Assembly: GCA_013359125.1 (NCBI GenBank)
Contig: JABWCR010000018.1
Coordinates: 1-64,000 of the forward strand
Direction of reading: 5' to 3'
From: Armatimonadota bacterium
Lineage (GTDB): Bacteria > Armatimonadota > Fimbriimonadia > Fimbriimonadales > GBS-DC
Length of the DNA: 64,000 nt
How positions within the stretch are numbered: the stretch's first letter is position 1; every line of letters starts with the position of its first letter. Below are positions 1 through 64,000 of the stretch, one piece after another. Below the pieces are notes generated by a model, which was not told the origin of the DNA, made no database searches, and saw only the letters and a list, made by a program, of their open reading frames with translations. The position numbers were made by a program, and so were the translations under genes.

Positions 1-12
1 CCCCTTCTGTAT

Positions 13-45
13 CTTCCCCCCAAAATCTTCGATTTTAGGGGGAAG
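13..45. repeat. Imperfect inverted repeat (hairpin)
   Basis: The 15-nt arms at 13-27 and 31-45 are complementary except for one C/A mismatch, around a 3-nt TTC loop. It lies downstream of the PP2C gene, in the only non-coding end of the window. There is no T-run beside it on either strand, so a simple terminator is not shown. It could be a repeat element or an RNA structure. Confidence 0.55.
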
Positions 46-81
46 AATGGCCTGTACGGGAAGAGGGATCGGGCCGGGAGG

Positions 82-181
82 GCGAGCGTCCTCGCGAGCC
101 GAAAGAACGTGCCAGGCAGGAGCCTGGCGTTCCGATACAGCGGGCGTGGAGGAAGCGAAGAGGGCCGGCGGGGACGCCGGC
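82..181. repeat. Cluster of three GC-rich hairpins in the intergenic region
   Basis: Three inverted repeats sit close together. The first is 82-95 (GCGAG arms). The second is 105-132 (GAAC-2nt bulge-GCCAGGC, pairing with GCCTGGC-GTTC). The third is 164-181 (GCCGGCG/CGCCGGC with a 4-nt loop). No ORF with convincing coding content covers 1-219. The last hairpin, 39 bp past the PP2C stop, could help to terminate the minus-strand operon. The modular look suggests a dispersed intergenic repeat, but copies elsewhere cannot be seen here. Confidence 0.45.
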
Positions 182-219
182 GGTACTTTGGGGGCGCTAG
201 GCAGGCACGAGGCTTGACC

Positions 220-1044
220 TTACGATGAAAGCCCGGTCAGCTGCACGATCAGCACGGTCGCGTTGTCGCTGCCGCCGTTGGCCAGGGCGCGGTCGATCAA
301 CTTCCAGGCGGCTTCGGACGGGCCGTATTCGGTCAGCGTTTGCGCCAGTTCTGTATCCTCTATGTGTTCGTTGACCCCATCGGAGCAGAGAAGGAAGGTC
401 TCCGCGCCCGTCAACTCATAGGTTGCGACGTGAGGTTCGACGCCGGCTTGGACGCCCAGGGCTTGGTGCAGCGCGTTGCGATAGGGGTGGGTTTTGGCCT
501 GTTCCTCGGTGATCGTGCCTTGTTTGACCCATTCGTGCACGATGGTGTGGTCCTCGGTCAGCATTTCGAACGCCCCGTCCAAAAGGCGGTAGCATCGGCT
601 GTCGCCGACGTGGGCGATAATCGCTTTGTCTTGGCACAGGATGAGGGCGGTCAGCGTGGTGCCCATGCCGTTGCGAGAGGGGATGGTTTGCCCCATGCGG
701 TAAATCTGGCTGTTGGCTTCCAGCACGGCTTGTCGGGCGGCGGTTTCGGGCGATCCGGAGCCGTGATAGTATTGGTAGAGGAAGGTTTTGCAGGCCAGTT
801 CGCTCGCTATCTGTCCGGCTTCGTGCCCGCCCATGCCGTCGCACACTACAAAGACCGATCCTCGCGCCGCGAGCGCGGGCTCTTCTGTCGGAATGAAGAA
901 CTCGTACTTGTCTTCGTTGTTCTCGCGGGCTTTGCCGATGTCGGTTTTGGCGGCTATTTGGAAGATGGGCACAACGCGGAGCGGCGGCGCCTCGATCGGG
1001 TCGATCTCGGGTCGTGCAAGCTCCATGGTGATCTCTTCTGGCAT
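220..1044 (-). CDS. PP2C-family serine/threonine protein phosphatase
   Basis: This is a 274-aa metal-dependent (PPM) phosphatase that removes phosphate from Ser/Thr residues of proteins. The family motifs are in order: TDIGKARENNED near residue 35, CDGMGGH near 68, GMGTT near 126, HVGDSR near 144, CSDG and GSDNATV near the C-terminus. These supply the two-metal Asp ligands. There is no membrane segment, so the enzyme is cytoplasmic. It is the last gene of a minus-strand operon, 3 nt after the RNase J stop. No partner kinase lies in the window. The family call is firm; the substrate is unknown. Confidence 0.93.
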   Translation of the reverse strand: MPEEITMELARPEIDPIEAPPLRVVPIFQIAAKTDIGKARENNEDKYEFFIPTEEPALAARGSVFVVCDGMGGHEAGQIASELACKTFLYQYYHGSGSPETAARQAVLEANSQIYRMGQTIPSRNGMGTTLTALILCQDKAIIAHVGDSRCYRLLDGAFEMLTEDHTIVHEWVKQGTITEEQAKTHPYRNALHQALGVQAGVEPHVATYELTGAETFLLCSDGVNEHIEDTELAQTLTEYGPSEAAWKLIDRALANGGSDNATVLIVQLTGLSS

Positions 1045-1047
1045 GGG

Positions 1048-2688
1048 TTAAGCCTCGATGACGATGGGGATGACCATGGGCCGGCGGCTGAGCTTCTTTC
1101 GGCAGAAGATCTTGAGGGCGTTGGCCAGTTCGGAGCGCACGGCGTCCCAGTCGCGCTGTTCTTCTCGCACCAGTTCGTTTACCGTGGCGCGGGCGACCTC
1201 GATAGCGGCCTCTTGGTCGGTCTCGCTGTTCCAATCAAAGCCTCTCGCGATCACCTCCGGGCCGTATTGGATGCCGCCGCGCTCGGCGCTCAGCCCCACC
1301 GTAACGATCAGGATGCCGTCCTCCGCCATATGCCGCCGGTGGTGGATGACGGTTTCCGAAACGCCGTCGGGGGCGCCTTCTTCGATCAGCAGTCTTCCCG
1401 CGTGGACGGGTTCGGCCATTCGCGCGCCCTGTTCGTCAATGACAAGCCGACTGCCATTCTCAGGCACGAACATCTTTTCGGCGGCGTAGCCCATTTTTTT
1501 GGCGAGTTCCAGGTAGAGCAATTGGTGTCTGGGCTCTCCGTGCACGGGGGCGATGTATTCGGGCTTGGTGAGGGCGATCATCAGTTTCAGCTCTTCCTGT
1601 TGCGCGTGGCCAGAGACGTGCACGGGTTCGATTCGGTCGTAATAGACCTTGACGCCCAGGCGGGTGAGGCGATTGACCGTGCGCCAGACGAGGCTTTCGT
1701 TGCCGGGGATGGGCGTGGCGGCGATGATGACGCTGTCGCCCGCCTTGAGTTTGAGCTTCGAGTACTCTTCTTGCGACATGAGGGTAAGGGCCGAGAGCGG
1801 TTCGCCTTGGCTGCCGGTGGTGACGACCACGATCTCGTTGTCGGGGTAATCGTCGATGCGTTTGAAGTTGGTGTAGACGCCAGGTTTGGGCTTGATGTAG
1901 CCCAGCTCAATGGCGGCCTGCACGTTCTGCTCCATGCGCCGCCCCAGCACGAACACTTTGCGGTCGTAGACTTCGGCGACTTCGAACACTTGCTGAACGC
2001 GATGGATGTTGGAGGCGAAACTGGTTACGAGGATGCGTCCGGGGCATTCGTTGAAAAGCCAGAAGAGGGCTTCGCCGACTTTGCTTTCCGATTCGCCCCA
2101 TCCGGGTCGCTCGACATTGGTGGAGTCGCTTAGGAGCAGTTTGACGCCGTCCGCGCCGATCCGCGCCAATCGAGTCCAATCGGTGATGGCGCCGTCCACA
2201 GGTGTGTGGTCGAACTTAAAATCGCCGGTAAAGAAGACCGTGCCTTCGGGCGTGTGCACGGCGATGGCCAGCGATTCGGGGATGCTGTGCGTAACTCGCA
2301 CCGGCTCGATGCGAAAGACGCCGAGTTGGAACGGCTCGGCGGGATCGATCTCGATCAGTTCGGCTTTGACGCCCTTTTCGGCCAGTTTGTTGCGCACCAG
2401 GGCCAGCGTCATCTTAGAGCCATAGATCGGGCATGTTATCTTCTTTAGAAGGAAGGGCAGCGCGCCGGTGTGGTCTTCGTGCCCGTGGGTCAGCACGATG
2501 CCTTCGATCTCGTTTTTGCGCTCGATCAGGTAGGTGGCGTCGGGCGTTACAATGTCCACGCCGTGCATATCTTCTGTCGGGAACGATAGACCGGCGTCGA
2601 CCACTACGATGCGATCTTGGCAACGAACGACGTTCATGTTCTTGCCGATTTCGCCGCATCCGCCGAGCGGGATGAATTCAATGGCCAA
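1048..2688 (-). CDS. rnj: Ribonuclease J (metallo-beta-lactamase/beta-CASP exo-endoribonuclease)
   Basis: A 546-aa RNase J involved in mRNA decay and 5'-end RNA maturation. The zinc-binding HGHEDHTG motif is at residues 68-75. The beta-CASP region carries LLSDSTNVERPG and TTGSQGEPLSAL, and the later signature HVSGHAQQEELK is present. The length matches full-length RNase J1/J2 proteins with their C-terminal domain. Its start overlaps the end of the upstream oxygenase gene by 11 nt, so the two are probably translated together. Confidence 0.95.
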   Translation of the reverse strand: MAIEFIPLGGCGEIGKNMNVVRCQDRIVVVDAGLSFPTEDMHGVDIVTPDATYLIERKNEIEGIVLTHGHEDHTGALPFLLKKITCPIYGSKMTLALVRNKLAEKGVKAELIEIDPAEPFQLGVFRIEPVRVTHSIPESLAIAVHTPEGTVFFTGDFKFDHTPVDGAITDWTRLARIGADGVKLLLSDSTNVERPGWGESESKVGEALFWLFNECPGRILVTSFASNIHRVQQVFEVAEVYDRKVFVLGRRMEQNVQAAIELGYIKPKPGVYTNFKRIDDYPDNEIVVVTTGSQGEPLSALTLMSQEEYSKLKLKAGDSVIIAATPIPGNESLVWRTVNRLTRLGVKVYYDRIEPVHVSGHAQQEELKLMIALTKPEYIAPVHGEPRHQLLYLELAKKMGYAAEKMFVPENGSRLVIDEQGARMAEPVHAGRLLIEEGAPDGVSETVIHHRRHMAEDGILIVTVGLSAERGGIQYGPEVIARGFDWNSETDQEAAIEVARATVNELVREEQRDWDAVRSELANALKIFCRKKLSRRPMVIPIVIEA

Positions 2689-3499
2689 TGGCCGCCTCCT
2701 TGAACTGCGTTAGGTAGCGAGAGCGCGAATCGACGCCGACATCGGCATCGGCGCCAGGGTCGATCCCGTGGAGCATCGCGCCCTGGCCGCGAGAAAGGTG
2801 GGTGATTTCCGTCGGTCGGTCTTCGGGGTCGCGGACTTGGATCAGGAGCGTGGTTCGCGCTTCGTCCGATCTATTGACGCCGGAGCCGTGAATGGTCAGA
2901 TAGGTAAAGAAGAGCGCGTCGCCTGCGGACGCGGGGCAGGGGACAGCCGACTCGAGCGGGTATCGATCCACCGGCAGATGCCATCCGCCGTCAGAGTTGT
3001 GCTGCAGCGGGCCCAATTTGTGCGAGCCGGGCACAACGCGCACGCAGCCTTTCTCTTCGGTCGCTTCGTCAAAGTGGACGATGGCGGCCATCATGGTGTG
3101 CCGCTCGTGCGGAAAGAAGGGGCAATCCTGGTGCAACGGAAACGGCGCTCCCTTCTCCGGCGGTTTGACAAAGAGCTTGGCGTGATGGAGCTGGACGTTC
3201 GGTCCGATCAGTTGAGAGAAGGCTGCGGCCAGTTTCGGACTGAAAATCAGTTGCTGAAGGCTGGCCGAGTGGTATTGCGGATTGTGGCAATGGAGCAGCG
3301 CTCGCGGTTGATCGGTGATCTTTGCGCCGCTGCCCCAGCCTTCGTTGGCCGCGTTTTGAACCCTAGAAAAGAGCGCGTGAGCCTCCCGCCGCCATTCTTC
3401 GGCCTGCGCGGACGAGAAGAACCCTTTGGCTAGTACCCAGCCCTCTTCGTGGTACTGTTCGATCTGCTCGGGGCTCAAAGGCGATGGGGGTTCGGTCAT
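2678..3499 (-). CDS. Phytanoyl-CoA dioxygenase (PhyH) family protein
   Basis: A 273-aa Fe(II)/2-oxoglutarate-dependent oxygenase of the PhyH superfamily. The iron ligands His123 and Asp125 are in LHQDCPFFP. A distal His (IHGSGVNRS) and an Arg (EARTTLL) that binds 2-oxoglutarate follow. The sequence VRVVPGSHKLGP is typical of the family. It is cytoplasmic with no signal peptide. It heads the operon with RNase J and PP2C, and a TATAAT box lies 14 nt upstream of its ATG. The substrate cannot be deduced; the family includes halogenases and small-metabolite hydroxylases. Confidence 0.85.
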   Translation of the reverse strand: MTEPPSPLSPEQIEQYHEEGWVLAKGFFSSAQAEEWRREAHALFSRVQNAANEGWGSGAKITDQPRALLHCHNPQYHSASLQQLIFSPKLAAAFSQLIGPNVQLHHAKLFVKPPEKGAPFPLHQDCPFFPHERHTMMAAIVHFDEATEEKGCVRVVPGSHKLGPLQHNSDGGWHLPVDRYPLESAVPCPASAGDALFFTYLTIHGSGVNRSDEARTTLLIQVRDPEDRPTEITHLSRGQGAMLHGIDPGADADVGVDSRSRYLTQFKEAAIGH

Positions 3500-3513
3500 G
3501 TTTGAGGTCCCCT

Positions 3514-3519
3514 ATTATA
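3514..3519 (-). promoter_or_regulatory. -10 box of the phyH-rnj-PP2C operon
   Basis: TATAAT on the minus strand, ending 14 nt before the ATG at 3499, within the last codons of the ubiD-like gene. It predicts a leader of only about 8 nt without a Shine-Dalgarno. Confidence 0.55.
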
Positions 3520-4993
3520 GACCAAGCCGATCCCAGATCGAATCGATGCGACTTTTGACTTCGGGCGACATTGTGATCACGTCCGGCCATTCGCGCTGAA
3601 AGCCCTCTCCAGGCCATTTGTGCGTGGCGTCCAGGCCCAGCTTGCCGCCCAAACCCATGATGGGGCTAGTGTGATCGAGCACGTCGACCGGCCCCTTCAC
3701 GATGCAGGAGTCGCGGGCAGGATCGACGTTCGCGCCCAGCCGCCAGATCGCCTCGTTCAGATCCTGCACGTTCACGTCCTCGTCAAAGACGAAAATGAAC
3801 TTGCTGAACATCAACTGCCCCAACCCCCACAGCCCGTGCATCACCTTAAAGGCGTGCCCCGGATACCGCTTTTTGATAGAGACCAAGCAGACGTTGTGAA
3901 AGCAGCCGTGCACGGGCAGGTGCATGTCGATGATCTCGGGCATGGTGGTTTTGACCAAGGGCAGGAAGATGCGTTCGACCGCTTTGCCGATCCAGCCGTC
4001 CTCCATGGGCGGGATGCCGACGATGGTGGCGGGATAGACCGGCTTCGCTCGATGCGTTACCGCCGTTATGTGAAATACGGGGTACTCATCGGCGAGGCTG
4101 TAGTATCCCGTGTGGTCGCCGAACGGGCCTTCGGTGCATCGCTCGCCGGGGTTGACGATGCCTTCGATCACGATCTCGGCGTCGGCGGGCACCATCAGAT
4201 CGACGGTTTTCGCCTTGACCATTTGGACGGGCTTTTTTCGGACAAATCCGGCGAACATCAGCTCGTCGATGGCGGGCGGCAAGGGTGCGACGGCGGCGAA
4301 AGTAAGAGCCGGATCGCCTCCGAGGGCGACGGCGACATGGATCGGTTGATTGCGCTCTTCGGCGCGGCGATAATGCTCGGCGCCCACCTTGTGCGCCTGC
4401 CAATGCATGGCGGTTTTGGCCTTTTCCAACACCTGAATCCGGTACATCCCGACGTTGCGCTTGCCGGTGTTGGGATCGTGCGTGAAGACCAAGGGCAGGG
4501 TGATATAGCGCCCGCCGTCCAGCGGCCAGCAGTGCAGGTGGGGGAACTCGAAAAGGTCGATCTGATCGCCCGTCTTGACGACCTCTTGAGAGATCGCCGA
4601 AGTCAGCAACTCGGGCGGCAACGACTTGGCGACGTTGAAGAGTTTGCCCAATTGAGGCAGGACTTGGGGGATGGAGAGCGCTTTGCCGAGGAGGCCTGGC
4701 CGCGGCTCGGGCAGCTCCGGCTTTAGCAGGTCGTCGATTTCCGCTGCGATCTCTTCAAAGTCGTCTACGCCCAAGGCCATGCTCATGCGCCGCCTGGAGC
4801 CAAAGGCGTTGATGCAAAGCGGGTATTGCGACCCGACGGGATTTTCGATCAGCAGCGCCGGCCCGTCGCTCTTCATCGCGCGGTCGGCCACTTCGGTGAT
4901 TTCGAGATAGGGATCGAGGGGATGGGTTATGCGTTTGAGTTCGCCCTCTTGCTCCAAGCGCGCCAAGAATTGCTGATAGTCGGAATAAGCCAT
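3515..4993 (-). CDS. UbiD-family prenylated-FMN decarboxylase
   Basis: A 492-aa UbiD/menaquinone-type (MqnP/UbiD) decarboxylase using prenylated FMN to decarboxylate unsaturated or aromatic acids. Family marks are MYRIQVLEKAKTAMHW, the GPFGDHTGYY motif with its catalytic-region Glu/Asp, and TVGIPP-like and LGANVDPARD segments; full length for UbiD. No UbiX (flavin prenyltransferase) is in the window. A 4-hydroxybenzoate-type or futalosine-pathway substrate is possible but not shown. It is a single-gene unit with its own leaderless-type promoter just upstream. Confidence 0.9.
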   Translation of the reverse strand: MAYSDYQQFLARLEQEGELKRITHPLDPYLEITEVADRAMKSDGPALLIENPVGSQYPLCINAFGSRRRMSMALGVDDFEEIAAEIDDLLKPELPEPRPGLLGKALSIPQVLPQLGKLFNVAKSLPPELLTSAISQEVVKTGDQIDLFEFPHLHCWPLDGGRYITLPLVFTHDPNTGKRNVGMYRIQVLEKAKTAMHWQAHKVGAEHYRRAEERNQPIHVAVALGGDPALTFAAVAPLPPAIDELMFAGFVRKKPVQMVKAKTVDLMVPADAEIVIEGIVNPGERCTEGPFGDHTGYYSLADEYPVFHITAVTHRAKPVYPATIVGIPPMEDGWIGKAVERIFLPLVKTTMPEIIDMHLPVHGCFHNVCLVSIKKRYPGHAFKVMHGLWGLGQLMFSKFIFVFDEDVNVQDLNEAIWRLGANVDPARDSCIVKGPVDVLDHTSPIMGLGGKLGLDATHKWPGEGFQREWPDVITMSPEVKSRIDSIWDRLGL

Positions 4994-5000
4994 CGGGCAG

Positions 5001-5016
5001 AGTCTACCTGCCAGGG
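5001..5016 (-). promoter_or_regulatory. Leaderless promoter of the ubiD-family gene, with CCTGNCAGG element
   Basis: Read on the minus strand this is CCCTGGCAGGTAGACT. The -10-like TAGACT (5001-5006) ends 7 nt before the ATG at 4993, leaving no room for a ribosome-binding site. The CCTG-N-CAGG palindrome directly upstream recurs at fdsB and ftsY. Confidence 0.65.
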
Positions 5017-5018
5017 CT

Positions 5019-6656
5019 TTATGGGATTAGGGTTACCGGCGCGATGCGCTGGGCGGTGTCGAATCCGCCGAGCCGCATCAGGTGGGGGATGTTGCAGCGC
5101 TTGACGAGCTCTTCCGGGCTTCCGTTGCCGACTCCGACAAAGCGCGAGGGCAGCAGGCGCTCGAAGCCGACCGCGCCGATCAGGGCGCAGACCGCGTCCT
5201 CGCCTTCGGCCAGGACGCCGACTTCGCGATCGCCGTGCTCGGCCGATAGAAAGCGCAGAACGGCATGAACGGCGCGCGCTTTGTGCGCGGCGGGCGTCCA
5301 GTTGTAGGCGTCGTAATATTTGGAGGGTTGGACGGGAGGGGCGTGGAACTCCAGAACTCGGTAGATCGCGGCGTTCCGGGGTCGCATGCCCCCGATTGCG
5401 AGCGCCATTCTTTCGGCCAGGGCGCCGCCGGGTTCCCTTTCGCAGATGAGGACGGGGGCGCCGGGCCGGTCGTCGGCGACGACGATGATTCGCCGCCCTT
5501 CTTTGTGCATGGAGGCGCCCACGCCTGCGCCGACCAGGGCTCGAAAGGCGGCTCTGCCGTCTCTGCCGGCGTTGGGTTGCTCGCGGGCTCGGATGTTGGC
5601 GCGAGCGGCTTCCATTTTCCACTGTTCGAAGGCTTGATCGACCGACGAAACTCCAGCTGGACGCCGGAAGTCGTCCTTCCACACTCGATAAGCGCTCAGT
5701 TCAAACTCCGGCTCCTTGTCGATAAAGGGCTGATCGGGCGGGCCGAACTGCTTTGTAAGGAATTGATAGTAGGCGGCGCGGGCGGGCGGGCCGAACTGAT
5801 GGCCTTCGTCGCAATGCGCATGGGCGAAGTTGGCCTCGGCGCCCAGAGTGCGGTAGACGGCGCGCGCCATGGGGACGATCTCCTTGGGGTTGTCCTTCGT
5901 CCAGTCGCCTGTGTCCGAGATCAGGAGCATTGGTCTAGGCGCGGCGAGCGCGGCGATCTCTCCGTTGCCGGCGAAGGTTCTTAAGGACGGCGCGTTTTCG
6001 CAAATGCATCCGCCCTGCATATGGGCCGAGACCATCTTGACGGGCACGCTGAGGGAGAGCCGCTCCTCGATGGCGGCCAGGATGAAGGTTTGCGTGCCGC
6101 CTCCCGAGATTCCGCTCATGCCGACGCGCTTGGGATCGACGTTGGGCAGCGAAAGGACAAAGTCCAGCGCGCGGCGCGAGTGCAGGGTCTGGAGCGCCAT
6201 CTGGCTGAAGCCATAGAGCTTCTGTAGGTCGCTCGCTTCCCAATTGTGCGGAATCTGGTCGCAATCGTTGTATCCGACCATATCCCAAGCGAAGACGATA
6301 TAGCCCGATCGGGCTAGCGTTTCGGCGCGGATCAGGTCGGCCTTGTTCAGGCGGCCTTCCTGAAAGTGGCCGTGCGCTTGGAGCATGGCGGGCCGTTTGC
6401 CGTTTTTTTTGGGCAGCCAGAGGCTGCCGGTTACGAACAGTCCTGCGAGGCTCTCGATGGCGACCCGCTCGAGCGTATAGTCGGCGGTTTCGCCAGCGGT
6501 CTGGCGCATGGGCGCTCGATAGTCGCGGTCGAGCATGGGGAAAAGGCTCGTCGCCAAGCCCGTTTGCGTTTTGAGGATTCGGGCGCGGGAGACCCACTCG
6601 GCCTTGTTGCTCGGCGGCAGAGGGATCATAGGCGTTTCGAGCGTTCTGGGTTGCAC
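5019..6656 (-). CDS. Alpha/beta-hydrolase, acetylxylan-esterase-like
   Basis: A 545-aa alpha/beta-hydrolase resembling large carbohydrate/acetyl esterases. The nucleophile elbow is GISGGG. The likely acid is in SDTGDWT and the histidine is in DEGHQFGPP, so a catalytic triad is visible. AHGHFQEGR and AWDMVGYNDCDQ resemble oxyanion-region sequences of the same family. The second half (about residues 330-545) is a separate Rossmann-like region of unclear role. No signal peptide is evident. The start is GTG at 6656; ATG at 6629 is an alternative. The esterase substrate is not deducible. Confidence 0.78.
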   Translation of the reverse strand: MQPRTLETPMIPLPPSNKAEWVSRARILKTQTGLATSLFPMLDRDYRAPMRQTAGETADYTLERVAIESLAGLFVTGSLWLPKKNGKRPAMLQAHGHFQEGRLNKADLIRAETLARSGYIVFAWDMVGYNDCDQIPHNWEASDLQKLYGFSQMALQTLHSRRALDFVLSLPNVDPKRVGMSGISGGGTQTFILAAIEERLSLSVPVKMVSAHMQGGCICENAPSLRTFAGNGEIAALAAPRPMLLISDTGDWTKDNPKEIVPMARAVYRTLGAEANFAHAHCDEGHQFGPPARAAYYQFLTKQFGPPDQPFIDKEPEFELSAYRVWKDDFRRPAGVSSVDQAFEQWKMEAARANIRAREQPNAGRDGRAAFRALVGAGVGASMHKEGRRIIVVADDRPGAPVLICEREPGGALAERMALAIGGMRPRNAAIYRVLEFHAPPVQPSKYYDAYNWTPAAHKARAVHAVLRFLSAEHGDREVGVLAEGEDAVCALIGAVGFERLLPSRFVGVGNGSPEELVKRCNIPHLMRLGGFDTAQRIAPVTLIP

Positions 6657-6698
6657 GTTCTAAGGTTCACCTACGGGGTCTGTGAATCCTTCCTCGCT

Positions 6699-6706
6699 GG
6701 TATAAT
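6699..6706 (+). promoter_or_regulatory. Leaderless promoter of the superoxide dismutase gene
   Basis: GGTATAAT, a perfect -10 hexamer (6701-6706), ends 7 nt before the GTG start at 6714. No Shine-Dalgarno can fit. Confidence 0.7.
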
Positions 6707-6713
6707 TGTGGGC

Positions 6714-7436
6714 GTGAGCCACGAACCGCAGCTAACGCGTCGAGGTTTCCTCGCGATATCTGGATTGCTGGCTGTTGGCGCCCTCGGCTCACCAACCGCA
6801 CATGGGAGGTCTCATCATATGCCCGACATCGTTCAGGTAACTGCAAAGCCTCTGCCCGAGAAGATCTTTGATACCGAAAAGGTCGGCATCTCGCGCAAGA
6901 CTCACGAAGAGCATCATAAGCTTTACCAAGGATACGTCAACAAGACCAACGAGATTCGCAAGGCTTTGTCCGAATTGACCAGCGACGACTTTGGCAAGGC
7001 GAATCAGTCGTACAGTCTGATTCGCTCGCTCAAGGTGGATTACACGTTCGCTTTGGGCGGCGTCAAGAACCACGAGCTTTACTTTGACAATCTGGGCGGC
7101 GGCACGAGCGAGCCCAGCGCCGAGCTGAACGCGGCGATCGTAAAGGCCTTTGGTTCGTTCGATCGTTGGGCAGCCGATCTGAAGGCGACGGGCATTGCCG
7201 CGCGCGGATGGGTGTGGCTGGGCTACGATCACGAGGATGGCAGCCTGTTCAACTACATTGGCGACGCGCAAAACACGTTTCCTATTTGGAACGCCTCGGC
7301 CCTGTTGGCAATGGATACCTATGAGCACGCCTACTATCTGGACTTTCAGACGGCTCGCGCAAAGTATTTGGACGCTTTCGTCCAGATGATCGATTGGCAG
7401 ACGGTGAACGCTCGGTTTGCCAACGCTCGAAAGTAG
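6714..7436 (+). CDS. sod: Superoxide dismutase (Fe/Mn), Tat-exported
   Basis: A 240-aa Fe/Mn superoxide dismutase that converts superoxide to oxygen and peroxide. Metal-ligand regions are visible: HEEHHKLY, a second His in KNHELYFDNLGG, and the family signature DTYEHAYYLDFQ with its Asp and His. The first 28 residues form a twin-arginine signal (TRRGFLAISGLLAVGALG), which places the enzyme in the periplasm. The start is GTG at 6714, because it captures the whole Tat signal and sits 7 nt after a TATAAT box. A terminator follows. Iron versus manganese use cannot be told from the sequence. Confidence 0.93.
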   Translation: MSHEPQLTRRGFLAISGLLAVGALGSPTAHGRSHHMPDIVQVTAKPLPEKIFDTEKVGISRKTHEEHHKLYQGYVNKTNEIRKALSELTSDDFGKANQSYSLIRSLKVDYTFALGGVKNHELYFDNLGGGTSEPSAELNAAIVKAFGSFDRWAADLKATGIAARGWVWLGYDHEDGSLFNYIGDAQNTFPIWNASALLAMDTYEHAYYLDFQTARAKYLDAFVQMIDWQTVNARFANARK

Positions 7437-7460
7437 GTTTTTGGCCGTTCTGCTCGGTTT

Positions 7461-7490
7461 AGAGGCGTCCGCACAGCGGGCGCCTCTTTG
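7461..7490 (+). terminator. Rho-independent terminator after sod
   Basis: A 12-bp stem (7461-7472 with 7476-7487, one T-G pair, ACA loop) followed by TTTG. It lies 24 nt past the sod stop codon. Confidence 0.75.
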
Positions 7491-7495
7491 TTACC

Positions 7496-7503
7496 GGTAC
7501 AAT
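7496..7503 (+). promoter_or_regulatory. -10 box upstream of the small membrane-protein pair
   Basis: GGTACAAT, 17 nt before the ATG at 7521, immediately after the sod terminator. A GGGG run at 7511-7514 could act as a weak ribosome-binding site. Confidence 0.5.
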
Positions 7504-7520
7504 ATCCCTTGGGGAATCGC

Positions 7521-7808
7521 ATGTTTGAAGATTTGGTGCCGTTGGTAGCCGTCGTTCTGATCTTTGGGCCGGTGCTCTTCAATAGTTGGGCAAGGCACAG
7601 GAGGGAGATGGCCCAGATTCAGGCTGCGAACGTTAAGGCGAATGAGACGGACAGGGCCGAGATCGAGCGGCTGCGAAGGGAATTGGCCGAGTTGAGACAG
7701 ACCTCTACGGAGTTCGATTTGAGCCTTCAGGACAACATGGAGCAGCTTCGGCAGCGGTTGGAGCATTTGGAAGGTCAGCGGGCCAGCGTCGAGAATAGGT
7801 TGCCATAA
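7521..7808 (+). CDS. Small membrane-anchored coiled-coil protein
   Basis: A 95-aa protein with one N-terminal transmembrane helix (about residues 4-22, DLVPLVAVVLIFGPVLF). A charged heptad-rich coiled coil follows to the end (ERLRRELAELRQTS, then LRQRLEHLEGQ). It is not assigned to a named family; the layout is loosely like PspB. It is clearly paralogous to the next gene: both carry ELRQTS-x-EFD-x-S and an NM(E)-x-x-x-x-RL segment. ATG 7521 was chosen over an upstream codon because it directly precedes the membrane helix. Confidence 0.72.
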   Translation: MFEDLVPLVAVVLIFGPVLFNSWARHRREMAQIQAANVKANETDRAEIERLRRELAELRQTSTEFDLSLQDNMEQLRQRLEHLEGQRASVENRLP

Positions 7809-7814
7809 CGAAAC

Positions 7815-8159
7815 ATGGGATGCGAGATTGGCACGGTCATCATCGTCGGCATCGTTTTTGGCTCGATATTCGGCTCGCAAATCATCAGCGCCTACTTCAA
7901 CAGTCGGGCCAAGATGCTGGAATTGGACGTGCGCCGGCGCGAATTGGAGGCGCAGTCGGGCTTGAAGGGCGACAAGAGCCTGGGACGGGACGCCAAATCA
8001 GTTTTAGAGCAGATTCAAAGAGAGTTGAGCGAACTGCGCCAGACATCGGGCGAGTTTGACATGAGCATCAACGCGAACATGGAGCACATTCAGGAGCGAT
8101 TGCGCGACATGGAGCGCCGGATGCAAGAGATCGAACAGCAACAGCAGTTGAGGGGTTAG
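7815..8159 (+). CDS. Small membrane-anchored coiled-coil protein, paralog of the preceding gene
   Basis: A 114-aa protein built like its neighbour: a membrane helix at about residues 5-25, then a long coiled coil (SELRQTSGEFDMSINANMEHIQERL, shown here in parts: SELRQTSGEFDMS and NMEHIQERLRDMERR) and a Gln-rich tail. It starts 6 nt after the first gene stops and ends 3 nt before the tryptophanase-like gene, so all three are probably co-transcribed. A tandem duplication is the simplest origin. Function is unknown; hetero-oligomerisation through the coiled coils is inference. Confidence 0.72.
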   Translation: MGCEIGTVIIVGIVFGSIFGSQIISAYFNSRAKMLELDVRRRELEAQSGLKGDKSLGRDAKSVLEQIQRELSELRQTSGEFDMSINANMEHIQERLRDMERRMQEIEQQQQLRG

Positions 8160-8162
8160 GCG

Positions 8163-9545
8163 TTGGGTTTCAAGACGATTATCGAGCCATTCCGCATCAA
8201 GGTCGTCGAACCGATCAAAATCACCGACCGCGCGCAGCGCGAGAAGGTCTTGGAAGAGGCGCATTACAACCTCTTTTTGATCAAGTCCGACGATGTGATG
8301 ATCGATCTGCTGACCGACTCGGGCACTTCGGCGCTCAGCGCGGATCAATGGTCGGCGATGATGAAGGGAGACGAATCGTACGCTGGGAGCAGGAGTTGGG
8401 TGCGGTTTGAGCAGAGCGTCAAGGAGATATTTGGCTTTAAGAATGTAATCCCCGTCCACCAGGGCCGGGCTGCCGAGCGCATCCTCTTTGCCTCGGTCGT
8501 CAAGCCGGGCAACGTTGTGCCGAACAATGCTCACTTTGACACCACCCGCGCGAACATCGAGTATTTGGGAGGCGTCGCAATCGACCTTCCTTGCGCGGAA
8601 TCTCGCGATGCGCAGGCGCGGCATCCCTTCAAAGGCAACATGGATGCAGAGGCTTTAGAGCGATTGATCCAGAAGGAAGGGCCGGACAACGTGCCTTTGG
8701 TGATGCTGACGATCACCAACAATTCCGGCGGCGGGCAGCCGGTCTCTATGGCCAATATTAAGGATGTCCGAACGATCTGCGATCGATACGGGCTGCCGCT
8801 CTATCTGGATGCCTGTCGGTTTGCCGAAAACGCTTACTTTATCAAATTGGGAGAGCGAGGATATGCCGATCAGTCGCCGCTAGAGATCGCTCGGGAGATG
8901 TTCAGTCTGGCCGACGGCTGCACGATGTCGGCCAAGAAGGACGGAATCAGCAACATTGGCGGGTTTCTTTGCAGCAACGATGATCGGTTGGCTCAGCAGG
9001 AGAAGGAGCTGCTGATACTGACCGAGGGTTTTCCGACCTATGGCGGTTTGGCGGGACGGGACTTAGAATCGATGAGCGTTGGGCTGTACGAGGCGTTGGA
9101 CGAGCAGTACTTGCAGTACCGCTTTGCCTCCACCCGGTATTTGGGCGAACACATCTCGTCGCAGGGGGTTCCGATCATTCAGCCGCCGGGCGGACATGCG
9201 ATCTACATCGATGCGGGCGCGATGCTGCCGCAGATTCCGGCGCATTGCTATCCGGGCCAGTCGCTAGCGGTCGAACTGTATCGCGAAGGCGGCATTCGAT
9301 CGTGCGAAATTGGGACGGTGATGTTTGGAAAGCCCGATCCGGCTACGGGGCGCGAAACGCCTGCAAATCGCGAGTTAGTGCGGTTGGCCATTCCGCGCCG
9401 TGTCTACACGCAGAGCCATGTTGACTACACGGTGGAGGCGATACTGGCCGTTTACGAACGCCGCAGCGAATTGAAAGGATATCGGATTGCCCAACAGCCC
9501 GAGTTTTTGCGCCACTTTTCCGCATGGTTCGAGCCGATTCCTTAA
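8163..9545 (+). CDS. tnaA: Tryptophanase-like PLP-dependent beta-eliminating lyase
   Basis: A 460-aa member of the tryptophanase/tyrosine phenol-lyase family, which cleaves Trp or Tyr to indole or phenol, pyruvate and ammonia using PLP. The PLP lysine is in TMSAKKDG (about residue 258). IDLLTDSGT, PVHQGRAAE and GGLAGRDLE are family signatures. At the position that separates the two activities it has Asp126 in HFDTTR, as in tryptophanase, where tyrosine phenol-lyase has Thr; GIRSCEIG and TQSHVD also fit tryptophanase. The start is TTG at 8163. No tnaB permease or TnaC leader is seen. The next gene, comF, overlaps its end by 22 nt. Confidence 0.85.
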   Translation: MGFKTIIEPFRIKVVEPIKITDRAQREKVLEEAHYNLFLIKSDDVMIDLLTDSGTSALSADQWSAMMKGDESYAGSRSWVRFEQSVKEIFGFKNVIPVHQGRAAERILFASVVKPGNVVPNNAHFDTTRANIEYLGGVAIDLPCAESRDAQARHPFKGNMDAEALERLIQKEGPDNVPLVMLTITNNSGGGQPVSMANIKDVRTICDRYGLPLYLDACRFAENAYFIKLGERGYADQSPLEIAREMFSLADGCTMSAKKDGISNIGGFLCSNDDRLAQQEKELLILTEGFPTYGGLAGRDLESMSVGLYEALDEQYLQYRFASTRYLGEHISSQGVPIIQPPGGHAIYIDAGAMLPQIPAHCYPGQSLAVELYREGGIRSCEIGTVMFGKPDPATGRETPANRELVRLAIPRRVYTQSHVDYTVEAILAVYERRSELKGYRIAQQPEFLRHFSAWFEPIP

Positions 9546-10264
9546 GTCTGTTAGACGGGCTCTATCCTCGCCGCTGCTCTGGTTGCAGGGGATTCTCTCT
9601 AGATGGATTCTGCGAGCTCTGTCGTTCGGTATTGCCAGAGATCCGAGGGATCGCCTGTCGGCGGTGCGGCGCGCCGATAGAAGAAGAGGCCTGTTTGCAT
9701 TGTTTCGGCGCCAGTTGGGCATTTGATACGGCTCGGGCGCCTTACGAGCATGAAGGTCCCGCACGTCGGGCAGTGCTCATGCTCAAATACGACCGATGGC
9801 AAAGAGCGTCGATTCCGCTTGGCAGGGCCATGGCCGAAGCGCACAAGGGTCGTTGGGGCGCTCCGATGAACTATGTCGATGCGATCGTGCCGATTCCCAT
9901 CCATCCCAAACGCTTTCGCGATCGCGGCTTTAATCAGGCGGTCTTGCTGGCGAGGGAAGTTTCAGGCGCGATCGGAACGCCGATCATGGAGTCTGCGGTA
10001 CGAATTCGCCATACGCCCGCTCAGGCAAGGATCTCGGCGGCAGAGCGATGGCGCAATCTTCAAGACGCGTTTCAAGTTCCTGATCGTGCGAGCGTCGAGG
10101 GTGCGAGGCTGTTGTTGATCGACGATGTTCTGACCAGCGGGAGCACGGCTCACCACTGCGCCGAGGCTTTGAAAGGGGCGGGTGCAAGGGAAGTGAGCGT
10201 GTTGACGGCTACCCGCGAACTGGCCAAAGACGTTGGGAACCTATCGCCGGTCGATGCGGTCTAA
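9524..10264 (+). CDS. comF: ComF-family phosphoribosyltransferase-like protein
   Basis: A 246-aa ComF homolog. The N-terminus has zinc-finger Cys pairs (CSGC, CELC, CRRCG and CLHC, residues about 18-60). The C-terminal PRPP-binding loop is LLLIDDVLTSGSTAHH. ComF acts in the cytoplasm during uptake of transforming DNA, in replication restart or with helicase ComFA in organisms where it has been studied. Its ATG lies 22 nt inside the tryptophanase-like gene, suggesting translational coupling. No other competence gene is nearby. Confidence 0.9.
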   Translation: MVRADSLSLLDGLYPRRCSGCRGFSLDGFCELCRSVLPEIRGIACRRCGAPIEEEACLHCFGASWAFDTARAPYEHEGPARRAVLMLKYDRWQRASIPLGRAMAEAHKGRWGAPMNYVDAIVPIPIHPKRFRDRGFNQAVLLAREVSGAIGTPIMESAVRIRHTPAQARISAAERWRNLQDAFQVPDRASVEGARLLLIDDVLTSGSTAHHCAEALKGAGAREVSVLTATRELAKDVGNLSPVDAV

Positions 10265-10356
10265 GGGTTTGTTGCTACCTCAAGGAAGGAAGGTTGGGTC
10301 CACAAGGACACAGCAAAAAAACTAAGCGGTCAACCATGGATCGCCCTCCAATGCAG

Positions 10357-10390
10357 GCGGCTCGTCTTGTTCCTTTGGCGAGCCGCTTTT
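10357..10390 (+). terminator. Terminator after comF
   Basis: Arms GCGGCTCG (10357-10364) and CGAGCCGC (10379-10386) with a 14-nt loop, followed by TTTT. It separates comF from the tRNA pair. Confidence 0.75.
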
Positions 10391-10401
10391 GCCATGTATC
10401 G

Positions 10402-10409
10402 GGTATTAT
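10402..10409 (+). promoter_or_regulatory. -10 box of the tRNA-Pro/tRNA-Arg unit
   Basis: GGTATTAT, ending 12 nt before the first base of tRNA-Pro. Confidence 0.55.
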
Positions 10410-10421
10410 TACATCCCTAAA

Positions 10422-10499
10422 CGGGGCGTGGCGCAGTATGGCTAGCGCGCTTGCATGGGGTGCAAGAGGTCCCCGGTTCAAGTCCGGGCGCCCCGACCA
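10422..10499 (+). tRNA. tRNA-Pro (anticodon GGG)
   Basis: A full cloverleaf. The acceptor stem is CGGGGCG (10422-10428) with CGCCCCG (10489-10495), and the discriminator is A. The CCA end is encoded at 10497-10499. The anticodon stem CTTGC/GCAAG encloses the loop ATGGGGT, which reads GGG. The T-arm GGTTCAAGTCC is canonical. Confidence 0.95.
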
Positions 10500-10505
10500 C
10501 AAAGT

Positions 10506-10581
10506 GCGCCCGTAGCTCAATGGATAGAGCACCAGACTTCGGATCTGGGGGTTGGGGGTTCGAGTCCCTCCGGGCGCGCCA
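10506..10581 (+). tRNA. tRNA-Arg (anticodon TCG)
   Basis: The acceptor stem is GCGCCCG (10506-10512) with CGGGCGC (10571-10577), and the discriminator is G. The CCA end is encoded at 10579-10581. The anticodon stem CCAGA/TCTGG encloses CTTCGGA, which reads TCG (codon CGA). It is 6 nt after tRNA-Pro and likely shares its transcript. Confidence 0.95.
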
Positions 10582-10714
10582 TCAACTCATTTCGACGGTC
10601 CAGACCGACTTCGACGCGGCAATTGGAATGCTTGGACGGGCGCTCTGCGCAACATTCACGATCAAGTACGGCGTGGTATAACAAAGGCGGAGCGGGAACT
10701 CAGGGAGGCAGGCG

Positions 10715-11217
10715 ATGAGGCCGCGAGCCAAGCCGTTGCGCGATACCGTGCCCGAAGCGCCGAAAGGCTTCGACGAACTACTCAACCAGGAGATGTTGCG
10801 AGGTATGGAACGCGCGAAGTTGGAAGAGCTGCAAAGGGCGAAGCTGAGAGGTTGGTCGACCGAGGACAAAGAAAGTCCGGATTCTGGGACCGATTAGTAT
10901 CGCAGTGGAAGGCGAACAAGACGGTCTACAATCCGCCTTCGACCATTCGCAACTTCTATCAGAACTTCATCTTGCGCTATCTGTCGGGCGAGGATCTGAC
11001 CGGGGTGCCGCAGGCCGCGCTCAAACTGATACGGGATCCTGCGCTTAGGCGGCGTCTGATGGCCGAGGGTCGCGTGGCCGGGGATCGGGCCAGCGACATC
11101 GGCGAGACGTTCCTCAAGAAACTTGACGAGAAGGCGGTCGAGGTCTATTCGGACGCCGATCGGCTTGCGGCCGCTATCATGAGCGAGGCGACCGGGAAAC
11201 CGCCAGTTCGACGGTGA
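10715..11217 (+). pseudogene. Hypothetical protein gene broken by an apparent -1 frameshift, possibly phage-derived
   Basis: The ATG at 10715 follows a good ribosome-binding site (GGGAGG) and opens a charged N-terminal region (about 45 residues) that stops at 10897. A second open frame, shifted by -1, continues from about 10852 to 11217 with KANKTVYNPPSTIRNFYQNF. That NPxTxxRN segment resembles a motif in large polyvalent phage or mobile-element proteins; this match is from memory and uncertain. The shift falls around the A-rich CAAAGAAAG at 10867-10875. It could be decay, sequencing error, programmed slippage, or two overlapping genes (TTG at 10852). Position just after tRNA-Arg fits a remnant of an integrated element. 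The 3' end overlaps feoA by 41 bp tail to tail. Confidence 0.5.
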
Positions 11218-11416
11218 TCATTTTGGCCATCGAGCTGTCCACGGCGACCTGTGCCATTCCGATCTGAAGCACGACGGTCGGCCACCGCTGGACTACAGTG
11301 ATCTCGGCCCCGGGCGAGAGGCCGAGCGCGAACAGTTTTCTCCAATGGCCCAATTCGTCTCGCATGACCTCTGCGACGACAGCCGTTTGGCCTTTTTTGA
11401 CCTCAGTTAGGTTCAT
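11177..11416 (-). CDS. feoA: FeoA-like protein (SH3-type ferrous iron transport accessory)
   Basis: A 79-aa FeoA-type small protein. It begins MNLTEVKKGQTAVV and carries the family feature LGLSPGAEITVVQRWP of the SH3-like fold. It is cytoplasmic and thought to act with FeoB in ferrous iron uptake. The ATG at 11416 was chosen because the longer frame adds 35 non-homologous residues that only shadow the neighbouring gene. It overlaps the zinc-ribbon gene by 14 nt and is the last gene of the feo operon. FeoA usually precedes FeoB, so the order here is unusual. Confidence 0.85.
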   Translation of the reverse strand: MNLTEVKKGQTAVVAEVMRDELGHWRKLFALGLSPGAEITVVQRWPTVVLQIGMAQVAVDSSMAKMITVELAVSRSPRS

Positions 11417-11600
11417 GTTGAGCCTTTGACCCAAACCAGGATCGAATTCGCTTGAGCCAGTCCGGCTCTCGCGCTTGTTCGTAGCCGCATCGCGGGCACT
11501 TGACCAGTTTACAACCGCCAAAAGCGCCGCAACCGCTACAGGCCTTAGCGACCTGTTCTTCTTCCAACTCTAGCCCGCAGAAGCCACAAAGGGTTTTCAT
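11403..11600 (-). CDS. Small zinc-ribbon protein of the feo operon
   Basis: A 65-aa Cys-rich protein with CGFC, CSGCG and CPRCG pairs (residues 5-38), so probably binding one or two metal ions. A basic tail follows. Its start overlaps the end of the FeoB membrane gene by 4 nt (ATGA type) and its end overlaps feoA. A small Cys-rich partner of FeoB (FeoC) exists in enterobacteria, but this sequence is not obviously FeoC. A role as an Fe/Zn-responsive accessory is inference. Confidence 0.75.
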   Translation of the reverse strand: MKTLCGFCGLELEEEQVAKACSGCGAFGGCKLVKCPRCGYEQAREPDWLKRIRSWFGSKAQHEPN

Positions 11601-13036
11601 ACCGTTATTCCAAGCGCGTTCAGCGCGATGCTCGTCAACCAGCCGACCGCTACTGCGATCAGGAGCGTAAAGGCCAGCATTCCAAAGGCCATTTTACTGC
11701 CTCGCTCGCGGAAAGTGATGAGAAACTGTGCGATGCAAGGCACGAAGAGGGTCAAAGTGATCGAAGCGACCAGGAGTTGGTTGCCTGTCAGAAGGTTGTT
11801 CTCTTGAAGTTGGAAAAGCCCGGCAGCGCCGTAGTCGCGTCTGAAGAACCCAAATAGAAACGCGACGGCGGCTTCGGAGGGCAGTTCCAAGAGTCTCACC
11901 AGGGGTTGAATCGCCGCGATTGCGAGGTCGAACAGCCCAATTATCTGTCCTAGCCAGACGACCGCGCTGGCGATGACGAACAGCGGGAACACTTCCATAA
12001 AGTACCATTGCAGGCGCGATAAGGTCTTGGCGATCACGTTGCCAATGTTGGGGAAGCGCATAGGCGGAATGTCCATGTAGAACGGCGCCGATTGTCCAGG
12101 CAGCGCCTTGGCCGCCAAGAACCCTGCAAACAGAAAGACCAGGCAAAGCACTCCCGCCCAGATCGCTAAGCCTGTCGGATGTTTGCTGAGCAGAGCCAGC
12201 ACGACGCCTAACTGAGCGGAGCATGGGATGGTGAGGCTTAAAAGCATGGTCGTTATAACCCGTTCGCGGCGAGTCTCTAAGACTCGGGTTACGACGGTCG
12301 CCATGGTATCGCATCCAAAACCCAGCACTATCGGGATCACAGCGCGACCGTTGAGGCCCATTTTCTTGAATGCGCGGTCGATCAAGAGCGCTAGGCGGGG
12401 CAGATAGCCCGAATCCTCTAAGAGAGCGAACACGAGGAAGAAGAAAGTTACGATTGGCAACACCAGCGCTATGGCATAGGTAACGCCCAGAGTCCAGACG
12501 CCGTACTCGCCGACAAGCAGTTCCTGGATCGGGGCGAAGGGAATCAGGCGTTCGACCCAGCCCGAAACCCAAGGGTTGACGTACTCGCCGAACAGCCCGC
12601 TCTCGATCAGCTCGACCACTGTGCCCGCGCCGAAAATGCCTACGAACTGATAGAGGCCAAAATAGAGCGCCGCAAAAAGAAAAGGCAAGCCGTAGATGGG
12701 ATGCATACAGACCCTGCCGAGCCAGTCTGCGAACGTCCTTTGCTTGCGCTCTTCTGTGCCGATTGCGATGCCGTCCGAGACGCTTTTGGCCCATGCTTGT
12801 CTGGCTTGGGCGATGATCCAGTCGGCGGGCATATCGAGGTCGGCGCGGATTCGATCGATCTGGGGTGCGACAGTGTGGGGAAGTTCTTTGGCAAGTTCCT
12901 CGTCGCCTTGAAGCAGCAAGATGGCTTTTGCTCTGCCGGTAGCCGATTCATCGCCGATGGCTCGTTCGATCTCTATGATCGCGCTCTCGATCCGCGGATC
13001 GTAGTCGACCGGTCGTTCAGCGATTGAAGAAGCCAT
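11597..13036 (-). CDS. feoB: FeoB membrane permease part (stand-alone)
   Basis: A 479-aa protein matching the C-terminal membrane portion of FeoB without its GTPase. Residues 1-100 correspond to the linker/helical region (DWIIAQARQAWA, then TFADWLGRVCMHPIYGLP). Gate-type segments and about eight to nine helices follow, including FGCDTMATVVTRVLETRRERV and IPCSAQLGVVLALL. The conserved Cys in the GFGCD segment is present. It moves ferrous iron across the inner membrane. The start overlaps the GTPase gene by 20 nt, so the two halves are co-translated. Normal FeoB is one chain of about 700-770 aa. Confidence 0.92.
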   Translation of the reverse strand: MASSIAERPVDYDPRIESAIIEIERAIGDESATGRAKAILLLQGDEELAKELPHTVAPQIDRIRADLDMPADWIIAQARQAWAKSVSDGIAIGTEERKQRTFADWLGRVCMHPIYGLPFLFAALYFGLYQFVGIFGAGTVVELIESGLFGEYVNPWVSGWVERLIPFAPIQELLVGEYGVWTLGVTYAIALVLPIVTFFFLVFALLEDSGYLPRLALLIDRAFKKMGLNGRAVIPIVLGFGCDTMATVVTRVLETRRERVITTMLLSLTIPCSAQLGVVLALLSKHPTGLAIWAGVLCLVFLFAGFLAAKALPGQSAPFYMDIPPMRFPNIGNVIAKTLSRLQWYFMEVFPLFVIASAVVWLGQIIGLFDLAIAAIQPLVRLLELPSEAAVAFLFGFFRRDYGAAGLFQLQENNLLTGNQLLVASITLTLFVPCIAQFLITFRERGSKMAFGMLAFTLLIAVAVGWLTSIALNALGITV

Positions 13037-13565
13037 GAATCTCCTGGCGGATTTCGCTTACGCCTCGATTTTGAAGGCAAGCGGCGCAGATAACGGGTAT
13101 CCGCAATCGGGATTGAAGGGCGGCCTGGTCGATGCGCTGGTTTCGTTTTTCTAATTCGTCCACCATGTTGACGATAAGGACGATGGGAAGGTTGGCCTCG
13201 ATCAGTTCGCCCGTCAGCGGCAACATTCGGTCTAGGCATTTGGCATCGACGATGTGGAGCACGAGGGCGTCCTTGGATTTCAGGAGCATGTTTCTTGCCA
13301 CGCGCTCTTCGTCGGTAATCGGGTTGAGCGAGTACATTCCCGGCGTGTCGATGATTCGATAGGTCTGTCCGCGATGCCGCATGACGCCTTTTGAGATCTC
13401 AACCGTGGTGCCCGGGTAGTTGGAAACGGTAACGTATCGACCGGTGAGGCGATGGAAGAGCAGGCTCTTGCCCACGTTGGGATTGCCAACGATCAGCACG
13501 GTGCGCTCTGATGCGCTTTCGTCCTTGGCGCGCCGCTTAGCCCTCAGCATCTTGCCTATGTTCAT
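13017..13565 (-). CDS. feoB: FeoB GTPase domain (stand-alone)
   Basis: A 182-aa G-protein domain. G1 is GNPNVGKS, G2 is the YPGTTVE switch, G3 is DTPGMYSLNP, G4 is NMVD and G5 is near CAACLQNRG. A Lys/Arg-rich N-terminus precedes it. In ordinary FeoB this domain is fused to the permease; here the ORF ends in a true stop 20 nt inside the permease gene. The start has no Shine-Dalgarno; a TATAAT box and a palindromic operator lie just upstream. Confidence 0.92.
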   Translation of the reverse strand: MNIGKMLRAKRRAKDESASERTVLIVGNPNVGKSLLFHRLTGRYVTVSNYPGTTVEISKGVMRHRGQTYRIIDTPGMYSLNPITDEERVARNMLLKSKDALVLHIVDAKCLDRMLPLTGELIEANLPIVLIVNMVDELEKRNQRIDQAALQSRLRIPVICAACLQNRGVSEIRQEIHGFFNR

Positions 13566-13579
13566 TCGGGTTCGTCAAG

Positions 13580-13603
13580 ATTATATTGTTTAGCATGGCT
13601 AAA
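13580..13603 (-). promoter_or_regulatory. feo promoter with DtxR/MntR-type palindromic operator
   Basis: On the minus strand the perfect inverted repeat TTTAGC-CAT-GCTAAA (13589-13603) lies 3 nt before TATAAT (13580-13585), 14 nt from the FeoB GTPase start. A repressor bound here would cover the promoter spacer. The sequence and spacing resemble operators of the DtxR/MntR metalloregulator family; no such regulator gene is in the window. Confidence 0.65.
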
Positions 13604-13605
13604 TG

Positions 13606-14484
13606 TCAAGCCTCGTCGAACGGTTCGATGTGGATCAGCGCTTCGACGACCCTTGGTTGCGCCGCTCGGATAGCGTCTTTCACATCGTGAGCGATCTGGT
13701 GGCCGGACGAAACGCTGAGACTGCCGTCCACCTCGACGTGCAGATCGACATAGTAATCCAAGCCCATTTTTCGGACGAAGCATTTATCGGTACCGAGCAC
13801 GCCGGGCACGTTTTCTGCCGCTTGTCGGACGGCGGCCTCAATGGCTGGATCGGGCGCGACATCGGTCAGTTCGTCGATCGCTGGGCGGCCCAATCGATAG
13901 GCGTTGTAGGCGATGACGCCCGCGGCGACCAGCGCCGCCCAATCGTCCGCCGCTTCGTAGCCCGGCCCGAAGTAGAGGGCGATCAAGATTCCAAAGAAGA
14001 CCGCCAAGGATGTGATGGCGTCGCCTCGATGATGCCAAGCGTCTAACATGACCGCGCCTGATCCGATCTTCTTGCCCGCCCTATGGACGATTCGGTACAT
14101 CGTTTCTTTGATCGCCACGACGCCGATCAAAACGAATATGGTGAAAGGCTCTGGCAGGGCGTGGGGAGTTAGGATGTGTTTGATGCTTTGATAAACGATG
14201 ATGGCTGCCGAAAGAAGCAGCGCTGCCGAGACGACGACCGAGGCGAGCGGTTCGGCCTTGCCATGGCCATAAGGATGATTGTCGTCCGGCGGTTTGGCCG
14301 CATATCGCAGTCCTGCCCAAACGACCAGCCCCGTTACCAGGTCGCCTCCGCTTTCGATCGCATCGGCGACAAGGGCGAAACTGTTGCCAATGGCTCCTGC
14401 AGTCCCCTTTGCCAGCGCAAGCACAGCATTGATCGCAAAGGCCAACATCACCAGACGGGCAGTGTGTTTGAGGACCTGGTTCAT
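13606..14484 (-). CDS. Cation diffusion facilitator (CDF) metal exporter
   Basis: A 292-aa CDF transporter with six predicted membrane helices. Metal-site segments are ADAIESGGDLVTG (helix 2) and DAWHHRGDAIT (helix 5), with the HPYGHGKAEPL loop between helices 2 and 3. A cytoplasmic C-terminal domain (about residues 215-292) carries DLHVEVDGSLSV. It exports Zn, Fe or Mn by proton antiport. The start overlaps the fdhA stop by one base, so it is in the formate dehydrogenase operon, directly ahead of feo. That pairing suggests Fe or Mn, but this is inference. Confidence 0.9.
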   Translation of the reverse strand: MNQVLKHTARLVMLAFAINAVLALAKGTAGAIGNSFALVADAIESGGDLVTGLVVWAGLRYAAKPPDDNHPYGHGKAEPLASVVVSAALLLSAAIIVYQSIKHILTPHALPEPFTIFVLIGVVAIKETMYRIVHRAGKKIGSGAVMLDAWHHRGDAITSLAVFFGILIALYFGPGYEAADDWAALVAAGVIAYNAYRLGRPAIDELTDVAPDPAIEAAVRQAAENVPGVLGTDKCFVRKMGLDYYVDLHVEVDGSLSVSSGHQIAHDVKDAIRAAQPRVVEALIHIEPFDEA

Positions 14485-17114
14485 TATGCGGGAGCCACTC
14501 TGACCGCGGTTACCTTGTATTCCGGCGCAAGGGTCTGTTTGTCGCGAACATCGCTAGTGAGCAGATTGATGAGAGGCTCGGCGGAATGGAACGTAGAGAA
14601 GGCCTGTCCCTTGGCTACTTGGTCGGTGATTCGGACTGCGAGTTTGATCTGGCCTCGGCGGCTTTTAATCACGGCGAATTGGCCGTCGCTCAGGCCGAGG
14701 GCGCTGGCGTCTTCCGGGTGGAGGTCGAGGGTGTCGTTAGGTCTCAGTCGGGCGTTGGGCGTGCGCATGGTCATTGTGCCGGCGTTGAAGTGGTAGAGCG
14801 CGCGTCCCGTTACCAGGAGAATCGGATAATCTTCGTCGGTTGTTTCTTCGGTCGGCTCGTATTCGATACATCTGAATCGGGCTTTTTGGCCGTGCGCAAA
14901 TTGATCCTTGTGGACGATCTGGGTGCCGGGATGTTCCTCGCTGGGGCAGGGCCACTGCAGGGATCGCTGGTCGAGGCGAGCATAAGCGATGCCAGCGCCG
15001 CCTGGCCAGACCTTGCGGATTTCGTTCCAAATCTCTTCGGCGGACGCATAGTCGAGCGCAACGCTTTTGCCCATGGCTTTGGCCACATCGCAGAACGGCT
15101 GCCAGTCGGGTTTAGAGTCGCCTTGAAGCGGTATGGCGGCGCGAACTCTTTGGATGTGCCGGTCGCCGTTCATGAATGTGCCGTCTTTCTCGTAAGACGA
15201 AGCGGCCGGGAAAAAGACCGATCCAAACTCGCGCGCCGTTTCGGTCATGAAGAGGTCCTGGATTATTATGAACGGGATGCGATTAAGGGCTTGGCGAGTG
15301 CGCTGCACGTTGGGGTTGGTCATCAGGATGTCATAACCGAACGCCCACAGCGCTTGCAAGCGTCCGTGTTCGGCGGCGTCCATCATTTCCAGCAGATTCA
15401 TGCCCATTGTGCGGGGGATTGGATGGTTCCAGATTTTTTCGAACTGGTCGGCCTTATCGAGCAGCGGCGCGAATCCGGTCAGGTGGTTCGGTTCGCATCC
15501 CATGTGGGCAGAGCCTTGAACGTTGTTCTGGCCTCTTAACGGGTTGACGCCGGTACCGGGCTTGCCGATGTTTCCGGTCAACAGGGCGAGATTGATGAGC
15601 GACATGACCGTTTCGGAGCCTTGATGGTGCTCGGTGAGTCCCAGACCGTGGAAGGAGATTGCGGGCTTGTGGCAGGCGTAAAGTTCGGCGGCGCGACGGA
15701 TGTCTTGGGCAGGCAGTCCGCAGATTCCAGAGGCTTTCTCTGGCGAGAATTGTCGAACAAAGGCAAGGTAGGTCTGAAGGTCTTCCGTGCGCTCGCGCAC
15801 GAAAGCTTCATCGATAGCGCCGAGGTCGGCGATGGCGCAGGCGATGGCGTGGAACAGCGGTATGTTCGTGCCCGGAACCGGCCGCAGGTGGATATCGGCG
15901 ATGGCGGCCAGCTCGGTGCGCCGGGGATCGATCACGATGAGGCGAGCGCCGTTCAGTTTTCGTTGCCGTATTCTGGCGCCGACGATCGGATGGTTTTCGG
16001 TTGGATTGGCGCCGCAGACGAGGATCGTTTCAGCCTGTTCGATGTCGGCGAAGCTGTTGGTAGCGGCTCCCGTGCCCAGCATTTCTCGCAAAGCATAGGC
16101 GCTGGGGGCGTGGCAGACGCGGGCGCAGCAATCGACGTTGTTGGTCCCGATCACGGCGCGGGCGAACTTTTGGGCGACGTAGTTCTCTTCGTTCGTGGCT
16201 CTTGCCGATCCAAGAATGCCGATCGAATCGGGCCCGTGGTCGTCTAGAATGCGGGTCAGCGCGTCTGCGGCGTGTTCGATCGCCTGCTCCCAATCAACTT
16301 CTTCCCATCGATCGTTCGTTCGAATCATCGGTCGGATAATCCTGTCTGGCGCGGTTACGTATTGAAACGCATACCGACCCTTGACGCAAAGGTGTCCCCG
16401 ATTGACCGGGGCATCGAGCGCTGGGCGGATGTTGACGATGCGGCCGTTGTGGGTTCCGACCCTCATCTCGCAGCCGACGCCGCAATAGGGACAGGTCGTG
16501 CGCGTCCATTGATCGGCTCGGCCCGACTCTTTGTCCGTCAATGCGCCCGATGGGCAGGCATCGACGCACGCGCCGCAACTGACGCAACTGCTGTCGGCCA
16601 TTTTGCCATGCGAATCGGGAACGATGCGAGTGAGTTCTCCCCGACCGACGACTTGCCAGACGAATTGGCCTTGAACCTCGTCGCAGATGCGGACGCAACG
16701 GTTGCAATGGATGCATCGATCCATGTCTACTCGGAGGTAGGTGTGCGATTCGTCCGGTTGCTCTCGCCGTTTGCCAGCCGGTTTGATGTCGTAGCGATCC
16801 AAACACATTTCAAACTGTGAATTCCCATCGCCTGGCGGAAAGTTCTCGGCAAGGAGGCTGAGAATCGTTCGCCGCTGTGCCTCAATATCGCTAGGATGGG
16901 TTTCGATCGTATCGCCTTCGAGCAGTTCGGTCGTGCAGGCTGCAACCGCTCTGCCGTTGGCTTTGACCATGCACAATCGGCAGGCGCCATACGGCTTGAG
17001 CCGCGGGTCGTGGCAGAGGGAAGGGAGTTCGATGCCCGCCTGAGAGACCGCGCTTAAGATCGATGCCCCCTGTTCGACCGATACGTCCAGGCCATTGATG
17101 CGGGCGGCTATCAT
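14484..17114 (-). CDS. fdhA: NAD-type formate dehydrogenase, catalytic alpha subunit
   Basis: An 876-aa molybdenum/tungsten bis-MGD enzyme. The N-terminal [2Fe-2S] domain has CHDPRLKPYGACRLC. Ferredoxin-type clusters follow (CIHCNRCVRIC, CVSCGACVDACPSG), then a [4Fe-4S] motif CPYCGVGCEMRVG. The active-site ligand is Cys in CCARVCHAPSAY, where selenium enzymes have selenocysteine. It oxidises formate to CO2 and passes electrons to the beta subunit. The ATG at 17114 overlaps the beta-subunit stop as ATGA; an upstream in-frame start only adds shadow residues. Being a CO2 reductase in vivo is possible. Confidence 0.92.
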   Translation of the reverse strand: MIAARINGLDVSVEQGASILSAVSQAGIELPSLCHDPRLKPYGACRLCMVKANGRAVAACTTELLEGDTIETHPSDIEAQRRTILSLLAENFPPGDGNSQFEMCLDRYDIKPAGKRREQPDESHTYLRVDMDRCIHCNRCVRICDEVQGQFVWQVVGRGELTRIVPDSHGKMADSSCVSCGACVDACPSGALTDKESGRADQWTRTTCPYCGVGCEMRVGTHNGRIVNIRPALDAPVNRGHLCVKGRYAFQYVTAPDRIIRPMIRTNDRWEEVDWEQAIEHAADALTRILDDHGPDSIGILGSARATNEENYVAQKFARAVIGTNNVDCCARVCHAPSAYALREMLGTGAATNSFADIEQAETILVCGANPTENHPIVGARIRQRKLNGARLIVIDPRRTELAAIADIHLRPVPGTNIPLFHAIACAIADLGAIDEAFVRERTEDLQTYLAFVRQFSPEKASGICGLPAQDIRRAAELYACHKPAISFHGLGLTEHHQGSETVMSLINLALLTGNIGKPGTGVNPLRGQNNVQGSAHMGCEPNHLTGFAPLLDKADQFEKIWNHPIPRTMGMNLLEMMDAAEHGRLQALWAFGYDILMTNPNVQRTRQALNRIPFIIIQDLFMTETAREFGSVFFPAASSYEKDGTFMNGDRHIQRVRAAIPLQGDSKPDWQPFCDVAKAMGKSVALDYASAEEIWNEIRKVWPGGAGIAYARLDQRSLQWPCPSEEHPGTQIVHKDQFAHGQKARFRCIEYEPTEETTDEDYPILLVTGRALYHFNAGTMTMRTPNARLRPNDTLDLHPEDASALGLSDGQFAVIKSRRGQIKLAVRITDQVAKGQAFSTFHSAEPLINLLTSDVRDKQTLAPEYKVTAVRVAPA

Positions 17115-18433
17115 GCGGCGAATTCCTCTGGGTATTTGTGCAGCACGGAGAGCAAAAAGTCGCCCAGTCCGCCGCCGTGCCCGCAAAGGCTGGCCTGTTT
17201 GAGCGCTTCGGCCAGTTCCATGAGGCGAGCGCGGCTTGCACCGTTGGCGAGCTCCCTAGCGGCGGCAGGGGCGCCTAAATGGCACGGAAGGCACTTGCCG
17301 CACGACTCGTCCGCGCCGAACCGCATTATGTGGAGCGCAAGGTCTCGTATGGAGGTCCTATCGTCGAACGCGATCATGCCTCCGTGGCCGACCGATGCGC
17401 CGATAGCGGCGAGTTCCTCAAATCCAAGCGGCGTTTCCAGTTCGTCCGGATGAACGACGCCTGCAAGCGGTCCGCCGATCAGCGCGCCTTTAAGATTAGG
17501 GACGCCGCCCGCAGAAGCGATGATCTTGGATACGGGTGCGCCGAACTCGACTTCGTAGAGGCCCGGCTTGCCAAAGAGCGAGTTGAGCGAGAGGAGCTTG
17601 GTTCCGCGGCTTTTGTTGAGCCCTCTCTGGGCATAGGCCTCGCCGCCATGCTGCGCGATCCAGGGCAGGTTATAGAGCGTCTCGACGTTGTTGACCAGGG
17701 TCGGCGCGCCCCAAAGCCCGTATTGACCGGGGAAGGGCGGGCGGACTCGGACTTCCGGTCGTTTGCCTTCGATGGAGTTGAGCATGGCGGTTTCTTCGCC
17801 ACAGATGTAGCTGCCTTTGCCCATTACGATCTCGATTTGGAAGTCCGATTGGCTGTCGATCGCTGATTGCAGGGGAGTTTGGCACTGGGGATATTCGGCG
17901 CGAAGATAGACGAAGCCTTTGGTCGCTCCGACAGCGCGCATGGCGAGGATCAGGCCGTCGATGAAGCCGAAAGGGTCGCGCTCCATAATCGTTCGGTCGA
18001 TGTAGGCGCCGGAGTCGCCTTCGTCGGCATTGGCGACCACGTATTTGACGGACGTCGGAGCGTCTCGGACGAGCCTCATTTTGCGCCCTGTCGGGAAGCC
18101 CGCGCCGCCTCTGCCGCGCAGTTGGGAGGCTTCGACCTCGCCAATTATCTGCTCAGGAGACAGGTCGAACGGTTGAAGCGATTGGGCGGGGTTTAGAAGC
18201 GCAGGGGTCACAATCGGGTCGTCGCAAAGCGTGTAGATCGCAGGCTCTGATGCAGTTTGGGCGGATGCAGGAGCCGCATAGCACTTGCCGAGGCAATGGA
18301 CTTTGGAGGCTTCGCCTTTGTGCCAAATCTTAAGATCGCGATGTCTGGCGACAAAGCAGGCCGTGCCGCAACAGGCGGTTTCCAGCGCCGCTGCCTCTTC
18401 AAGATGATAGAATCCTTCGCTTGTGCCTGGCAT
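17111..18433 (-). CDS. fdsB: Formate dehydrogenase beta subunit, NuoE-remnant/NuoF fusion
   Basis: A 440-aa NuoF-like diaphorase subunit carrying FMN and a [4Fe-4S] cluster. LRGRGGAGFPTGRKM and ANADEGDSGAYIDR bind FMN/NADH, and GKGSYICGEETAML and ESCGKCLPCH give the NADH and cluster signatures. The first ~70 residues hold Cys pairs (ACCGTAC, CLGKCYAAP) like a thioredoxin-fold [2Fe-2S] domain, as in FdsB. It gives the electrons from FdhA to NAD+. No separate gamma subunit or FdhD maturation gene is in the window. It heads the operon with fdhA and the CDF exporter. Confidence 0.9.
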   Translation of the reverse strand: MPGTSEGFYHLEEAAALETACCGTACFVARHRDLKIWHKGEASKVHCLGKCYAAPASAQTASEPAIYTLCDDPIVTPALLNPAQSLQPFDLSPEQIIGEVEASQLRGRGGAGFPTGRKMRLVRDAPTSVKYVVANADEGDSGAYIDRTIMERDPFGFIDGLILAMRAVGATKGFVYLRAEYPQCQTPLQSAIDSQSDFQIEIVMGKGSYICGEETAMLNSIEGKRPEVRVRPPFPGQYGLWGAPTLVNNVETLYNLPWIAQHGGEAYAQRGLNKSRGTKLLSLNSLFGKPGLYEVEFGAPVSKIIASAGGVPNLKGALIGGPLAGVVHPDELETPLGFEELAAIGASVGHGGMIAFDDRTSIRDLALHIMRFGADESCGKCLPCHLGAPAAARELANGASRARLMELAEALKQASLCGHGGGLGDFLLSVLHKYPEEFAA

Positions 18434-18454
18434 GGCTTTTGAGTCTTTCTACCT

Positions 18455-18469
18455 ATTCTACCTGTCAGG
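18455..18469 (-). promoter_or_regulatory. fdsB promoter with CCTGACAGG element
   Basis: Minus strand CCTGACAGGTAGAAT. TAGAAT ends 21 nt before the fdsB ATG, and a second AGGTAGAAA follows nearer the start. The element overlaps the last codons and stop of the ANKH-like gene. The same 15 bases occur upstream of ftsY (31647-31661). Confidence 0.6.
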
Positions 18470-19684
18470 TTTATCGGCGATCTTTGCCGCCTGTTTGCCG
18501 AGATAGACGAGTTCGATCGTTGCGGCCGCTACAAACGAGACCGTGCCGACCAGTATCCCGGGCAGGCCGAACAGGACCCCCGCAACCAGCATCGCGCCGT
18601 TGGAACCAATGTTGATGGCCATACCGGTGTAGACTTTTGGGGTGCGTTGGGTTGCCACAAGGGCGCCGCGCGCCCAACTGCCTAGCGAGGTAATAAGCGG
18701 CAAAGCGATACAGATTTCGCAGCCTTGGACGACCAGAGGCCGCAGTTCGGGCGCCACTTTGAGAACGTGCTCCAGATAGGCGGGCAGGATGGGCGTAAAG
18801 GCCAACAATGCCAGGACGCCCGTCGCGCCTAAGCCGACCAGCCACGAAAACTGCCGCAATCGTCCGCTCGAAGTTTCGTACAATGCGACCGTTATCTCTT
18901 GCACGGCAAAGCACCAGCCTCGAATCACCAGCAGCGTCGAGAATATTACAGGCCAGGCGGCCAGGGTCATTTTGGGGTCGTCCAGGCGAGAGAGCGCCGC
19001 GGCGGTCATCGGCTGCGCTAAGAGAGTTAACAGCGTCGTGCCGGCCAAAGGCAAGTGGAATTTCAGGATGGCGCGCTGGCTGAGCGGCTGCCCCTCGACT
19101 TTGCCTGCAAAGTGTGTACGAACAAGGGGTCGGGCAAAGAGCGTGGTAACGAGCGCCTCAGAGATTACGGCAGCCATCAGCACGATGCCGAACACCTCCG
19201 AGCCTGTCAGGTGAGGCGCAAAGCGAATCAGCAGGAGCGCGGTTATCGCGGCAGAGCCTAAGCGGATGGCCGTGCCCCAAGAGACCAAGGACGACCGGCC
19301 CATCTTGACCAGAACGCCTTGATAGAATCGCCGCCAGCCGATGGCTGCCGTCCAGAGCAGCATGATCTGGAGCGCGGGCCGGGCCGAATCGCCAATGGGC
19401 CGTGGGGCATCCAATAGACTGAACACAACGACATTGTAAAGGGGGGTGAACGCCAAGAGAGCGGTCAACACGGTCAGCCAGAAGCAGAGCGAAACGGTGA
19501 ATCGTCTGAGCGCCAGGAACGTGCCGCCGTCTTTCACCAACGCAATGCTCGTCGCTAACAGCATGATGACGGGGCTTTCGATGACCAGCGAAAGCGCCAG
19601 CGCGATGTTGCTGGCCGCCAAGTGGAGCGCGGGTTCGGGCAATCGGCCCAGGACTCCGTGCAGCAGAGGCCCTTCGAGCATCAT
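18458..19684 (-). CDS. ANKH-like/MATE-superfamily membrane transporter
   Basis: A polytopic protein (at least 408 aa, about 11-12 helices) resembling progressive ankylosis (ANK/ANKH) transporters of the MOP superfamily. The duplicated helix-bundle pattern shows in LPLAGTTLLTLLAQPMTAAALSR (cited as LPLAGTTLLTLLAQP and AALSRLDDP) and an EGP motif at the N-terminus. ATG 19684 is the first standard start. However, the open frame continues upstream with SKIASQWFPLGLSYTF, which looks like native helix 1. The true start may therefore be CTG at 19735 or ATT at 19744, next to the rhamnulokinase stop. The substrate is unknown; animal ANKH exports ATP/citrate. Confidence 0.78.
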   Translation of the reverse strand: MMLEGPLLHGVLGRLPEPALHLAASNIALALSLVIESPVIMLLATSIALVKDGGTFLALRRFTVSLCFWLTVLTALLAFTPLYNVVVFSLLDAPRPIGDSARPALQIMLLWTAAIGWRRFYQGVLVKMGRSSLVSWGTAIRLGSAAITALLLIRFAPHLTGSEVFGIVLMAAVISEALVTTLFARPLVRTHFAGKVEGQPLSQRAILKFHLPLAGTTLLTLLAQPMTAAALSRLDDPKMTLAAWPVIFSTLLVIRGWCFAVQEITVALYETSSGRLRQFSWLVGLGATGVLALLAFTPILPAYLEHVLKVAPELRPLVVQGCEICIALPLITSLGSWARGALVATQRTPKVYTGMAINIGSNGAMLVAGVLFGLPGILVGTVSFVAAATIELVYLGKQAAKIADKPDR

Positions 19685-19739
19685 GAAGGTGTAACTGAGG
19701 CCCAGCGGGAACCACTGCGAGGCGATTTTCGACAGGCTG

Positions 19740-21134
19740 TTAATCGCCGCCCACCGCTATGTCCAGAAACTTCTCATGCTCCGTCTCCCAAAGGTCGCCG
19801 TTCATCGGCGAGTATTCCCTTGCTGGGAAGGAGTTCGTTACAATGCTTCGGATTTCGGCGAGCGAGTTCAGTCGCCCGAGCGCAGCGTGCTGCAAGAGTC
19901 CGTTGCCGATCGCCGTGGCTTCCGACGGACCGGCAAATACCGGACGACCGGTCGCGTTAGCCGTCCATTGGCAAAGCAGCTCGTTCTTGCTGCCGCCGCC
20001 GACCATTCGTATGGAAGCCAGCCTGCGGCTCGTCAGCTTTTCGAGCCTATCGATCGTCCATCTGAATCGAAGCGCGAGGCTCTTAAGGATCGTTGCGGCT
20101 AAGACATCCGGCCCGTGCATCGTGCCATTCAGACGGTTGATCGCCTCAATCATAGAACTGGGCGCGAGCAAGGAGGGATGGTCGGGATCGATCAACGGAG
20201 CGGTCTGGCAGCAGGCTTCTGCGCCGGAGAGCAACGAGTCGTACTCGATTCCCGATTCCGACTTCAGCCGCTGCAACAGCCATAGACCCATGACATTTCG
20301 CAGCAGCCGATTCGTCCCAAACGCGCCCGCTTCGTTGGTAACGTTAGCGTTTAGCGCATCGTCGTTGATCACAGGACGCTCGGTTTCGATGCCGACCAGC
20401 GCCCAGGTGCCGCAACTGATGTAGGCATCGTCCGCCGCTATCGGGGCGGCGGCCACGGCGCAGGCCGTATCGTGTCCGGCGGGCAAGGCAACGTCCAAGC
20501 CAAACTCGACGCTCCTACCAAGGATCGATGCGGGCTGCTTGGTTTCTGGGAAGATCGCCGGATCGACGCCGACGGCTCTAAGCAATTCTGAGCATGGTTT
20601 TCCATCTGGGCTGTAGCACTGGCTTGTCGAGGCAATGGTTCTTTCGTTTGCCGCTATTCCAGATAGCCAATAGTTCATCAGATCGCTCATGAAGAGCAGG
20701 CGGGAATCGGGTTGTGGCGGATCGGCGGCCAATTGATAGAGGGTGTTGATCCGCATGAGTTGGATACCCGTTTGGCGGTAGATTCTCTCTCGTCCGAGCG
20801 TTTCCACGACCCTGTCAAAGGTCTTGACCGTTCTTTCGTCTCGATAGTGATAGGGGTTGCCGATCAGTTTGCCCTTTGGATCGATCAGACCGTAATCGAC
20901 GCCCCATCCGTCAACGCCGACCGAATCGGCCAACTCGATCGATTGTGCCTTTCGGATACCCTCCGAAACATCGTAAAACAGGCGCAGCGCGTCCCAATGG
21001 AGCGATCCGGCAACAAAGACGGGCTGATTGACGAAACGGGCGACCTGTTGCAATCGAGCCTGACCGCCGTCAAACCCCACAAGACAGACTCGACCGCTCT
21101 CGGCCCCCAGATCGACGGCGATTGCGCTCCCCAC
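19740..21134 (-). CDS. rhaB: Rhamnulokinase (FGGY carbohydrate kinase)
   Basis: A 464-aa FGGY kinase whose N-terminus VDLGAESGRVCLVGFDG and ELADSVGVDGWGVDYGL match rhamnulokinase. It phosphorylates L-rhamnulose to rhamnulose-1-phosphate in rhamnose catabolism. The C-terminal ATP-binding signature IRMVGGGSKNELLCQW is present. The start is GTG at 21134, 10 nt after a TATAAT box. No rhaA, rhaD or rhaR gene is in the window. The downstream ANKH-like gene begins at or beside its stop codon, so the pair is likely one transcript. Confidence 0.9.
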   Translation of the reverse strand: MGSAIAVDLGAESGRVCLVGFDGGQARLQQVARFVNQPVFVAGSLHWDALRLFYDVSEGIRKAQSIELADSVGVDGWGVDYGLIDPKGKLIGNPYHYRDERTVKTFDRVVETLGRERIYRQTGIQLMRINTLYQLAADPPQPDSRLLFMSDLMNYWLSGIAANERTIASTSQCYSPDGKPCSELLRAVGVDPAIFPETKQPASILGRSVEFGLDVALPAGHDTACAVAAAPIAADDAYISCGTWALVGIETERPVINDDALNANVTNEAGAFGTNRLLRNVMGLWLLQRLKSESGIEYDSLLSGAEACCQTAPLIDPDHPSLLAPSSMIEAINRLNGTMHGPDVLAATILKSLALRFRWTIDRLEKLTSRRLASIRMVGGGSKNELLCQWTANATGRPVFAGPSEATAIGNGLLQHAALGRLNSLAEIRSIVTNSFPAREYSPMNGDLWETEHEKFLDIAVGGD

Positions 21135-21144
21135 GATGCGTCAG

Positions 21145-21162
21145 ATTATACTTAGGTATACT
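21145..21162. promoter_or_regulatory. Divergent -10 boxes between rhaB and pyrR
   Basis: In the 38-bp gap, TATAAT on the minus strand (21145-21150) and TATACT on the plus strand (21157-21162) each lie 10 nt from their start codons. Both leaders would be only a few bases long, so no pyr attenuator leader precedes pyrR. Confidence 0.6.
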
Positions 21163-21172
21163 CACCAGGACG

Positions 21173-21739
21173 ATGCCCGCTCACGAATCCAACGAAACCG
21201 TCGTCATGGATGCCGAGGATGTTCGACGCGCTATCACCCGGATCGCGCACGAGATTTTGGAGCGAAACAAGGGCGGCAAGCAGCTAGCGGTCGTGGGCAT
21301 TCTAAAGCGAGGAGCTCCTGTAGGCAAGCGATTGGCCTTTCAGCTTTCGCAGATTGAGGGTTGCGCGATACCGAACGGTTCGATCGATGTCTCTGCCTTT
21401 CGGGACGACGTAAAGCGGTCGCTGACGCCTGTCGGTCGCAATCAGAGCGACATCACGTTCGACTTGACCGGTCGAAGCCTTATCTTGGTGGACGAGGTGA
21501 TTTACACCGGTCGCACGGTGCGCGCGGCGATGGATGCGGTGATGACGCTTGGGCGTCCCGCCAACGTACAATTGGCCGTTCTGATCGATCGCGGTCATAG
21601 AGAACTGCCGATAAGGCCCGATTATGTAGGCAAGAACTTGCCGACGGGGAGAAACGACTTTGTGCTGGTGAAGATGGCTGAGTTGGAGGGCGAGGATCGC
21701 GTGATCGTCGTCAAGAGCCGACCAGGATCGGAGCGCTGA
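21173..21739 (+). CDS. pyrR: PyrR: bifunctional pyr regulator / uracil phosphoribosyltransferase
   Basis: A 188-aa PyrR homolog. The PRPP loop is LILVDEVIYTGRTVRAAM and the N-terminus reads DAEDVRRAITRIAHEIL, as in the family. PyrR binds pyr mRNA to cause attenuation in Firmicutes and has uracil phosphoribosyltransferase activity. ATG 21173 follows a TATACT box by 10 nt; an upstream in-frame ATG would extend back into the promoter. pyrB follows with a TGATG overlap. Since upp is also present, PyrR may act mainly as a regulator here, but its RNA target is not visible. Confidence 0.92.
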   Translation: MPAHESNETVVMDAEDVRRAITRIAHEILERNKGGKQLAVVGILKRGAPVGKRLAFQLSQIEGCAIPNGSIDVSAFRDDVKRSLTPVGRNQSDITFDLTGRSLILVDEVIYTGRTVRAAMDAVMTLGRPANVQLAVLIDRGHRELPIRPDYVGKNLPTGRNDFVLVKMAELEGEDRVIVVKSRPGSER

Positions 21740-22623
21740 TGCCGAGCCTGGTTTCCATCGCGGATTGCCCGGTCGAGACGATTATCGAGCGGGCAGAGCA
21801 TTGGGAGAAGAACACGCAGAATCCCGATCCTGCATTGAAGGATCAGACGGTCTGCCTGCTTTTCTACGAACCCAGTACCCGCACGAGGGTCGCCTTTGAA
21901 CATGCGGCGCATAAGCTCAAGATGCGTCCGATCGCCATCGCGAGCGATTCCAGCAGCATTCAGAAGGGCGAATCGCTGAAGGACACGATCCTGACCCTTT
22001 GCGCCGAGGGCATGGATCTGATCGTGCTGAGGCACCATCAAGCGGGCGCCGCCGCCGAGGCGGCCGGTTTTGCGAGCGTGCCGGTGATCAATGCCGGCGA
22101 CGGCGGAAACGAGCATCCGACACAGGCGCTGCTCGATTTGATGACAATAATGAAGCACAAAGGCAGGGTAGACGGCTTGAAGGTGGCGATTGTGGGGGAT
22201 GTTCGGCATAGTCGGGTCGCTCGGTCGAACTTTCTTTGTTTGTTGCCTAGGGGAGCGCGCGTGGTTGCTTGCGCGCCGGAGTCGATGCTGCCGGACGCCG
22301 CGCCCGAGGGCCTGGAGATTACGACCAGTCTGGCCAAAGCGTTGGACGGCGCAGACGTCGTCATGGCGCTGAGAATCCAAACCGAGCGGCAGGACAGGGA
22401 AGCGATCGATTTGGCCGAATATGTGCAGAGCTACCAAATCCGCGCTCAGTCGCTCGCTTGGGCAAAGCCCGATGCGATTTTGATGCATCCTGGGCCGATG
22501 AACCGGGGCGTCGAGCTGACGGACGAGGTTGCGGACGGTCCAAGGTCGGTCATCGTCGAGCAGGTTCGCAATGGGCTTTTTATACGGATTGCAGCGACCG
22601 AATACGCTCTTGGTCGCTATTAG
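21739..22623 (+). CDS. pyrB: Aspartate carbamoyltransferase catalytic subunit
   Basis: A 294-aa aspartate transcarbamylase, second step of pyrimidine synthesis. The carbamoyl-phosphate loop is YEPSTRTRVAFEHA; SSIQKGESLKDT and NEHPTQALLDLM are family motifs, and MHPGPMNRGVE lies near the C-terminus. Full length. The start overlaps the pyrR stop (TGATG). No pyrI or pyrC follows, so the rest of the pathway lies elsewhere. Confidence 0.96.
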   Translation: MPSLVSIADCPVETIIERAEHWEKNTQNPDPALKDQTVCLLFYEPSTRTRVAFEHAAHKLKMRPIAIASDSSSIQKGESLKDTILTLCAEGMDLIVLRHHQAGAAAEAAGFASVPVINAGDGGNEHPTQALLDLMTIMKHKGRVDGLKVAIVGDVRHSRVARSNFLCLLPRGARVVACAPESMLPDAAPEGLEITTSLAKALDGADVVMALRIQTERQDREAIDLAEYVQSYQIRAQSLAWAKPDAILMHPGPMNRGVELTDEVADGPRSVIVEQVRNGLFIRIAATEYALGRY

Positions 22624-22693
22624 GCGTCAAGAAAGGACGAAGATGTGGAACAATAGACATTGGGTATCCTTGTCTAACGCTTAGCCAGCGACC

Positions 22694-22709
22694 CGCCCGT
22701 AATCGGGCG
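22694..22709 (+). repeat. Short palindrome upstream of the TnpA/sigma-4 fusion gene
   Basis: A 6-bp perfect stem CGCCCG-TAAT-CGGGCG, ending 13 nt before the ATG at 22723. There is no following T-run, so it is not an obvious terminator. It could be an operator or an RNA hairpin; REP-like palindromes are known partners of TnpA-family proteins, but that link is only suggestive. Confidence 0.45.
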
Positions 22710-22722
22710 AGCCCAGAGCAAA

Positions 22723-23424
22723 ATGGGAGATTGTAGCAAGAACATGAAGACAGACGCTGATGCGCCTCGATTGGAATCGGAGGTCGGACGATCTCCGTAT
22801 GCCAAATCGCGCACGTCCGGCTCGTGCGTCTACCGAATTTACTACTCCTTCATTTTCTATGCTCGCGGTCGCAAGCCCATCCTCACCGATCCGCTTTCCT
22901 CTCGACTTAGGGAGTTCGTCGGCAACATCTGCGAGAAGTACGAGTACGAGCTGATCTCCTTCAATCAAAAGGATAACCAGGTTATTGTGATCTTGGGGGC
23001 AAAGCCGGTCAACAATCCGTCCGACATCGTCGGAAACCTCAAGCGGGGCGTCGCGCATTTGGCTTTCGAGGCTTTTCCCGAGCTTGAAAGTCAGCTGGGC
23101 AAGCGAAGTCTCTGGGCCGAAGGCTATCTGGTCGACACCATCAATTGGCGGCAATTAGAAGGCATCGTCGCCGCACGGGGCGGGGGCGAGCCAACGACCA
23201 AGTCGCCGCTGAAGAACGCGCAGGTCGAGGCATTGGTCGATAAGCTTCCATTGCCTCATCGAGAGGTCGTCGGTCTGCTTTATGGGCTGAAAGGCGAGAA
23301 GCCGCGCACGCACGAACAGGTTGCGTTGGCGCTCGGGATGACCCACGAAGAAGTCGTCAACGCCGAGCGGGCTGGATTGGCCAAGTTGAAGGCTTGGGCA
23401 AAGAACGGACCCGTCCACGATTGA
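22723..23424 (+). CDS. Fusion of an inactive IS200/IS605 TnpA-like domain with a sigma-70 region 4 helix-turn-helix
   Basis: A 233-aa protein. Residues about 35-151 follow the Y1 (HUH) transposase fold: YRIYYSFIFYARGRKPILT, ELISFNQKDNQVIVIL, LKRGVAHLAFEAFPEL and SLWAEGYLVDTI. The HUH motif (normally H-x-H) is Q86-V-I88 and no catalytic Tyr is evident in the last helix, so nicking activity is probably lost. Residues about 174-226 match sigma region 4: LPHREVVGLLYGLKG, EQVALALGMTHEEV and AERAGLAKLKAW. There are no flanking transposon ends. ATG 22744 is an alternative start. A DNA-binding regulator derived from a transposase is the best guess; function is undetermined. Confidence 0.75.
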   Translation: MGDCSKNMKTDADAPRLESEVGRSPYAKSRTSGSCVYRIYYSFIFYARGRKPILTDPLSSRLREFVGNICEKYEYELISFNQKDNQVIVILGAKPVNNPSDIVGNLKRGVAHLAFEAFPELESQLGKRSLWAEGYLVDTINWRQLEGIVAARGGGEPTTKSPLKNAQVEALVDKLPLPHREVVGLLYGLKGEKPRTHEQVALALGMTHEEVVNAERAGLAKLKAWAKNGPVHD

Positions 23425-23468
23425 TCGCGTAGTACACTTATAGGCATCGTCCTTCTTAGGAGAGGTCT

Positions 23469-24578
23469 ATGAGTCAGATTGCTCGAAATCTTTTGATCGT
23501 TACCTTTGCCGCTCTGGGAGTCTTCATCAGCGGCAATCTTTGGCTGTCGCACGCCAAGATTATTCAGTTGCCTTGCGGAGGCGGCGGGTGCAGCATGGTG
23601 TCGGCGTCCATCTATAGCGAATGGGCCGGCATTCCGACCGCGGCGCTGGGTCTGGTCTACTTTGCGGTGTTGGCCGCGATCGGTCTCAGCCGCGCTCAAT
23701 ATCCCGAGAGTTGGCTGTCGCATAGGATGTTCCTGAAGATCGCTTCGTTAATGGGCTTTGCAGGCTTCGCTTTCTTTACTTACATTCAGTTTGCGGTGTT
23801 GAAGGTGCCGTCGCCTTGCTGGTGGTGCCTGAGCGCGGCGGTTACCAATCTGGTCGCTACGTTGCTCGCCTGGACCGAGCGCGGATCGCCGCCCGCTATC
23901 GAGCGGCACAAGACGGCCCGTTTAGGCGCAGCGCTCCTGTCGGCGGCTCTGGTTTTGGCCGCTGGATCGGGCTACACCTACACACAGTACGTCCGACAGT
24001 TCAAGTCGACCACCCGCACACTGGACCCGGAGCGGGTTCGTCTGTTGACCGAGCGCGGCTGGATCAAGGGCAACCCGAACGCCGAGTTGACCGTGATCGA
24101 GTTTAGCGACTTCCAATGCCCCTCTTGCCAAGGCGCGTTCAACTATGTAGAGAACGACCTGTTGGGCGCTTTTCCAAGCAAGATCAAGTTCGTTTTTCGC
24201 CATTTTCCGCTCGTCGATCTGCATAAATTGGCCTGGCCGATGGCGACGCTGAGCGAGGAGGCCGGTCGAAAAGGCAAGTTTTGGGAGATTCACAAGCACA
24301 TCTATGAGAATCAGATCAGTCTGACCGATTTGGACAAGGTACTGGACATTGCGCCTTCTTACGGACTGGACCGAGAGGAGATCAAGAAAGCCATCGGAGA
24401 GGATCGGCATTTCCAGAATATCTATCAGGATCACCAAGAAGGCGCAAAGTTAGGAGTCGATTCGACGCCCTACTTCTTTGTGCTGTTTCGAGGCAAGGAG
24501 TACGTTGCGCCCGGCATTCCTGCGTTCAAGCGCGTGATGGAGAAGCCTGAGATTAGGGAGTACTTGATCAGTCCATGA
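23469..24578 (+). CDS. Vitamin K epoxide reductase-DsbA fusion (disulfide bond formation)
   Basis: A 369-aa inner-membrane protein. The N-terminal VKOR domain has four to five helices with the loop Cys pair CGGGGCS and the quinone-side pair CWWC (SPCWWCLSAAV). From about residue 190 a periplasmic thioredoxin-fold domain carries CPSC in FSDFQCPSCQGA and a cis-Pro in DSTPYFFV. It oxidises cysteines in exported proteins and passes electrons to quinone, in place of a DsbA/DsbB pair. A good Shine-Dalgarno (AGGAGAGG) precedes the ATG. hisS overlaps its end by 4 nt. Confidence 0.93.
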   Translation: MSQIARNLLIVTFAALGVFISGNLWLSHAKIIQLPCGGGGCSMVSASIYSEWAGIPTAALGLVYFAVLAAIGLSRAQYPESWLSHRMFLKIASLMGFAGFAFFTYIQFAVLKVPSPCWWCLSAAVTNLVATLLAWTERGSPPAIERHKTARLGAALLSAALVLAAGSGYTYTQYVRQFKSTTRTLDPERVRLLTERGWIKGNPNAELTVIEFSDFQCPSCQGAFNYVENDLLGAFPSKIKFVFRHFPLVDLHKLAWPMATLSEEAGRKGKFWEIHKHIYENQISLTDLDKVLDIAPSYGLDREEIKKAIGEDRHFQNIYQDHQEGAKLGVDSTPYFFVLFRGKEYVAPGIPAFKRVMEKPEIREYLISP

Positions 24579-25840
24579 AGGGACGCTATCAGGCGCCCAA
24601 GGGCGCGCGTGACATTCTGCCGTCGGAGAGCCACAAATGGCGGTTTGTGGAGGATGCCTTCCGCGCCGTCTGCCGGGATTACGGCTATCGCGAGATTCGG
24701 ACTCCGGTTTTCGAGCACAGCGATCTCTTTACCAGAAGCTTGGGCGATACGGCGGACATCGTCACGAAAGAGACGTACACGTTTGAGGATCGAAGCGGCC
24801 GGTCGCTGACCCTGCGCCCCGAGGGCACCGCGCCGATCGCGCGGGCCTATTTGGAACACAGCCTTGGCGCAGAGTCGGACTGTCTGAAGCTTTTCTACGC
24901 GATCAGCATCTTTCGGTACGAGCGGCCTCAAAAAGGGCGACAGCGCCAGGCGCACCAACTGGGCCTGGAGGTGATTGGACCGGAGAGTCCGACGGCCGAT
25001 GCCGAGATCATCGCGCTGACGATGGACTTTTTCAAGCGTCTTGGTCTGCCCGACGATGCGTTGAGCTTGCAGATCAACAGCGTTGGGGATGCAACGTGCA
25101 GACCGGCCTACCGACAGGCGCTGTTGGAATATGCGCGGTCGAAGGAAAATCTGCTGTGCGGTCTTTGCTTGGACCGGATGGAGAAGAATCCTTTGCGTCT
25201 GTTGGATTGCAAGAACCCGGCTTGTCAAGAGGCAATGGCCGATGCGCCCGCGATCGATCCCTTTCTTTGCGACCAATGCCGAGCGAAGTTTGACGAGGTT
25301 CAGGCTCGTTTGAACGATCTGGGCGTCGCTTATCGGCGCAATCATCGTTTGGTGCGAGGCTTGGATTACTATACGAATACGGCTTTCGAGGTGTTGGGCG
25401 GGGCATTGGGCGCTCAGAATGCGCTTTGCGGCGGCGGTCGATATGACGGTCTGATTGAAGAGTTGGGCGGTCCTGCAACTCCGGCGGTCGGGGTTGCGAT
25501 CGGGATTGAGCGGCTGCTGATTATGATAGAAGAGTTGGGAGTCTCGGTATCAGAAGAGCCTCGACCAGATCTGTTCATCATCCACATGGGCGCCGCGGCC
25601 AAGGCAAAGGGGTTTGAGATCGCCTCGTCGCTGAGACGAAAGGGCCTGGCGGTCGAGTTCGACCATAACGATCGGAGCTTAAAGGCCCAGATGCGTTTGG
25701 CGGACAAGTCAAAGGCTCGATTCGCGGCCATTCTCGGCGATGACGAGTTGGCTGCGGGCGCCATAACCCTCAAAAATCTTGACGCAAACGAGCAAGAAAG
25801 CGTCGCCCTGGCAGAACTCGCCCGACGATTGCAAAGGTAA
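24575..25840 (+). CDS. hisS: Histidyl-tRNA synthetase
   Basis: A 421-aa class II synthetase that charges tRNA-His. Motif 2 is LFYAISIFRYERPQKGRQRQ, and the histidine-binding segments are GLEVIGPESPTADAE and RGLDYYTNTAFEV. The C-terminal anticodon-binding domain starts around residue 325. The start overlaps the VKOR-DsbA stop (ATGA). Full length for HisS, with no missing key residues noticed. Confidence 0.96.
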   Translation: MKGRYQAPKGARDILPSESHKWRFVEDAFRAVCRDYGYREIRTPVFEHSDLFTRSLGDTADIVTKETYTFEDRSGRSLTLRPEGTAPIARAYLEHSLGAESDCLKLFYAISIFRYERPQKGRQRQAHQLGLEVIGPESPTADAEIIALTMDFFKRLGLPDDALSLQINSVGDATCRPAYRQALLEYARSKENLLCGLCLDRMEKNPLRLLDCKNPACQEAMADAPAIDPFLCDQCRAKFDEVQARLNDLGVAYRRNHRLVRGLDYYTNTAFEVLGGALGAQNALCGGGRYDGLIEELGGPATPAVGVAIGIERLLIMIEELGVSVSEEPRPDLFIIHMGAAAKAKGFEIASSLRRKGLAVEFDHNDRSLKAQMRLADKSKARFAAILGDDELAAGAITLKNLDANEQESVALAELARRLQR

Positions 25841-25842
25841 AC

Positions 25843-26823
25843 TTGGCCATGTTCCGAGCCAACGAGCCTAATCTTCGCAATATCCGGCAACTGACCTTTG
25901 GCGGCGAAAACGCCGAGGCTTACTTTTCGGCGGACGGACGCCGAATCATCTTTCAGTCGACCCGCCCGCCCTTCGATGCCGACCAGATGTTTACGATGAA
26001 CGCCGATGGAAGCCATGTAAACCTGGTATCGACCGGCAAAGGGCGATGCACGTGCGGCTTTTTCTCGCCGGACGGCAAGAAGATCATCTATAGCAGCACG
26101 GATTGGAAAGACCCAAAACCGCCGCCGCCGGCCGATCGGTCTCAGGGCTATGTCTGGCCGTTGCATCCCTATCGCCTGTTTATGGCCAATGCGGACGGAA
26201 GCAACCGAGAGGCTTTGTCCGACGGCGATGCCTATTGTGCCGAGGCGTCGTTTTCTCCCGACGGCAAGAAGATTCTGCTGACCTCCAACCGCGACGGCGA
26301 TTTGGATTTGTGGGAGATCGAACTGCGGACCAAGAAGTGGACGAAGCTGACCGATCAGCAGGGCTACGATGGCGGCGCGTTTTACAGCTGGGACGGCAAG
26401 AAGATCGTCTATCGCGCCTATCATCCTCGGAACCCAACGGAGATCGAGGAGTATAAGAGTCTGTTGGCCAAGAACCTGGTGCGGCCTAGTCAGATGGAGC
26501 TTTGGATCATGGATTCGGATGGACGGAACCGGCGGCAGATCACGCAGTTGGGCGGCGCGAACTTTGCGCCTTTCATGCGTCCGGGCAATCGCCAGATCAT
26601 CTTTTCTAGCAACCACACAAACCCGCGGGGCCGAGAGTTCGATCTTTTCATGATCAATGTCGATGGTTCGGGTTTGAGCCAGGTTACAACGACGCCCGAC
26701 TTTGACGGTTTTCCGATGTTCTCTAAGAATGGACGAAAGCTGCTGTTCTCGTCCAATCGCAATGCCAAGACCCCGGGAGAGACGAACGTGTTTATCGCCG
26801 ATTGGGTCGATGTGAAGAGGTAA
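25843..26823 (+). CDS. PD40/TolB-like beta-propeller protein
   Basis: A 326-aa protein of repeated WD40-like (PD40) blades: SADGRRIIFQS, SPDGKKIIYSS, SPDGKKILLTS, WDGKKIVYRA and KNGRKLLFSS. Each ends in a short 'S/T-N-R' turn. It resembles TolB/propeller domains that bind proteins or peptides. No signal peptide is seen, so it may be cytoplasmic. The start may be TTG 25843 or ATG 25849, just after hisS. The M28 peptidase follows after 3 nt, so a role with that enzyme is possible but inferred. Confidence 0.8.
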   Translation: MAMFRANEPNLRNIRQLTFGGENAEAYFSADGRRIIFQSTRPPFDADQMFTMNADGSHVNLVSTGKGRCTCGFFSPDGKKIIYSSTDWKDPKPPPPADRSQGYVWPLHPYRLFMANADGSNREALSDGDAYCAEASFSPDGKKILLTSNRDGDLDLWEIELRTKKWTKLTDQQGYDGGAFYSWDGKKIVYRAYHPRNPTEIEEYKSLLAKNLVRPSQMELWIMDSDGRNRRQITQLGGANFAPFMRPGNRQIIFSSNHTNPRGREFDLFMINVDGSGLSQVTTTPDFDGFPMFSKNGRKLLFSSNRNAKTPGETNVFIADWVDVKR

Positions 26824-26826
26824 TCC

Positions 26827-28581
26827 ATGAAAAAAGCTTTTGTGCTTGTTTCTCTTAGTTTGCTCGCCGCGCTCGTATTTTCCAATCGCGAGCTGACGGC
26901 GTCCAACATCCGTCGGCACGTCGAGCATCTGGCTTCGCCGGCTTTGGCCGGTCGCTTTGCGCCGTCCGAGGGTTCCTACAAGGCGTCGCTCTACGTTGCC
27001 GAGGAGTTCAAGAAGGCGGGCCTAAAGCCAATGGGCAACGTCGAGGGCGGCTATCTCTACGAGTTCAACTTGGCGCCTCGGAGCATCCCTAGCCCAGACA
27101 GTTCGTTTGCCGTTAACAGCAGAGGGGAGTGGAAGAGCGTTGCAGGCACGGATTTTGTGCCTGTCGGCTTTACCGTGCAGGAGCCTGTGGAAGGCGAGTG
27201 CGTCTTCGTCGGATCGGGCATTGTGAACGACGAGCAGGACGACTATGCCGGAATCGACGTGAACGGGAAGATCGCTGTTATTCTGCGAACTGCGCCGGGA
27301 CGGGCGGGACAGACCAATCTAAGAAACCGGGCCAGAGTTGCAAACGAAAAGGGCGCCAAGGGCGCGATCTTTGTGGATGTCGGCACAGGCAGTTTTGCGG
27401 CCTTCCAGCGCGGCTCTGCGTTGTTGCCTGCGATCATGGCCCGAGCCTCTGCGTTCGAATCGTCCGAGTGGCAGGAGGCGTTCAAGGCGGGCAAGGGAAC
27501 TCCGCCAGCAATACGAGTTCGGTTTCATGCCAAGGTGGAGACTAAGACCGACAAGGCGCACAATGTGGTCGGGATGTTGGAAGGGAGCGATCCGAAGCTG
27601 AAAGACGAGGTGATTGTGATCGGAGCGCACCACGATCACTTGGGATACGGCGAGACGGGCGCAATGGATTTTGGCAACACCGACGCCCATCTGGGCGCCG
27701 ACGACAACGCTTCGGGCACCTCTGTCATGATCGAGCTGGCGCATACGCTGGCCGCCCAAACCCCGCCGTTGAAGAGGAGCGTGCTCTTTATGGCCTTTAA
27801 CGCGGAGGAGTTGGGGTTGGTGGGTTCTGCGCGCTATGTCGCCAATCCGACCGTGCCGGTCGAGAAGATGGTAGCCATGATCAACTTAGACATGGTCGGT
27901 CGTTTGAAGCGAGACATGGTGTTGGTGGGCGGCGTCGGAACGTCTCCCGATTGGCGCAGCATCGTTGACAAAGCCAATAGCGAAGGTCTGCAATTTCGCT
28001 ATGACGAAGCCGGACTTGGGCCGAGCGATCACTCGAGTTTCTTCCAGAAGAACATCCCCGTGCTCTTCTTCTTCACCGGGTTGCACGACGATTACCATCG
28101 CGCAAGCGATACGCCGGACAAGGTGAATTACGACGGCGCCGCACGCATTGCCAAGGTAACCAAGAACGTAGTCGTCGCCTTGGACGAGCGCAAAGAGAAG
28201 CTCGCATTCAACAAGACGTCCGGATTCTTGACCGACCTGATGTGGTCGGGCGGCAGTCAGGAAGCCTCGCGACAACCAGAACCTCAACCGACGGCCGGTC
28301 GAGCAGGTTCGCGAGTCAGAATCGGCTTTGTGCCGGACTATGGCGATGGCGGCGGTCAGGGTCTGCTGTTGTCGGGCGTATCGGACAACTCTCCTGCCGA
28401 GCGAGCAGGATTGAAGGCGGGCGATCGGGTGATCGAGTTGGCCGGTACTAAGATTACAGGCATCGAGGATTTGGCCGAAGCGTTTCAGGGCTTATCGCCA
28501 GGAAAGGCGATCAAGGTCAAGATTATTCGCGAAGGCAAAACCTTAGAGATCGATCTGACGCCCGAAGCGCCGGGGGCATGA
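26827..28581 (+). CDS. Secreted M28-family zinc aminopeptidase with C-terminal PDZ domain
   Basis: A 584-aa exported peptidase. A signal peptide covers about residues 1-20 (KKAFVLVSLSLLAALVFS). A protease-associated (PA) domain lies around residues 110-240. Zinc ligands are in GAHHDHLG, HLGADDNASGTS, AFNAEELGLVG, NLDMVGR and LHDDYHRASDT. A PDZ domain from about 500 (GLLLSGVSDNSPAERAGLKA) probably tethers substrates or partners. It likely degrades peptides in the periplasm. It ends with ATGA overlap into the next gene. Confidence 0.92.
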   Translation: MKKAFVLVSLSLLAALVFSNRELTASNIRRHVEHLASPALAGRFAPSEGSYKASLYVAEEFKKAGLKPMGNVEGGYLYEFNLAPRSIPSPDSSFAVNSRGEWKSVAGTDFVPVGFTVQEPVEGECVFVGSGIVNDEQDDYAGIDVNGKIAVILRTAPGRAGQTNLRNRARVANEKGAKGAIFVDVGTGSFAAFQRGSALLPAIMARASAFESSEWQEAFKAGKGTPPAIRVRFHAKVETKTDKAHNVVGMLEGSDPKLKDEVIVIGAHHDHLGYGETGAMDFGNTDAHLGADDNASGTSVMIELAHTLAAQTPPLKRSVLFMAFNAEELGLVGSARYVANPTVPVEKMVAMINLDMVGRLKRDMVLVGGVGTSPDWRSIVDKANSEGLQFRYDEAGLGPSDHSSFFQKNIPVLFFFTGLHDDYHRASDTPDKVNYDGAARIAKVTKNVVVALDERKEKLAFNKTSGFLTDLMWSGGSQEASRQPEPQPTAGRAGSRVRIGFVPDYGDGGGQGLLLSGVSDNSPAERAGLKAGDRVIELAGTKITGIEDLAEAFQGLSPGKAIKVKIIREGKTLEIDLTPEAPGA

Positions 28582-29315
28582 AGCCGCAACGCATCGTCTC
28601 GCTGACGCCGAGCAACACGGAGATTCTGTTCGCCCTTGGCGTTGGCGGGCGCATGGTAGGCGTTACCGAGTTTTGCGACTACCCGCCCGAGACTAAGAAG
28701 ATCGCCAAGATCGGCGATAGCAAGACCCGGGTCGAGACCGTCGTCGCGCTCAAGCCGGACTTGGTCGTCGCCCACACGTTTCTGAATGCTCAAGCAATCC
28801 AGGCGCTCAAGAGGCTTAAGCTGAACGTTTTGCACGGCGATGCCAAAACGATCGGCGAACTTCGACAGTTCATCAAGAAGGTTGCAACGGCGGTCGGCGC
28901 CTCGGCTCAGGCGATCGACCAGCAATTCGAAGCAAGCATTGCGTCCGCCAAGCGCAATCGTCCCAAGACGCCCCCAGCGTGTCTGTTCGCACTGGGAGCC
29001 GATCCCATCTGGGCTGCAGCGAAGGATTGTTATGCGCACGAACTGATCGAATTGGCCGGCGGTCGAAACGTGCTGGCCAAGACCGCTGGGCAGTTTGTGT
29101 CGGTCAATATGGAGCGGATCGTGAGCGCAAAGCCTCAGGTCATCCTGACGACGACAGGAGGCGCAAAATCGATCCGAGGCGATCGTCGCTGGCGCAATGT
29201 GCCCGCGGTCGTCAACAGGCGGGTCCATGCGGTCGATGCGGACGTCTTCACGCGCGCTGGCCCGCGCATCGCGCTTGCGCTGAGCCTGGCCTCCCGAATA
29301 ATCTCCCGCGGTTGA
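28578..29315 (+). CDS. BtuF-like cobalamin/iron-chelate binding protein without signal peptide
   Basis: A 245-aa protein of the periplasmic-binding fold used by vitamin B12 and siderophore ABC importers: RIVSLTPSNTEILFALG, VTEFCDYPPE, KPDLVVAHTF and the C-lobe helix VNMERIVSAKPQVIL. It begins directly at the fold with no signal peptide, and no permease or ATPase genes are near. It may be cytoplasmic and act as a corrinoid-binding or salvage protein, or its export may be unusual. The start overlaps the peptidase stop by 4 nt. Confidence 0.85.
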   Translation: MKPQRIVSLTPSNTEILFALGVGGRMVGVTEFCDYPPETKKIAKIGDSKTRVETVVALKPDLVVAHTFLNAQAIQALKRLKLNVLHGDAKTIGELRQFIKKVATAVGASAQAIDQQFEASIASAKRNRPKTPPACLFALGADPIWAAAKDCYAHELIELAGGRNVLAKTAGQFVSVNMERIVSAKPQVILTTTGGAKSIRGDRRWRNVPAVVNRRVHAVDADVFTRAGPRIALALSLASRIISRG

Positions 29316-29351
29316 AGGATATAGCCCGCGCTGCGAAGAATAGTGGCCTGA

Positions 29352-29972
29352 ATGGGACTGAAAGTCATCGAGCATCCGCTCTCCAAGCACATCCTGACCG
29401 AGCTGAGAGACGCCCGCACGGAGCCTGCGCGATTTCGCGGTCTGGCCAGGCAATTGACGACCATCCTGGCCATCGAAGCGACGAGAGACCTGGGTCTAAA
29501 GCCAACCTCAGTGCGCACCCCATTGGAAAGTTGCGAGGGCTTTGCGTTGGCAAAATCGCTTGTGATCGTGCCGATCCTAAGAGCCGGTTTGGCCATGGTC
29601 GAGCCGATCGTGCAGCTCTTTTCCGACGTAGCGGTCGGCTACATCGGCTTGGAGCGGGACGAACGAACGGCGGTGGCCAGAAACTACTATTGCAAGCTCC
29701 CGCCGTTGGCCGGACGGAAAACGCTCTTGCTCGATCCGATGCTGGCGACGGGCGGCAGCGCCGAGCAGGCCATCGCAGCGCTTTACGAGCATGGCGCCGA
29801 CGACGTCTCCAAAATCTGCGTGGTGGCCGCACCGCAAGGGGTTAGCCGCGTGCTCGACCGATTTCCGAACATTGATGTCTATACCGCCTCCCTCGATCGC
29901 GACTTGAACGACCTGAAGTACATACTGCCGGGCTTAGGCGATTTTGGCGATCGACTCTATGGAACCCAATAA
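29352..29972 (+). CDS. upp: Uracil phosphoribosyltransferase
   Basis: A 206-aa Upp that salvages uracil with PRPP to make UMP. It begins GLKVIEHPLSKHILTELRD. The PRPP motif is LLLDPMLATGGSAEQAI and the uracil site is LPGLGDFGDRLYGT. It is cytoplasmic and full length. Only 36 nt separate it from the preceding gene; no obvious promoter is seen, so it may be co-transcribed. Confidence 0.96.
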   Translation: MGLKVIEHPLSKHILTELRDARTEPARFRGLARQLTTILAIEATRDLGLKPTSVRTPLESCEGFALAKSLVIVPILRAGLAMVEPIVQLFSDVAVGYIGLERDERTAVARNYYCKLPPLAGRKTLLLDPMLATGGSAEQAIAALYEHGADDVSKICVVAAPQGVSRVLDRFPNIDVYTASLDRDLNDLKYILPGLGDFGDRLYGTQ

Positions 29973-29977
29973 ATGCA

Positions 29978-29985
29978 GGTATAAT
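29978..29985 (+). promoter_or_regulatory. -10 box of the response regulator-PilZ gene
   Basis: GGTATAAT overlapping the end of upp's downstream spacer, about 48 nt before the ATG. A ribosome-binding site AAGGAAGG follows at 30017-30024. Confidence 0.6.
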
Positions 29986-30033
29986 TTTCAGAGTTATTCG
30001 GACCTATCTCTTACGAAAGGAAGGCAGTTGGCT

Positions 30034-30756
30034 ATGGATGGCAATCGGGCGTTGGTCGTTGAAGACGATTCGTCGATCAGTTCGCTATTTGTGGCGGCGC
30101 TTCAGCGAGAAGGGTTTGAGGCCGATAGGCGCTCGACCTGTCGCGGAGCCGAATCGGCCTGCTCCGAAGGGTGTTACGACCTCATCATATGCGACCTCCG
30201 TTTGCCCGACGGATTGGGAGGAGCGTTGCTTTCCCGGCTCAAGTCCCTTTGCCCCAATGCTCGAGCCATTGCCGTAACGGCCTATTTTTCCGACGACAAG
30301 GCGCTGGGGTTTCCGCTCGATCTGGTCGATGCGGTGCTTTACAAACCATTTGACCTCGCGACGCTGATTGCCACCGTAAGGGCGGCTATGGGCATGAGCA
30401 GCAACCCCATGTGCGCCAGCACGGAGCGTCGGCGCCACCCAAGGTTCGAGGCGGAAGGCAGCGTGCGCATGGCGACTATGGACGAACGTGCGCTGAGAAT
30501 CTTGCAAGGCGACTTAGAGCAGATCAGCGAGGGCGGCTTGCTGATGAAGGCGGCCGAATCGCTTCGATGCGGCTCGAAGTTGCGGTTAGCGATCGACATT
30601 CAGGACGTTACTATCGAAGGCACCGGTGAGATCGTGAGGACGCAAGGAACCATCGACGAAGGGCAGATCGCTCATCTGATGGGGATGCAGCTGCTATCGG
30701 TCGAGCCGGAATCGCATCCACAACTGGTCGGATACATCAGTAGGCTCAAAAGTTAG
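30034..30756 (+). CDS. Response regulator receiver domain fused to PilZ domain
   Basis: A 240-aa two-domain protein. The receiver (about residues 5-120) has the acidic pair VEDD, the phospho-acceptor Asp in LIICDLRLPDG, and Lys in LYKPFD. A PilZ domain (about residues 130-235) carries the cyclic-di-GMP Arg motif ERRRHPRFEAEGSVR and the DLEQISEGGLLM segment. It probably links a sensor kinase to c-di-GMP signalling. ATG 30034 was chosen over TTG 30028 for spacing to the Shine-Dalgarno. No cognate kinase is nearby. It ends tail to tail with ftsY (4-nt overlap). Confidence 0.92.
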   Translation: MDGNRALVVEDDSSISSLFVAALQREGFEADRRSTCRGAESACSEGCYDLIICDLRLPDGLGGALLSRLKSLCPNARAIAVTAYFSDDKALGFPLDLVDAVLYKPFDLATLIATVRAAMGMSSNPMCASTERRRHPRFEAEGSVRMATMDERALRILQGDLEQISEGGLLMKAAESLRCGSKLRLAIDIQDVTIEGTGEIVRTQGTIDEGQIAHLMGMQLLSVEPESHPQLVGYISRLKS

Positions 30757-31640
30757 TCCGCGCCGATTAGAGCGTCGGCAAACTCGGTTGCATCAAAGAC
30801 CTGCAAATCGTCGGCGCTTTCGCCTGTTCCAATGAGTTTAACCGGCGCTCCCAGATCGCTCACAATTGATAGGGCGGCGCCGCCCTTCGACGCGCCGTCC
30901 ATTTTTGCCAAAGCGATACCGGTAACCCCGGCCGATTTTGAAAACGCCTCGGCCTGACGAATGGCGTTCTGGCCGGCTGCGCCGTCCAAGACGAGAACGA
31001 CCTCGTCGGCGGGTCTGCCAAGGGCCTTCTCGGTTACACGGGCAATTTTGGCCAACTCTTCCATCAGATTATGCTTGGTGTGCTGTCGCCCGGCGGTATC
31101 GGCCAACACAAAGTCGATGCCTCGCGCTTTGGCCGCCTCGATCGCATCGAAGATTACGGCGGACGGATCGGCGCCGTCTTGATGGCGAACCATCTCGGCG
31201 CCCACGCGATCCGCCCAAATCTGAAGCTGCTCGATGGCCGCCGCTCGAAAAGTGTCGCCCGCCGCAACCAGGCATCGCTTGCCGCGCTTTCTAAGCATTT
31301 GGGCGCATTTGGCAATGGTCGTGGTCTTTCCTGCGCCGTTGACGCCAACGAACAGCCAGACCGACGGTCGGCCTGGCCCTTCCCGCAAGGGAGTCGGCTC
31401 CCCAAGCATCTCGATCAAACGACCCTTCAGCAAGTCTCTAAGGTCGCTGGCTTCTCGAATGCGATTCGCCTTGGCTTCGATGCGCAGGTCTTCGACCAAA
31501 GATTCTGCCAATCTGGGCGAAACATCGGCGGTTATCAGCGTTTCTTCCAGTTCGTCCAACAACGCTTCATCTAATGTCCTTCCAAAGGAGAGCGCGCTGC
31601 CCGCTTTCTTCAGCCAATCTCGTATTCCCCCCAGCCGCAT
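30753..31640 (-). CDS. ftsY: Signal recognition particle receptor FtsY
   Basis: A 295-aa SRP-receptor GTPase that docks ribosome-SRP complexes at the membrane. NG-domain motifs are GVNGAGKTTTIAKCA (G1), AGDTFRAAAIEQL (G2), LADTAGRQ (G3), and TGIALAKMDGASKGG (G4/G5). The acidic A domain is short or absent, as in many bacteria. Its promoter is leaderless: TAGAAT ends 6 nt before the ATG. Confidence 0.96.
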   Translation of the reverse strand: MRLGGIRDWLKKAGSALSFGRTLDEALLDELEETLITADVSPRLAESLVEDLRIEAKANRIREASDLRDLLKGRLIEMLGEPTPLREGPGRPSVWLFVGVNGAGKTTTIAKCAQMLRKRGKRCLVAAGDTFRAAAIEQLQIWADRVGAEMVRHQDGADPSAVIFDAIEAAKARGIDFVLADTAGRQHTKHNLMEELAKIARVTEKALGRPADEVVLVLDGAAGQNAIRQAEAFSKSAGVTGIALAKMDGASKGGAALSIVSDLGAPVKLIGTGESADDLQVFDATEFADALIGAD

Positions 31641-31646
31641 AGAGAG

Positions 31647-31661
31647 ATTCTACCTGTCAGG
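31647..31661 (-). promoter_or_regulatory. Leaderless ftsY promoter with CCTGACAGG element
   Basis: Minus strand CCTGACAGGTAGAAT, identical over 15 bases to the fdsB element. The -10 TAGAAT (31647-31652) ends 6 nt before the ATG. Confidence 0.7.
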
Positions 31662-31691
31662 GTTTTTGCGTAGAAATCGACAGCCATGTGG

Positions 31692-31699
31692 GGTATTAT
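31692..31699 (+). promoter_or_regulatory. -10 box upstream of the 81-aa gene
   Basis: GGTATTAT, 31 nt before the ATG at 31731; a GGAGG Shine-Dalgarno follows at 31718-31722. It is divergent to the ftsY promoter. Confidence 0.55.
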
Positions 31700-31730
31700 A
31701 GGCACAACAAATAGCGTGGAGGAACCTTGT

Positions 31731-31976
31731 ATGCCGCAAGTAGACGATCGCAGGAGCTATCTCTCCAGTTTGTTGAAGCAGTTCAAGGAGGGTCAACTAT
31801 CCATGGATGAGGCGTTGAATGCTATCCGCAAGCGTAAGCCCAATCAGGCAAAAATGGACGGCGCCAAGCAGTTCGCCAAGATGATTGCCGATGGGAAATT
31901 CGACGAGGCATTTGCCAAGTATCGCTTCGGACTTAAAAACGTTCGAGGCCCTCGCCGCAAGAAAAAGAGCGCCTAA
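31731..31976 (+). CDS. Small basic protein of unknown function
   Basis: An 81-aa protein, mainly predicted alpha-helical (LLKQFKEGQLSMDEALNAIRK), ending in a basic KNVRGPRRKKKS tail that suggests nucleic-acid or ribosome contact. I do not recognise a family. The start ATG has an SD (GGAGG, 8 nt away) and a -10 box, so it is a real gene. Its last 44 nt overlap the end of deoB on the opposite strand. Confidence 0.7.
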   Translation: MPQVDDRRSYLSSLLKQFKEGQLSMDEALNAIRKRKPNQAKMDGAKQFAKMIADGKFDEAFAKYRFGLKNVRGPRRKKKSA

Positions 31977-33081
31977 CGGCCTCTGCTATTGTGGAGAGGG
32001 TGTCTATGACACCAAGGCATCGGCCGGGCTCGCCCGGCCGATGCCATAACAAGGGTACATATTCTCGCGAATGGTCAGTGCTCGGAGTCGTCGGGTCGTT
32101 GCCGTGATCCGCAGTAACGATCAGCTCGCAATCTTTCGGCATTGCCTGTAGAAAGTCGGCCAGGCGGGCGTCGAACTCTTCGAGCGCTTTTGCAAAGCCT
32201 TGCGGATCGTTTCGATGGCCGTACAACATATCAAAGTCTTCGAAGTTGACAAAGATGAACGGCTCGTCTCTTTCTAACGCTCGACAGAGCGCATCCCAAT
32301 GCTCTGGATTTGATTGCGTCCGCTCCGTATAGGCAAAACCGCGTCCAGCAAAGAGTTCTGGCACAACCCCAAGTCCGCAGACCTTGACTCCCGCTTCTGC
32401 CAGGTCGTCTAACAGATTGCGAGGCGGCGGAAGCGGAAAGTCCTTTCTGCGCTCGGTTCTTCCAAATCCGCCGTTCGGATTGTCTTCAAAGGGTCGCGCG
32501 ATGACGCGGCCCACGCCGTGTTCGCCCACCAGCAGGCCCCTTGCAATTTGGCAATATTCGTAAAGTTTGTCGATGGGCACGATCGCTTCGTGGCAGGCGA
32601 CTTGAAAGACGCTATCGGCGCTGGTATAGACGATTGGGAAACCGGTTTCGACGTGCAACTGGCCCATCTGCGCGATGATCTCGGTGCCGCTGGCCGGACG
32701 GTTTCCCAAGGTCTGCGTGCCGATGCGCTTCTCGTACTCGCGGATGAGGGCGGTCGGAAATCCGTTCGGATAGGTGGGCAACGGTCGATCCAAGATAACG
32801 CCCATCATTTCCCAATGTCCGGTTACGCTGTCCTTGCCTATCGATCTGAAGCCGCATTTTCCGTAGTCTGCAATCGGGTTTTCGACGGGATCGACGCCCA
32901 AGATAGGTTCAATATTGCCAAGCCCCATCGATCCAAGAGTCGGCAGATCAAGACCCCCGACGGCCCTTGCCGTATTCGGCAGCGTGCTGCCTTCGTTTTC
33001 GCCCGCGTCGCCGAACGATGGCGCATCGGGCATGGGGCCGATGCCGCAGCCGTCAAGAACCATCAGGATCGTCCGGGGCAT
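31933..33081 (-). CDS. deoB: Phosphopentomutase, with an altered C-terminus
   Basis: A 382-aa phosphopentomutase interconverting (deoxy)ribose-1- and 5-phosphates in nucleoside salvage. Metal sites appear in MVLDGCGIGPMPDA, TADHGNDPTTPSTDHSRE and FVNFEDFDMLYGHR; SIGKDSVTGHWEMMG carries the nucleophile region. After REYVPLL (about residue 344) the usual family ending seems replaced by about 37 residues encoded by a strong palindrome (32016-32045) and downstream sequence. The ORF then runs 44 nt into the opposing gene. The catalytic core is intact. ATG 33081 is 7 nt after a TAGAAT box. Confidence 0.93.
   Translation of the reverse strand: MPRTILMVLDGCGIGPMPDAPSFGDAGENEGSTLPNTARAVGGLDLPTLGSMGLGNIEPILGVDPVENPIADYGKCGFRSIGKDSVTGHWEMMGVILDRPLPTYPNGFPTALIREYEKRIGTQTLGNRPASGTEIIAQMGQLHVETGFPIVYTSADSVFQVACHEAIVPIDKLYEYCQIARGLLVGEHGVGRVIARPFEDNPNGGFGRTERRKDFPLPPPRNLLDDLAEAGVKVCGLGVVPELFAGRGFAYTERTQSNPEHWDALCRALERDEPFIFVNFEDFDMLYGHRNDPQGFAKALEEFDARLADFLQAMPKDCELIVTADHGNDPTTPSTDHSREYVPLLWHRPGEPGRCLGVIDTLSTIAEAVRRSFSCGEGLERF
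31999..32045. repeat. Tandem hairpins inside the 3' end of deoB
   Basis: Two perfect palindromes sit side by side. One is GGTGTC-TAT-GACACC (31999-32013). The other has 14-bp arms (32016-32029 and 32032-32045, GC-rich, 2-nt centre). They lie between the two convergent genes and would work as a bidirectional terminator, or represent an inserted repeat read through by deoB. No clear T-run follows. Confidence 0.7.
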
Positions 33082-33088
33082 GGGGTCG

Positions 33089-33105
33089 ATTCTACCCGGT
33101 AGAAT
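33089..33105. promoter_or_regulatory. Palindromic divergent leaderless promoter, deoB/MFS
   Basis: Perfect inverted repeat ATTCTACC-C-GGTAGAAT. Each arm is an extended -10 box: the minus-strand TAGAAT (33089-33094) is 7 nt from the deoB ATG and the plus-strand TAGAAT (33100-33105) is 6 nt from the MFS ATG. The whole intergenic gap is 30 bp. Confidence 0.75.
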
Positions 33106-33111
33106 GGGGGT

Positions 33112-34203
33112 ATGAATCCCCGTCGCGGCGCGCTGGCTGCAGTTGCGTTTGCGGCTTTTTTCGATACGTTTGCTCTGGCGCCTGTCCTGTCAAAGTATGC
33201 ACAGTCGATCGGAGCGGACGGCTTTTGGATCGGTCTGATTCTGAGCGTCTACTCGCTGGCCAATCTTGGTTTCAGCTTTGTCAGCGGGCCGTTGATCGAT
33301 CGATTTGGCCGGCAAAGACCGATGTGGATCAGCCTTGCGCTGACCGCGCCCATTCTCTTCGGTTACGGCTTGTGCGATGCGCCTTGGCAACTCCTAATCC
33401 TTCGCATTCTGCATGGTGCGGCAGGCGCCGTGTTTCTGCCTTCGCTCTTTACTTATGCCATGGACAGAGGATCGCCCGCGAAGGCAGCCGGCCGACTGGG
33501 GGCGGTCATAGCGGCGGTAGCCGTCGTCGCGCCGCCCATCTCGGGCCAATTGGCGGCAAGGTATGGCTATCAAGCATCGTTTGCTCTGGCGGGCGGAATG
33601 ATGCTAGTCGGGGCCGTCGCGGCTTTGGCCTGGGTGTCCGAACCACGAGAGCCGAGAGAAAAGGCAACGGTTTCGATCCTGAGTCTTAAGGCTGCGATCA
33701 GCGTCGCCCTCATGACGTTCTCGATGACTTGCGCTTTGAGCATGCTCCCGTATCGATTGCCTTTGGTCATGGCGGACGCGCGCGCGGCGGGGCAGGCGTT
33801 CGGAATATATGCACTGGCGGCGTTCATCGTCATGTGGCGATATCGCAACGGGAGCATGGCGGCAGCGGTCGCCGGGGTATTGGTCGCGATGCTGGCTACC
33901 GGCGCTATTGCCTTCTTGACTGCCGACGCGAGCCTTTATCTTGCGATGGGATGGGCGGGATTCGGCTTCGGTCTCGCGTTTCCCAGTCTCAATAGTTTGG
34001 CTCACTCATCTGCGCCCGACGCCGCAAAGGGAAGGGCTATGGCGCTTTTTTATGGGGCATACTCGCTGGGCTACGGAGCCGGGCCTTTGATCTACTCGAA
34101 GCATGGGATCGCCGGTTCGCTCGTTTTGTCGGGTTTTTCCCTCTTGCTGGCCGGGACAATTTTTTCCAAAAGTAGCAGGAATCTTGAAAAAGGCCGTGTA
34201 TAA
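33112..34203 (+). CDS. Major facilitator superfamily transporter
   Basis: A 363-aa inner-membrane transporter with about 11-12 helices. The loop 2-3 signature FVSGPLIDRFGRQRPMW (G-x-x-x-D-R-x-G-R) is clear, and a second-half repeat appears near GYGAGPLIYS. It is shorter than the usual ~400 aa. The substrate is unknown. The ATG is 6 nt after a TAGAAT box with no Shine-Dalgarno, so it is predicted leaderless and divergent from deoB. Confidence 0.9.
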   Translation: MNPRRGALAAVAFAAFFDTFALAPVLSKYAQSIGADGFWIGLILSVYSLANLGFSFVSGPLIDRFGRQRPMWISLALTAPILFGYGLCDAPWQLLILRILHGAAGAVFLPSLFTYAMDRGSPAKAAGRLGAVIAAVAVVAPPISGQLAARYGYQASFALAGGMMLVGAVAALAWVSEPREPREKATVSILSLKAAISVALMTFSMTCALSMLPYRLPLVMADARAAGQAFGIYALAAFIVMWRYRNGSMAAAVAGVLVAMLATGAIAFLTADASLYLAMGWAGFGFGLAFPSLNSLAHSSAPDAAKGRAMALFYGAYSLGYGAGPLIYSKHGIAGSLVLSGFSLLLAGTIFSKSSRNLEKGRV

Positions 34204-34204
34204 T
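34199..34204 (+). promoter_or_regulatory. -10 box of the porin-like gene
   Basis: TATAAT preceded by TG, overlapping the last codons of the MFS gene. It gives a leader of about 70 nt with AAGGAGG (34264-34270) 8 nt before the ATG. Confidence 0.6.
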
Positions 34205-34278
34205 GGGTAATAGCGGCGAGTAGGCGCAACGAGGAAAGCATGCGCGCCGCGAACTGACAACCCAAGGAGGGATGCGCA

Positions 34279-35283
34279 ATGCGCAAAATTGCATGGAGTT
34301 TGACGTTGGTCGCGGCGACGAGCATAGTCGCCTTGGCCTTTGACCCACAGATCAAGCTTGGCGGCTGGATGGTCAACGAACTGAAGTCGTCTCGGACGAC
34401 GGGCATGACGTCTGGCAACATCGACACGCTGGATTTTCTGACTCGAAACGTTCGGATCAATCTGGATGCGACCGTCAGCGAGAAGTCGACCGTCCGGATT
34501 TCTTCGGATGTCGATAGCTCTTCGTTTCTCGGTTCGTTTGTGCTGCAAGACGCTTACCTGGACAAACAGTGGAGCGAGACTTTTCGTCTCCAGGCTGGCC
34601 AGCACCTCGTTCCTTTTAGCCAAGACGCGCTGACCGACGAAGTGGATCGCTGGAGCTTTGACCGCAACATTATCACGGATCGGACTTTGGGCGGCAATCC
34701 CCGAGACATTGGGGTAACGCTCACCGGTACCGGGATGAACGGTGAAGATCGCGGCACGTTCTACTATGGCGCGGGCGTCTACAACGGCAGCGGGCCGAAC
34801 GCTCCTAACGACAACGACGAGATGGACTTTCTTGGTTTCGTCGGGTACAACGCCAGCAATTGGCGGATCGGCGGCTCCTTCATGACCGGCGATCATAATG
34901 TCGCAGGCAACAATCGAAAGCGCGACCGATGGAGCGTGGACGGAAATTGGAACTGGAACAACATCTGGGTTCGCGGTCAGTATGCTGCCGGCCAGGGCGA
35001 TATGCCCACGCCAGGCTTTATCACCACGACCGACGTTCGCGGCTACTTTGGCGAGATCGGTACCACAGGCGACGACGGCAAGTGGGCCGCATGGGCTCGG
35101 TTCAGCAGTTGGGATCCGGACACCAGCGCCGGCTCCAATAACATCGAGCAGTTCCAACTTGGCTTTGGCTATCAGTGCGCGCCGAACATCCGCACATCGA
35201 TAGCCTGGGAGCGATACGACGACAAGGCATCCCCGGGACACATGACCTGGATCGCTGGTCGGATCACTTCTGACTTTCGTTAA
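34279..35283 (+). CDS. Outer-membrane porin-like beta-barrel protein
   Basis: A 334-aa exported protein. A signal peptide covers about residues 1-20 (WSLTLVAATSIVALA). Alternating amphipathic strands with many Gly, Asn and aromatic residues follow (YGAGVYNGSGPN, WRIGGSFMTGDHN, FQLGFGYQC). LFAGQHLVPFSQDAL-like features (QAGQHLVPFSQDALTDE) resemble phosphate-selective porins (OprO/OprP). It probably forms a diffusion channel. It has a strong Shine-Dalgarno and is followed by a strong terminator, consistent with abundant expression. Confidence 0.82.
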   Translation: MRKIAWSLTLVAATSIVALAFDPQIKLGGWMVNELKSSRTTGMTSGNIDTLDFLTRNVRINLDATVSEKSTVRISSDVDSSSFLGSFVLQDAYLDKQWSETFRLQAGQHLVPFSQDALTDEVDRWSFDRNIITDRTLGGNPRDIGVTLTGTGMNGEDRGTFYYGAGVYNGSGPNAPNDNDEMDFLGFVGYNASNWRIGGSFMTGDHNVAGNNRKRDRWSVDGNWNWNNIWVRGQYAAGQGDMPTPGFITTTDVRGYFGEIGTTGDDGKWAAWARFSSWDPDTSAGSNNIEQFQLGFGYQCAPNIRTSIAWERYDDKASPGHMTWIAGRITSDFR

Positions 35284-35293
35284 GTGCATCACT

Positions 35294-35328
35294 ACCGCGG
35301 CGAGGCATTCGCCTCGCCGCGGTCTTTC
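35294..35328 (+). terminator. Strong terminator after the porin-like gene
   Basis: A 13-bp stem (35294-35306 with 35311-35323, ATTC loop) followed by CTTTC. The GC-rich stem is perfect. Confidence 0.82.
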
Positions 35329-35360
35329 ATAAGGACACTCTCGCTAAAGGAGGCGAACCC

Positions 35361-36110
35361 GTGTTAAAGCTGCGGTTAATCAGCTTGCTTGTTGTTGCGC
35401 TTGCAGCGTCTGCCTGGTCTCAAACGGTCATGGCGGGTACCGACTATCTCATGTCTTCCAACGGAAGCCGATTTCTGTTTCCAGCTCCGTTCAACCAGAT
35501 GGTTAACTTTATGGGCAATCCGACCGCGATCGATCCAACTTCGGCCGGCCTGCCGCCCAGCACGTTCCTGGGGGCTACCGACACGATCGTGCGCCGATTA
35601 CAGGACATCGATCTCTCCAGCGGCTCTGGCGTAACGCAGTTGCGAATGCTGGACCTGGCTCTGCAAAGCGTCAACCCAGTGTTCGGATTCGGCACGTCGT
35701 TTCACGTGTTCGTCTCGCTCAACCCCTCTATCCCATCGTTGGGACAGATGACTGTTCGTGCGAACCGTACGTTCGACTCGGATATTTTGGTCAACTTTCG
35801 CGCGCTGTTCGTGGATGTCAACAATCCTAACATCCGATTTACCAATGATTTTGAAAAGCGGTTTACGGCGACCAACGCGACATGGACCGAACACGAGGTG
35901 CCCGGTATGCCTCGCATCGTGTTCGACTATCCCGATGCTCGCGCCAACGTTCACTCGAACGCACCGGCCAATCATTTCGATTTCTTCGTGCCCGATTTTG
36001 TGCTGCACGATGCGGGCGATGGGCGGCATGTAGTGAAGACGACGCCAGAGCCGGGCAGTTTGATGGCGCTGGGCTTAGGCTTGGTTTCGTTGATTCGGCG
36101 AAGAAAGTAG
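35361..36110 (+). CDS. PEP-CTERM sorted exported protein
   Basis: A 249-aa exported protein. A signal peptide covers about residues 1-25. The C-terminus has the PEP-CTERM sorting signal: TPEPGSLMALG, a hydrophobic helix LGLGLVSLI and the basic tail RRRK. Such proteins are cut and anchored by an exosortase, which is not in the window. The middle is unrecognised, rich in beta-strand-type sequence. The start is GTG with an AAAGGAGG ribosome-binding site. Confidence 0.85.
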   Translation: MLKLRLISLLVVALAASAWSQTVMAGTDYLMSSNGSRFLFPAPFNQMVNFMGNPTAIDPTSAGLPPSTFLGATDTIVRRLQDIDLSSGSGVTQLRMLDLALQSVNPVFGFGTSFHVFVSLNPSIPSLGQMTVRANRTFDSDILVNFRALFVDVNNPNIRFTNDFEKRFTATNATWTEHEVPGMPRIVFDYPDARANVHSNAPANHFDFFVPDFVLHDAGDGRHVVKTTPEPGSLMALGLGLVSLIRRRK

Positions 36111-36146
36111 CAGGAAAGGGGCGCCTAACGCCGAAACTGCATCTCG

Positions 36147-36941
36147 ATGTCCCATGCGAGCGATAACTGGTGGTTGACCGGCTTCGTGCTGGCCATCTGC
36201 GCCGGTATATTGCTTCGCATTGCAACGGGATTGCAGGGCAAGGCGCCTTTTATCCGCCGGATTGCCGGTCTGAACGCGATCGATGAGGCCGTAGGCCGCG
36301 CGACCGAGATGGGGCGACCGATCTTAATGGTGCCCGGCATCGGCGTATTTAGCATCATCCAGCTCCAAGCGCTCAACATCTTTACCTACGTTATCTCATT
36401 GGCCTGCAAGATGGCGACGCCTATACGCCTTTGCGTTGCCACCGCGCCGCTCTTTGCCTTGGCGCGCGATGCCGTTCAACGCGCCTATTCCGCCGCCGGC
36501 CGTCCCGATCAATACGATCCGACCGATGTGCGCTTCTTGACCGAGGAGCAGTTCGCGTTTGCCGCCAGCGTTTCGGGCCTGATCTTGCGCGAACAGGTCG
36601 CCGCCACCTTTCTAATGGGCGAGTTTTACGCCGAATCGCTCATCTTTGCCGAGACGGCCAACAGGGTCGGCGCGATACAGATCGCTTCGTCCACCCAGAT
36701 CACGCAAACGCCCTTCTTTATTGCGGCGTGCGACTACGTGCTCATCGGCGACGAGTTTTATGCCGCCAGCGCCTACCTGAGCCGCGAACCCGTTGCAATG
36801 GGCAGCCTAATCGGGCAGGACTACGGTAAGATCGCTTTCGTCTTGTTGATTTTGCTGGGGAGCCTCATCTTAACGGCGACCGGCAACTTGCACGTTAGCG
36901 ATACGCCTCTATTGACCGACCTCTTGAGGCTTAAGCAGTGA
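36147..36941 (+). CDS. DUF6754-like membrane protein (first gene of a four-gene membrane operon)
   Basis: A 264-aa protein with a helix near residues 8-26, a soluble middle (about 40-215) and a C-terminal helix near 228-246. The middle contains GRPILMVPGIGVFS, SAAGRPDQYDPTDVRFLTEE and ASSTQITQTPFFIAACDY, which recall DUF6754 proteins. A large charged core between two membrane anchors suggests a cytoplasmic or periplasmic scaffold. It ends with GTGA overlap into the next gene. No Shine-Dalgarno is obvious. Its function is not known to me; the family name is from memory. Confidence 0.72.
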   Translation: MSHASDNWWLTGFVLAICAGILLRIATGLQGKAPFIRRIAGLNAIDEAVGRATEMGRPILMVPGIGVFSIIQLQALNIFTYVISLACKMATPIRLCVATAPLFALARDAVQRAYSAAGRPDQYDPTDVRFLTEEQFAFAASVSGLILREQVAATFLMGEFYAESLIFAETANRVGAIQIASSTQITQTPFFIAACDYVLIGDEFYAASAYLSREPVAMGSLIGQDYGKIAFVLLILLGSLILTATGNLHVSDTPLLTDLLRLKQ

Positions 36942-37762
36942 CCTGGTACAGGCTCGAGTCGCCTTGGAACTGGGTCGGCGCGGCGGGGGCCATCCTCGTC
37001 GGGTTTCTGGCTCTCTGGCTGATCAGCAAGACGCCGAACAAGTTTCGACGGCCATTGCTCGCCTTCGTCGTCTTCTTTAGCGGCCTGTTCTACGTCCTAG
37101 AGTTTTATCTGCCGGCCAACAGCAGCGACGGCGCGAACTTCCTGACGCCGGTGATCTCGTCGGTCGTTTCGCCGCTCAATCAGACTTTGGGCGCGATCCT
37201 TTTGGGTCTTGGCCTATTTAGCCTGGCTGGGATGCACGTTCGAAACGCGGTGCAGCGAAGGGAGAACTGGCCCTACTCGGTGGCTTTGCTGTTCGGCGCG
37301 GCGCTAATGCTGACGTTTGGGCTCTTTGTAGAGGACGGAGGCCTGCCAACGGACAACAAGGCAGCGCCCGCTTGGGCAGTCAACGGATACCAGTGGCTTT
37401 TCTACGGCCTTTATCAGAACCTGGACGCCACGATGTTCTCGCTCATTGCCTTTTATATCTTGTCGGCGGCTTATCGGGCCTTTCGCATCAAGACGATGGA
37501 AGCCGCGCTAATGATGGTAGCAGCCTTTGCCGTCCTGTTAGCCGTTACCGCCGGTCCGTTGCTCACTTCAGGATTGCCGAGCGAAGGCATTGCTTCGAAC
37601 TTGAGAGCAGAGAACGTCGGCGTATGGCTTTTGACCACCGTCTCGTCCCCCGCGCTGAGGGCGATCGATTTTGGCATCGGGTTGGGTCTGCTGGCGATGG
37701 GCTTGCGCATGTGGCTGGGGCTTGAGCGCGGCGCCCTGTTCGGCGAGGGGGCGTCCCAATGA
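36938..37762 (+). CDS. Polytopic membrane protein of the DUF6754-type operon
   Basis: A 274-aa integral membrane protein with about six to seven predicted helices (for example GAILVGFLALWLIS, LLAFVVFFSGLFYVLEF, FLLTAVTAGPLL-like regions). I find no family match. Conserved-looking charged/polar loops are few. It begins with GTG overlapping the previous TGA by 4 nt and ends with ATGA overlap into the next, so it is stoichiometrically coupled. It may form the channel or anchor of a complex with the other three. Confidence 0.65.
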   Translation: MTWYRLESPWNWVGAAGAILVGFLALWLISKTPNKFRRPLLAFVVFFSGLFYVLEFYLPANSSDGANFLTPVISSVVSPLNQTLGAILLGLGLFSLAGMHVRNAVQRRENWPYSVALLFGAALMLTFGLFVEDGGLPTDNKAAPAWAVNGYQWLFYGLYQNLDATMFSLIAFYILSAAYRAFRIKTMEAALMMVAAFAVLLAVTAGPLLTSGLPSEGIASNLRAENVGVWLLTTVSSPALRAIDFGIGLGLLAMGLRMWLGLERGALFGEGASQ

Positions 37763-38595
37763 GCCCGCGGATCGCTCAGAAACTGCTTGACCTGGATCGG
37801 CGCTGGCTCTATCTGTTGCTGTTCCTGGTCGTTACGATCTCGCACCTGTTGCCTATCAAAACGCCCGCCGTGCCGCTGCCCTGGTCTCAAAAGGCTTGGG
37901 ATGCGGTCGAAGCCGTGCCGGACGACAAGATCATCATTATCAACTCCTCTTGGGGATTGGGCAGCCGAGGCGAAAACATGCCTCAGTTAACTGCCTTGCT
38001 GACCCATGTGATGGCCAAGCGCAAGAAGTTTGTGCTGGCGACTTTCTATCCGACCGGCCTGCCCGTGGCGCAATCGGTTTTGGGGCCAAAGGTGGCGGAG
38101 TACGGATATCGCTATGGTGAGGACTATCTGACCGGCAAATACAGTCCTCAGGCCGACAACTTTGTCAAGGCATTTGCCGCGAACCCGATCGAGGCTTTGG
38201 GAAACGACGGCGTTCAGAAGCGATCGATGACCAGCTTCCCAATGATGCAGAACATAAAGTCGCTCGATGACATCGCCCTCGTCATCGAGGTTTCTGCGTC
38301 GGGATTTCACGAACCGTGGATTCGCTATCTGCCGCAGAAACCGGTCATCTTTTTCCCAACCTCTATCATGGCGCCCGAAGCGCTGCCTTACCTTGACGCG
38401 GGACAGTTAGAGGCGATCGTTTGGGGCGTCAAGGGCGCGTACGACTATGAACTGCTGAACGAGAAAGCCGGTATCGGCCGTTTGGGAATCGGTTCGAGAT
38501 ACGCCGCGCCTCTATCGGCGGGGATTGGGCTGATGGTCTTGGCAGTCGTTATCGGCAACATCGCGGCGGTCGTCGTCAAGCGAGGCGAGAAGTGA
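37759..38595 (+). CDS. Membrane-anchored protein with large soluble domain in the DUF6754-type operon
   Basis: A 278-aa protein with an N-terminal helix (about residues 14-32), a soluble alpha/beta domain of about 210 residues and a C-terminal helix (about 247-270). The soluble domain begins KIIIINSSWGLGSRGENMP and has KKFVLATFYPTGLPVAQ, beta-strand/loop patterns like a Rossmann-type fold, but no family is recognised. Both anchors suggest the domain faces the periplasm. Coupled by 4-nt overlaps to both neighbours. Confidence 0.65.
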   Translation: MSPRIAQKLLDLDRRWLYLLLFLVVTISHLLPIKTPAVPLPWSQKAWDAVEAVPDDKIIIINSSWGLGSRGENMPQLTALLTHVMAKRKKFVLATFYPTGLPVAQSVLGPKVAEYGYRYGEDYLTGKYSPQADNFVKAFAANPIEALGNDGVQKRSMTSFPMMQNIKSLDDIALVIEVSASGFHEPWIRYLPQKPVIFFPTSIMAPEALPYLDAGQLEAIVWGVKGAYDYELLNEKAGIGRLGIGSRYAAPLSAGIGLMVLAVVIGNIAAVVVKRGEK

Positions 38596-39323
38596 AACGC
38601 TCCAATCTCTTCTATCTGCTTCTATTCGTTGCGACCGTGGTTTTGGGTTCGGGCGCTTATTCGCGCTATGGGATGCCCGGCTTGGTAACTTTTGCCGGAG
38701 CGTTCGGCACCTTGGCGATCTATTCAATTTTGTACAAAGAGAACCCGGTGTTTCGCCTGGTCGAGCATGTTTACCTAGGCTTGGCGGCTGGCTATGTGGT
38801 CGTAGCGGCGGTCAATCTGCAATTGGTGCCCGACTACTTCATGAAGATCAAAGACGGCTACTGGATGTGGGGATTCGTGATCCCTGTCGGAATGCTGGCC
38901 TACTTTACCAACCACAAGCAGATGGGCTGGATGAGCCGCACGCCTATCTTGATCATGGGCGGCTTTCTGGCCGGGTTAGTGTTTCAGGCGTTCTCCAACA
39001 AGTATCTGCCTCAACTGAAGGCATCGATGGTCAGCCTGCAACCGACCGTTATGACCCTCTCGACCGACAATCCGGCAGAATTGAGCATTTCCGGTGCGAT
39101 TAACAACGCGATCTTCCTCATCACCCTCTGTTCGGCGATCATCTACTTCTTGTTCTCGTTCGAGCAGAAGAACAAAGGCATCCAAAGTACCGCGCGAGTC
39201 GGGCGGTTGCTGATTATGGTGGCGTTCGGGGCGATCTTTGGGTCTACCGTGATGACGCGGTTTGCGTTCTTTGTCGATCGGATGTACTTCTTACTCTTCG
39301 AGTGGCTCCGCATCCCCAACTGA
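38592..39323 (+). CDS. Polytopic membrane protein, last gene of the DUF6754-type operon
   Basis: A 243-aa integral membrane protein with about seven helices (LLLFVATVVLGSGAY, FAGAFGTLAIYSILY, GFVIPVGMLAYF, GGFLAGLVFQAF, and others). Its loop contains EHVYLGLAAGYVVVAAVN. The family is unknown to me. The GTG start overlaps the previous stop by 4 nt. The 3' end overlaps the DUF6544-like gene by 33 bp tail to tail, so the operon ends here. Confidence 0.65.
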   Translation: MKRSNLFYLLLFVATVVLGSGAYSRYGMPGLVTFAGAFGTLAIYSILYKENPVFRLVEHVYLGLAAGYVVVAAVNLQLVPDYFMKIKDGYWMWGFVIPVGMLAYFTNHKQMGWMSRTPILIMGGFLAGLVFQAFSNKYLPQLKASMVSLQPTVMTLSTDNPAELSISGAINNAIFLITLCSAIIYFLFSFEQKNKGIQSTARVGRLLIMVAFGAIFGSTVMTRFAFFVDRMYFLLFEWLRIPN

Positions 39324-39908
39324 CGCGCCATCCACCTCAAGCTCGGCGTGGAGTTCGTCGCCCCAGTAGGCAGTTGCGACCGACGCCACAGCGCCAAAGC
39401 CAAAGTCGTGCGGCAAGCGAAAGTCGATTCGATAGGGTCTCACCGCGCCCAGCCTCTTATCAGCCCGACGAAGACTAATGCTCGCGACGCCTGTTTCTCC
39501 CGGTATACGGCTTATCGCAATCTCTTCGGACTTCGCCTTGTTAGGCGCGAACCAGGCGGTGTAGGCGCAAAGCATCATCTCTTCTTCGCTCGGCAAACCG
39601 GGCCAAGCGTCAGGATATGGGCTGCCCATCTCGTCGCCCGCAGTTAGCACGGGCTTGCCAAACCAGCAGAGCTTGGCCTGAAAGACGTAGTCAACGCCTG
39701 GGTCAAGGTCCAGCCGCCACGTAAACGGTGCATAGAGCGCGCCGAACCCCCAAAGCCTGGCAATGGCGATGCGGCCCCGACCCCATGCTTGAACCTTGCA
39801 CGGGCGACTAGCGGGTTTTGCAGGCGGTTTGGGGCGAACCTGTAGGCCAGCGTATGCGATTGCGGTCAATCCGACCAAAGCCCCCAACAGTCGCTTGATC
39901 CTTCTCAT
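39291..39908 (-). CDS. DUF6544-like exported or membrane-anchored protein
   Basis: A 205-aa protein with an N-terminal hydrophobic segment (about residues 8-24). Segments such as GDEMGSPYPDAWPGLPSEEEMMLCAYTAWFAP and LPHDFGFGAVASVATAYWGDEL fit DUF6544 proteins, where a conserved acid and a 'W-F/P' element recur. Function is unknown. It is the last gene of a six-gene minus-strand operon and its start overlaps the ABC permease by 4 nt. Confidence 0.62.
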   Translation of the reverse strand: MRRIKRLLGALVGLTAIAYAGLQVRPKPPAKPASRPCKVQAWGRGRIAIARLWGFGALYAPFTWRLDLDPGVDYVFQAKLCWFGKPVLTAGDEMGSPYPDAWPGLPSEEEMMLCAYTAWFAPNKAKSEEIAISRIPGETGVASISLRRADKRLGAVRPYRIDFRLPHDFGFGAVASVATAYWGDELHAELEVDGASVGDAEPLEE

Positions 39909-41098
39909 ACTCGAAACAGCACCGATTCGCGCCTAAACATGCGGGCCGATATGTAGAGCGCTCCAAGCGCCAGCGCGCTCATACTGCCCATGGTCAGACC
40001 AAAAATCTGCCAATCCATCTGCTGAGACAGCGCGTCGCGCAAGGTCTTGAAAACGTTGATCACTGGGATCAGACCAATGTACCATTTGTTAGCAAAGTCG
40101 AAGAACGCTAGGAACTGTCCAAAGATGATCGGGATCATAAAGATGAAACTGACCGCCGTAACGTAGCCTTGCGCTTCGCGCTGATTGCGCGCAAAGGTCG
40201 AAAGCGCGAACAGGATGCTGGAGGTAAGCACGCTATAGGGAAGGATCAAGACAAAGGCCAGCGCCAAGGTCTCTGGGTTTAGTTGAAGGCCGCCCATCGC
40301 CGAAGCGCCGGCGCCTTTTGGCATCAGTGCCCAACCAATGCCCAACCCGACCACTTGAAGCAACAGCCCCAGCCAAGCTTGAGACATCAGCGCCAGAAAT
40401 TTGCCGATCACGACCTCGTTGCGCGTTACTGGGCTGGTCAGCAGCGTCTCCAGCGTGCCGCGCTCCTTTTCGCCTGCCACCAAGTCGGATGCGATGGTCA
40501 TCCCGCCCATCAGCGACCAGAGCATCAGAAAGTACGGAATCAGGGTGACGATAAAGTTCTCGGTTCGGCCTTCGAGCGGCTTCGATTCGGCTTTGATCGG
40601 TTCGGCCAGATTAGGGCTGAGCGACCGAGCGGCCAGCCGCTTCTTGACGATCTCCCGATTCATAGCGGCGACTTGCTCCTCGATCACGCGCTTGGCAATC
40701 TCGGACTTGGTCTCTGAGGGGTCGAAACGAACGGAGAACCGGGCCGTCTGCTCCGACATGATCTGAAGCTGCGCATCGGCATCGAAGAGCAAAAGCAGTT
40801 TGGCCTTGCGGTCCTTCAATATCTGTTCGCCTTCGTCGGGGCTCTTGACTTCGGTTACTTTGAAGCGTCCCGTCTTCTTGAGCGGCTCCAAGATGGGCGC
40901 GCCGTTTTGCGGCTGGTAGACCGCAAGCGCGATCACGTCTTCTTTGGCGGTCTTGCCCACGCTTTCGATGGTTTTGCCCAAAAACATGAAGATCAGCACG
41001 GTGAAAGCCAACGGGCCGATAAAGACGCCGAAAATGACGCGCTGGTCGCGCAACATCTCGCGCCACTCTTTGAAGAAGATTCGCTGAGCGCGCTTCAT
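39905..41098 (-). CDS. natB: ABC-2 type exporter permease (NatB-like)
   Basis: A 397-aa permease. A helix near residue 25 is followed by a large extracytoplasmic region (about 50-190) that carries KSPDEGEQILKDRKAKLLLLF. Five or more helices follow from about residue 205 (LMLWSLMGGMTIASDLVAGEKERGT, cited as MGGMTIASDLVAGEKERG). The EKERGTLETLL element is the ABC-2 coupling helix. It works with the ATPase encoded 1 nt upstream, probably to export sodium or a small molecule/peptide. Substrate unproven. Confidence 0.85.
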   Translation of the reverse strand: MKRAQRIFFKEWREMLRDQRVIFGVFIGPLAFTVLIFMFLGKTIESVGKTAKEDVIALAVYQPQNGAPILEPLKKTGRFKVTEVKSPDEGEQILKDRKAKLLLLFDADAQLQIMSEQTARFSVRFDPSETKSEIAKRVIEEQVAAMNREIVKKRLAARSLSPNLAEPIKAESKPLEGRTENFIVTLIPYFLMLWSLMGGMTIASDLVAGEKERGTLETLLTSPVTRNEVVIGKFLALMSQAWLGLLLQVVGLGIGWALMPKGAGASAMGGLQLNPETLALAFVLILPYSVLTSSILFALSTFARNQREAQGYVTAVSFIFMIPIIFGQFLAFFDFANKWYIGLIPVINVFKTLRDALSQQMDWQIFGLTMGSMSALALGALYISARMFRRESVLFRV

Positions 41099-41099
41099 T

Positions 41100-41831
41100 T
41101 TATGCCGCCTCGATCAGCTTAAGGAACGCCGCTTCCATCCGTTGCTCTCCAGTACCGGCGATCAACTCTCTGACCTGGCCTTGCGCAACGACGCGCCCTT
41201 CGTGAATAACGATGGCGCGATCGCACAGCCGTTCGATTTCGCTCATGATGTGCGAAGAAAAGAGGATCGTCTTGCCCCGAGCGCGATGGTCGTCGATGTA
41301 TTGGGCGATGGCTCGGGAGGCCAGCACGTCCAGACCCGCGGTCGGCTCGTCCAAAATCAGTACAGGCGGGTCGTTGAGCAGCGTGCGTGCAAGAGAAACT
41401 CGCTGTTTTTGTCCTGTCGAAAGGCGGTCGCACAGCCGGTTGGCGAACGGCTCGATCTCTAGGGCAGCCATCAGTTCGTCCGTGCGCCGTCTGGCTTCGG
41501 ACGGCGACATATCGTGCAGGCTGGCGAAGTAGAGCAGCAGTTCGCGAGGCTTCAGCTTGCCATACAGTGCGGTTGTGGAAGAGAGAAACCCAAGGTTCTT
41601 GCGAACTTCCAACGGTTGTGCCGAAACATCGTATCCGGCCACCGTGGCTCGCCCCGAGGTCGGCTCCAATAGGGTTGCCAACATGCGCAGCGTGGTGGTT
41701 TTGCCCGCACCGTTCACTCCCAAAATACCGAGCGATTCGCCCGGTCGCGCTTCGAAAGAGACGTTTTGCGCTGCGCGCACGTCGCCGGATTTATCGCGGT
41801 AGATTTTCGTGAGGCCTTCGGCGACGATCAT
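41100..41831 (-). CDS. natA: ABC transporter ATP-binding protein (NatA-like)
   Basis: A 243-aa ATPase. Walker A is GVNGAGKTTTLR, the signature is LSTGQKQRVSLAR, Walker B is VLILDEPTAGLD and the H-loop is FSSHIMSEIERL. It drives the ABC-2 permease encoded next. The start overlaps the ribD-like gene by 4 nt. Confidence 0.95.
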   Translation of the reverse strand: MIVAEGLTKIYRDKSGDVRAAQNVSFEARPGESLGILGVNGAGKTTTLRMLATLLEPTSGRATVAGYDVSAQPLEVRKNLGFLSSTTALYGKLKPRELLLYFASLHDMSPSEARRRTDELMAALEIEPFANRLCDRLSTGQKQRVSLARTLLNDPPVLILDEPTAGLDVLASRAIAQYIDDHRARGKTILFSSHIMSEIERLCDRAIVIHEGRVVAQGQVRELIAGTGEQRMEAAFLKLIEAA

Positions 41832-42481
41832 GGGTCGCCAATGATACCCCGCGCCGGATCGGCAAGTCGATAGCGCAGATAGAGTTCGCCCGACTCTTCA
41901 TAAGCCGAGACGAGAGCGGCCTGCGCATAGCCTTCGAGGCCAATGCCGTCGATTCCCGTGGGACCGCGGCCTCCTTTGATCTTGGGCGCAAGGGTAACGA
42001 ATATCTCGTCCACCAGTCCAAAGCGCAGCATCTGGTCGTTCAGACGGCCCCCGCCTTCACAGACCATGCGATCGATCTTTGACTTCAAGGCCGGTATGGC
42101 GGCTTCCAGATCGACCGCGGATTGTCCCGGTTCGGGTCTTACCACAATGGCCTCTCCGGGCGCTGTCAGAAACTCGTTCGGCACATCGCCCGAGGCTGTT
42201 ACAACGATTCGAACAATCTCCGGGCTGTATCGCGATCTATCGATCCTCAAGGCAGCCGCGCCCGTGATCACGGCGCCCATAGCGCGGCGAATGGCAAGCA
42301 GCAATTTGAGATCGGTCTCGCTCCCCAATCCCCGCGACCCTTTATCGCTCAGCGAGGTCTTGCCGTCCAAGGTCATCGCGTAGTTGATGGCGACATAGGG
42401 GCGGCCTATCGGCGGCGCAGGGAAGATCAGACGCTCGTAACCGTTGGTCAGACCCTCCGGGTCATACAAGCAGTTCAGCAT
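41828..42481 (-). CDS. RibD C-terminal/dihydrofolate reductase-like reductase
   Basis: A 217-aa NADPH-dependent reductase of the RibD_C fold: RPYVAINYAMTLDGKTSL and DLKLLLAIRRAMGAVITGAAAL form the cofactor site, and MVCEGGGRLNDQML is the typical C-terminal glycine motif. Without the deaminase half, it may catalyse the reduction step of riboflavin synthesis or act on another pyrimidine. Overlaps both neighbours (20 nt upstream with the sbcC-like gene, 4 nt with natA). Confidence 0.85.
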   Translation of the reverse strand: MLNCLYDPEGLTNGYERLIFPAPPIGRPYVAINYAMTLDGKTSLSDKGSRGLGSETDLKLLLAIRRAMGAVITGAAALRIDRSRYSPEIVRIVVTASGDVPNEFLTAPGEAIVVRPEPGQSAVDLEAAIPALKSKIDRMVCEGGGRLNDQMLRFGLVDEIFVTLAPKIKGGRGPTGIDGIGLEGYAQAALVSAYEESGELYLRYRLADPARGIIGDP

Positions 42482-44819
42482 CGACCTCCTCCGGCTGAAC
42501 TTGGCTGCCCTTGCGATGATCGTAGCTCACTCGGATCGCGCGGTCGGACGCGTGAATGATCTCCTCGATGTGCGAGATGATGATAATTTGGGAGAACACC
42601 TCGCGCAGGGCCGAAAGGGCGTTGAGCACGCTGCTCCGCCGCTCGGAGTCGAGTTGTCCGAACGTTTCGTCCAGCGCCAGCAGGCTCATGGGCTGACCGG
42701 CGCGCTCCGTGATCAGGCGAGAAAGCGCCAGTCGAAGGCTGAGGTTCAACACATCCTCCTCGCCGCCAGAAATGACCGCTTTCGCCAGGTCTCCATCGTC
42801 CAGCAAGGTAGCGTTCAAGTCTTCGTCCAATTGGATGCTCGCGTATCTCCCCTCGGTCATTTCGCTCAAAAACTCCGAGGCATACTGTCGGAGCGCAGGG
42901 AGCATCTCGGCATTGAGCTGCTCCCGAAAGGCGACAAGCCCATTGTTTGTATGCTGCATAACGGCGAACTCCTTTTGCGCGGCGTCCAATCGGGCTTTGC
43001 GGGCTTCGATCTCGTTCAGGCTTTGTTCGGCGTTTTTGAGGCTTGCTTCGGCGCTCTGCGCCTTCTGTATGGCCACCTGAAGCCGAGTATGAGCCTGGTT
43101 ATAGGCTTGCTCTAGCGCTCGGACTTCCTTCTGTAAAATTTCGTCTGCAACCGGGTCGTATCCGATCTCGGACTTTCGCTTTTCAAGCGACTCTTGCCGT
43201 TCGGCGATCGATTTGAGATCGGCCTCCGATTGGCGCAAGCGAGACTCAACCTCGCTCAAGCCCTGAATCTGTCCCGTCAGCGCGATCGACCGTTCGTACA
43301 TCGGCTTCAATCGATCAGCCTTTTCATGTAAGGCTTTTCGCTCGCTTTCGTCCAGCCCGCTCGGCATCCGAGCGATCTGTTCCGTGTATTGGGCTTTGTC
43401 GGTTTTGAGCTTACTGATGCTGGTTTGGCGCTGGACGATCTCCTTCTGAATCTCGGCGGCTTTCTGGGAGTCCGTAAGTCGGGCTCTTAGGCGAACGATT
43501 TCTGGCGGTTCGCCTTGGTCTGCGACCTTGATTTCGAGGGTCTTGATTTTGGCTTTCAACCCCGCCAGTTCCGCCTCTCGCTGCTCTTTGACGGTTTTGT
43601 ACTGATCTCCCAAAGGCCGAGCACAGACGGGGCACGGCGCCTCTGCGCCCATCTCGTGGATGGCGGCGAGACGATCGCTGACGCTTTCGAGATCGGATTG
43701 CGCTTGCTTCAGTTCGGCTGCCAGCCGTCCGCGTTCAGATTGCCATGCGCTTTGCTCTTTTTCCAATGCCTGCGTTGCCGCTTCCAGCGGATCGGCCTTG
43801 AGCGCGCTGAGTTCAGATTGAAGCTGCGCGATTTCCTTCTCAAGACTCTCGATTTGCGTTTCGATCTGTGCGAGTTGCGCCTCTACGACCGCTTGCTGCT
43901 TCATGATTTCGGCCAAAGAGTTCAGATGATTGAGACGCTCTGTCGCCTGACGATACTCTTCAACGTCCGCCTTAAGGCTCTCGAACTCGTCGACTGCACC
44001 CTGCATGTCTTGCAACTGTTTTCTTAAGGTTTGCTGCGCGCCCATTAAGTTTTGTCTGCGGTTGGTCAGCTCTGACAGTTCCTTTTCGACCTGTTCGCTC
44101 TCGGTACGCTTCTTGGACACAACTTCGACTTCCGGCGCTTTCTTATCCAAGGCGTTCTTGGCCGACATTTCTGAACCTGCGGCAGCCTTCTGCTCTTCTT
44201 TCGATGCTTCAAATGCGGCCTTGGCTTCTTTTGCCTGTTCCTTCGCGTCGTCAAGGCTGCCCATGCCTTGCTCAAGACCTTTGATCTCTCCCTTCAGCGC
44301 TTTGCCGTCGTCTTTAAGTTTATCTATTGCCGTTGAAACTTTATCATATCCAAGCATCTTGGCGATCTCGTCCCGCCGCTTCTCCTTCTGATAATTCATA
44401 AATTCCAGCTCTTTCTGGCGAGCAAAGAAGCTGGTCATAAATTGATTGCAGGTCATCCCTAGCAGGCGCTCGACTTCCTGTTCTACGGCGGTAATGCCGG
44501 TGGCGATCGCCTTGTTGTTCGTTAGATCGATCAGACTTGCGCTTTGGAGCACGCGCTCGATGCGATAGCCTCGGTCACCGAGCGCAAAATCGAGCACAAC
44601 GCGCACTTGCTGCTTAGCGTCGTCCGACCAGAGCCAGCGAACGTCGGCGTTCTTGCCTCGCATCGCGGTCGAGCCATAGAGCGCCCAACCGATCGCCTCC
44701 AAGATCGTCGTCTTGCCCGACCCGTTGGGCCCGATAATCGCTGTAATCCCCGGATAAAACTCCAATTCGGAGTCGACATGCTGTCGAAAGTTCTCCAAGC
44801 GCAATCGATGGAGAATCAC
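42462..44819 (-). CDS. sbcC: SbcC/Rad50-like ATPase
   Basis: A 785-aa SMC-family ATPase for DNA end processing. The N-terminal Walker A is IIGPNGSGKTTILE, followed by a long coiled coil with a central zinc-hook (CPVCARPLG, near residue 400) and the C-terminal signature ISGGEEDVLNLSLRLALSR with Walker B LLALDETFGQLD. It normally pairs with the nuclease SbcD/Mre11, but no such gene is adjacent. It sits between hisC and the ribD-like gene, overlapping each, in an operon otherwise unrelated to repair. Confidence 0.92.
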   Translation of the reverse strand: MILHRLRLENFRQHVDSELEFYPGITAIIGPNGSGKTTILEAIGWALYGSTAMRGKNADVRWLWSDDAKQQVRVVLDFALGDRGYRIERVLQSASLIDLTNNKAIATGITAVEQEVERLLGMTCNQFMTSFFARQKELEFMNYQKEKRRDEIAKMLGYDKVSTAIDKLKDDGKALKGEIKGLEQGMGSLDDAKEQAKEAKAAFEASKEEQKAAAGSEMSAKNALDKKAPEVEVVSKKRTESEQVEKELSELTNRRQNLMGAQQTLRKQLQDMQGAVDEFESLKADVEEYRQATERLNHLNSLAEIMKQQAVVEAQLAQIETQIESLEKEIAQLQSELSALKADPLEAATQALEKEQSAWQSERGRLAAELKQAQSDLESVSDRLAAIHEMGAEAPCPVCARPLGDQYKTVKEQREAELAGLKAKIKTLEIKVADQGEPPEIVRLRARLTDSQKAAEIQKEIVQRQTSISKLKTDKAQYTEQIARMPSGLDESERKALHEKADRLKPMYERSIALTGQIQGLSEVESRLRQSEADLKSIAERQESLEKRKSEIGYDPVADEILQKEVRALEQAYNQAHTRLQVAIQKAQSAEASLKNAEQSLNEIEARKARLDAAQKEFAVMQHTNNGLVAFREQLNAEMLPALRQYASEFLSEMTEGRYASIQLDEDLNATLLDDGDLAKAVISGGEEDVLNLSLRLALSRLITERAGQPMSLLALDETFGQLDSERRSSVLNALSALREVFSQIIIISHIEEIIHASDRAIRVSYDHRKGSQVQPEEVDAELLV

Positions 44820-45877
44820 TCCAGATGCTCCTTGAGCGCGTCCAGGAACGCTTGGTTCTGCTCCGGCAGGCCCGTGTTGACCCGAATCCAGTTATCCAGT
44901 CCAAGTCCGGCTCGGACCAGAACGCCCTTGTGCGCTATTGCCTGGGCGATCGGACGAGCGTCTTTTCCAAGATCGATGAAGGCAAAGTTCGCGTGAGAAT
45001 CGGTATGTCTTAGCCCATAAGCGGCGCAAAACGCATGAAAAGTCCGAAGCCCTTCGTCGTTCAGCGTCCGGGTTTTCGCGAGATGCTCTTGATCCTGCAA
45101 AGCGGCAAGGGCGGCGGCCTGAGCAATGCTACCGACGTTGAACGGCTCTCGCGCTCGATTGATAGCGTCGATAATGTCTGGCCGGGCAAAACCGACGCCG
45201 ATGCGAAGCCCCGCCAGCCCGTACGCTTTGGAGAAAGTCCTCAAGACCATCGCGTTCCGTCCTTCTCGCACCCAATCAAGTCCGCGACTATAAGGCGCGC
45301 CAACGTACTCGAAATAAGCCTCGTCCAGAACCAGCAGCGCTGGATCGGGAAGGCGATCCAATAGCGTTTCAAGATCATCCGCGCCGACCAACGTGCCGGT
45401 CGGATTGTTAGGATTGGCCACAAACACCAAGCGCGTAGCGTGATCAAAGCATTCGGCCATAGAATCCAAGTCGTGCTTCAAGTCGACGTCCAGAGGTGTG
45501 CGATGGAGGGTCGCGCCGGCCAAAGGGGGCGCGGCGTAGTAGCGCACGAACGAAGGATCGGCAGCGATCGCCGATACGCCTGGCTGAAGGAAGAGCAGCC
45601 CTAGAAGGTGAATCAACTCGTCCGAACCGTTGCCAACGACGATACAATTCTCGTCGATCTCGTGCATTTTGGCCAATGCCGAGCGTAGTTTGGAGCACCC
45701 AGCATCCGGGTATCGATTGGAGTCGGCTGCGGCCTTGACAATGGCTTCGACAGCGAGCGGCGAAGGGCCGAGCGGATTTTCGTTGGCATGAAGCCGAATC
45801 GCATCGGCGGGCGGCGCCGCGCCATGCCCATAGGGTTGCAGCTGCCAAACCTCGCCGCGTATTCCCGGGTGCGCCAT
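44816..45877 (-). CDS. hisC: Histidinol-phosphate aminotransferase
   Basis: A 353-aa PLP aminotransferase of the HisC group. LHANENPLGPSPLAVEAI binds phosphate; VVGNGSDELIHLL, ANPNNPTGT and the PLP lysine in RTFSKAYGLAGLRIG are family marks. It converts imidazole-acetol phosphate to histidinol phosphate. It is the first gene of the six-gene operon; a TAAGAT box ends 6 nt before its ATG, so it is predicted leaderless. No other his genes are nearby. Confidence 0.93.
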   Translation of the reverse strand: MAHPGIRGEVWQLQPYGHGAAPPADAIRLHANENPLGPSPLAVEAIVKAAADSNRYPDAGCSKLRSALAKMHEIDENCIVVGNGSDELIHLLGLLFLQPGVSAIAADPSFVRYYAAPPLAGATLHRTPLDVDLKHDLDSMAECFDHATRLVFVANPNNPTGTLVGADDLETLLDRLPDPALLVLDEAYFEYVGAPYSRGLDWVREGRNAMVLRTFSKAYGLAGLRIGVGFARPDIIDAINRAREPFNVGSIAQAAALAALQDQEHLAKTRTLNDEGLRTFHAFCAAYGLRHTDSHANFAFIDLGKDARPIAQAIAHKGVLVRAGLGLDNWIRVNTGLPEQNQAFLDALKEHLE

Positions 45878-45883
45878 GCCTGA

Positions 45884-45891
45884 ATCTTACC
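45884..45891 (-). promoter_or_regulatory. Leaderless hisC promoter
   Basis: Minus strand GGTAAGAT; the hexamer (45884-45889) ends 6 nt before the ATG at 45877. Confidence 0.5.
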
Positions 45892-46115
45892 CATTGGAAA
45901 AGAAGCCGTCCGATATCGACTATCCGTTCGAGAATTGCCCCTCAGAATGCTTCGAAAGAACGACTGCGACGACATCGAAAATCAGGTAAGCCACATCCGA
46001 TTCTTTATGAAGGACGGTCCTTTCTTAGACATTCCTGCGCCCGAATAGCAAAAAGAAGCCAAAGACCTAGTAAAAGCGCTGAACGATTGGCTGGGCCAGC
46101 CTGCGATTCGTGGGC
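45892..46115. other. Spacer with possible remnant of a small gene
   Basis: Short reading frames such as the one at 45947-46048 (MLRKNDCDDIENQV, then KDGPFLDIPAPE) and a following in-phase piece EAKDLVKALNDWLGQPAIRG near 46053-46117 resemble bits of a real protein interrupted by stops. They may be the decayed end of a lost gene. Nothing else in 45892-46115 is recognisable. Confidence 0.3.
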
Positions 46116-46121
46116 TATAAT
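46116..46121 (+). promoter_or_regulatory. -10 box of the first tandem PEP-CTERM gene
   Basis: TATAAT 46 nt before the ATG at 46168. GAAAGGAGCGGG at 46146-46157 supplies the ribosome-binding site. Confidence 0.55.
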
Positions 46122-46167
46122 ATCTAAGTCCATATCACTAACTTCTGAAAGGAGCGGGCAACCAACC

Positions 46168-46920
46168 ATGACTCTTCTACGCACAGCCGTAATTCTCGCC
46201 TTAGGCAGCGCGCTGGCCGTGAGCGCATTAGCAGACCATCTTGCATTCTGGGACTTTAACGCCGTTGGAACGACGGGCACAAGCGGAACCACCCTTCCGA
46301 TCGGCGGTGTCTATGCCGCAACAAGTTCGCTTGAATTGGTCGGCGGCGCCACTGCTACGTTTGCCGCCGGATCGCCTCAGGACGACCCGATTACCGACAC
46401 CAAGAACATTTTCCGCAACCCTGGCCACAACAATCGCGGATACAACACGACGACCTATCCCGCACAGGGAACGGGCAGCGGCACCCGCGGCGTTCAGTTC
46501 AATGTGCCCACCGTCGCCATGTCCGAGGTGATGGTCAAGTTCGACGTTCGAGCTAGCAACACCGGCTCTCGGTTTATTCAGTTCCTGTACACCCTGGATC
46601 GAACTGCCGGCGTACCGGTTTGGAGCAACGGTCCCATTTTCGAACTGACCCTCGGCGGCGAGCAATGGCATCAGAACCAGTTAGTCGATGTATCGGCTTT
46701 GGACGCAGGCGTGGAGAACAACGCGAACTTTGCGTTCCGATTGGTGGCCGTGTTCGACCCGGCCGGCACCGGCTATCGCGCCGCCAACCCGACCAGCACC
46801 TATGGCACCACGGGCACTCTGCGATACGACCTGGTTCAAGTGATGGCCGTTCCCGAGCCAGCCAGCATGATCGCTCTGGGTATTGGCGTGGTCGGCTTGA
46901 TCGCGCGACGGCGAAAGTAG
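46168..46920 (+). CDS. PEP-CTERM protein, paralog 1
   Basis: A 250-aa exported protein. A signal peptide covers about residues 1-22. AFWDFNAVGTTGTSGTTLP begins the mature part, which is Gly/Thr/Asn-rich with beta-sandwich character. The PEP-CTERM tail is AVPEPASMIALGIG with a helix and RRRK. ATG 46168 was chosen because it follows the ribosome-binding site and starts the signal peptide. It closely resembles the next gene along its whole length, including the leader. Function is unknown; a surface or extracellular matrix role is inference. Confidence 0.87.
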   Translation: MTLLRTAVILALGSALAVSALADHLAFWDFNAVGTTGTSGTTLPIGGVYAATSSLELVGGATATFAAGSPQDDPITDTKNIFRNPGHNNRGYNTTTYPAQGTGSGTRGVQFNVPTVAMSEVMVKFDVRASNTGSRFIQFLYTLDRTAGVPVWSNGPIFELTLGGEQWHQNQLVDVSALDAGVENNANFAFRLVAVFDPAGTGYRAANPTSTYGTTGTLRYDLVQVMAVPEPASMIALGIGVVGLIARRRK

Positions 46921-46928
46921 TTGTTCTC

Positions 46929-46958
46929 GCTCCCCGCTATTGCTGGCGGGGAGCCTCT
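46929..46958 (+). terminator. Terminator after PEP-CTERM paralog 1
   Basis: Arms GCTCCCCGC (46929-46937) and GCGGGGAGC (46946-46954) followed by CTCTCCTC. It separates the two tandem paralogs. Confidence 0.7.
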
Positions 46959-47058
46959 CCTCAAGTTTAACCTCGCCTTAACCTGTTGCCGCCCTGCTTC
47001 CAGATAGACTGTAAGCGCAGGACAAACTATATCTTTTGAAAGGAGCGAGCAACAGACT

Positions 47059-47817
47059 ATGACTTTACTTCGCACGGCTTTACTTCTGGCATTGACCAGC
47101 GCGCTGACCGGGAGCGCGCTAGCCACCTCGACCCACTTGGCGCTGTGGGATTTTAACGCCGTTGGCACGACAAGCGCCAGCGGTACCGACCTGCCCATCG
47201 GCGGCGAATATGCCGCCGTCAGCTCTCTCGAACTGGTCGGCGGCACAACGCGCACCTTCGCCGCAGGATCGCCTCAAGACGATCCGATCACCGACACCAA
47301 GAATATCTATCGAAATCAAACGCACAACAACCGAGGTTATAACACGACGAGTTATGCCCCCCAGGGCACAGGCAGCGGAACTCGAGGCGTTCAGTTTAAC
47401 GTGCCTACGATTGGGAAGACGGAAATCGTCGCCAAGTTGGACATGCGCCACAGCAATACGGCCTCCCGGTATGTGCAGTTTCTCTACACTCTGGATCGAA
47501 CCGCGACAACGCCAGTTTGGTTGGATGGCCCGATTTTCGAGGCCGACCGAGGCGGCGACCAATGGTATCTCAACCGAACGATCGACGTTTCGGCCCTGAA
47601 TGCCGGCGTGGAAAACAACGCCAACTTTGCCTTCCGCGTAGTGGCGGTCTTTGCGCCTGGTACAGGCAATTATGTGGCGTCGACTACGACCAGTACCTAT
47701 GCGACCACCGGTACGCTGCGATACGACCTGGTGCAGGTTACGGCAGTTCCCGAACCGGCCAGCCTCATCGCGCTCGGCGTCGGATTGGCCGGACTAATCG
47801 CCCGACGACGCCGTTAA
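47059..47817 (+). CDS. PEP-CTERM protein, paralog 2
   Basis: A 252-aa exported protein with the same architecture as the preceding gene. Most positions match, for example AAGSPQDDPITDTKNIYRN and GTGSGTRGVQFNVPT. The signal peptide is about residues 1-23, and the tail is AVPEPASLIALGVG plus RRRR. The leader GAAAGGAGCGAGCAAC also matches paralog 1, so the duplication included the ribosome-binding site. Function is unknown. Confidence 0.87.
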   Translation: MTLLRTALLLALTSALTGSALATSTHLALWDFNAVGTTSASGTDLPIGGEYAAVSSLELVGGTTRTFAAGSPQDDPITDTKNIYRNQTHNNRGYNTTSYAPQGTGSGTRGVQFNVPTIGKTEIVAKLDMRHSNTASRYVQFLYTLDRTATTPVWLDGPIFEADRGGDQWYLNRTIDVSALNAGVENNANFAFRVVAVFAPGTGNYVASTTTSTYATTGTLRYDLVQVTAVPEPASLIALGVGLAGLIARRRR

Positions 47818-47829
47818 TACTCCCACCCT

Positions 47830-47863
47830 CCCCCCGTCCTAACAAGCGGGGGGATTCTCCTTT
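47830..47863 (+). terminator. Terminator after PEP-CTERM paralog 2
   Basis: Arms CCCCCCG (47830-47836) and CGGGGGG (47847-47853), then ATTCTCCTTT. The following stretch to 48113 shows no convincing gene. Confidence 0.7.
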
Positions 47864-48113
47864 GTAACCCTCTGTCTTTTCGATACCCCACATCCGCCGT
47901 TTGGTGCGGAGGCATGGAAACTTGAACAACCCGATTTTAGACGATCGATGCCCATCGAGAAGCGGGGATGCTCCAGCCAAGAAGGCCTCTGCGCGAACGG
48001 GATTCTTTGCAAATGTAGCACAAAATCGAGTACGAATCGAACTATGGATCAAAGAGATAGGCCTCGAGCAGAGAGCGGCAGGATGGCGGCGATGAACGGC
48101 GAATCTCTCAACC

Positions 48114-49688
48114 ATGAAAGGTCTGCACAATCTCGCTCTTTGCGGTCTCCTGACAGTCGGCGCTTCGGCGCAGGACTTGATGTTCGGCGCGGCGGCGCGA
48201 AAGATCACGCCCACAACGCCGCAGTACATTGCGGGCTACTCGTCCAACCGAATGAGCACGGGAGTTCATGACGACATCTGGGCACGGGCGTTCGTCGTCC
48301 AGATAGGCAGCGAGCGGTTGGCCATGGTCTCGTGCGATCTGATCGGCATCTTTCGGCCAGACGTTCAGAAGATCCGCGCATTGGTGCCCGACATCCCGCC
48401 GCATCGCATTCAGGTTTCCAGCACCCATGTGCATTCTGGCCCGGACGTTCTGGGGCTTTGGGGCGCTCCAGGGAAGTCCGGCGTCGATCCCGCATATCTC
48501 TCATTCATGATCCGGGAGACCGCGCAGGCCATCAACGACGCCCTGGCAAACATGAAGCCCGCCGTGATCCACTTTGCCTCAACCTCCGACGTCAAGGGCG
48601 TATCAAAAAACAGCCGGGCGCGCATATTGGACACGGAACTGAGCGCGATGTTGGCGATCGAGAAGGGCACCGGCAAGACAATCGCAACCGTGATCAACTA
48701 TGCCTGCCACCCCGAGGCGATGAACACGAACGAGATCACCTCGGATTTTGTCCATTACACCCGCGAGCGAATGGAAAAGGCGATGGGCGGCCTTTCGATC
48801 TATCTGCAAGGCGCGTGCGGCGGCATGGTTACGGTCGAGTTCGAGGGTTCTGGCGATCGGGGGAAGGATAATTGGGCGAAGACCGAAGAAACTGGAGTCG
48901 CCTTGGCCGAGGCGGCCCTCAAGGCGCTCGGCTCGGCCAAAACCGCCGAGAATCCAAAGTTAGAACATCGGTGGACCGAGCTCATCACGCCGATGGAGAA
49001 CGACGGTTTCAAGGCCGCTATGGCTTTAGGAATCATCCCATCCGCGGGCGAGTTTCGGGATGGAAAATTGGTAACCGAGGCGCACTGGTTTAAGATCGGG
49101 CCTGCAGAGTTCTACACAATGCCAGGCGAAGTGTTGCCCAATATCGGCTTTCGATTAAAAAAACTGATGGGCGGCCAGCCCAACTTCCTGATCGGGCTGT
49201 GCAACGATGAACTGGGGTATATCTTGGCAGAAGCCGATTATGGAATCGAGTTGTACAAGTACGAAACCAGCATGTCGGTCGGACCGTATATCGGTGACGA
49301 CTTAGTGCTGTCGTTGCGAAAACTGCTGGACAAACCGCGACCAGGCATAGCCGAGGCGACGAAGACGGCGAGCAAAGCCGAGCAGGTCTTGCGCGACTAC
49401 ATGAAACGGTTCAAGCCCGACCGCGCAGGCGACGGCAAGGCAGTCTGGCGGTTCGAAGTATCCGGTTCGGACGGCGGAACTTATACTTTGGTGGTCGCGG
49501 GTGGAAAGGCGAACCTATTTTCCGGCGCTGGCGGCGAACAGGCAGGATGTACAATAAAACTGAACGCCAAAACGCTGGAAGAGGTGCTGACCGGCAAACG
49601 GAACGCCTTGGACGCCTATCAAGCGGGCGATGTGGTTGTGGAAGGCGATGTTAGCCTGGCGCAGTTTTTGCTGTACGTGTTCGAATAA
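48114..49688 (+). CDS. Neutral ceramidase-like hydrolase fused to a C-terminal SCP2-like domain
   Basis: A 524-aa exported protein. The signal peptide (about 1-20) precedes a ceramidase-type N-terminal domain with AARKITPTTPQYIAGYSS, ARAFVVQIGSERLAMVSCDLIG and the zinc motif HVHSGPD near residue 100. VINYACHPEAM lies near 195. From about residue 425 an SCP2-like lipid-binding domain follows (GCTIKLNAKTLEEVLTGK and VVVEGDVSLAQFLL). The combination suggests lipid hydrolysis plus lipid binding outside the cytoplasm. True ceramidase activity is unproven. Confidence 0.82.
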   Translation: MKGLHNLALCGLLTVGASAQDLMFGAAARKITPTTPQYIAGYSSNRMSTGVHDDIWARAFVVQIGSERLAMVSCDLIGIFRPDVQKIRALVPDIPPHRIQVSSTHVHSGPDVLGLWGAPGKSGVDPAYLSFMIRETAQAINDALANMKPAVIHFASTSDVKGVSKNSRARILDTELSAMLAIEKGTGKTIATVINYACHPEAMNTNEITSDFVHYTRERMEKAMGGLSIYLQGACGGMVTVEFEGSGDRGKDNWAKTEETGVALAEAALKALGSAKTAENPKLEHRWTELITPMENDGFKAAMALGIIPSAGEFRDGKLVTEAHWFKIGPAEFYTMPGEVLPNIGFRLKKLMGGQPNFLIGLCNDELGYILAEADYGIELYKYETSMSVGPYIGDDLVLSLRKLLDKPRPGIAEATKTASKAEQVLRDYMKRFKPDRAGDGKAVWRFEVSGSDGGTYTLVVAGGKANLFSGAGGEQAGCTIKLNAKTLEEVLTGKRNALDAYQAGDVVVEGDVSLAQFLLYVFE

Positions 49689-49708
49689 ACGAGATTAGGA
49701 GAATTAGG

Positions 49709-50494
49709 ATGAAACTTTGGATAGCAATGATTTTGTGCGGCGCGATGGCCGTGGGCAATGTGCAGCAGCCTCCGACGCCCGGGCAGCCGGGCACCCCTCA
49801 GAAGCCCATCGTCGTTAAGGAGGCCGAGGAGACATTTCGAGAGCTCAAGGTCGAGGATTTGTTCCGCGGCCGAGAGTATTTCAAATCGATTAACGGTTAC
49901 TTGGTATTGATGGGCGAGCAGGGCGCGCAACATTGGCAGGTTGCGTACAAAGTCGATTACATTCCGCCCGACAAGGTGCGGATAGAGCCGACTTTTGGCC
50001 ACACCGTTTCGGCTCGACGCAACCGTATCGTATGCGACGGCAAGAACGTTCTGACGGTAGACATCAGCGGCAACCGGCCGAACACCAAGCCCTATGACAA
50101 AGATTCGCTGAAGAACATCGCCGCCTCAACGGTGAGTATACTGCTGCGCTGGCTGGTCGATCACGAGGGCTATGCAGAGAATCTTCGCAAGGAGATTCAG
50201 GAGAAAGACCAAAAGATCTTAGCTTCCAGCAAACGGGAGATGGTCGGCGGTCATGATTGCGAGCGGGTTACGATCAAAGCCGAAAAGGATCCTCTGAATC
50301 GCGAGCACGTCTTTTGGTTCGACAAGCAAGGCATTCCGCGCATGGCGATGCTAAAGGCCACCGCTGGCGGAGGCGGAGACCCCGAGAAGGCCATGAAGAT
50401 CACTATCCGCGAATATTGGATCGACGGCAAGATCGATCCGGAGATCGACGAGAAGATCTTCGCGGTGGAACCAGCAGTGCAGGCGAGACCTTAG
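49709..50494 (+). CDS. LolA-like/DUF1571-type outer-membrane lipoprotein-sorting-like protein
   Basis: A 261-aa exported protein with a signal peptide about residues 1-16 and a mature domain like LolA-type lipoprotein-binding folds: YKVDYIPPDKVRIEP, DGKNVLTVDISG and REHVFWFDKQGIPRM, which resemble family members that use a half-barrel. The exact family (LolA-like DUF1571/DUF2092) is not certain. The gene is 20 nt after the ceramidase-like gene, so the two may be co-transcribed. The end overlaps the YtxH gene by 4 nt tail to tail. Confidence 0.7.
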   Translation: MKLWIAMILCGAMAVGNVQQPPTPGQPGTPQKPIVVKEAEETFRELKVEDLFRGREYFKSINGYLVLMGEQGAQHWQVAYKVDYIPPDKVRIEPTFGHTVSARRNRIVCDGKNVLTVDISGNRPNTKPYDKDSLKNIAASTVSILLRWLVDHEGYAENLRKEIQEKDQKILASSKREMVGGHDCERVTIKAEKDPLNREHVFWFDKQGIPRMAMLKATAGGGGDPEKAMKITIREYWIDGKIDPEIDEKIFAVEPAVQARP

Positions 50495-50802
50495 GCTTCG
50501 GGATCGTCCTGAAGGTTTTTCTCAACCTCTTCGATGGCCGATTCGCCCGCGGCCATCGCCGTTTCCAACATCTTCTCGCCTTCGTCTTGAGCGACGCGCA
50601 AGAGGCGGTTGACGGCGGCACGGCCTTGGTCCATCAGGCCTGTCAATTTGCCCGTTAGCCCGCTGGCTTTGCCCATCAGGTCGTGTCGAAGCTCTTCGCC
50701 TTTTTTCGGCGCGGTCAGCAAGCCGGCAGAAAGCCCTACGATCGTGCCAATGCCGATCCCAGCCAAAAGATTGAGCAGATTCTTGCGCTGATTCGAATCC
50801 AT
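50491..50802 (-). CDS. YtxH-domain protein
   Basis: A 103-aa membrane protein: one N-terminal helix with GIGIGTIVGLSAGLLTAPK-type glycine pattern (residues about 13-32) and a following KGEELRHDLMGKAS that marks YtxH proteins. The rest is a long amphipathic helix. YtxH proteins are stress-linked in Bacillus, but the molecular function is not known. It faces the sugar-binding lipoprotein gene head to head across 62 bp. Confidence 0.82.
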   Translation of the reverse strand: MDSNQRKNLLNLLAGIGIGTIVGLSAGLLTAPKKGEELRHDLMGKASGLTGKLTGLMDQGRAAVNRLLRVAQDEGEKMLETAMAAGESAIEEVEKNLQDDPEA

Positions 50803-50864
50803 CGTCCCCTCCGAAGCTTACTGTTCGACGCAGGGAAGAAGATTCCTTTGGCGAAGCTTAAGGC

Positions 50865-52190
50865 GTGCGTAGATTGATTCCATTCTTGGTCGTTTTGGGC
50901 TTGGCGGGTTGTTCGTTTCGGTCGGCGGATGCGCCCGGCATCATCACCATAGAGGTCGCAGTGTTCGAGGGCGGTTTTGGCCTGGATTGGCATCGATCGG
51001 TCGCCAGGGAGTATGAGAAGCTGAACCCGAACATTCGCGTTAATCTGTGGGGCGATCCGAGGGTGGACGAGAAGATTCGCCCTCGCATTCTGCGGGGAAG
51101 CCCTCCCGATCTGGCCAGTTGCAGTCTGCCCATCTGGAAGCTGATCGTGGCCGAGAAGCTTGTGCCGTTGGACGCCGCGCTCGACAGCCCGGCTTACGGT
51201 CAGGGTCGCACTTGGCGGCAGACGCTCGCACCCGGGATTACGGCCGATTTTCAGCACGAGGGGCAGGTTTATGCGTTGCCTGCGGCTCGGGGCGCATGGG
51301 TCTGCTGGTACGATGCGAGGATGTTTCGCAAACATGGATGGAAGCCGCCAGAGACATGGGACGAGTTCATGGCGCTGTGCGACAAGATAAAGAAGGCCGG
51401 CGTGCATCCGATCGCGTTTCAAGGCAAGTATCCCAACTACGCTTGGTACACGCTTCAGTGCATCTATCAGCGTTTGGTTCCGTTCGATCAGTGGTACGAG
51501 ATGCAAGATTTGAAGCCTGGGGCGTTCGTCCAGCCAGATTTCGTTCGCGCCGCCGAGATGCTGCAAGAGATGTCCAAGGCTTATCATCAGCCGGGCAGCG
51601 CCGCAATGAGCCACATGGAAAGCCAAATCGAATGGGCGAGCGGTCGCGCGGCGCTGGTGTTTTGCGGATTGTGGCTGAAGAACGAGATCAAAGCCTCGAC
51701 CCCGGACGGGTTCGAGATGGCCTGCTTCCCAGTCCCAAGCGTGCTGGGCGGAAAGGGCGACCAGAAGGCTATCTATAGCGGCGGGGGCGAGAACTTCGTC
51801 GTCTTCTCAGAAGGCAAGCGATCGACCGAGGCTGCCGACTTTCTCAAGTTTATGATCAGCATGGAAAGCGCGCGAAAGTATGTGGGGATGCTGGACACGC
51901 TCTCGCCTGTGTTAGGTTCGGAGCAAGGCGTCGATATCTCGCCCGCATTAAAGAGCGCGGTCGCGGCGATCGAGAAGAGTTCGAGGTCGTTCAACGATCG
52001 ACTCTCGACGCTTTATCTGGGCTTTTCAAAGGGGCCGCTGACGGCGTTGATGGGCGACTTGGTGAACGGTCGCATTTCGCCCAAGGAGTTTGGCCAGAAG
52101 ATGGAGGCGGCGGCAGAGTCCGTGCGCAAAGACCCCGAAGTTTACAAACCACCAGCAAGAGGCGTGCCCTGGGCCAACCAGCCTCAATAG
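50865..52190 (+). CDS. ABC transporter solute-binding lipoprotein (carbohydrate type)
   Basis: A 441-aa extracellular solute-binding lipoprotein (family 1). The lipobox is LAGC with Cys16. Typical features are VFEGGFGLDWHRSVAREYEKL, ALPAARGAWVCWYDARMF, WETPDEFMALCDKIKK-like helix and VFSEGKRSTEAADFLKFM. It probably binds a sugar or oligosaccharide in the periplasm. No permease or ATPase gene is adjacent. The start is GTG at 50865. Confidence 0.88.
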   Translation: MRRLIPFLVVLGLAGCSFRSADAPGIITIEVAVFEGGFGLDWHRSVAREYEKLNPNIRVNLWGDPRVDEKIRPRILRGSPPDLASCSLPIWKLIVAEKLVPLDAALDSPAYGQGRTWRQTLAPGITADFQHEGQVYALPAARGAWVCWYDARMFRKHGWKPPETWDEFMALCDKIKKAGVHPIAFQGKYPNYAWYTLQCIYQRLVPFDQWYEMQDLKPGAFVQPDFVRAAEMLQEMSKAYHQPGSAAMSHMESQIEWASGRAALVFCGLWLKNEIKASTPDGFEMACFPVPSVLGGKGDQKAIYSGGGENFVVFSEGKRSTEAADFLKFMISMESARKYVGMLDTLSPVLGSEQGVDISPALKSAVAAIEKSSRSFNDRLSTLYLGFSKGPLTALMGDLVNGRISPKEFGQKMEAAAESVRKDPEVYKPPARGVPWANQPQ

Positions 52191-52198
52191 CGGCGCTG

Positions 52199-53719
52199 TT
52201 GGCGGTGTGCTGCGCGGCCGCTGGTTGTGCTCAGCCGACCCTTCCGCCCATTTCTGCCGAACCGCTCGAGATCTGGTTCGGACGCGCAAAGTACGTGGCG
52301 GCCGAACAACCTTCCATCGAGGCCTCGGGCGGCGTGCGTTTGCGCTATCAGGGTCGAACGATCGCGGCGTCCAGGCTTTTCATCGACATGGCCGCTCAGC
52401 GAGCAGCGGGTTCAGATGGATTGCGTCTCATCGATCCCCAAGGCGAGCTGACGGGCACGGCTTTCGAGTACTTCTATGAAGAAAAGAGAGGCTGGTTCGA
52501 AGGCGCCTATCTTGAGACCGGCCCTTACCGCGTTTGGGCAAAGCGATTGGAGATCAGCCCCGACGTTCGAAATCCTTCTCGGAACAACTACCGGGCGATC
52601 GATGCAGCCGTTACCACGTGCGAGCGAGAACATCCGCACTACCTGATCTCGACGGATCGCGCCAGCGTCAATGCTCGCTTTCGACTGACGGCAGGCCCGA
52701 TACGGGTGAAGCTTCAAGATCGGACCTTGCTCACATTGCCTTTCTTCAATTACGGTTTGACCGGCAAAGGCGAGTTCAATCTGCCTTCGCCGGTCTACAG
52801 CAGTTTGACCGGAGTTGGGTTGACGTGGACGGAGCGGGCGCCCATACAGGATAGGGGCGAGTTTAGGGTGTCCGGCTCGGCGTTTGTGCTCTCCAGGCCC
52901 GAAACAGGAGCGCGATTCGCCTGGAACTTTGCCGAGCCGGATGTGCCGCCGAGCGACCGCGAAGAGACGGTGCGCTTTCAGCAGGGCTATTTCGAGACGT
53001 TGTTGGAGGAGTCGCCGTACGACGAGGTGGATCGATTGGCTGCCAAAAAGCTTTGGGTCGGGCTGAGCCGCGCGCTGAACGCGCGGGCTATCGGTCGCCG
53101 TCGGACCGATCTTTCAGTGAACAAGGAATGGGAGTTAGCGGCGGGGTTTCGAGTGGATTTGGGCTTTGGCGCGGGCGAGGCGATCCTGCGGGCCGGAAGC
53201 CTGAGCGAGCATTTTGGAACCGCCAACGTGCCTGCAAGACAGCGGTTGGCTTTAGAGAGCGAATGGGCAAACTTTGTTGGGCGGTATGACGAAGATAGAG
53301 TGAAAGGCTATGCTCGGGGCGAAACCAGACAAGCGGCTTTGCGGTTTCGGCTTCAAATGTCGGCCTATCTATACGAAGGGGGACAAGAGTATGCCTGGGC
53401 GAGGCCAGGCATAGAGATGATCCTGCCTGTGTCGCAAACTACGCGGTTCGGTATCAGTTTTTCTCGCGCGTTCGAGACGGGAAGCTCCCCGTTCTTATTC
53501 GATCGAATCGACGCGAGAAACGAGGTCAGGCTTCGGGCAGAGACGGTCCTGGGAAACTTCCGGCCCAGTTTGTTGGTCAAGTTCGATGCGGACCGAGGGG
53601 ATTTTTACGATCTCCAACTCTCATTCGGGTTGACGCAGCACTGTCTGGAGCCGTTTGTCTTTTGGAGGAGGTCGCCGGGGCTGTTTCGGATCGGGGTAAA
53701 GCTGACCGCATTGAGGTAG
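52199..53719 (+). CDS. LptD/OstA-like outer-membrane protein
   Basis: A protein of at least 506 aa. An N-terminal part (about residues 20-190) has repeated beta motifs of the OstA/LptA jelly-roll type, such as IEASGGVRLRYQGRTIAASRLFIDM and GTAFEYFYEEKRGWFEGAYLETG. The C-terminal part looks like an outer-membrane barrel (RFRLQMSAYLYEGG, FGISFSRAF, LSFGLTQHCLEPFVFW). It may insert lipopolysaccharide-like glycolipids. TTG 52199 is the standard start. A CTG at 52169 with AAGAGG 6 nt before would add a better signal peptide (GQPASIAALLAVCC). Confidence 0.75.
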   Translation: MAVCCAAAGCAQPTLPPISAEPLEIWFGRAKYVAAEQPSIEASGGVRLRYQGRTIAASRLFIDMAAQRAAGSDGLRLIDPQGELTGTAFEYFYEEKRGWFEGAYLETGPYRVWAKRLEISPDVRNPSRNNYRAIDAAVTTCEREHPHYLISTDRASVNARFRLTAGPIRVKLQDRTLLTLPFFNYGLTGKGEFNLPSPVYSSLTGVGLTWTERAPIQDRGEFRVSGSAFVLSRPETGARFAWNFAEPDVPPSDREETVRFQQGYFETLLEESPYDEVDRLAAKKLWVGLSRALNARAIGRRRTDLSVNKEWELAAGFRVDLGFGAGEAILRAGSLSEHFGTANVPARQRLALESEWANFVGRYDEDRVKGYARGETRQAALRFRLQMSAYLYEGGQEYAWARPGIEMILPVSQTTRFGISFSRAFETGSSPFLFDRIDARNEVRLRAETVLGNFRPSLLVKFDADRGDFYDLQLSFGLTQHCLEPFVFWRRSPGLFRIGVKLTALR

Positions 53720-53721
53720 GC

Positions 53722-53744
53722 GCGGGCCGAGAGCCTCGGCCCGC
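53722..53744. terminator. Bidirectional terminator between convergent genes
   Basis: Perfect 10-bp palindrome: arms 53722-53731 and 53735-53744 with an AGC loop. It sits directly between the OstA-like stop and the PEP-CTERM stop, 9 nt from the latter. Confidence 0.72.
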
Positions 53745-53753
53745 TGGTCTGTC

Positions 53754-54428
53754 TTACTTCTTCGAGATTCTGCGGCGGGCAAGACCGACCAGACCGACGC
53801 TCAGCGCGATCAGGCTGGCAGGCTCCGGCACAGGGGCGACGACGCTCTGCGTCAACGGGTCGCCGTGGCTGTTCAAGTTCGACTTGATATAGATGGCCAG
53901 ATCGGTGCCGTTCGCTGCCAAGTAACTGTTGGCGGCGTTCACAATCGAACTTTCCAGAGGGTTGCCGTTCGTCCGTCTGGCGAAGAACGAACCAGCGGTA
54001 ATGTCATAAACGTTCCCGGTTTCGAACAGAAGCTCCCAAACGACCAACTGCATGGCTTTGGCATCGTTGTCGTTGCCAGAAGCGCGAACGGTCGGGGCAA
54101 ACTGATTAACAATGTCGCCAATGCGCATCCCGTTAGGGCTGAGCGAGGCGGTGTCGAGCACGTTGACGCCCTTGTGGCTGGTAGACATGCCAACGAACGG
54201 ATCGACGCAGTAAGTGTAGAGGATCTCTTCTACCGAGCCGTACTTCAACTCGACTCGAAGCTCGCCGACGCGGCCTTCTCGGAAGTTGGCACCGCCGTCA
54301 AACGTGTACTTGACGCTGCCGCCCTTTTGGCCACCGCCGCCCAGGTACTTCATCGTGGCGGGAAAAGCCCATGCGCCGCTCAGACCGACGATTGCTGCTG
54401 CGACTGTCGAAAGTATTGCCTTGTTCAT
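53754..54428 (-). CDS. PEP-CTERM protein (choice-of-anchor type)
   Basis: A 224-aa exported protein. The signal peptide is about residues 1-21. The mature part has LRVELKYGSVEEILYTYCVDP and AMQLVVWELLFETGNVYDI, like a recurrent PEP-CTERM family with a conserved Cys and 'WEL' element. The sorting tail is PVPEPASLIALSVG with a helix and RRRISKK. ATG 54428 is preceded by GGGAGGACACAAGG. Function is unknown. Confidence 0.85.
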   Translation of the reverse strand: MNKAILSTVAAAIVGLSGAWAFPATMKYLGGGGQKGGSVKYTFDGGANFREGRVGELRVELKYGSVEEILYTYCVDPFVGMSTSHKGVNVLDTASLSPNGMRIGDIVNQFAPTVRASGNDNDAKAMQLVVWELLFETGNVYDITAGSFFARRTNGNPLESSIVNAANSYLAANGTDLAIYIKSNLNSHGDPLTQSVVAPVPEPASLIALSVGLVGLARRRISKK

Positions 54429-54526
54429 CCTTGTGTCCTCCCTGTCTCCGTGATTGTTTTGCGACACGGGAGAAGCGGCAAAGGACGTGCCAAATCAAGC
54501 GAGAGGAGGAGAAACCGGCAATCGGA

Positions 54527-55354
54527 TCAGCGCTTCTTGCGGCCTAAGATGAAGTTGCTCAGAATAGGCCCCAAAGTGCGATTGGAGGCAACGTATGCGA
54601 TGACTTTGTTGCGCCATCCTGGGATGACGATCTCTTTCTTGGTCGACAAAGCCTCGATCGAGATTTGCACAACACGACTGGCAGTCATCCAAAGCGGCTT
54701 GGGCACTTGTTCGCGGCTAAAGCGCTCGAACTCCGGCGTATCGTGGAACTCGGTATAGGTGAATCCCGGACAGAGCGCCTGCACATGGACGCCCGTGCCG
54801 CGCAGTTCCGCGTTCAGCGACCGAGAAAGCGCAACCATGTAGGCTTTGGTCGCAGAGTAGTTGGCCGAGCCCGGTCGAGCGATGAAGGCCGCGATCGAAG
54901 CCACGTTGATAATCGCGCCGCTCCCTCGGTCAATCATGGCGGGCAGCGCGGTTCGGGATAGGATGGCCGTCGCCATCCCGTGCACCATTACCATGTCGGC
55001 GATCTTGTATGGCTCGACATGATGGAACTTGCCCGTGGTGCCAAAGCCCGCATTGTTGACCAGCAGGTCGGGCGAATGGTCGTTTATCGCGGCTTCGACT
55101 TTGGCCATTCCCTCCTCGGTCGCAAGATCGGCCACAACGATCTCGACTTCGGCGTTCAATTGCGAGGCCAGCTGATGCAGCCTGTCCGCTCGTCGAGCGG
55201 CGAGGATGAGCCGGTAGCCCTTGTCGGCCAATTGCCGGGCGAACTCCTCGCCAATACCGCTGGAGGCACCGGTGATAAGGGCTGTGGGTTTTCGAGAGGC
55301 AGCGACATCGGCATCCGGTTGGGCCTCTATCGAAGTGGAGAGAACGGTTGCCAA
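54527..55354 (-). CDS. Short-chain dehydrogenase/reductase
   Basis: A 275-aa SDR. The nucleotide-binding TGASSGIG is near residue 30, NNAGFG near 110, and the catalytic Ser and Tyr-x-x-x-Lys are in IINVASIAAF and YSATKAYMVALS. The C-terminal helix carries KKEIVIPGWRNKVIAY, as in the long-chain ketoreductase-like group (DltE-like). It probably reduces a lipid-type or carbonyl substrate with NADPH. Start is TTG at 55354, 6 nt after TAGACT, so leaderless. Confidence 0.88.
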   Translation of the reverse strand: MATVLSTSIEAQPDADVAASRKPTALITGASSGIGEEFARQLADKGYRLILAARRADRLHQLASQLNAEVEIVVADLATEEGMAKVEAAINDHSPDLLVNNAGFGTTGKFHHVEPYKIADMVMVHGMATAILSRTALPAMIDRGSGAIINVASIAAFIARPGSANYSATKAYMVALSRSLNAELRGTGVHVQALCPGFTYTEFHDTPEFERFSREQVPKPLWMTASRVVQISIEALSTKKEIVIPGWRNKVIAYVASNRTLGPILSNFILGRKKR

Positions 55355-55360
55355 GGAGCG

Positions 55361-55369
55361 AGTCTACCT
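55361..55369 (-). promoter_or_regulatory. Leaderless promoter of the short-chain dehydrogenase gene
   Basis: Minus strand AGGTAGACT. The hexamer 55361-55366 ends 6 nt before the TTG start; it overlaps the stop codon of the upstream pseudo-receiver gene. Confidence 0.55.
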
Positions 55370-55697
55370 ATAGAGTCGAAAGCAACGATGGGAGTTCGTG
55401 CCACTGACAATAACAGGCGTCCGGGAACTTGGCCTTGGTTGCCTCTACTTTCTCAGGCGCGCCGCCCACAAAGATCAAGGGTTTTTCTCGCCGCTTCTTG
55501 GCTTCAACGATCCACTCAGCGATGGCTCGTCCATGGGACGGCAACCGATCGAGCGAGATGATCCAAGCGTCCGGCAGATAGCCCTTAAGGTCGAGAAGGA
55601 CCTCTTGGCTCCAGTGCGAACGGACGTTGAATCCGGTCAACAGGGCGAGCTTTTCTTGCAATTCGGCCTCGTTCCAGTGCAAAAGGAACAGTTCCAC
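55368..55697 (-). CDS. Small pseudo-receiver-like protein
   Basis: A 109-aa protein starting VELFLLHWNEAELQ. It has the alpha/beta layout of a response-regulator receiver: a strand ending in PDAWIISLDRLPSHG near residue 50, then KPLIFVGG near 80. Key phosphorylation residues are replaced or absent, so it is a receiver-like fold rather than a standard signalling domain. GTG 55697 was chosen because a TATACT box ends 6 nt before it. Its other possible start is further upstream, overlapping the divergent ABC gene. Confidence 0.65.
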   Translation of the reverse strand: MELFLLHWNEAELQEKLALLTGFNVRSHWSQEVLLDLKGYLPDAWIISLDRLPSHGRAIAEWIVEAKKRREKPLIFVGGAPEKVEATKAKFPDACYCQWHELPSLLSTL

Positions 55698-55703
55698 AAG
55701 CCA

Positions 55704-55727
55704 AGTATACCTACAGTCAGGTAGAAT
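55704..55727. promoter_or_regulatory. Divergent -10 boxes for the pseudo-receiver and ABC exporter genes
   Basis: TATACT on the minus strand (55704-55709) is 6 nt from the GTG start; GGTAGAAT on the plus strand (55720-55727) is 21 nt from the ATG of the ABC gene. Confidence 0.6.
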
Positions 55728-55748
55728 GCGAGCGGCCACTCTACCGCC

Positions 55749-58034
55749 ATGCAAAGCGCCTTAGACTTGCCCGAATCGGTCGCCAATGCCGCCTTTTCCG
55801 ACGGAGAATCGCACTCATCGCCCCTCATTGCGGCTGTGGCCGACATGGATATGGACGGCAAGTTTGGCGAGACGTGGTTCATCGCCACTCCCGATACGAT
55901 CATCATTGTCGGACGCGAACTGTCGTCCGAACGATCGACCGGTCGCCGATTGCCCTGGATGATCAAGAGCGATGAGAACGGACTTGAGGCCAGCGACGAG
56001 GCTGCGCTCATAGCGGCGATTCCCTTTTCCAGTTTGGCCGAGGTGCAGTTGGAGCGGCTCGTGGGCTGTTCGGCATTGACAGCGGTTACAACGGGCGGCA
56101 GCCGCATAGAACTGGCGCGGTTCACCAGCGCGCTCAACGACGCATTCTCCGATGTGGCGCTTCAGGTCAACGCTCTGATCGAAGGGAAGGAGCTTCTCCA
56201 GCCAGCCGGTCGTTCTGCCGCCTGTCCGCGATGCGGACGACCCTACCCGCCCGATTCCAGCTCGTGCCCGGCCTGCCGATCCAAAAAGCAGATTCTCGCC
56301 CGCACCATGATGCTAGCGCGGGACTACTGGCGGTGGATGTTCGTTTCAAGTTTGCTCGCGGCGATTTCTGCAGGAATCGAGCTGCTCCCGCCATTCTTGA
56401 CGATGATGCTGATCGATAGAGTGCTGACGCCGAGAGCGAACTATCACCTTTTCCTGTGGCTGTTGGGCGCGTTGATCGTATCAAGGGTCGTTGGCGTTGG
56501 CATCAACATTCTGCGCGGACGGCTGTCGGCGTGGTTGGGCAGCCGCATCGCGTTTGAACTAAGGTCCAAACTCTTCCAGCATCTGCAGTGGCTGTCTCTC
56601 AGCTACTTTGACCGTCGGCAAATCGGTTCGATCATGAGCCGGGTAACGCGCGACACGGAGGCGCTCTACGACTTTATGGTCAATAGCGCGCCCGCGTTGA
56701 CGGTCAATGCGCTCATGATCGTTGGGATCGGCGTCGCGATGGTCTCGGTCAATTGGCAATTGAGCCTGTTGACGCTGATCCCGGCTCCCTTTATCGTCCT
56801 GCTGGCTCGGGCGGCTTGGCGAAGGATCACTCGCATATGGCGCCGATATTGGCATCGCTGGGCGCGGCTGAACGCCCACCTGAGCGGAGCCTTGAGCGGT
56901 GCAAGGGAGGTTCGCGCCTTTACTCAAGAAGAGCGCGAGATCGGCACCTTCGATCGGCGCAATCTGGAGATTGCGGACAGCGGTATGCGGGCCGGGCAGA
57001 TCAGCGCAACGATCTATCCGTTGGTCGGTTTTATGGTCATGTCCAGTTCGTTCATCATCTGGTATGTGGGCGGCAAGGGCGTGTTGGGCGGCACGATCAG
57101 CCTTGGGCAACTGGTGGCGTTCTTGGCCTATGTGGGAATGCTGTACGGACCGCTGAACGTGGTTACGAACATCATGGATTGGGCATCGCGCACGGTTACG
57201 GCAGCGGAGCGAGTGTTCGAGGCGCTCGATACGGAACCTGAAGTGCAGGATGCGCCCGAGGCGAAAAGCCTGGATCGGGTCGAAGGCGAAATCCGGTTTG
57301 AGGCCGTTTCCTTCGGCTACGAGGCGCATCGACTGGCATTGGAAGAGATCGATCTGAAAATCGAGCCGGGCGAGATGATCGGCCTGGTTGGCCATTCTGG
57401 CTCCGGCAAGAGCACGCTGATCAATTTGGTCTGTCGTTTTTACGATCCAGACCGCGGTCGGATCACATTGGACGGCCTTGATCTGCGCGAGATCAAGGCG
57501 CGCGATTTGCGCGGTCAGATCGGCGTTGTTCTTCAAGATACCTTTCTGTTCCCCGGCTCGATTCGCGAGAACATTGCCTACGCCAAGCCAAACGCCGACC
57601 AGGAGGCCATCATGAGCGCGGCAAAGGCGGCTCACGCCCACGGTTTCATCATGCGGTTCCCGGACGGCTACGACACGTGGGTCGGGGAGCGCGGGCATCG
57701 GTTGTCCGGCGGCGAAAGGCAACGGATCGCCATTGCTCGGGCGATCTTGCGCGATCCGAAGATCTTGATTCTAGACGAGGCGACCAGCGCGGTCGATACG
57801 GAGACCGAGCGACAGATTCAGGAGGCTTTGGATTACTTGGTGCAGGGCCGCACGACGATCGCCATCGCCCATCGGCTGTCAACGCTCCGCCATGCGGATC
57901 GAATAGTCGTCTTGGAAAAGGGTCGGATCGTGGAGGAGGGCTCGCACGAAGAGCTGATGGAGTTGGGCGGCGTGTATGGCCGATTGGTGAACATGCAGTT
58001 AGAGCTGGCCAAAAACCGCCTGGTGGTTGAGTAG
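55749..58034 (+). CDS. ABC exporter half-transporter with N-terminal novel domain and zinc ribbon
   Basis: A 761-aa protein. Residues about 1-155 form an unrecognised domain (ETWFIATPDTIIIVGREL; FSSLAEVQLERLVGCSA) resembling a PH-like fold. A zinc ribbon follows (ACPRCGRPYPP and SCPACRSKK, about 158-180). Six helices of a type-I exporter come next (SSLLAAISAGIELLPPFLTMM onwards). The ATPase has Walker A VGHSGSGKSTLIN, signature LSGGERQRIAIARAI and Walker B ILILDEATSAVD. The substrate may be lipid, drug or peptide. The extra N-terminus is unusual and could sense or recruit partners. Confidence 0.9.
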   Translation: MQSALDLPESVANAAFSDGESHSSPLIAAVADMDMDGKFGETWFIATPDTIIIVGRELSSERSTGRRLPWMIKSDENGLEASDEAALIAAIPFSSLAEVQLERLVGCSALTAVTTGGSRIELARFTSALNDAFSDVALQVNALIEGKELLQPAGRSAACPRCGRPYPPDSSSCPACRSKKQILARTMMLARDYWRWMFVSSLLAAISAGIELLPPFLTMMLIDRVLTPRANYHLFLWLLGALIVSRVVGVGINILRGRLSAWLGSRIAFELRSKLFQHLQWLSLSYFDRRQIGSIMSRVTRDTEALYDFMVNSAPALTVNALMIVGIGVAMVSVNWQLSLLTLIPAPFIVLLARAAWRRITRIWRRYWHRWARLNAHLSGALSGAREVRAFTQEEREIGTFDRRNLEIADSGMRAGQISATIYPLVGFMVMSSSFIIWYVGGKGVLGGTISLGQLVAFLAYVGMLYGPLNVVTNIMDWASRTVTAAERVFEALDTEPEVQDAPEAKSLDRVEGEIRFEAVSFGYEAHRLALEEIDLKIEPGEMIGLVGHSGSGKSTLINLVCRFYDPDRGRITLDGLDLREIKARDLRGQIGVVLQDTFLFPGSIRENIAYAKPNADQEAIMSAAKAAHAHGFIMRFPDGYDTWVGERGHRLSGGERQRIAIARAILRDPKILILDEATSAVDTETERQIQEALDYLVQGRTTIAIAHRLSTLRHADRIVVLEKGRIVEEGSHEELMELGGVYGRLVNMQLELAKNRLVVE

Positions 58035-58035
58035 G

Positions 58036-59349
58036 CTACTTGTTGACGACTGAGGCATGGCCGTCGGCATAGACGACCGCGCGCCGGCCCCCTCCCAAAG
58101 ATATGTAACCTAACTCTGTTTGAGACGGATTTGCGACTTTTCCAATGTCCCCGCCGCCAAAGGTATAGACAAAGCCGTCGAGCAGGTCGTCCGTCTTGAG
58201 ATAGGGCCCTAACTTCTGCTGCAAATCCGGACCGGGAGGCGGGAGAATGTCGTCCTCATCTGCGGCGTACATAAGGATAGCCATGCCGACCTGTCTCGCA
58301 TTGCTCAGCGCTCTCGTTTGTTCGGCAGAGCCGATCAACAGTTCCAACTGCTCTGCCGACGCTCGAATTAAGTTCACCATCCATAGCGCGTTGTTGGACG
58401 TGTAGGCCAGGCGCGTTCCGGTCGGAGCGAACGATGCATATTCGACATCTGCCGAAAGCAAAACAGGACTCTTGCCATCGTCGCGCATTATCCAGAGCGA
58501 AGACTTTCGGGCCGTTGCGCCTTCTGTCAGGCTTGCGACGTTGGTTCCAATCTCTAACTTTAGTTGCAAGTCCTCGCGCTCATGCAGCTCCTCTTCGTCC
58601 TGCAAATCGAAGAACAGGTCCCCGTCTTTCGGCTCTGGGCAGGGCGCTGGCGTCAATGTGGCCGCACTAAGGTCCACCATATAGTGGCGCGCATCGATCG
58701 ACTTCGCCTCATCCAGTTTGACGCCTTCTAAGTAGATGCGCTTGCCGTCGGCGCTGTAAAACAGCATCCACATCCGTTCTCGGTCCGGCATGGCGAATTG
58801 GCCGCGCGTGCCGCCGTCCAGTAACACAAACGCCCGGTGATCGTCCGTCAGCCATGCGGTGGCGCCGTTTGAATTGGGCGCACGCACGACGGTGATGTTG
58901 CTTTCGGTCTCCATCAGCGTTCGATGCGTGCCGCGCGCCCCGTCGATCACCACGAGGCGATTCTTGGGCACGTCCGTATCGGAGCCTACAGTAACGAGCG
59001 CGTGGGCAAATTCGTTCGAATGCCAACCGAAATTCATGACGGTGATCTTCTCGTCGCGAGTCTGAAATCCGTTCCACCCCCGGCTCGTTTGCGCGTCGTA
59101 TATGTAGATCGTCGTCTCGACCGGCAAAGGTTTGAGCGTGTTCGGGTTGAAGGTCGTCCATTCTCGTCTTGCAGCCAAATATCGGCCATTGGGCGACCAA
59201 CAGAACTTGCGCACCACCGGGTTTGCGGCAACTTCGGCGACAAACGGGATGTAGCCGTGCGTGTCGAACAGGACCACGTTCTTGTTCTGTGCGGCCGCCG
59301 TGCCAGCGATCATCAACCCTAACGCGAGCGCCCTAGTAATCATCTCCAA
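58036..59349 (-). CDS. Exported WD40-like propeller protein with C-terminal H-X9-DG pilin-type motif
   Basis: A 437-aa exported protein with a signal peptide about residues 1-21. Propeller-like blades follow (KFCWSPNGRYLAARR, FAPTGTRLAYTSN). Its end carries SNARQVGMAILMYAADEDDILPPP and ADGHASVV, typical of DUF1559-like/H-X9-DG pilin-related sequences common in Planctomycetes and Armatimonadota. The role is unknown. It is convergent with the ABC exporter, leaving 1 nt between stops. Confidence 0.75.
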   Translation of the reverse strand: MEMITRALALGLMIAGTAAAQNKNVVLFDTHGYIPFVAEVAANPVVRKFCWSPNGRYLAARREWTTFNPNTLKPLPVETTIYIYDAQTSRGWNGFQTRDEKITVMNFGWHSNEFAHALVTVGSDTDVPKNRLVVIDGARGTHRTLMETESNITVVRAPNSNGATAWLTDDHRAFVLLDGGTRGQFAMPDRERMWMLFYSADGKRIYLEGVKLDEAKSIDARHYMVDLSAATLTPAPCPEPKDGDLFFDLQDEEELHEREDLQLKLEIGTNVASLTEGATARKSSLWIMRDDGKSPVLLSADVEYASFAPTGTRLAYTSNNALWMVNLIRASAEQLELLIGSAEQTRALSNARQVGMAILMYAADEDDILPPPGPDLQQKLGPYLKTDDLLDGFVYTFGGGDIGKVANPSQTELGYISLGGGRRAVVYADGHASVVNK

Positions 59350-61516
59350 ACATCCCCCTTGCCTCGTCTCGCGAGATCAATATCTGTCTCGGGCGAGGGC
59401 CGTCTAGCGGGCTGACGATGCCGCGCCGCTCCATGATGTCCAACAGACGCGCCGCGCGACCATAGCCGATCTTGAGGCGTCGTTGCAACAGCGATGTCGA
59501 AGCCTGCCCTTGCGCCACGACGACTTTGACGGCATCGACGTACATCGCATCCTCCTCTTCCTCGTCAAAGCTTCCGCGCCTGCCGCCGCCCGTCTCCCCC
59601 TCGTCTTCTGGGGAGATCAGGTAGCTTGGTTCGCCTTGCGCTTTCCAGAAGTTGACGATCTCGGAAATCTCGCTTTCGGAGACATAGCAGCCTTGGATGC
59701 GAGTCGGTTTGGCAGAATCGATAGGCATGAAGAGCATGTCGCCGCGCCCTAACAGTCGTTCGGCGCCGGTTTTGTCCAGAATCGTGCGGCTGTCGATCTG
59801 GCTGGAGACCGCAAAGGCGATTCGGCTGCTGATGTTGGCTTTGATCGTGCCCGTGATCACGTCTACGCTCGGCCGTTGGGTGGCGATCACTAGGTGAATG
59901 CCCGTCGCCCTTGCCAATTGTGCGACGCGGGTTATGGAATCTTCCACTTCGCCAGCCGCTTGCATCATCAGGTCGGCCAGCTCGTCAACGACGACCACCA
60001 CGTAGGGTAGTCGCTCGTGCGGCTGGACTTTCTCGTTGTATCCGATGATGTTGCGAACGGACGAGGTCGCGAACAGTTCGTATCGCCGGTCCATCTCGCG
60101 CAGCACTGCTCGAAAGGCGCCCGACGCATGAGCGACATTCTTGACGACCGGGCACATCAGGTGGGGGATGCCGGCAAAGAGCGAGAGCTCTACGCGCTTG
60201 GGATCGATCAAAACAAGGCGAACCTGGTCGGGCGTCGAACGGAAAAGCAGGCACGAGATGAGGCTGAGCAGGCACATGCTCTTGCCGGAGTTGGTGCTGC
60301 CGCCGATCAGCATGTGGGGCATCTGGGTCAGGTCGGCAAATTTGTTTTGAGCGCCGACGTCTTTGCCCAGCGCGATCATAAGAGGCTTGTCGGGCTTCCA
60401 GAACTTCGGGTCGTCCATCACCTCTCGCAAGGTAACGATCTGAGGGTGATCGTTCGGAACCTCGACCCCGATCGCGCTCTTGCCGGGTATTGGAGCCTCG
60501 ACGCGCACCGCGATTGCAGCTAGAGCCATGGCCAGGTTGTCGGCCAAGTTGACGACCTTGCTGACTTTAATGCCCGGATCGAGTTGGATTTCGTATCGAG
60601 TAACGGTCGGACCGTGGGCGATCTCGACCACGTTGCTTCCAATGCCGAACTCTTCTAAGGTGCGTTCGAGCACTTCGATCTTCTGTTTAAGCTCCGGCTG
60701 CGAGCGCTTGGGCTGCGGCTGGGCAGGTTGCAAAAGGGTGATAGGCGGCAGCTGATATTCGCCAACCGGCCTCGGGGCGTCTAATTTGGCGACTCGCTTG
60801 AGCTTGGGCGATGGCTCGATCTGCTTGGTTTCAGGTTCCGGCTCTAACTCGAGCTTTTCGCGAACCGGTCGCTCGCGAACAGGCTTTCGCAGCGCCACGA
60901 CCGCCTTCTCGCTCACGTTGGTAGCGGCGCCGGTTACTACTTTAGCCCCGGTGGAGGCGCGGTCCCATCCGCTGCTCAATCCTCGCCAGATGGATTGAGC
61001 AATCGTGGCGATCGGCGCGCTGGCGATCATCATCACGGCCAAGATAGCCATGATGGCCAGTACAAAGGGGCGTGCGGCGCCAAATCCGACATGAAGTAGA
61101 AAGCCAGAGACCGAGCCGACGTAACCGCCTTGCGCCTTTAGGAACTCAGCGTCATACCAATTGCCCGAGGCAGGCGGGTTGGCCAGCGCGGCCAGCACAG
61201 TAACGAACAAGAGCGCAGACCCAATCAACACTTCGGGCGCAGAGCGCCGCTCTTTGCCCGCATAGATAGCGACGGCGGCCACCCAGAACATCAATGGGAA
61301 GATAAAAGCGCCCATCCCAAAAGTGAGCGTTAGTCCGCTGCGCAACGCTCGACCGATCTCGCCGCTGTCGGGCAAGATCAAGCAGACGAGGGCTAACGCG
61401 CCGGCGGCTGCAAGGCCGAACGCCGCTCGGTCGTAAAAACGAGCGTCCCTCTCCTTGGGCGGCTCCGGACGTCGGCGAGCGGTTCGCCTCGAATTGCTGG
61501 TGCGGCGCGATGCCAT
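59333..61516 (-). CDS. ftsK: DNA translocase FtsK/SpoIIIE
   Basis: A 727-aa motor that clears DNA from the division site. Four membrane helices lie in residues about 30-175. A linker with many charged residues follows, then the alpha/beta domain with [20 protein letters not shown], Walker [14 protein letters not shown], Walker [13 protein letters not shown] and a C-terminal gamma winged helix ([20 protein letters not shown]). ATG 61516 sits 7 nt after a TACAAT box. A 14-residue longer start (61558) is less likely. Confidence 0.94.
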
Positions 61517-61523
61517 GCCGCCT

Positions 61524-61529
61524 ATTGTA
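61524..61529 (-). promoter_or_regulatory. Leaderless ftsK promoter
   Basis: TACAAT on the minus strand, ending 7 nt before the ATG at 61516. AGGCGG in the gap is a possible but very close ribosome-binding site. Confidence 0.5.
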
Positions 61530-61577
61530 GCCGTTTTAGGTAGACAATTGCAACCCATAAGGGGGCGGGGCGGATGT

Positions 61578-61585
61578 GGTACTAT
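61578..61585 (+). promoter_or_regulatory. -10 box of secA
   Basis: GGTACTAT, about 43 nt before the ATG, with AAGGA (61616-61620) 8 nt before the start codon. Confidence 0.5.
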
Positions 61586-61628
61586 TGACCCTGCCGGAAC
61601 CCATTCTTACCCTTTAAGGAAACCCTGG

Positions 61629-64000
61629 ATGCTGAAGACCCTGCTGAAGAAAGTATTTGACGATAAAGAGAAAGAACTCCGCATATTTCGCGAGATAGTT
61701 AGACAGATTAACGACTTAGAGGACTCGGTCAAGAGCCTCAGCGAGGATCAGCTGAAGGAAGCGACCGATCGCCTGAAATCCGAGGTTGCTGACGGCAAAA
61801 CCCTCGATCAGGTTATGCCGGAGGCATTCGCCCTCGTGCGCGAAGCCGGTCGCCGATACCTGAAAATGCGCCACTTTGACGTTCAGTTGATGGGCGGCAT
61901 GGCGCTGCACCAAGGCCGGATTGCCGAAATGCGAACGGGAGAAGGCAAGACGCTTGTCGCAACCCTGCCGCTCTACCTAAACGCGCTGGAGGGCAAGGGA
62001 GCGCATCTCGTAACCGTCAACGACTACCTTGCTCGGCGCGACGCCGTGTGGATGGGGCCGCTGTTTGCAAAGCTGGGCCTCAGCGTTGGAGTCATTCAGG
62101 GCCAAAGCGTCGATTCTGACGAGTTAGGCGGATCCTACGTACTGGAGTTAGGCTACGAGCATCCCGACCCGCGCTATGCTCATCTGCGGCCCTGTTCTCG
62201 AAAGGAAGCCTATGCCTGCGACATCACCTATGGTACGAACCACGAATTTGCGTTCGACTACCTGCGCGACAACATGAGCATGGCGCTCGACCAGATGGTC
62301 CAGCGCGATCCCTTCTATGCCATCGTGGACGAGGTGGACAGCATTCTAATCGACGAGGCGCGAACGCCGCATATCATATCGGGCGCTGTACAAGAGGATG
62401 TGAGCGTTTACTATCGCGTCAACGATGTGGTGAAGCGGCTTCAGGAAGGCACGGATTACACGCTCGAGGAAAAGCACCGATCCGCCTTGCCGACCGAAAA
62501 GGGCATGGACAAGCTGGAGCAGATGCTGGGCATCACCAGCCTTGCGCACGATCCCGACATGATGCACTACGTGTCAGCCGGTCTTAAAGCGCACGCGCTC
62601 TACAAGAAGGACGTGCATTATGTCGTCAAAGACGGCGAGATCGTGATCGTGGACGAGTTTACGGGCCGCATGATGTTCGGGCGTCGATTTGGCGACGGTC
62701 TGCATCAAGCGATCGAGGCGAAGGAAGGCGTGCGGATCAAGCAGGAAAGCCAGACCATCGCCGTCGTAACTTTCCAGAACTACTTCCGAATGTATCCCAA
62801 ACTGGCGGGAATGACCGGCACGGCCAAGACGGAAGAGGAAGAGTTCCGACGGATCTACGGTTTGGACGTATTTGAGATTCCGACCAACCGCCCAATGATT
62901 CGAACCGACCATCCCGATGTCGTGTTTAGGACGCTGGACATGAAGTTTCGCGGCATTGCGATGGAGATCTTGCGCTTATACGGTCGGCAGCAACCGGTGC
63001 TGGTCGGCACGCGATCGATCGAGATGTCCGAGGTGGTTTCGCAGCGTCTGACGTATGATCGATTGCAACTGGTCGCGCTGATCGAGCACATTCGCCACGC
63101 AACCAAAGAAAGCGGCAAGGCCGACAAGAAGCGGCAGGAAGAAATCCGGCAGATGCTCAATCAGCCATTCAACAAGCTGACCATGCGGGATCTGGCGCCA
63201 GTGGCGAGGGAGTTAGAGATCGACCCCGCTCCCAACGCTACAAGCCGGGTGGATTGGCTGCTGAAGAAGTTTGAGTTGGGCGAAGAGTGCCGGGAGCGAT
63301 TGCAAGAAGCGCTGGAGCACGGCGTGCCGCACAGCGTCTTGAACGCCAAATTTCACGAAAAGGAAGCCATCATCATCGCCAGCGCAGGTCGAAAGGGCGC
63401 GGTAACAATTGCGACCAACATGGCCGGTCGCGGCGTCGATATTTTGTTGGGCGGTCGGGTGCAGGCTGCCGGGGCGAACGAGCAAAACGGCGAGGAAGAG
63501 ATCGAGTTTCGACGCGGCGGCAAAATGCGCGCGCTGCCGCCGTTGCCGCTCTCCGATCAAGAGCGATCCGAGGCCGCCGAAGAAGTGCGAAAGCTAGGCG
63601 GGTTGATGATCTTGGGCACGGAGCGGCACGAGAGCCGGCGCATCGACAACCAGTTGCGGGGTCGCGCAGGGCGTCAAGGCGATCCGGGCGAGTCGAGGTT
63701 CTTCTTGTCGCTAGAGGACGAGTTCATTCGGCTCTTTGGCGACAAGGTTTCGGGAAATCCGCTCTTGCGCGCCTGGCCCGAAGAGGAGCCATTGGCCGCC
63801 AAGATCCTAAGCAAGGCGGTTGAAGGCGCTCAAAAGCGCGTCGAACTTCACAACTTTGCAATTCGTAAACACGTCCTGCAATACGACGACGTGCTGAACA
63901 ATCAGAGGCAGGTCGTCTACCGCCAGCGCAGGCGCATTTTGGAAGGGCACGATCTGCGCGATACCATCGTGCAATACTTGGACGAAGTGTTGGAAGAGCG
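61629..64000 (+). CDS. secA: Preprotein translocase ATPase SecA (5' part; runs off the window)
   Basis: The first 790 residues of SecA, the motor of Sec export. Walker A is [14 protein letters not shown], the DEAD-like box is [17 protein letters not shown], and [26 protein letters not shown] and [17 protein letters not shown] are all present. An insertion of about 85-90 residues lies between the SIEMSE and [13 protein letters not shown] motifs (about 63035-63315). There is another of about 30 residues near 62110-62210, and a third near 63460-63590. The C-terminal end and any zinc tail lie beyond the window. Confidence 0.96.

Follow-up and report, generated by a model that had tools for sequence, protein, structure and literature searches.

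IS200/IS605 transposases of the TnpA type, class/subclass 1.1 of Quentin et al. 2018 (PMC6006769), are Y1 proteins, represented by the solved ISDra2 TnpA (2xm3) and ISHp608 TnpA (2a6m). Domesticated Y1 transposases kept by the host outside insertion sequences are known as TnpA-REP or RAYT proteins (PMC6006769, PMC8266576). Some Y1 subclasses bear C-terminal helix-turn-helix domains (Bac_DnaA_C, HTH_23/28 in subclass 2.1), and the host-kept Y1 proteins with a C-terminal helix-turn-helix in published surveys have an intact HUH–Tyr set; Y1 proteins without the core motifs were set aside as probably non-functional (PMC6006769).

Herein we describe a gene in a 64,000-nucleotide stretch of an Armatimonadota bacterium (contig JABWCR010000018.1, "the window") whose product joins a Y1 domain to a sigma-70 region-4-like domain (Table 1). 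The fusion protein shares the Y1 fold and profile with IS200/IS605 TnpA and retains the W-x-x-GY motif, but it is devoid of the HUH histidines, the tyrosine and the metal-binding glutamine, carries the additional C-terminal domain, occurs in single copy and was not found associated with IS ends. Like RAYTs, it is a host-retained Y1 protein that is not part of an IS. Conversely, RAYTs retain HUH and Tyr whereas the fusion does not; the fusion, which ends in a sigma region 4-like domain, is nearer to TnpA-IS200, and neither hairpin families nor REP-like partner hairpins rose above background in the 464 kb sampled from the window genome. A comparison of mode of action can be made with the TldR-type regulators, which are nuclease-dead, RNA-guided relatives of TnpB. 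In both cases a transposon nuclease has gone catalytically dead and been kept by the host, albeit TldR derives from TnpB, has an unrelated fold and is guided by RNA, whereas the fusion derives from TnpA and an Rfam search beside its gene found no known RNA family. A dead Y1–sigma4 fusion was not found described in the open-access literature, in agreement with the first-pass annotation, made from the window sequence alone, which knew of no system of this kind.

Table 1. Coordinates of the features discussed. Positions are those of the window unless a locus (L) is named.
Feature	Position	Strand	Remarks
Fusion-protein gene	22723..23424	+	ORF, 233 aa; alternative start 22744
Y1 (IS200/IS605 TnpA) domain, aa 35-146	22825..23160	+	PF01797 match, TnpA fold
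Sigma-70 region-4-like domain, aa 173-223	23239..23391	+	PF04545, profile and Foldseek matches
Degenerate HUH motif Q86-V87-I88 (H-U-H in active TnpA)	22978..22986	+	Alignment with active TnpAs, ISDra2
Promoter-like -10 element GGGTATCCT	22662..22670	+	Conserved in upstream alignment
Stem-loop CGCCCG-TAAT-CGGGCG	22694..22709	+	Between promoter-like element and start codon
Other Y1_Tnp gene, window genome	L002 1147-1779	+	
Other Y1_Tnp gene, window genome	L003 1241-1855	-	
Other Y1_Tnp gene, window genome	L004 1279-1836	-	
GCTCGCGGGGACGCTCGCCCTCCCGG 38-bp unit	L231 12807-13073	-	Contig C13, window genome; also L225, L228, L219, L223

Features of the two halves

The Y1_Tnp profile (PF01797) matched the window protein with 68.4 bits (E 8e-19, cut-off 23) and the "IS200/IS605 family transposase" profile NF033573 with 74.9 bits (cut-off 55), which bears out the first-pass reading of the N-terminal half as Y1 transposase-like. 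Sigma70_r4 (PF04545) gave 23.6 bits (E 3.7e-5), marginally below its cut-off of 24.1 in the window protein alone; both profiles matched 17/17 aligned family members, with a best region 4 E-value of 2.1e-9. Moreover, the family profile matched solved TnpA structures as well as solved housekeeping sigma factors (SigA/RpoD region 4 chains). Translation possibly starts at the second ATG, as about 15 residues precede a conserved SP(F/Y) motif in most orthologs, while the first ATG would put 23 residues ahead of it in the window protein.

The AlphaFold model of the fusion protein shows a mean pLDDT of 75.8, with values of 70 to 93 over most of each domain. According to this model the N-terminal half adopts the TnpA fold, and ISDra2 TnpA is its nearest structural match: the best Foldseek hits were 2xma/2xm3, with an rmsd of 1.5 Å over 105 columns for 2xm3. 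The first-pass annotation had made its claim depend on structure prediction giving this fold, which it did. The C-terminal part matched SigA region 4 in beta-flap chimeras. The placement of the two domains relative to each other is uncertain (pTM 0.54), and the linker (residues 153–161) has a pLDDT below 50.

The active-site residues were compared with active TnpAs of the same order and ISDra2, leaving out L008 and L070. The DHVHLL stretch of active TnpAs reads NQVIVI in the window protein and NQVHLI in most orthologs. The first HUH histidine is Gln in 18/18 family members, and the second is replaced in the window protein, L035, L040, L044 and L049. The position of the catalytic tyrosine is occupied by Trp in most orthologs and by Phe in L035, it is lost in the window protein, and Tyr is kept in none. 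The metal-ligand glutamine downstream is likewise replaced, by Arg in most orthologs, and the Y-x3-Q (YxxxQ) motif is absent from the window protein. The earlier observation of Gln86 and Ile88 in place of the HUH histidines and of a missing tyrosine was hereby confirmed, and an ortholog with intact residues, which together with transposon ends would have contradicted the first-pass reading, was not encountered among the full-length members. As judged from sequence, the nuclease chemistry has been lost, with His replaced by Gln and both Tyr and the metal-ligand Gln gone.

In the C-terminal half, comparison with sigma factors of the same phylum reveals that the region 4.1 core LxxxExxVxxLxxGL is kept in nearly all family members, and the GL-x-GE turn is conserved in 18/18; the helix-turn-helix fold is shared with SigA/RpoD as well. 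Regions 2–3 are missing and the equivalents of R584, R586, R588 and K593 are mostly replaced (these positions of region 4.2, and E585 and Q589 below, are given in E. coli RpoD numbering). The Arg of the sigma-factor "LRxGL" is Leu in 18/18 fusion proteins, and the reading helix TRERIRQIE has turned into KPEEVQQIA or similar. R584 is substituted by Pro, His, Ala or Val, R586 by Glu or Asp (18/18), and K593 by Glu, Asp or Ala, while R588 is mostly lost; among the -35-reading residues, the equivalents of E585 and Q589 alone are mostly kept. The mean net charge of the reading helix is 0 in the fusion proteins compared to +4 in the sigma factors of the phylum. With the basic -35-reading residues lost, a role as a sigma-like -35 reader appears unlikely, and the lost charge weakens the case for DNA binding by this half. 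The first-pass annotation had called it a good sigma region 4, which holds for profile and fold; as a plain reader of promoter DNA it does not stand, given the consistent replacement of the -35-reading residues.

These data bear directly on a sigma- or anti-sigma-like factor, in which the region-4-like domain would dock to the RNA polymerase beta-flap or act as a competitor of sigma region 4. Nucleic-acid targeting would fall to the dead TnpA, and transcription would be redirected or blocked at particular sites. The conserved 4.1 core and turn, the Foldseek match to the beta-flap chimeras and the match of the family profile to housekeeping sigma factors are in line with such a role, which we nevertheless regard as unlikely in view of the Arg to Leu exchange and the loss of basic residues in region 4.2. 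In addition, profile searches returned region 4 only and no match to sigma region 2 (core binding, -10 melting), so that promoter opening by the fusion protein is not expected.

Upstream elements and gene neighbourhood

Nearly all orthologs carry GGGTATACT about 42 bp ahead of the start, the window counterpart in the upstream alignment being GGGTATCCT. In the family loci (L072–L088) the motif was counted 23 times, compared to one count for the reversed control. Because other genes are preceded by GGGTATACT too, it was rejected as a specific operator of the fusion gene, and it appears to be a general extended -10 promoter-like element of the lineage. The stem-loop is a rare one for its surroundings, with 0.02 expected by chance per window, albeit absent from the orthologs in the upstream alignment and not repeated in the genome, where a single match with two mismatches was found. 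Its most probable readings are an incidental sequence and a local hairpin in the 5'UTR, and the suggestion that this palindrome is the target of the protein was not sustained. The upstream data also touch on an ordinary DNA-binding regulator, whose region-4-like helix-turn-helix would bind a double-stranded operator with altered specificity while the Y1 half serves for dimerisation only. The retained fold and hydrophobic core would suit this role, and the TnpA fold is naturally dimeric, as established for IS608/ISDra2. With a net charge of the recognition helix around zero and no conserved palindrome for autoregulation found upstream of the gene, we consider it improbable.

In the window genome, the fusion gene follows pyrR-pyrB and precedes a VKOR/DsbA gene and hisS, standing alone between pyrB and the VKOR/DsbA gene. 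An IS context was not found for this single-copy gene among housekeeping genes with its unique, unconserved upstream stem-loop, and the first-pass statement that transposon ends are not seen and that the neighbours are housekeeping genes was borne out. A defence-system identity was rejected as PADLOC gave no match. The neighbourhood, one of the checks proposed, differs between the window genome, the genome G216 and the other genera, so that it gives no strong context clue.

In four genera, the fusion stop and the start of hinT overlap, the two genes sharing 4 or 8 bp in 15/15 members that could be tested, and a DinG-like helicase gene lies upstream of the fusion gene in many members of these hinT-linked genera (hinT and DinG were assigned by eye). 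The overlap is what speaks for an RNA-binding protein or a partner in translation or RNA metabolism, tied to HinT in the four genera via translational coupling. As hinT is located elsewhere in the window genome and in G216, the link is either not ancestral or not required, and an operon overlap by itself says little on function; we rate this role as quite improbable.

Several repeats and further Y1 genes were observed alongside. The window genome encodes three other Y1_Tnp proteins of about 185–210 aa, which are RAYT-like by eye and without an evident region 4 domain. Also in the window genome, a 38-bp unit with GCTCGCGGGGACGCTCGCCCTCCCGG recurs both as a tandem array and at dispersed sites; it may be a mobile or REP-like repeat. 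In the relative G206 (L199–L218), many dispersed hairpins of the types CCCCTCTCCC..GGGAGAGGGG and TGCTGAAGC..GCTTCAGCA occur at about four times the shuffled rate, and this class is absent from the sampled window genome. The same relative contains overlapping, CRISPR-repeat-like 16-mers around GTAGCATTCACCCCCAAGGGTGGGTGCTAATTGAAAC (about 75 copies in the sampled DNA).

Distribution and selection

All 18 genomes of the family to which the window belongs (order Fimbriimonadales, six genera) carry a single ortholog, at full length except for contig-edge cases. Family orthologs score 301–448 bits, compared to 57.7 bits for the best match elsewhere in the 291 Armatimonadota genomes, which covers Y1 only. 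The other 273 genomes searched yielded no fusion ortholog, and matches there cover a single domain. Two conserved peptide patterns, run against 84,980 bacterial and archaeal species, returned full-length relatives in genomes and MAGs of the same family only, including Bacterium HR15, Armatimonadetes bacterium DC and Fimbriimonadales KatS3mg016/018, while the other listed matches were essentially the region 4 part alone. Beyond Armatimonadota, independent Y1–sigma4 fusions are excluded by this pattern scan only, which distant ones could escape. Among phages, plasmids and viral contigs, matches fall mainly on the Y1 part; most of the annotated plasmid matches shown are IS200/IS605 tnpA. None of these relatives is full-length, hence the idea that the fusion itself came from a mobile element or phage was rejected.

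The median pairwise dN/dS is 0.116 overall, 0.091 for Y1 and 0.083 for region 4 (29 ortholog pairs with dS < 1.2). Strong purifying selection acts on both domains (dN/dS ~0.09), and the conservation of the gene proposed as a check was found throughout the family. In 15 genomes, distances between fusion proteins track those of the neighbouring hinT (Mantel r 0.89), which partly reflects linkage since hinT is a linked gene; vertical maintenance of the fusion gene in the family is likely. If the gene were a functionless chance fusion or the remnant of a decaying transposase, the loss of all catalytic residues would be accounted for. This explanation is already contradicted by the low dN/dS in both domains and by intact full-length proteins across the six genera, leaving it a negligible probability, and pseudogene decay was rejected on the dN/dS values. 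Each half has lost residues of its parent's best-known activity and both are conserved nonetheless, which argues against simple -35 recognition and favours protein contact or altered nucleic-acid binding.

Proposed function and significance

In summary, domestication of a catalytically dead TnpA, as put forward in the first-pass annotation, is well supported by the lost catalysis, the TnpA fold, the absent transposon context, family-wide conservation and purifying selection. We infer a nucleic-acid-binding or regulatory function, together with its target, its partner and dimerisation. In our main reading, to which we assign a probability of about 45%, the domesticated protein has kept the TnpA fold to bind structured nucleic acid without cleaving it, and its sigma4-like domain serves as a module for interaction or as an altered helix-turn-helix. 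An ancestor of the Fimbriimonadales family would have captured an IS200/IS605-type TnpA, which became joined to a region-4-like domain related to that of housekeeping sigma factors. The fused TnpA would then have lost its nuclease chemistry and been kept in single copy under strong purifying selection. The TnpA-fold half, probably still a dimer, would bind folded single-stranded nucleic acid (a DNA hairpin or RNA stem-loop) without cutting, whereas the sigma4-like half, with its 4.1 core kept, would act as a protein-interaction or altered helix-turn-helix module that plausibly contacts RNA polymerase. The whole fusion may thus serve as a regulatory or nucleic-acid-maintenance factor. More specifically, albeit with considerable doubt, it could represent a lineage-specific class of transcription factor in which a hairpin of DNA or RNA is recognised by the dead TnpA and this recognition is coupled to RNA polymerase through the rewired region 4. 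If true, such a regulator, guided by hairpins and derived from a Y1 transposase, would be the TnpA counterpart of the TnpB-derived regulators.

What sets the case apart is a Y1 protein without any catalytic residues that is conserved family-wide and joined to a rewired sigma4-like domain; RAYTs, the domesticated Y1 transposases known so far, retain the chemistry. Should this function be confirmed, it would show that the TnpA fold may be retained for binding alone, and the fusion protein would be a concrete bacterial example of a transposase exapted for regulation.
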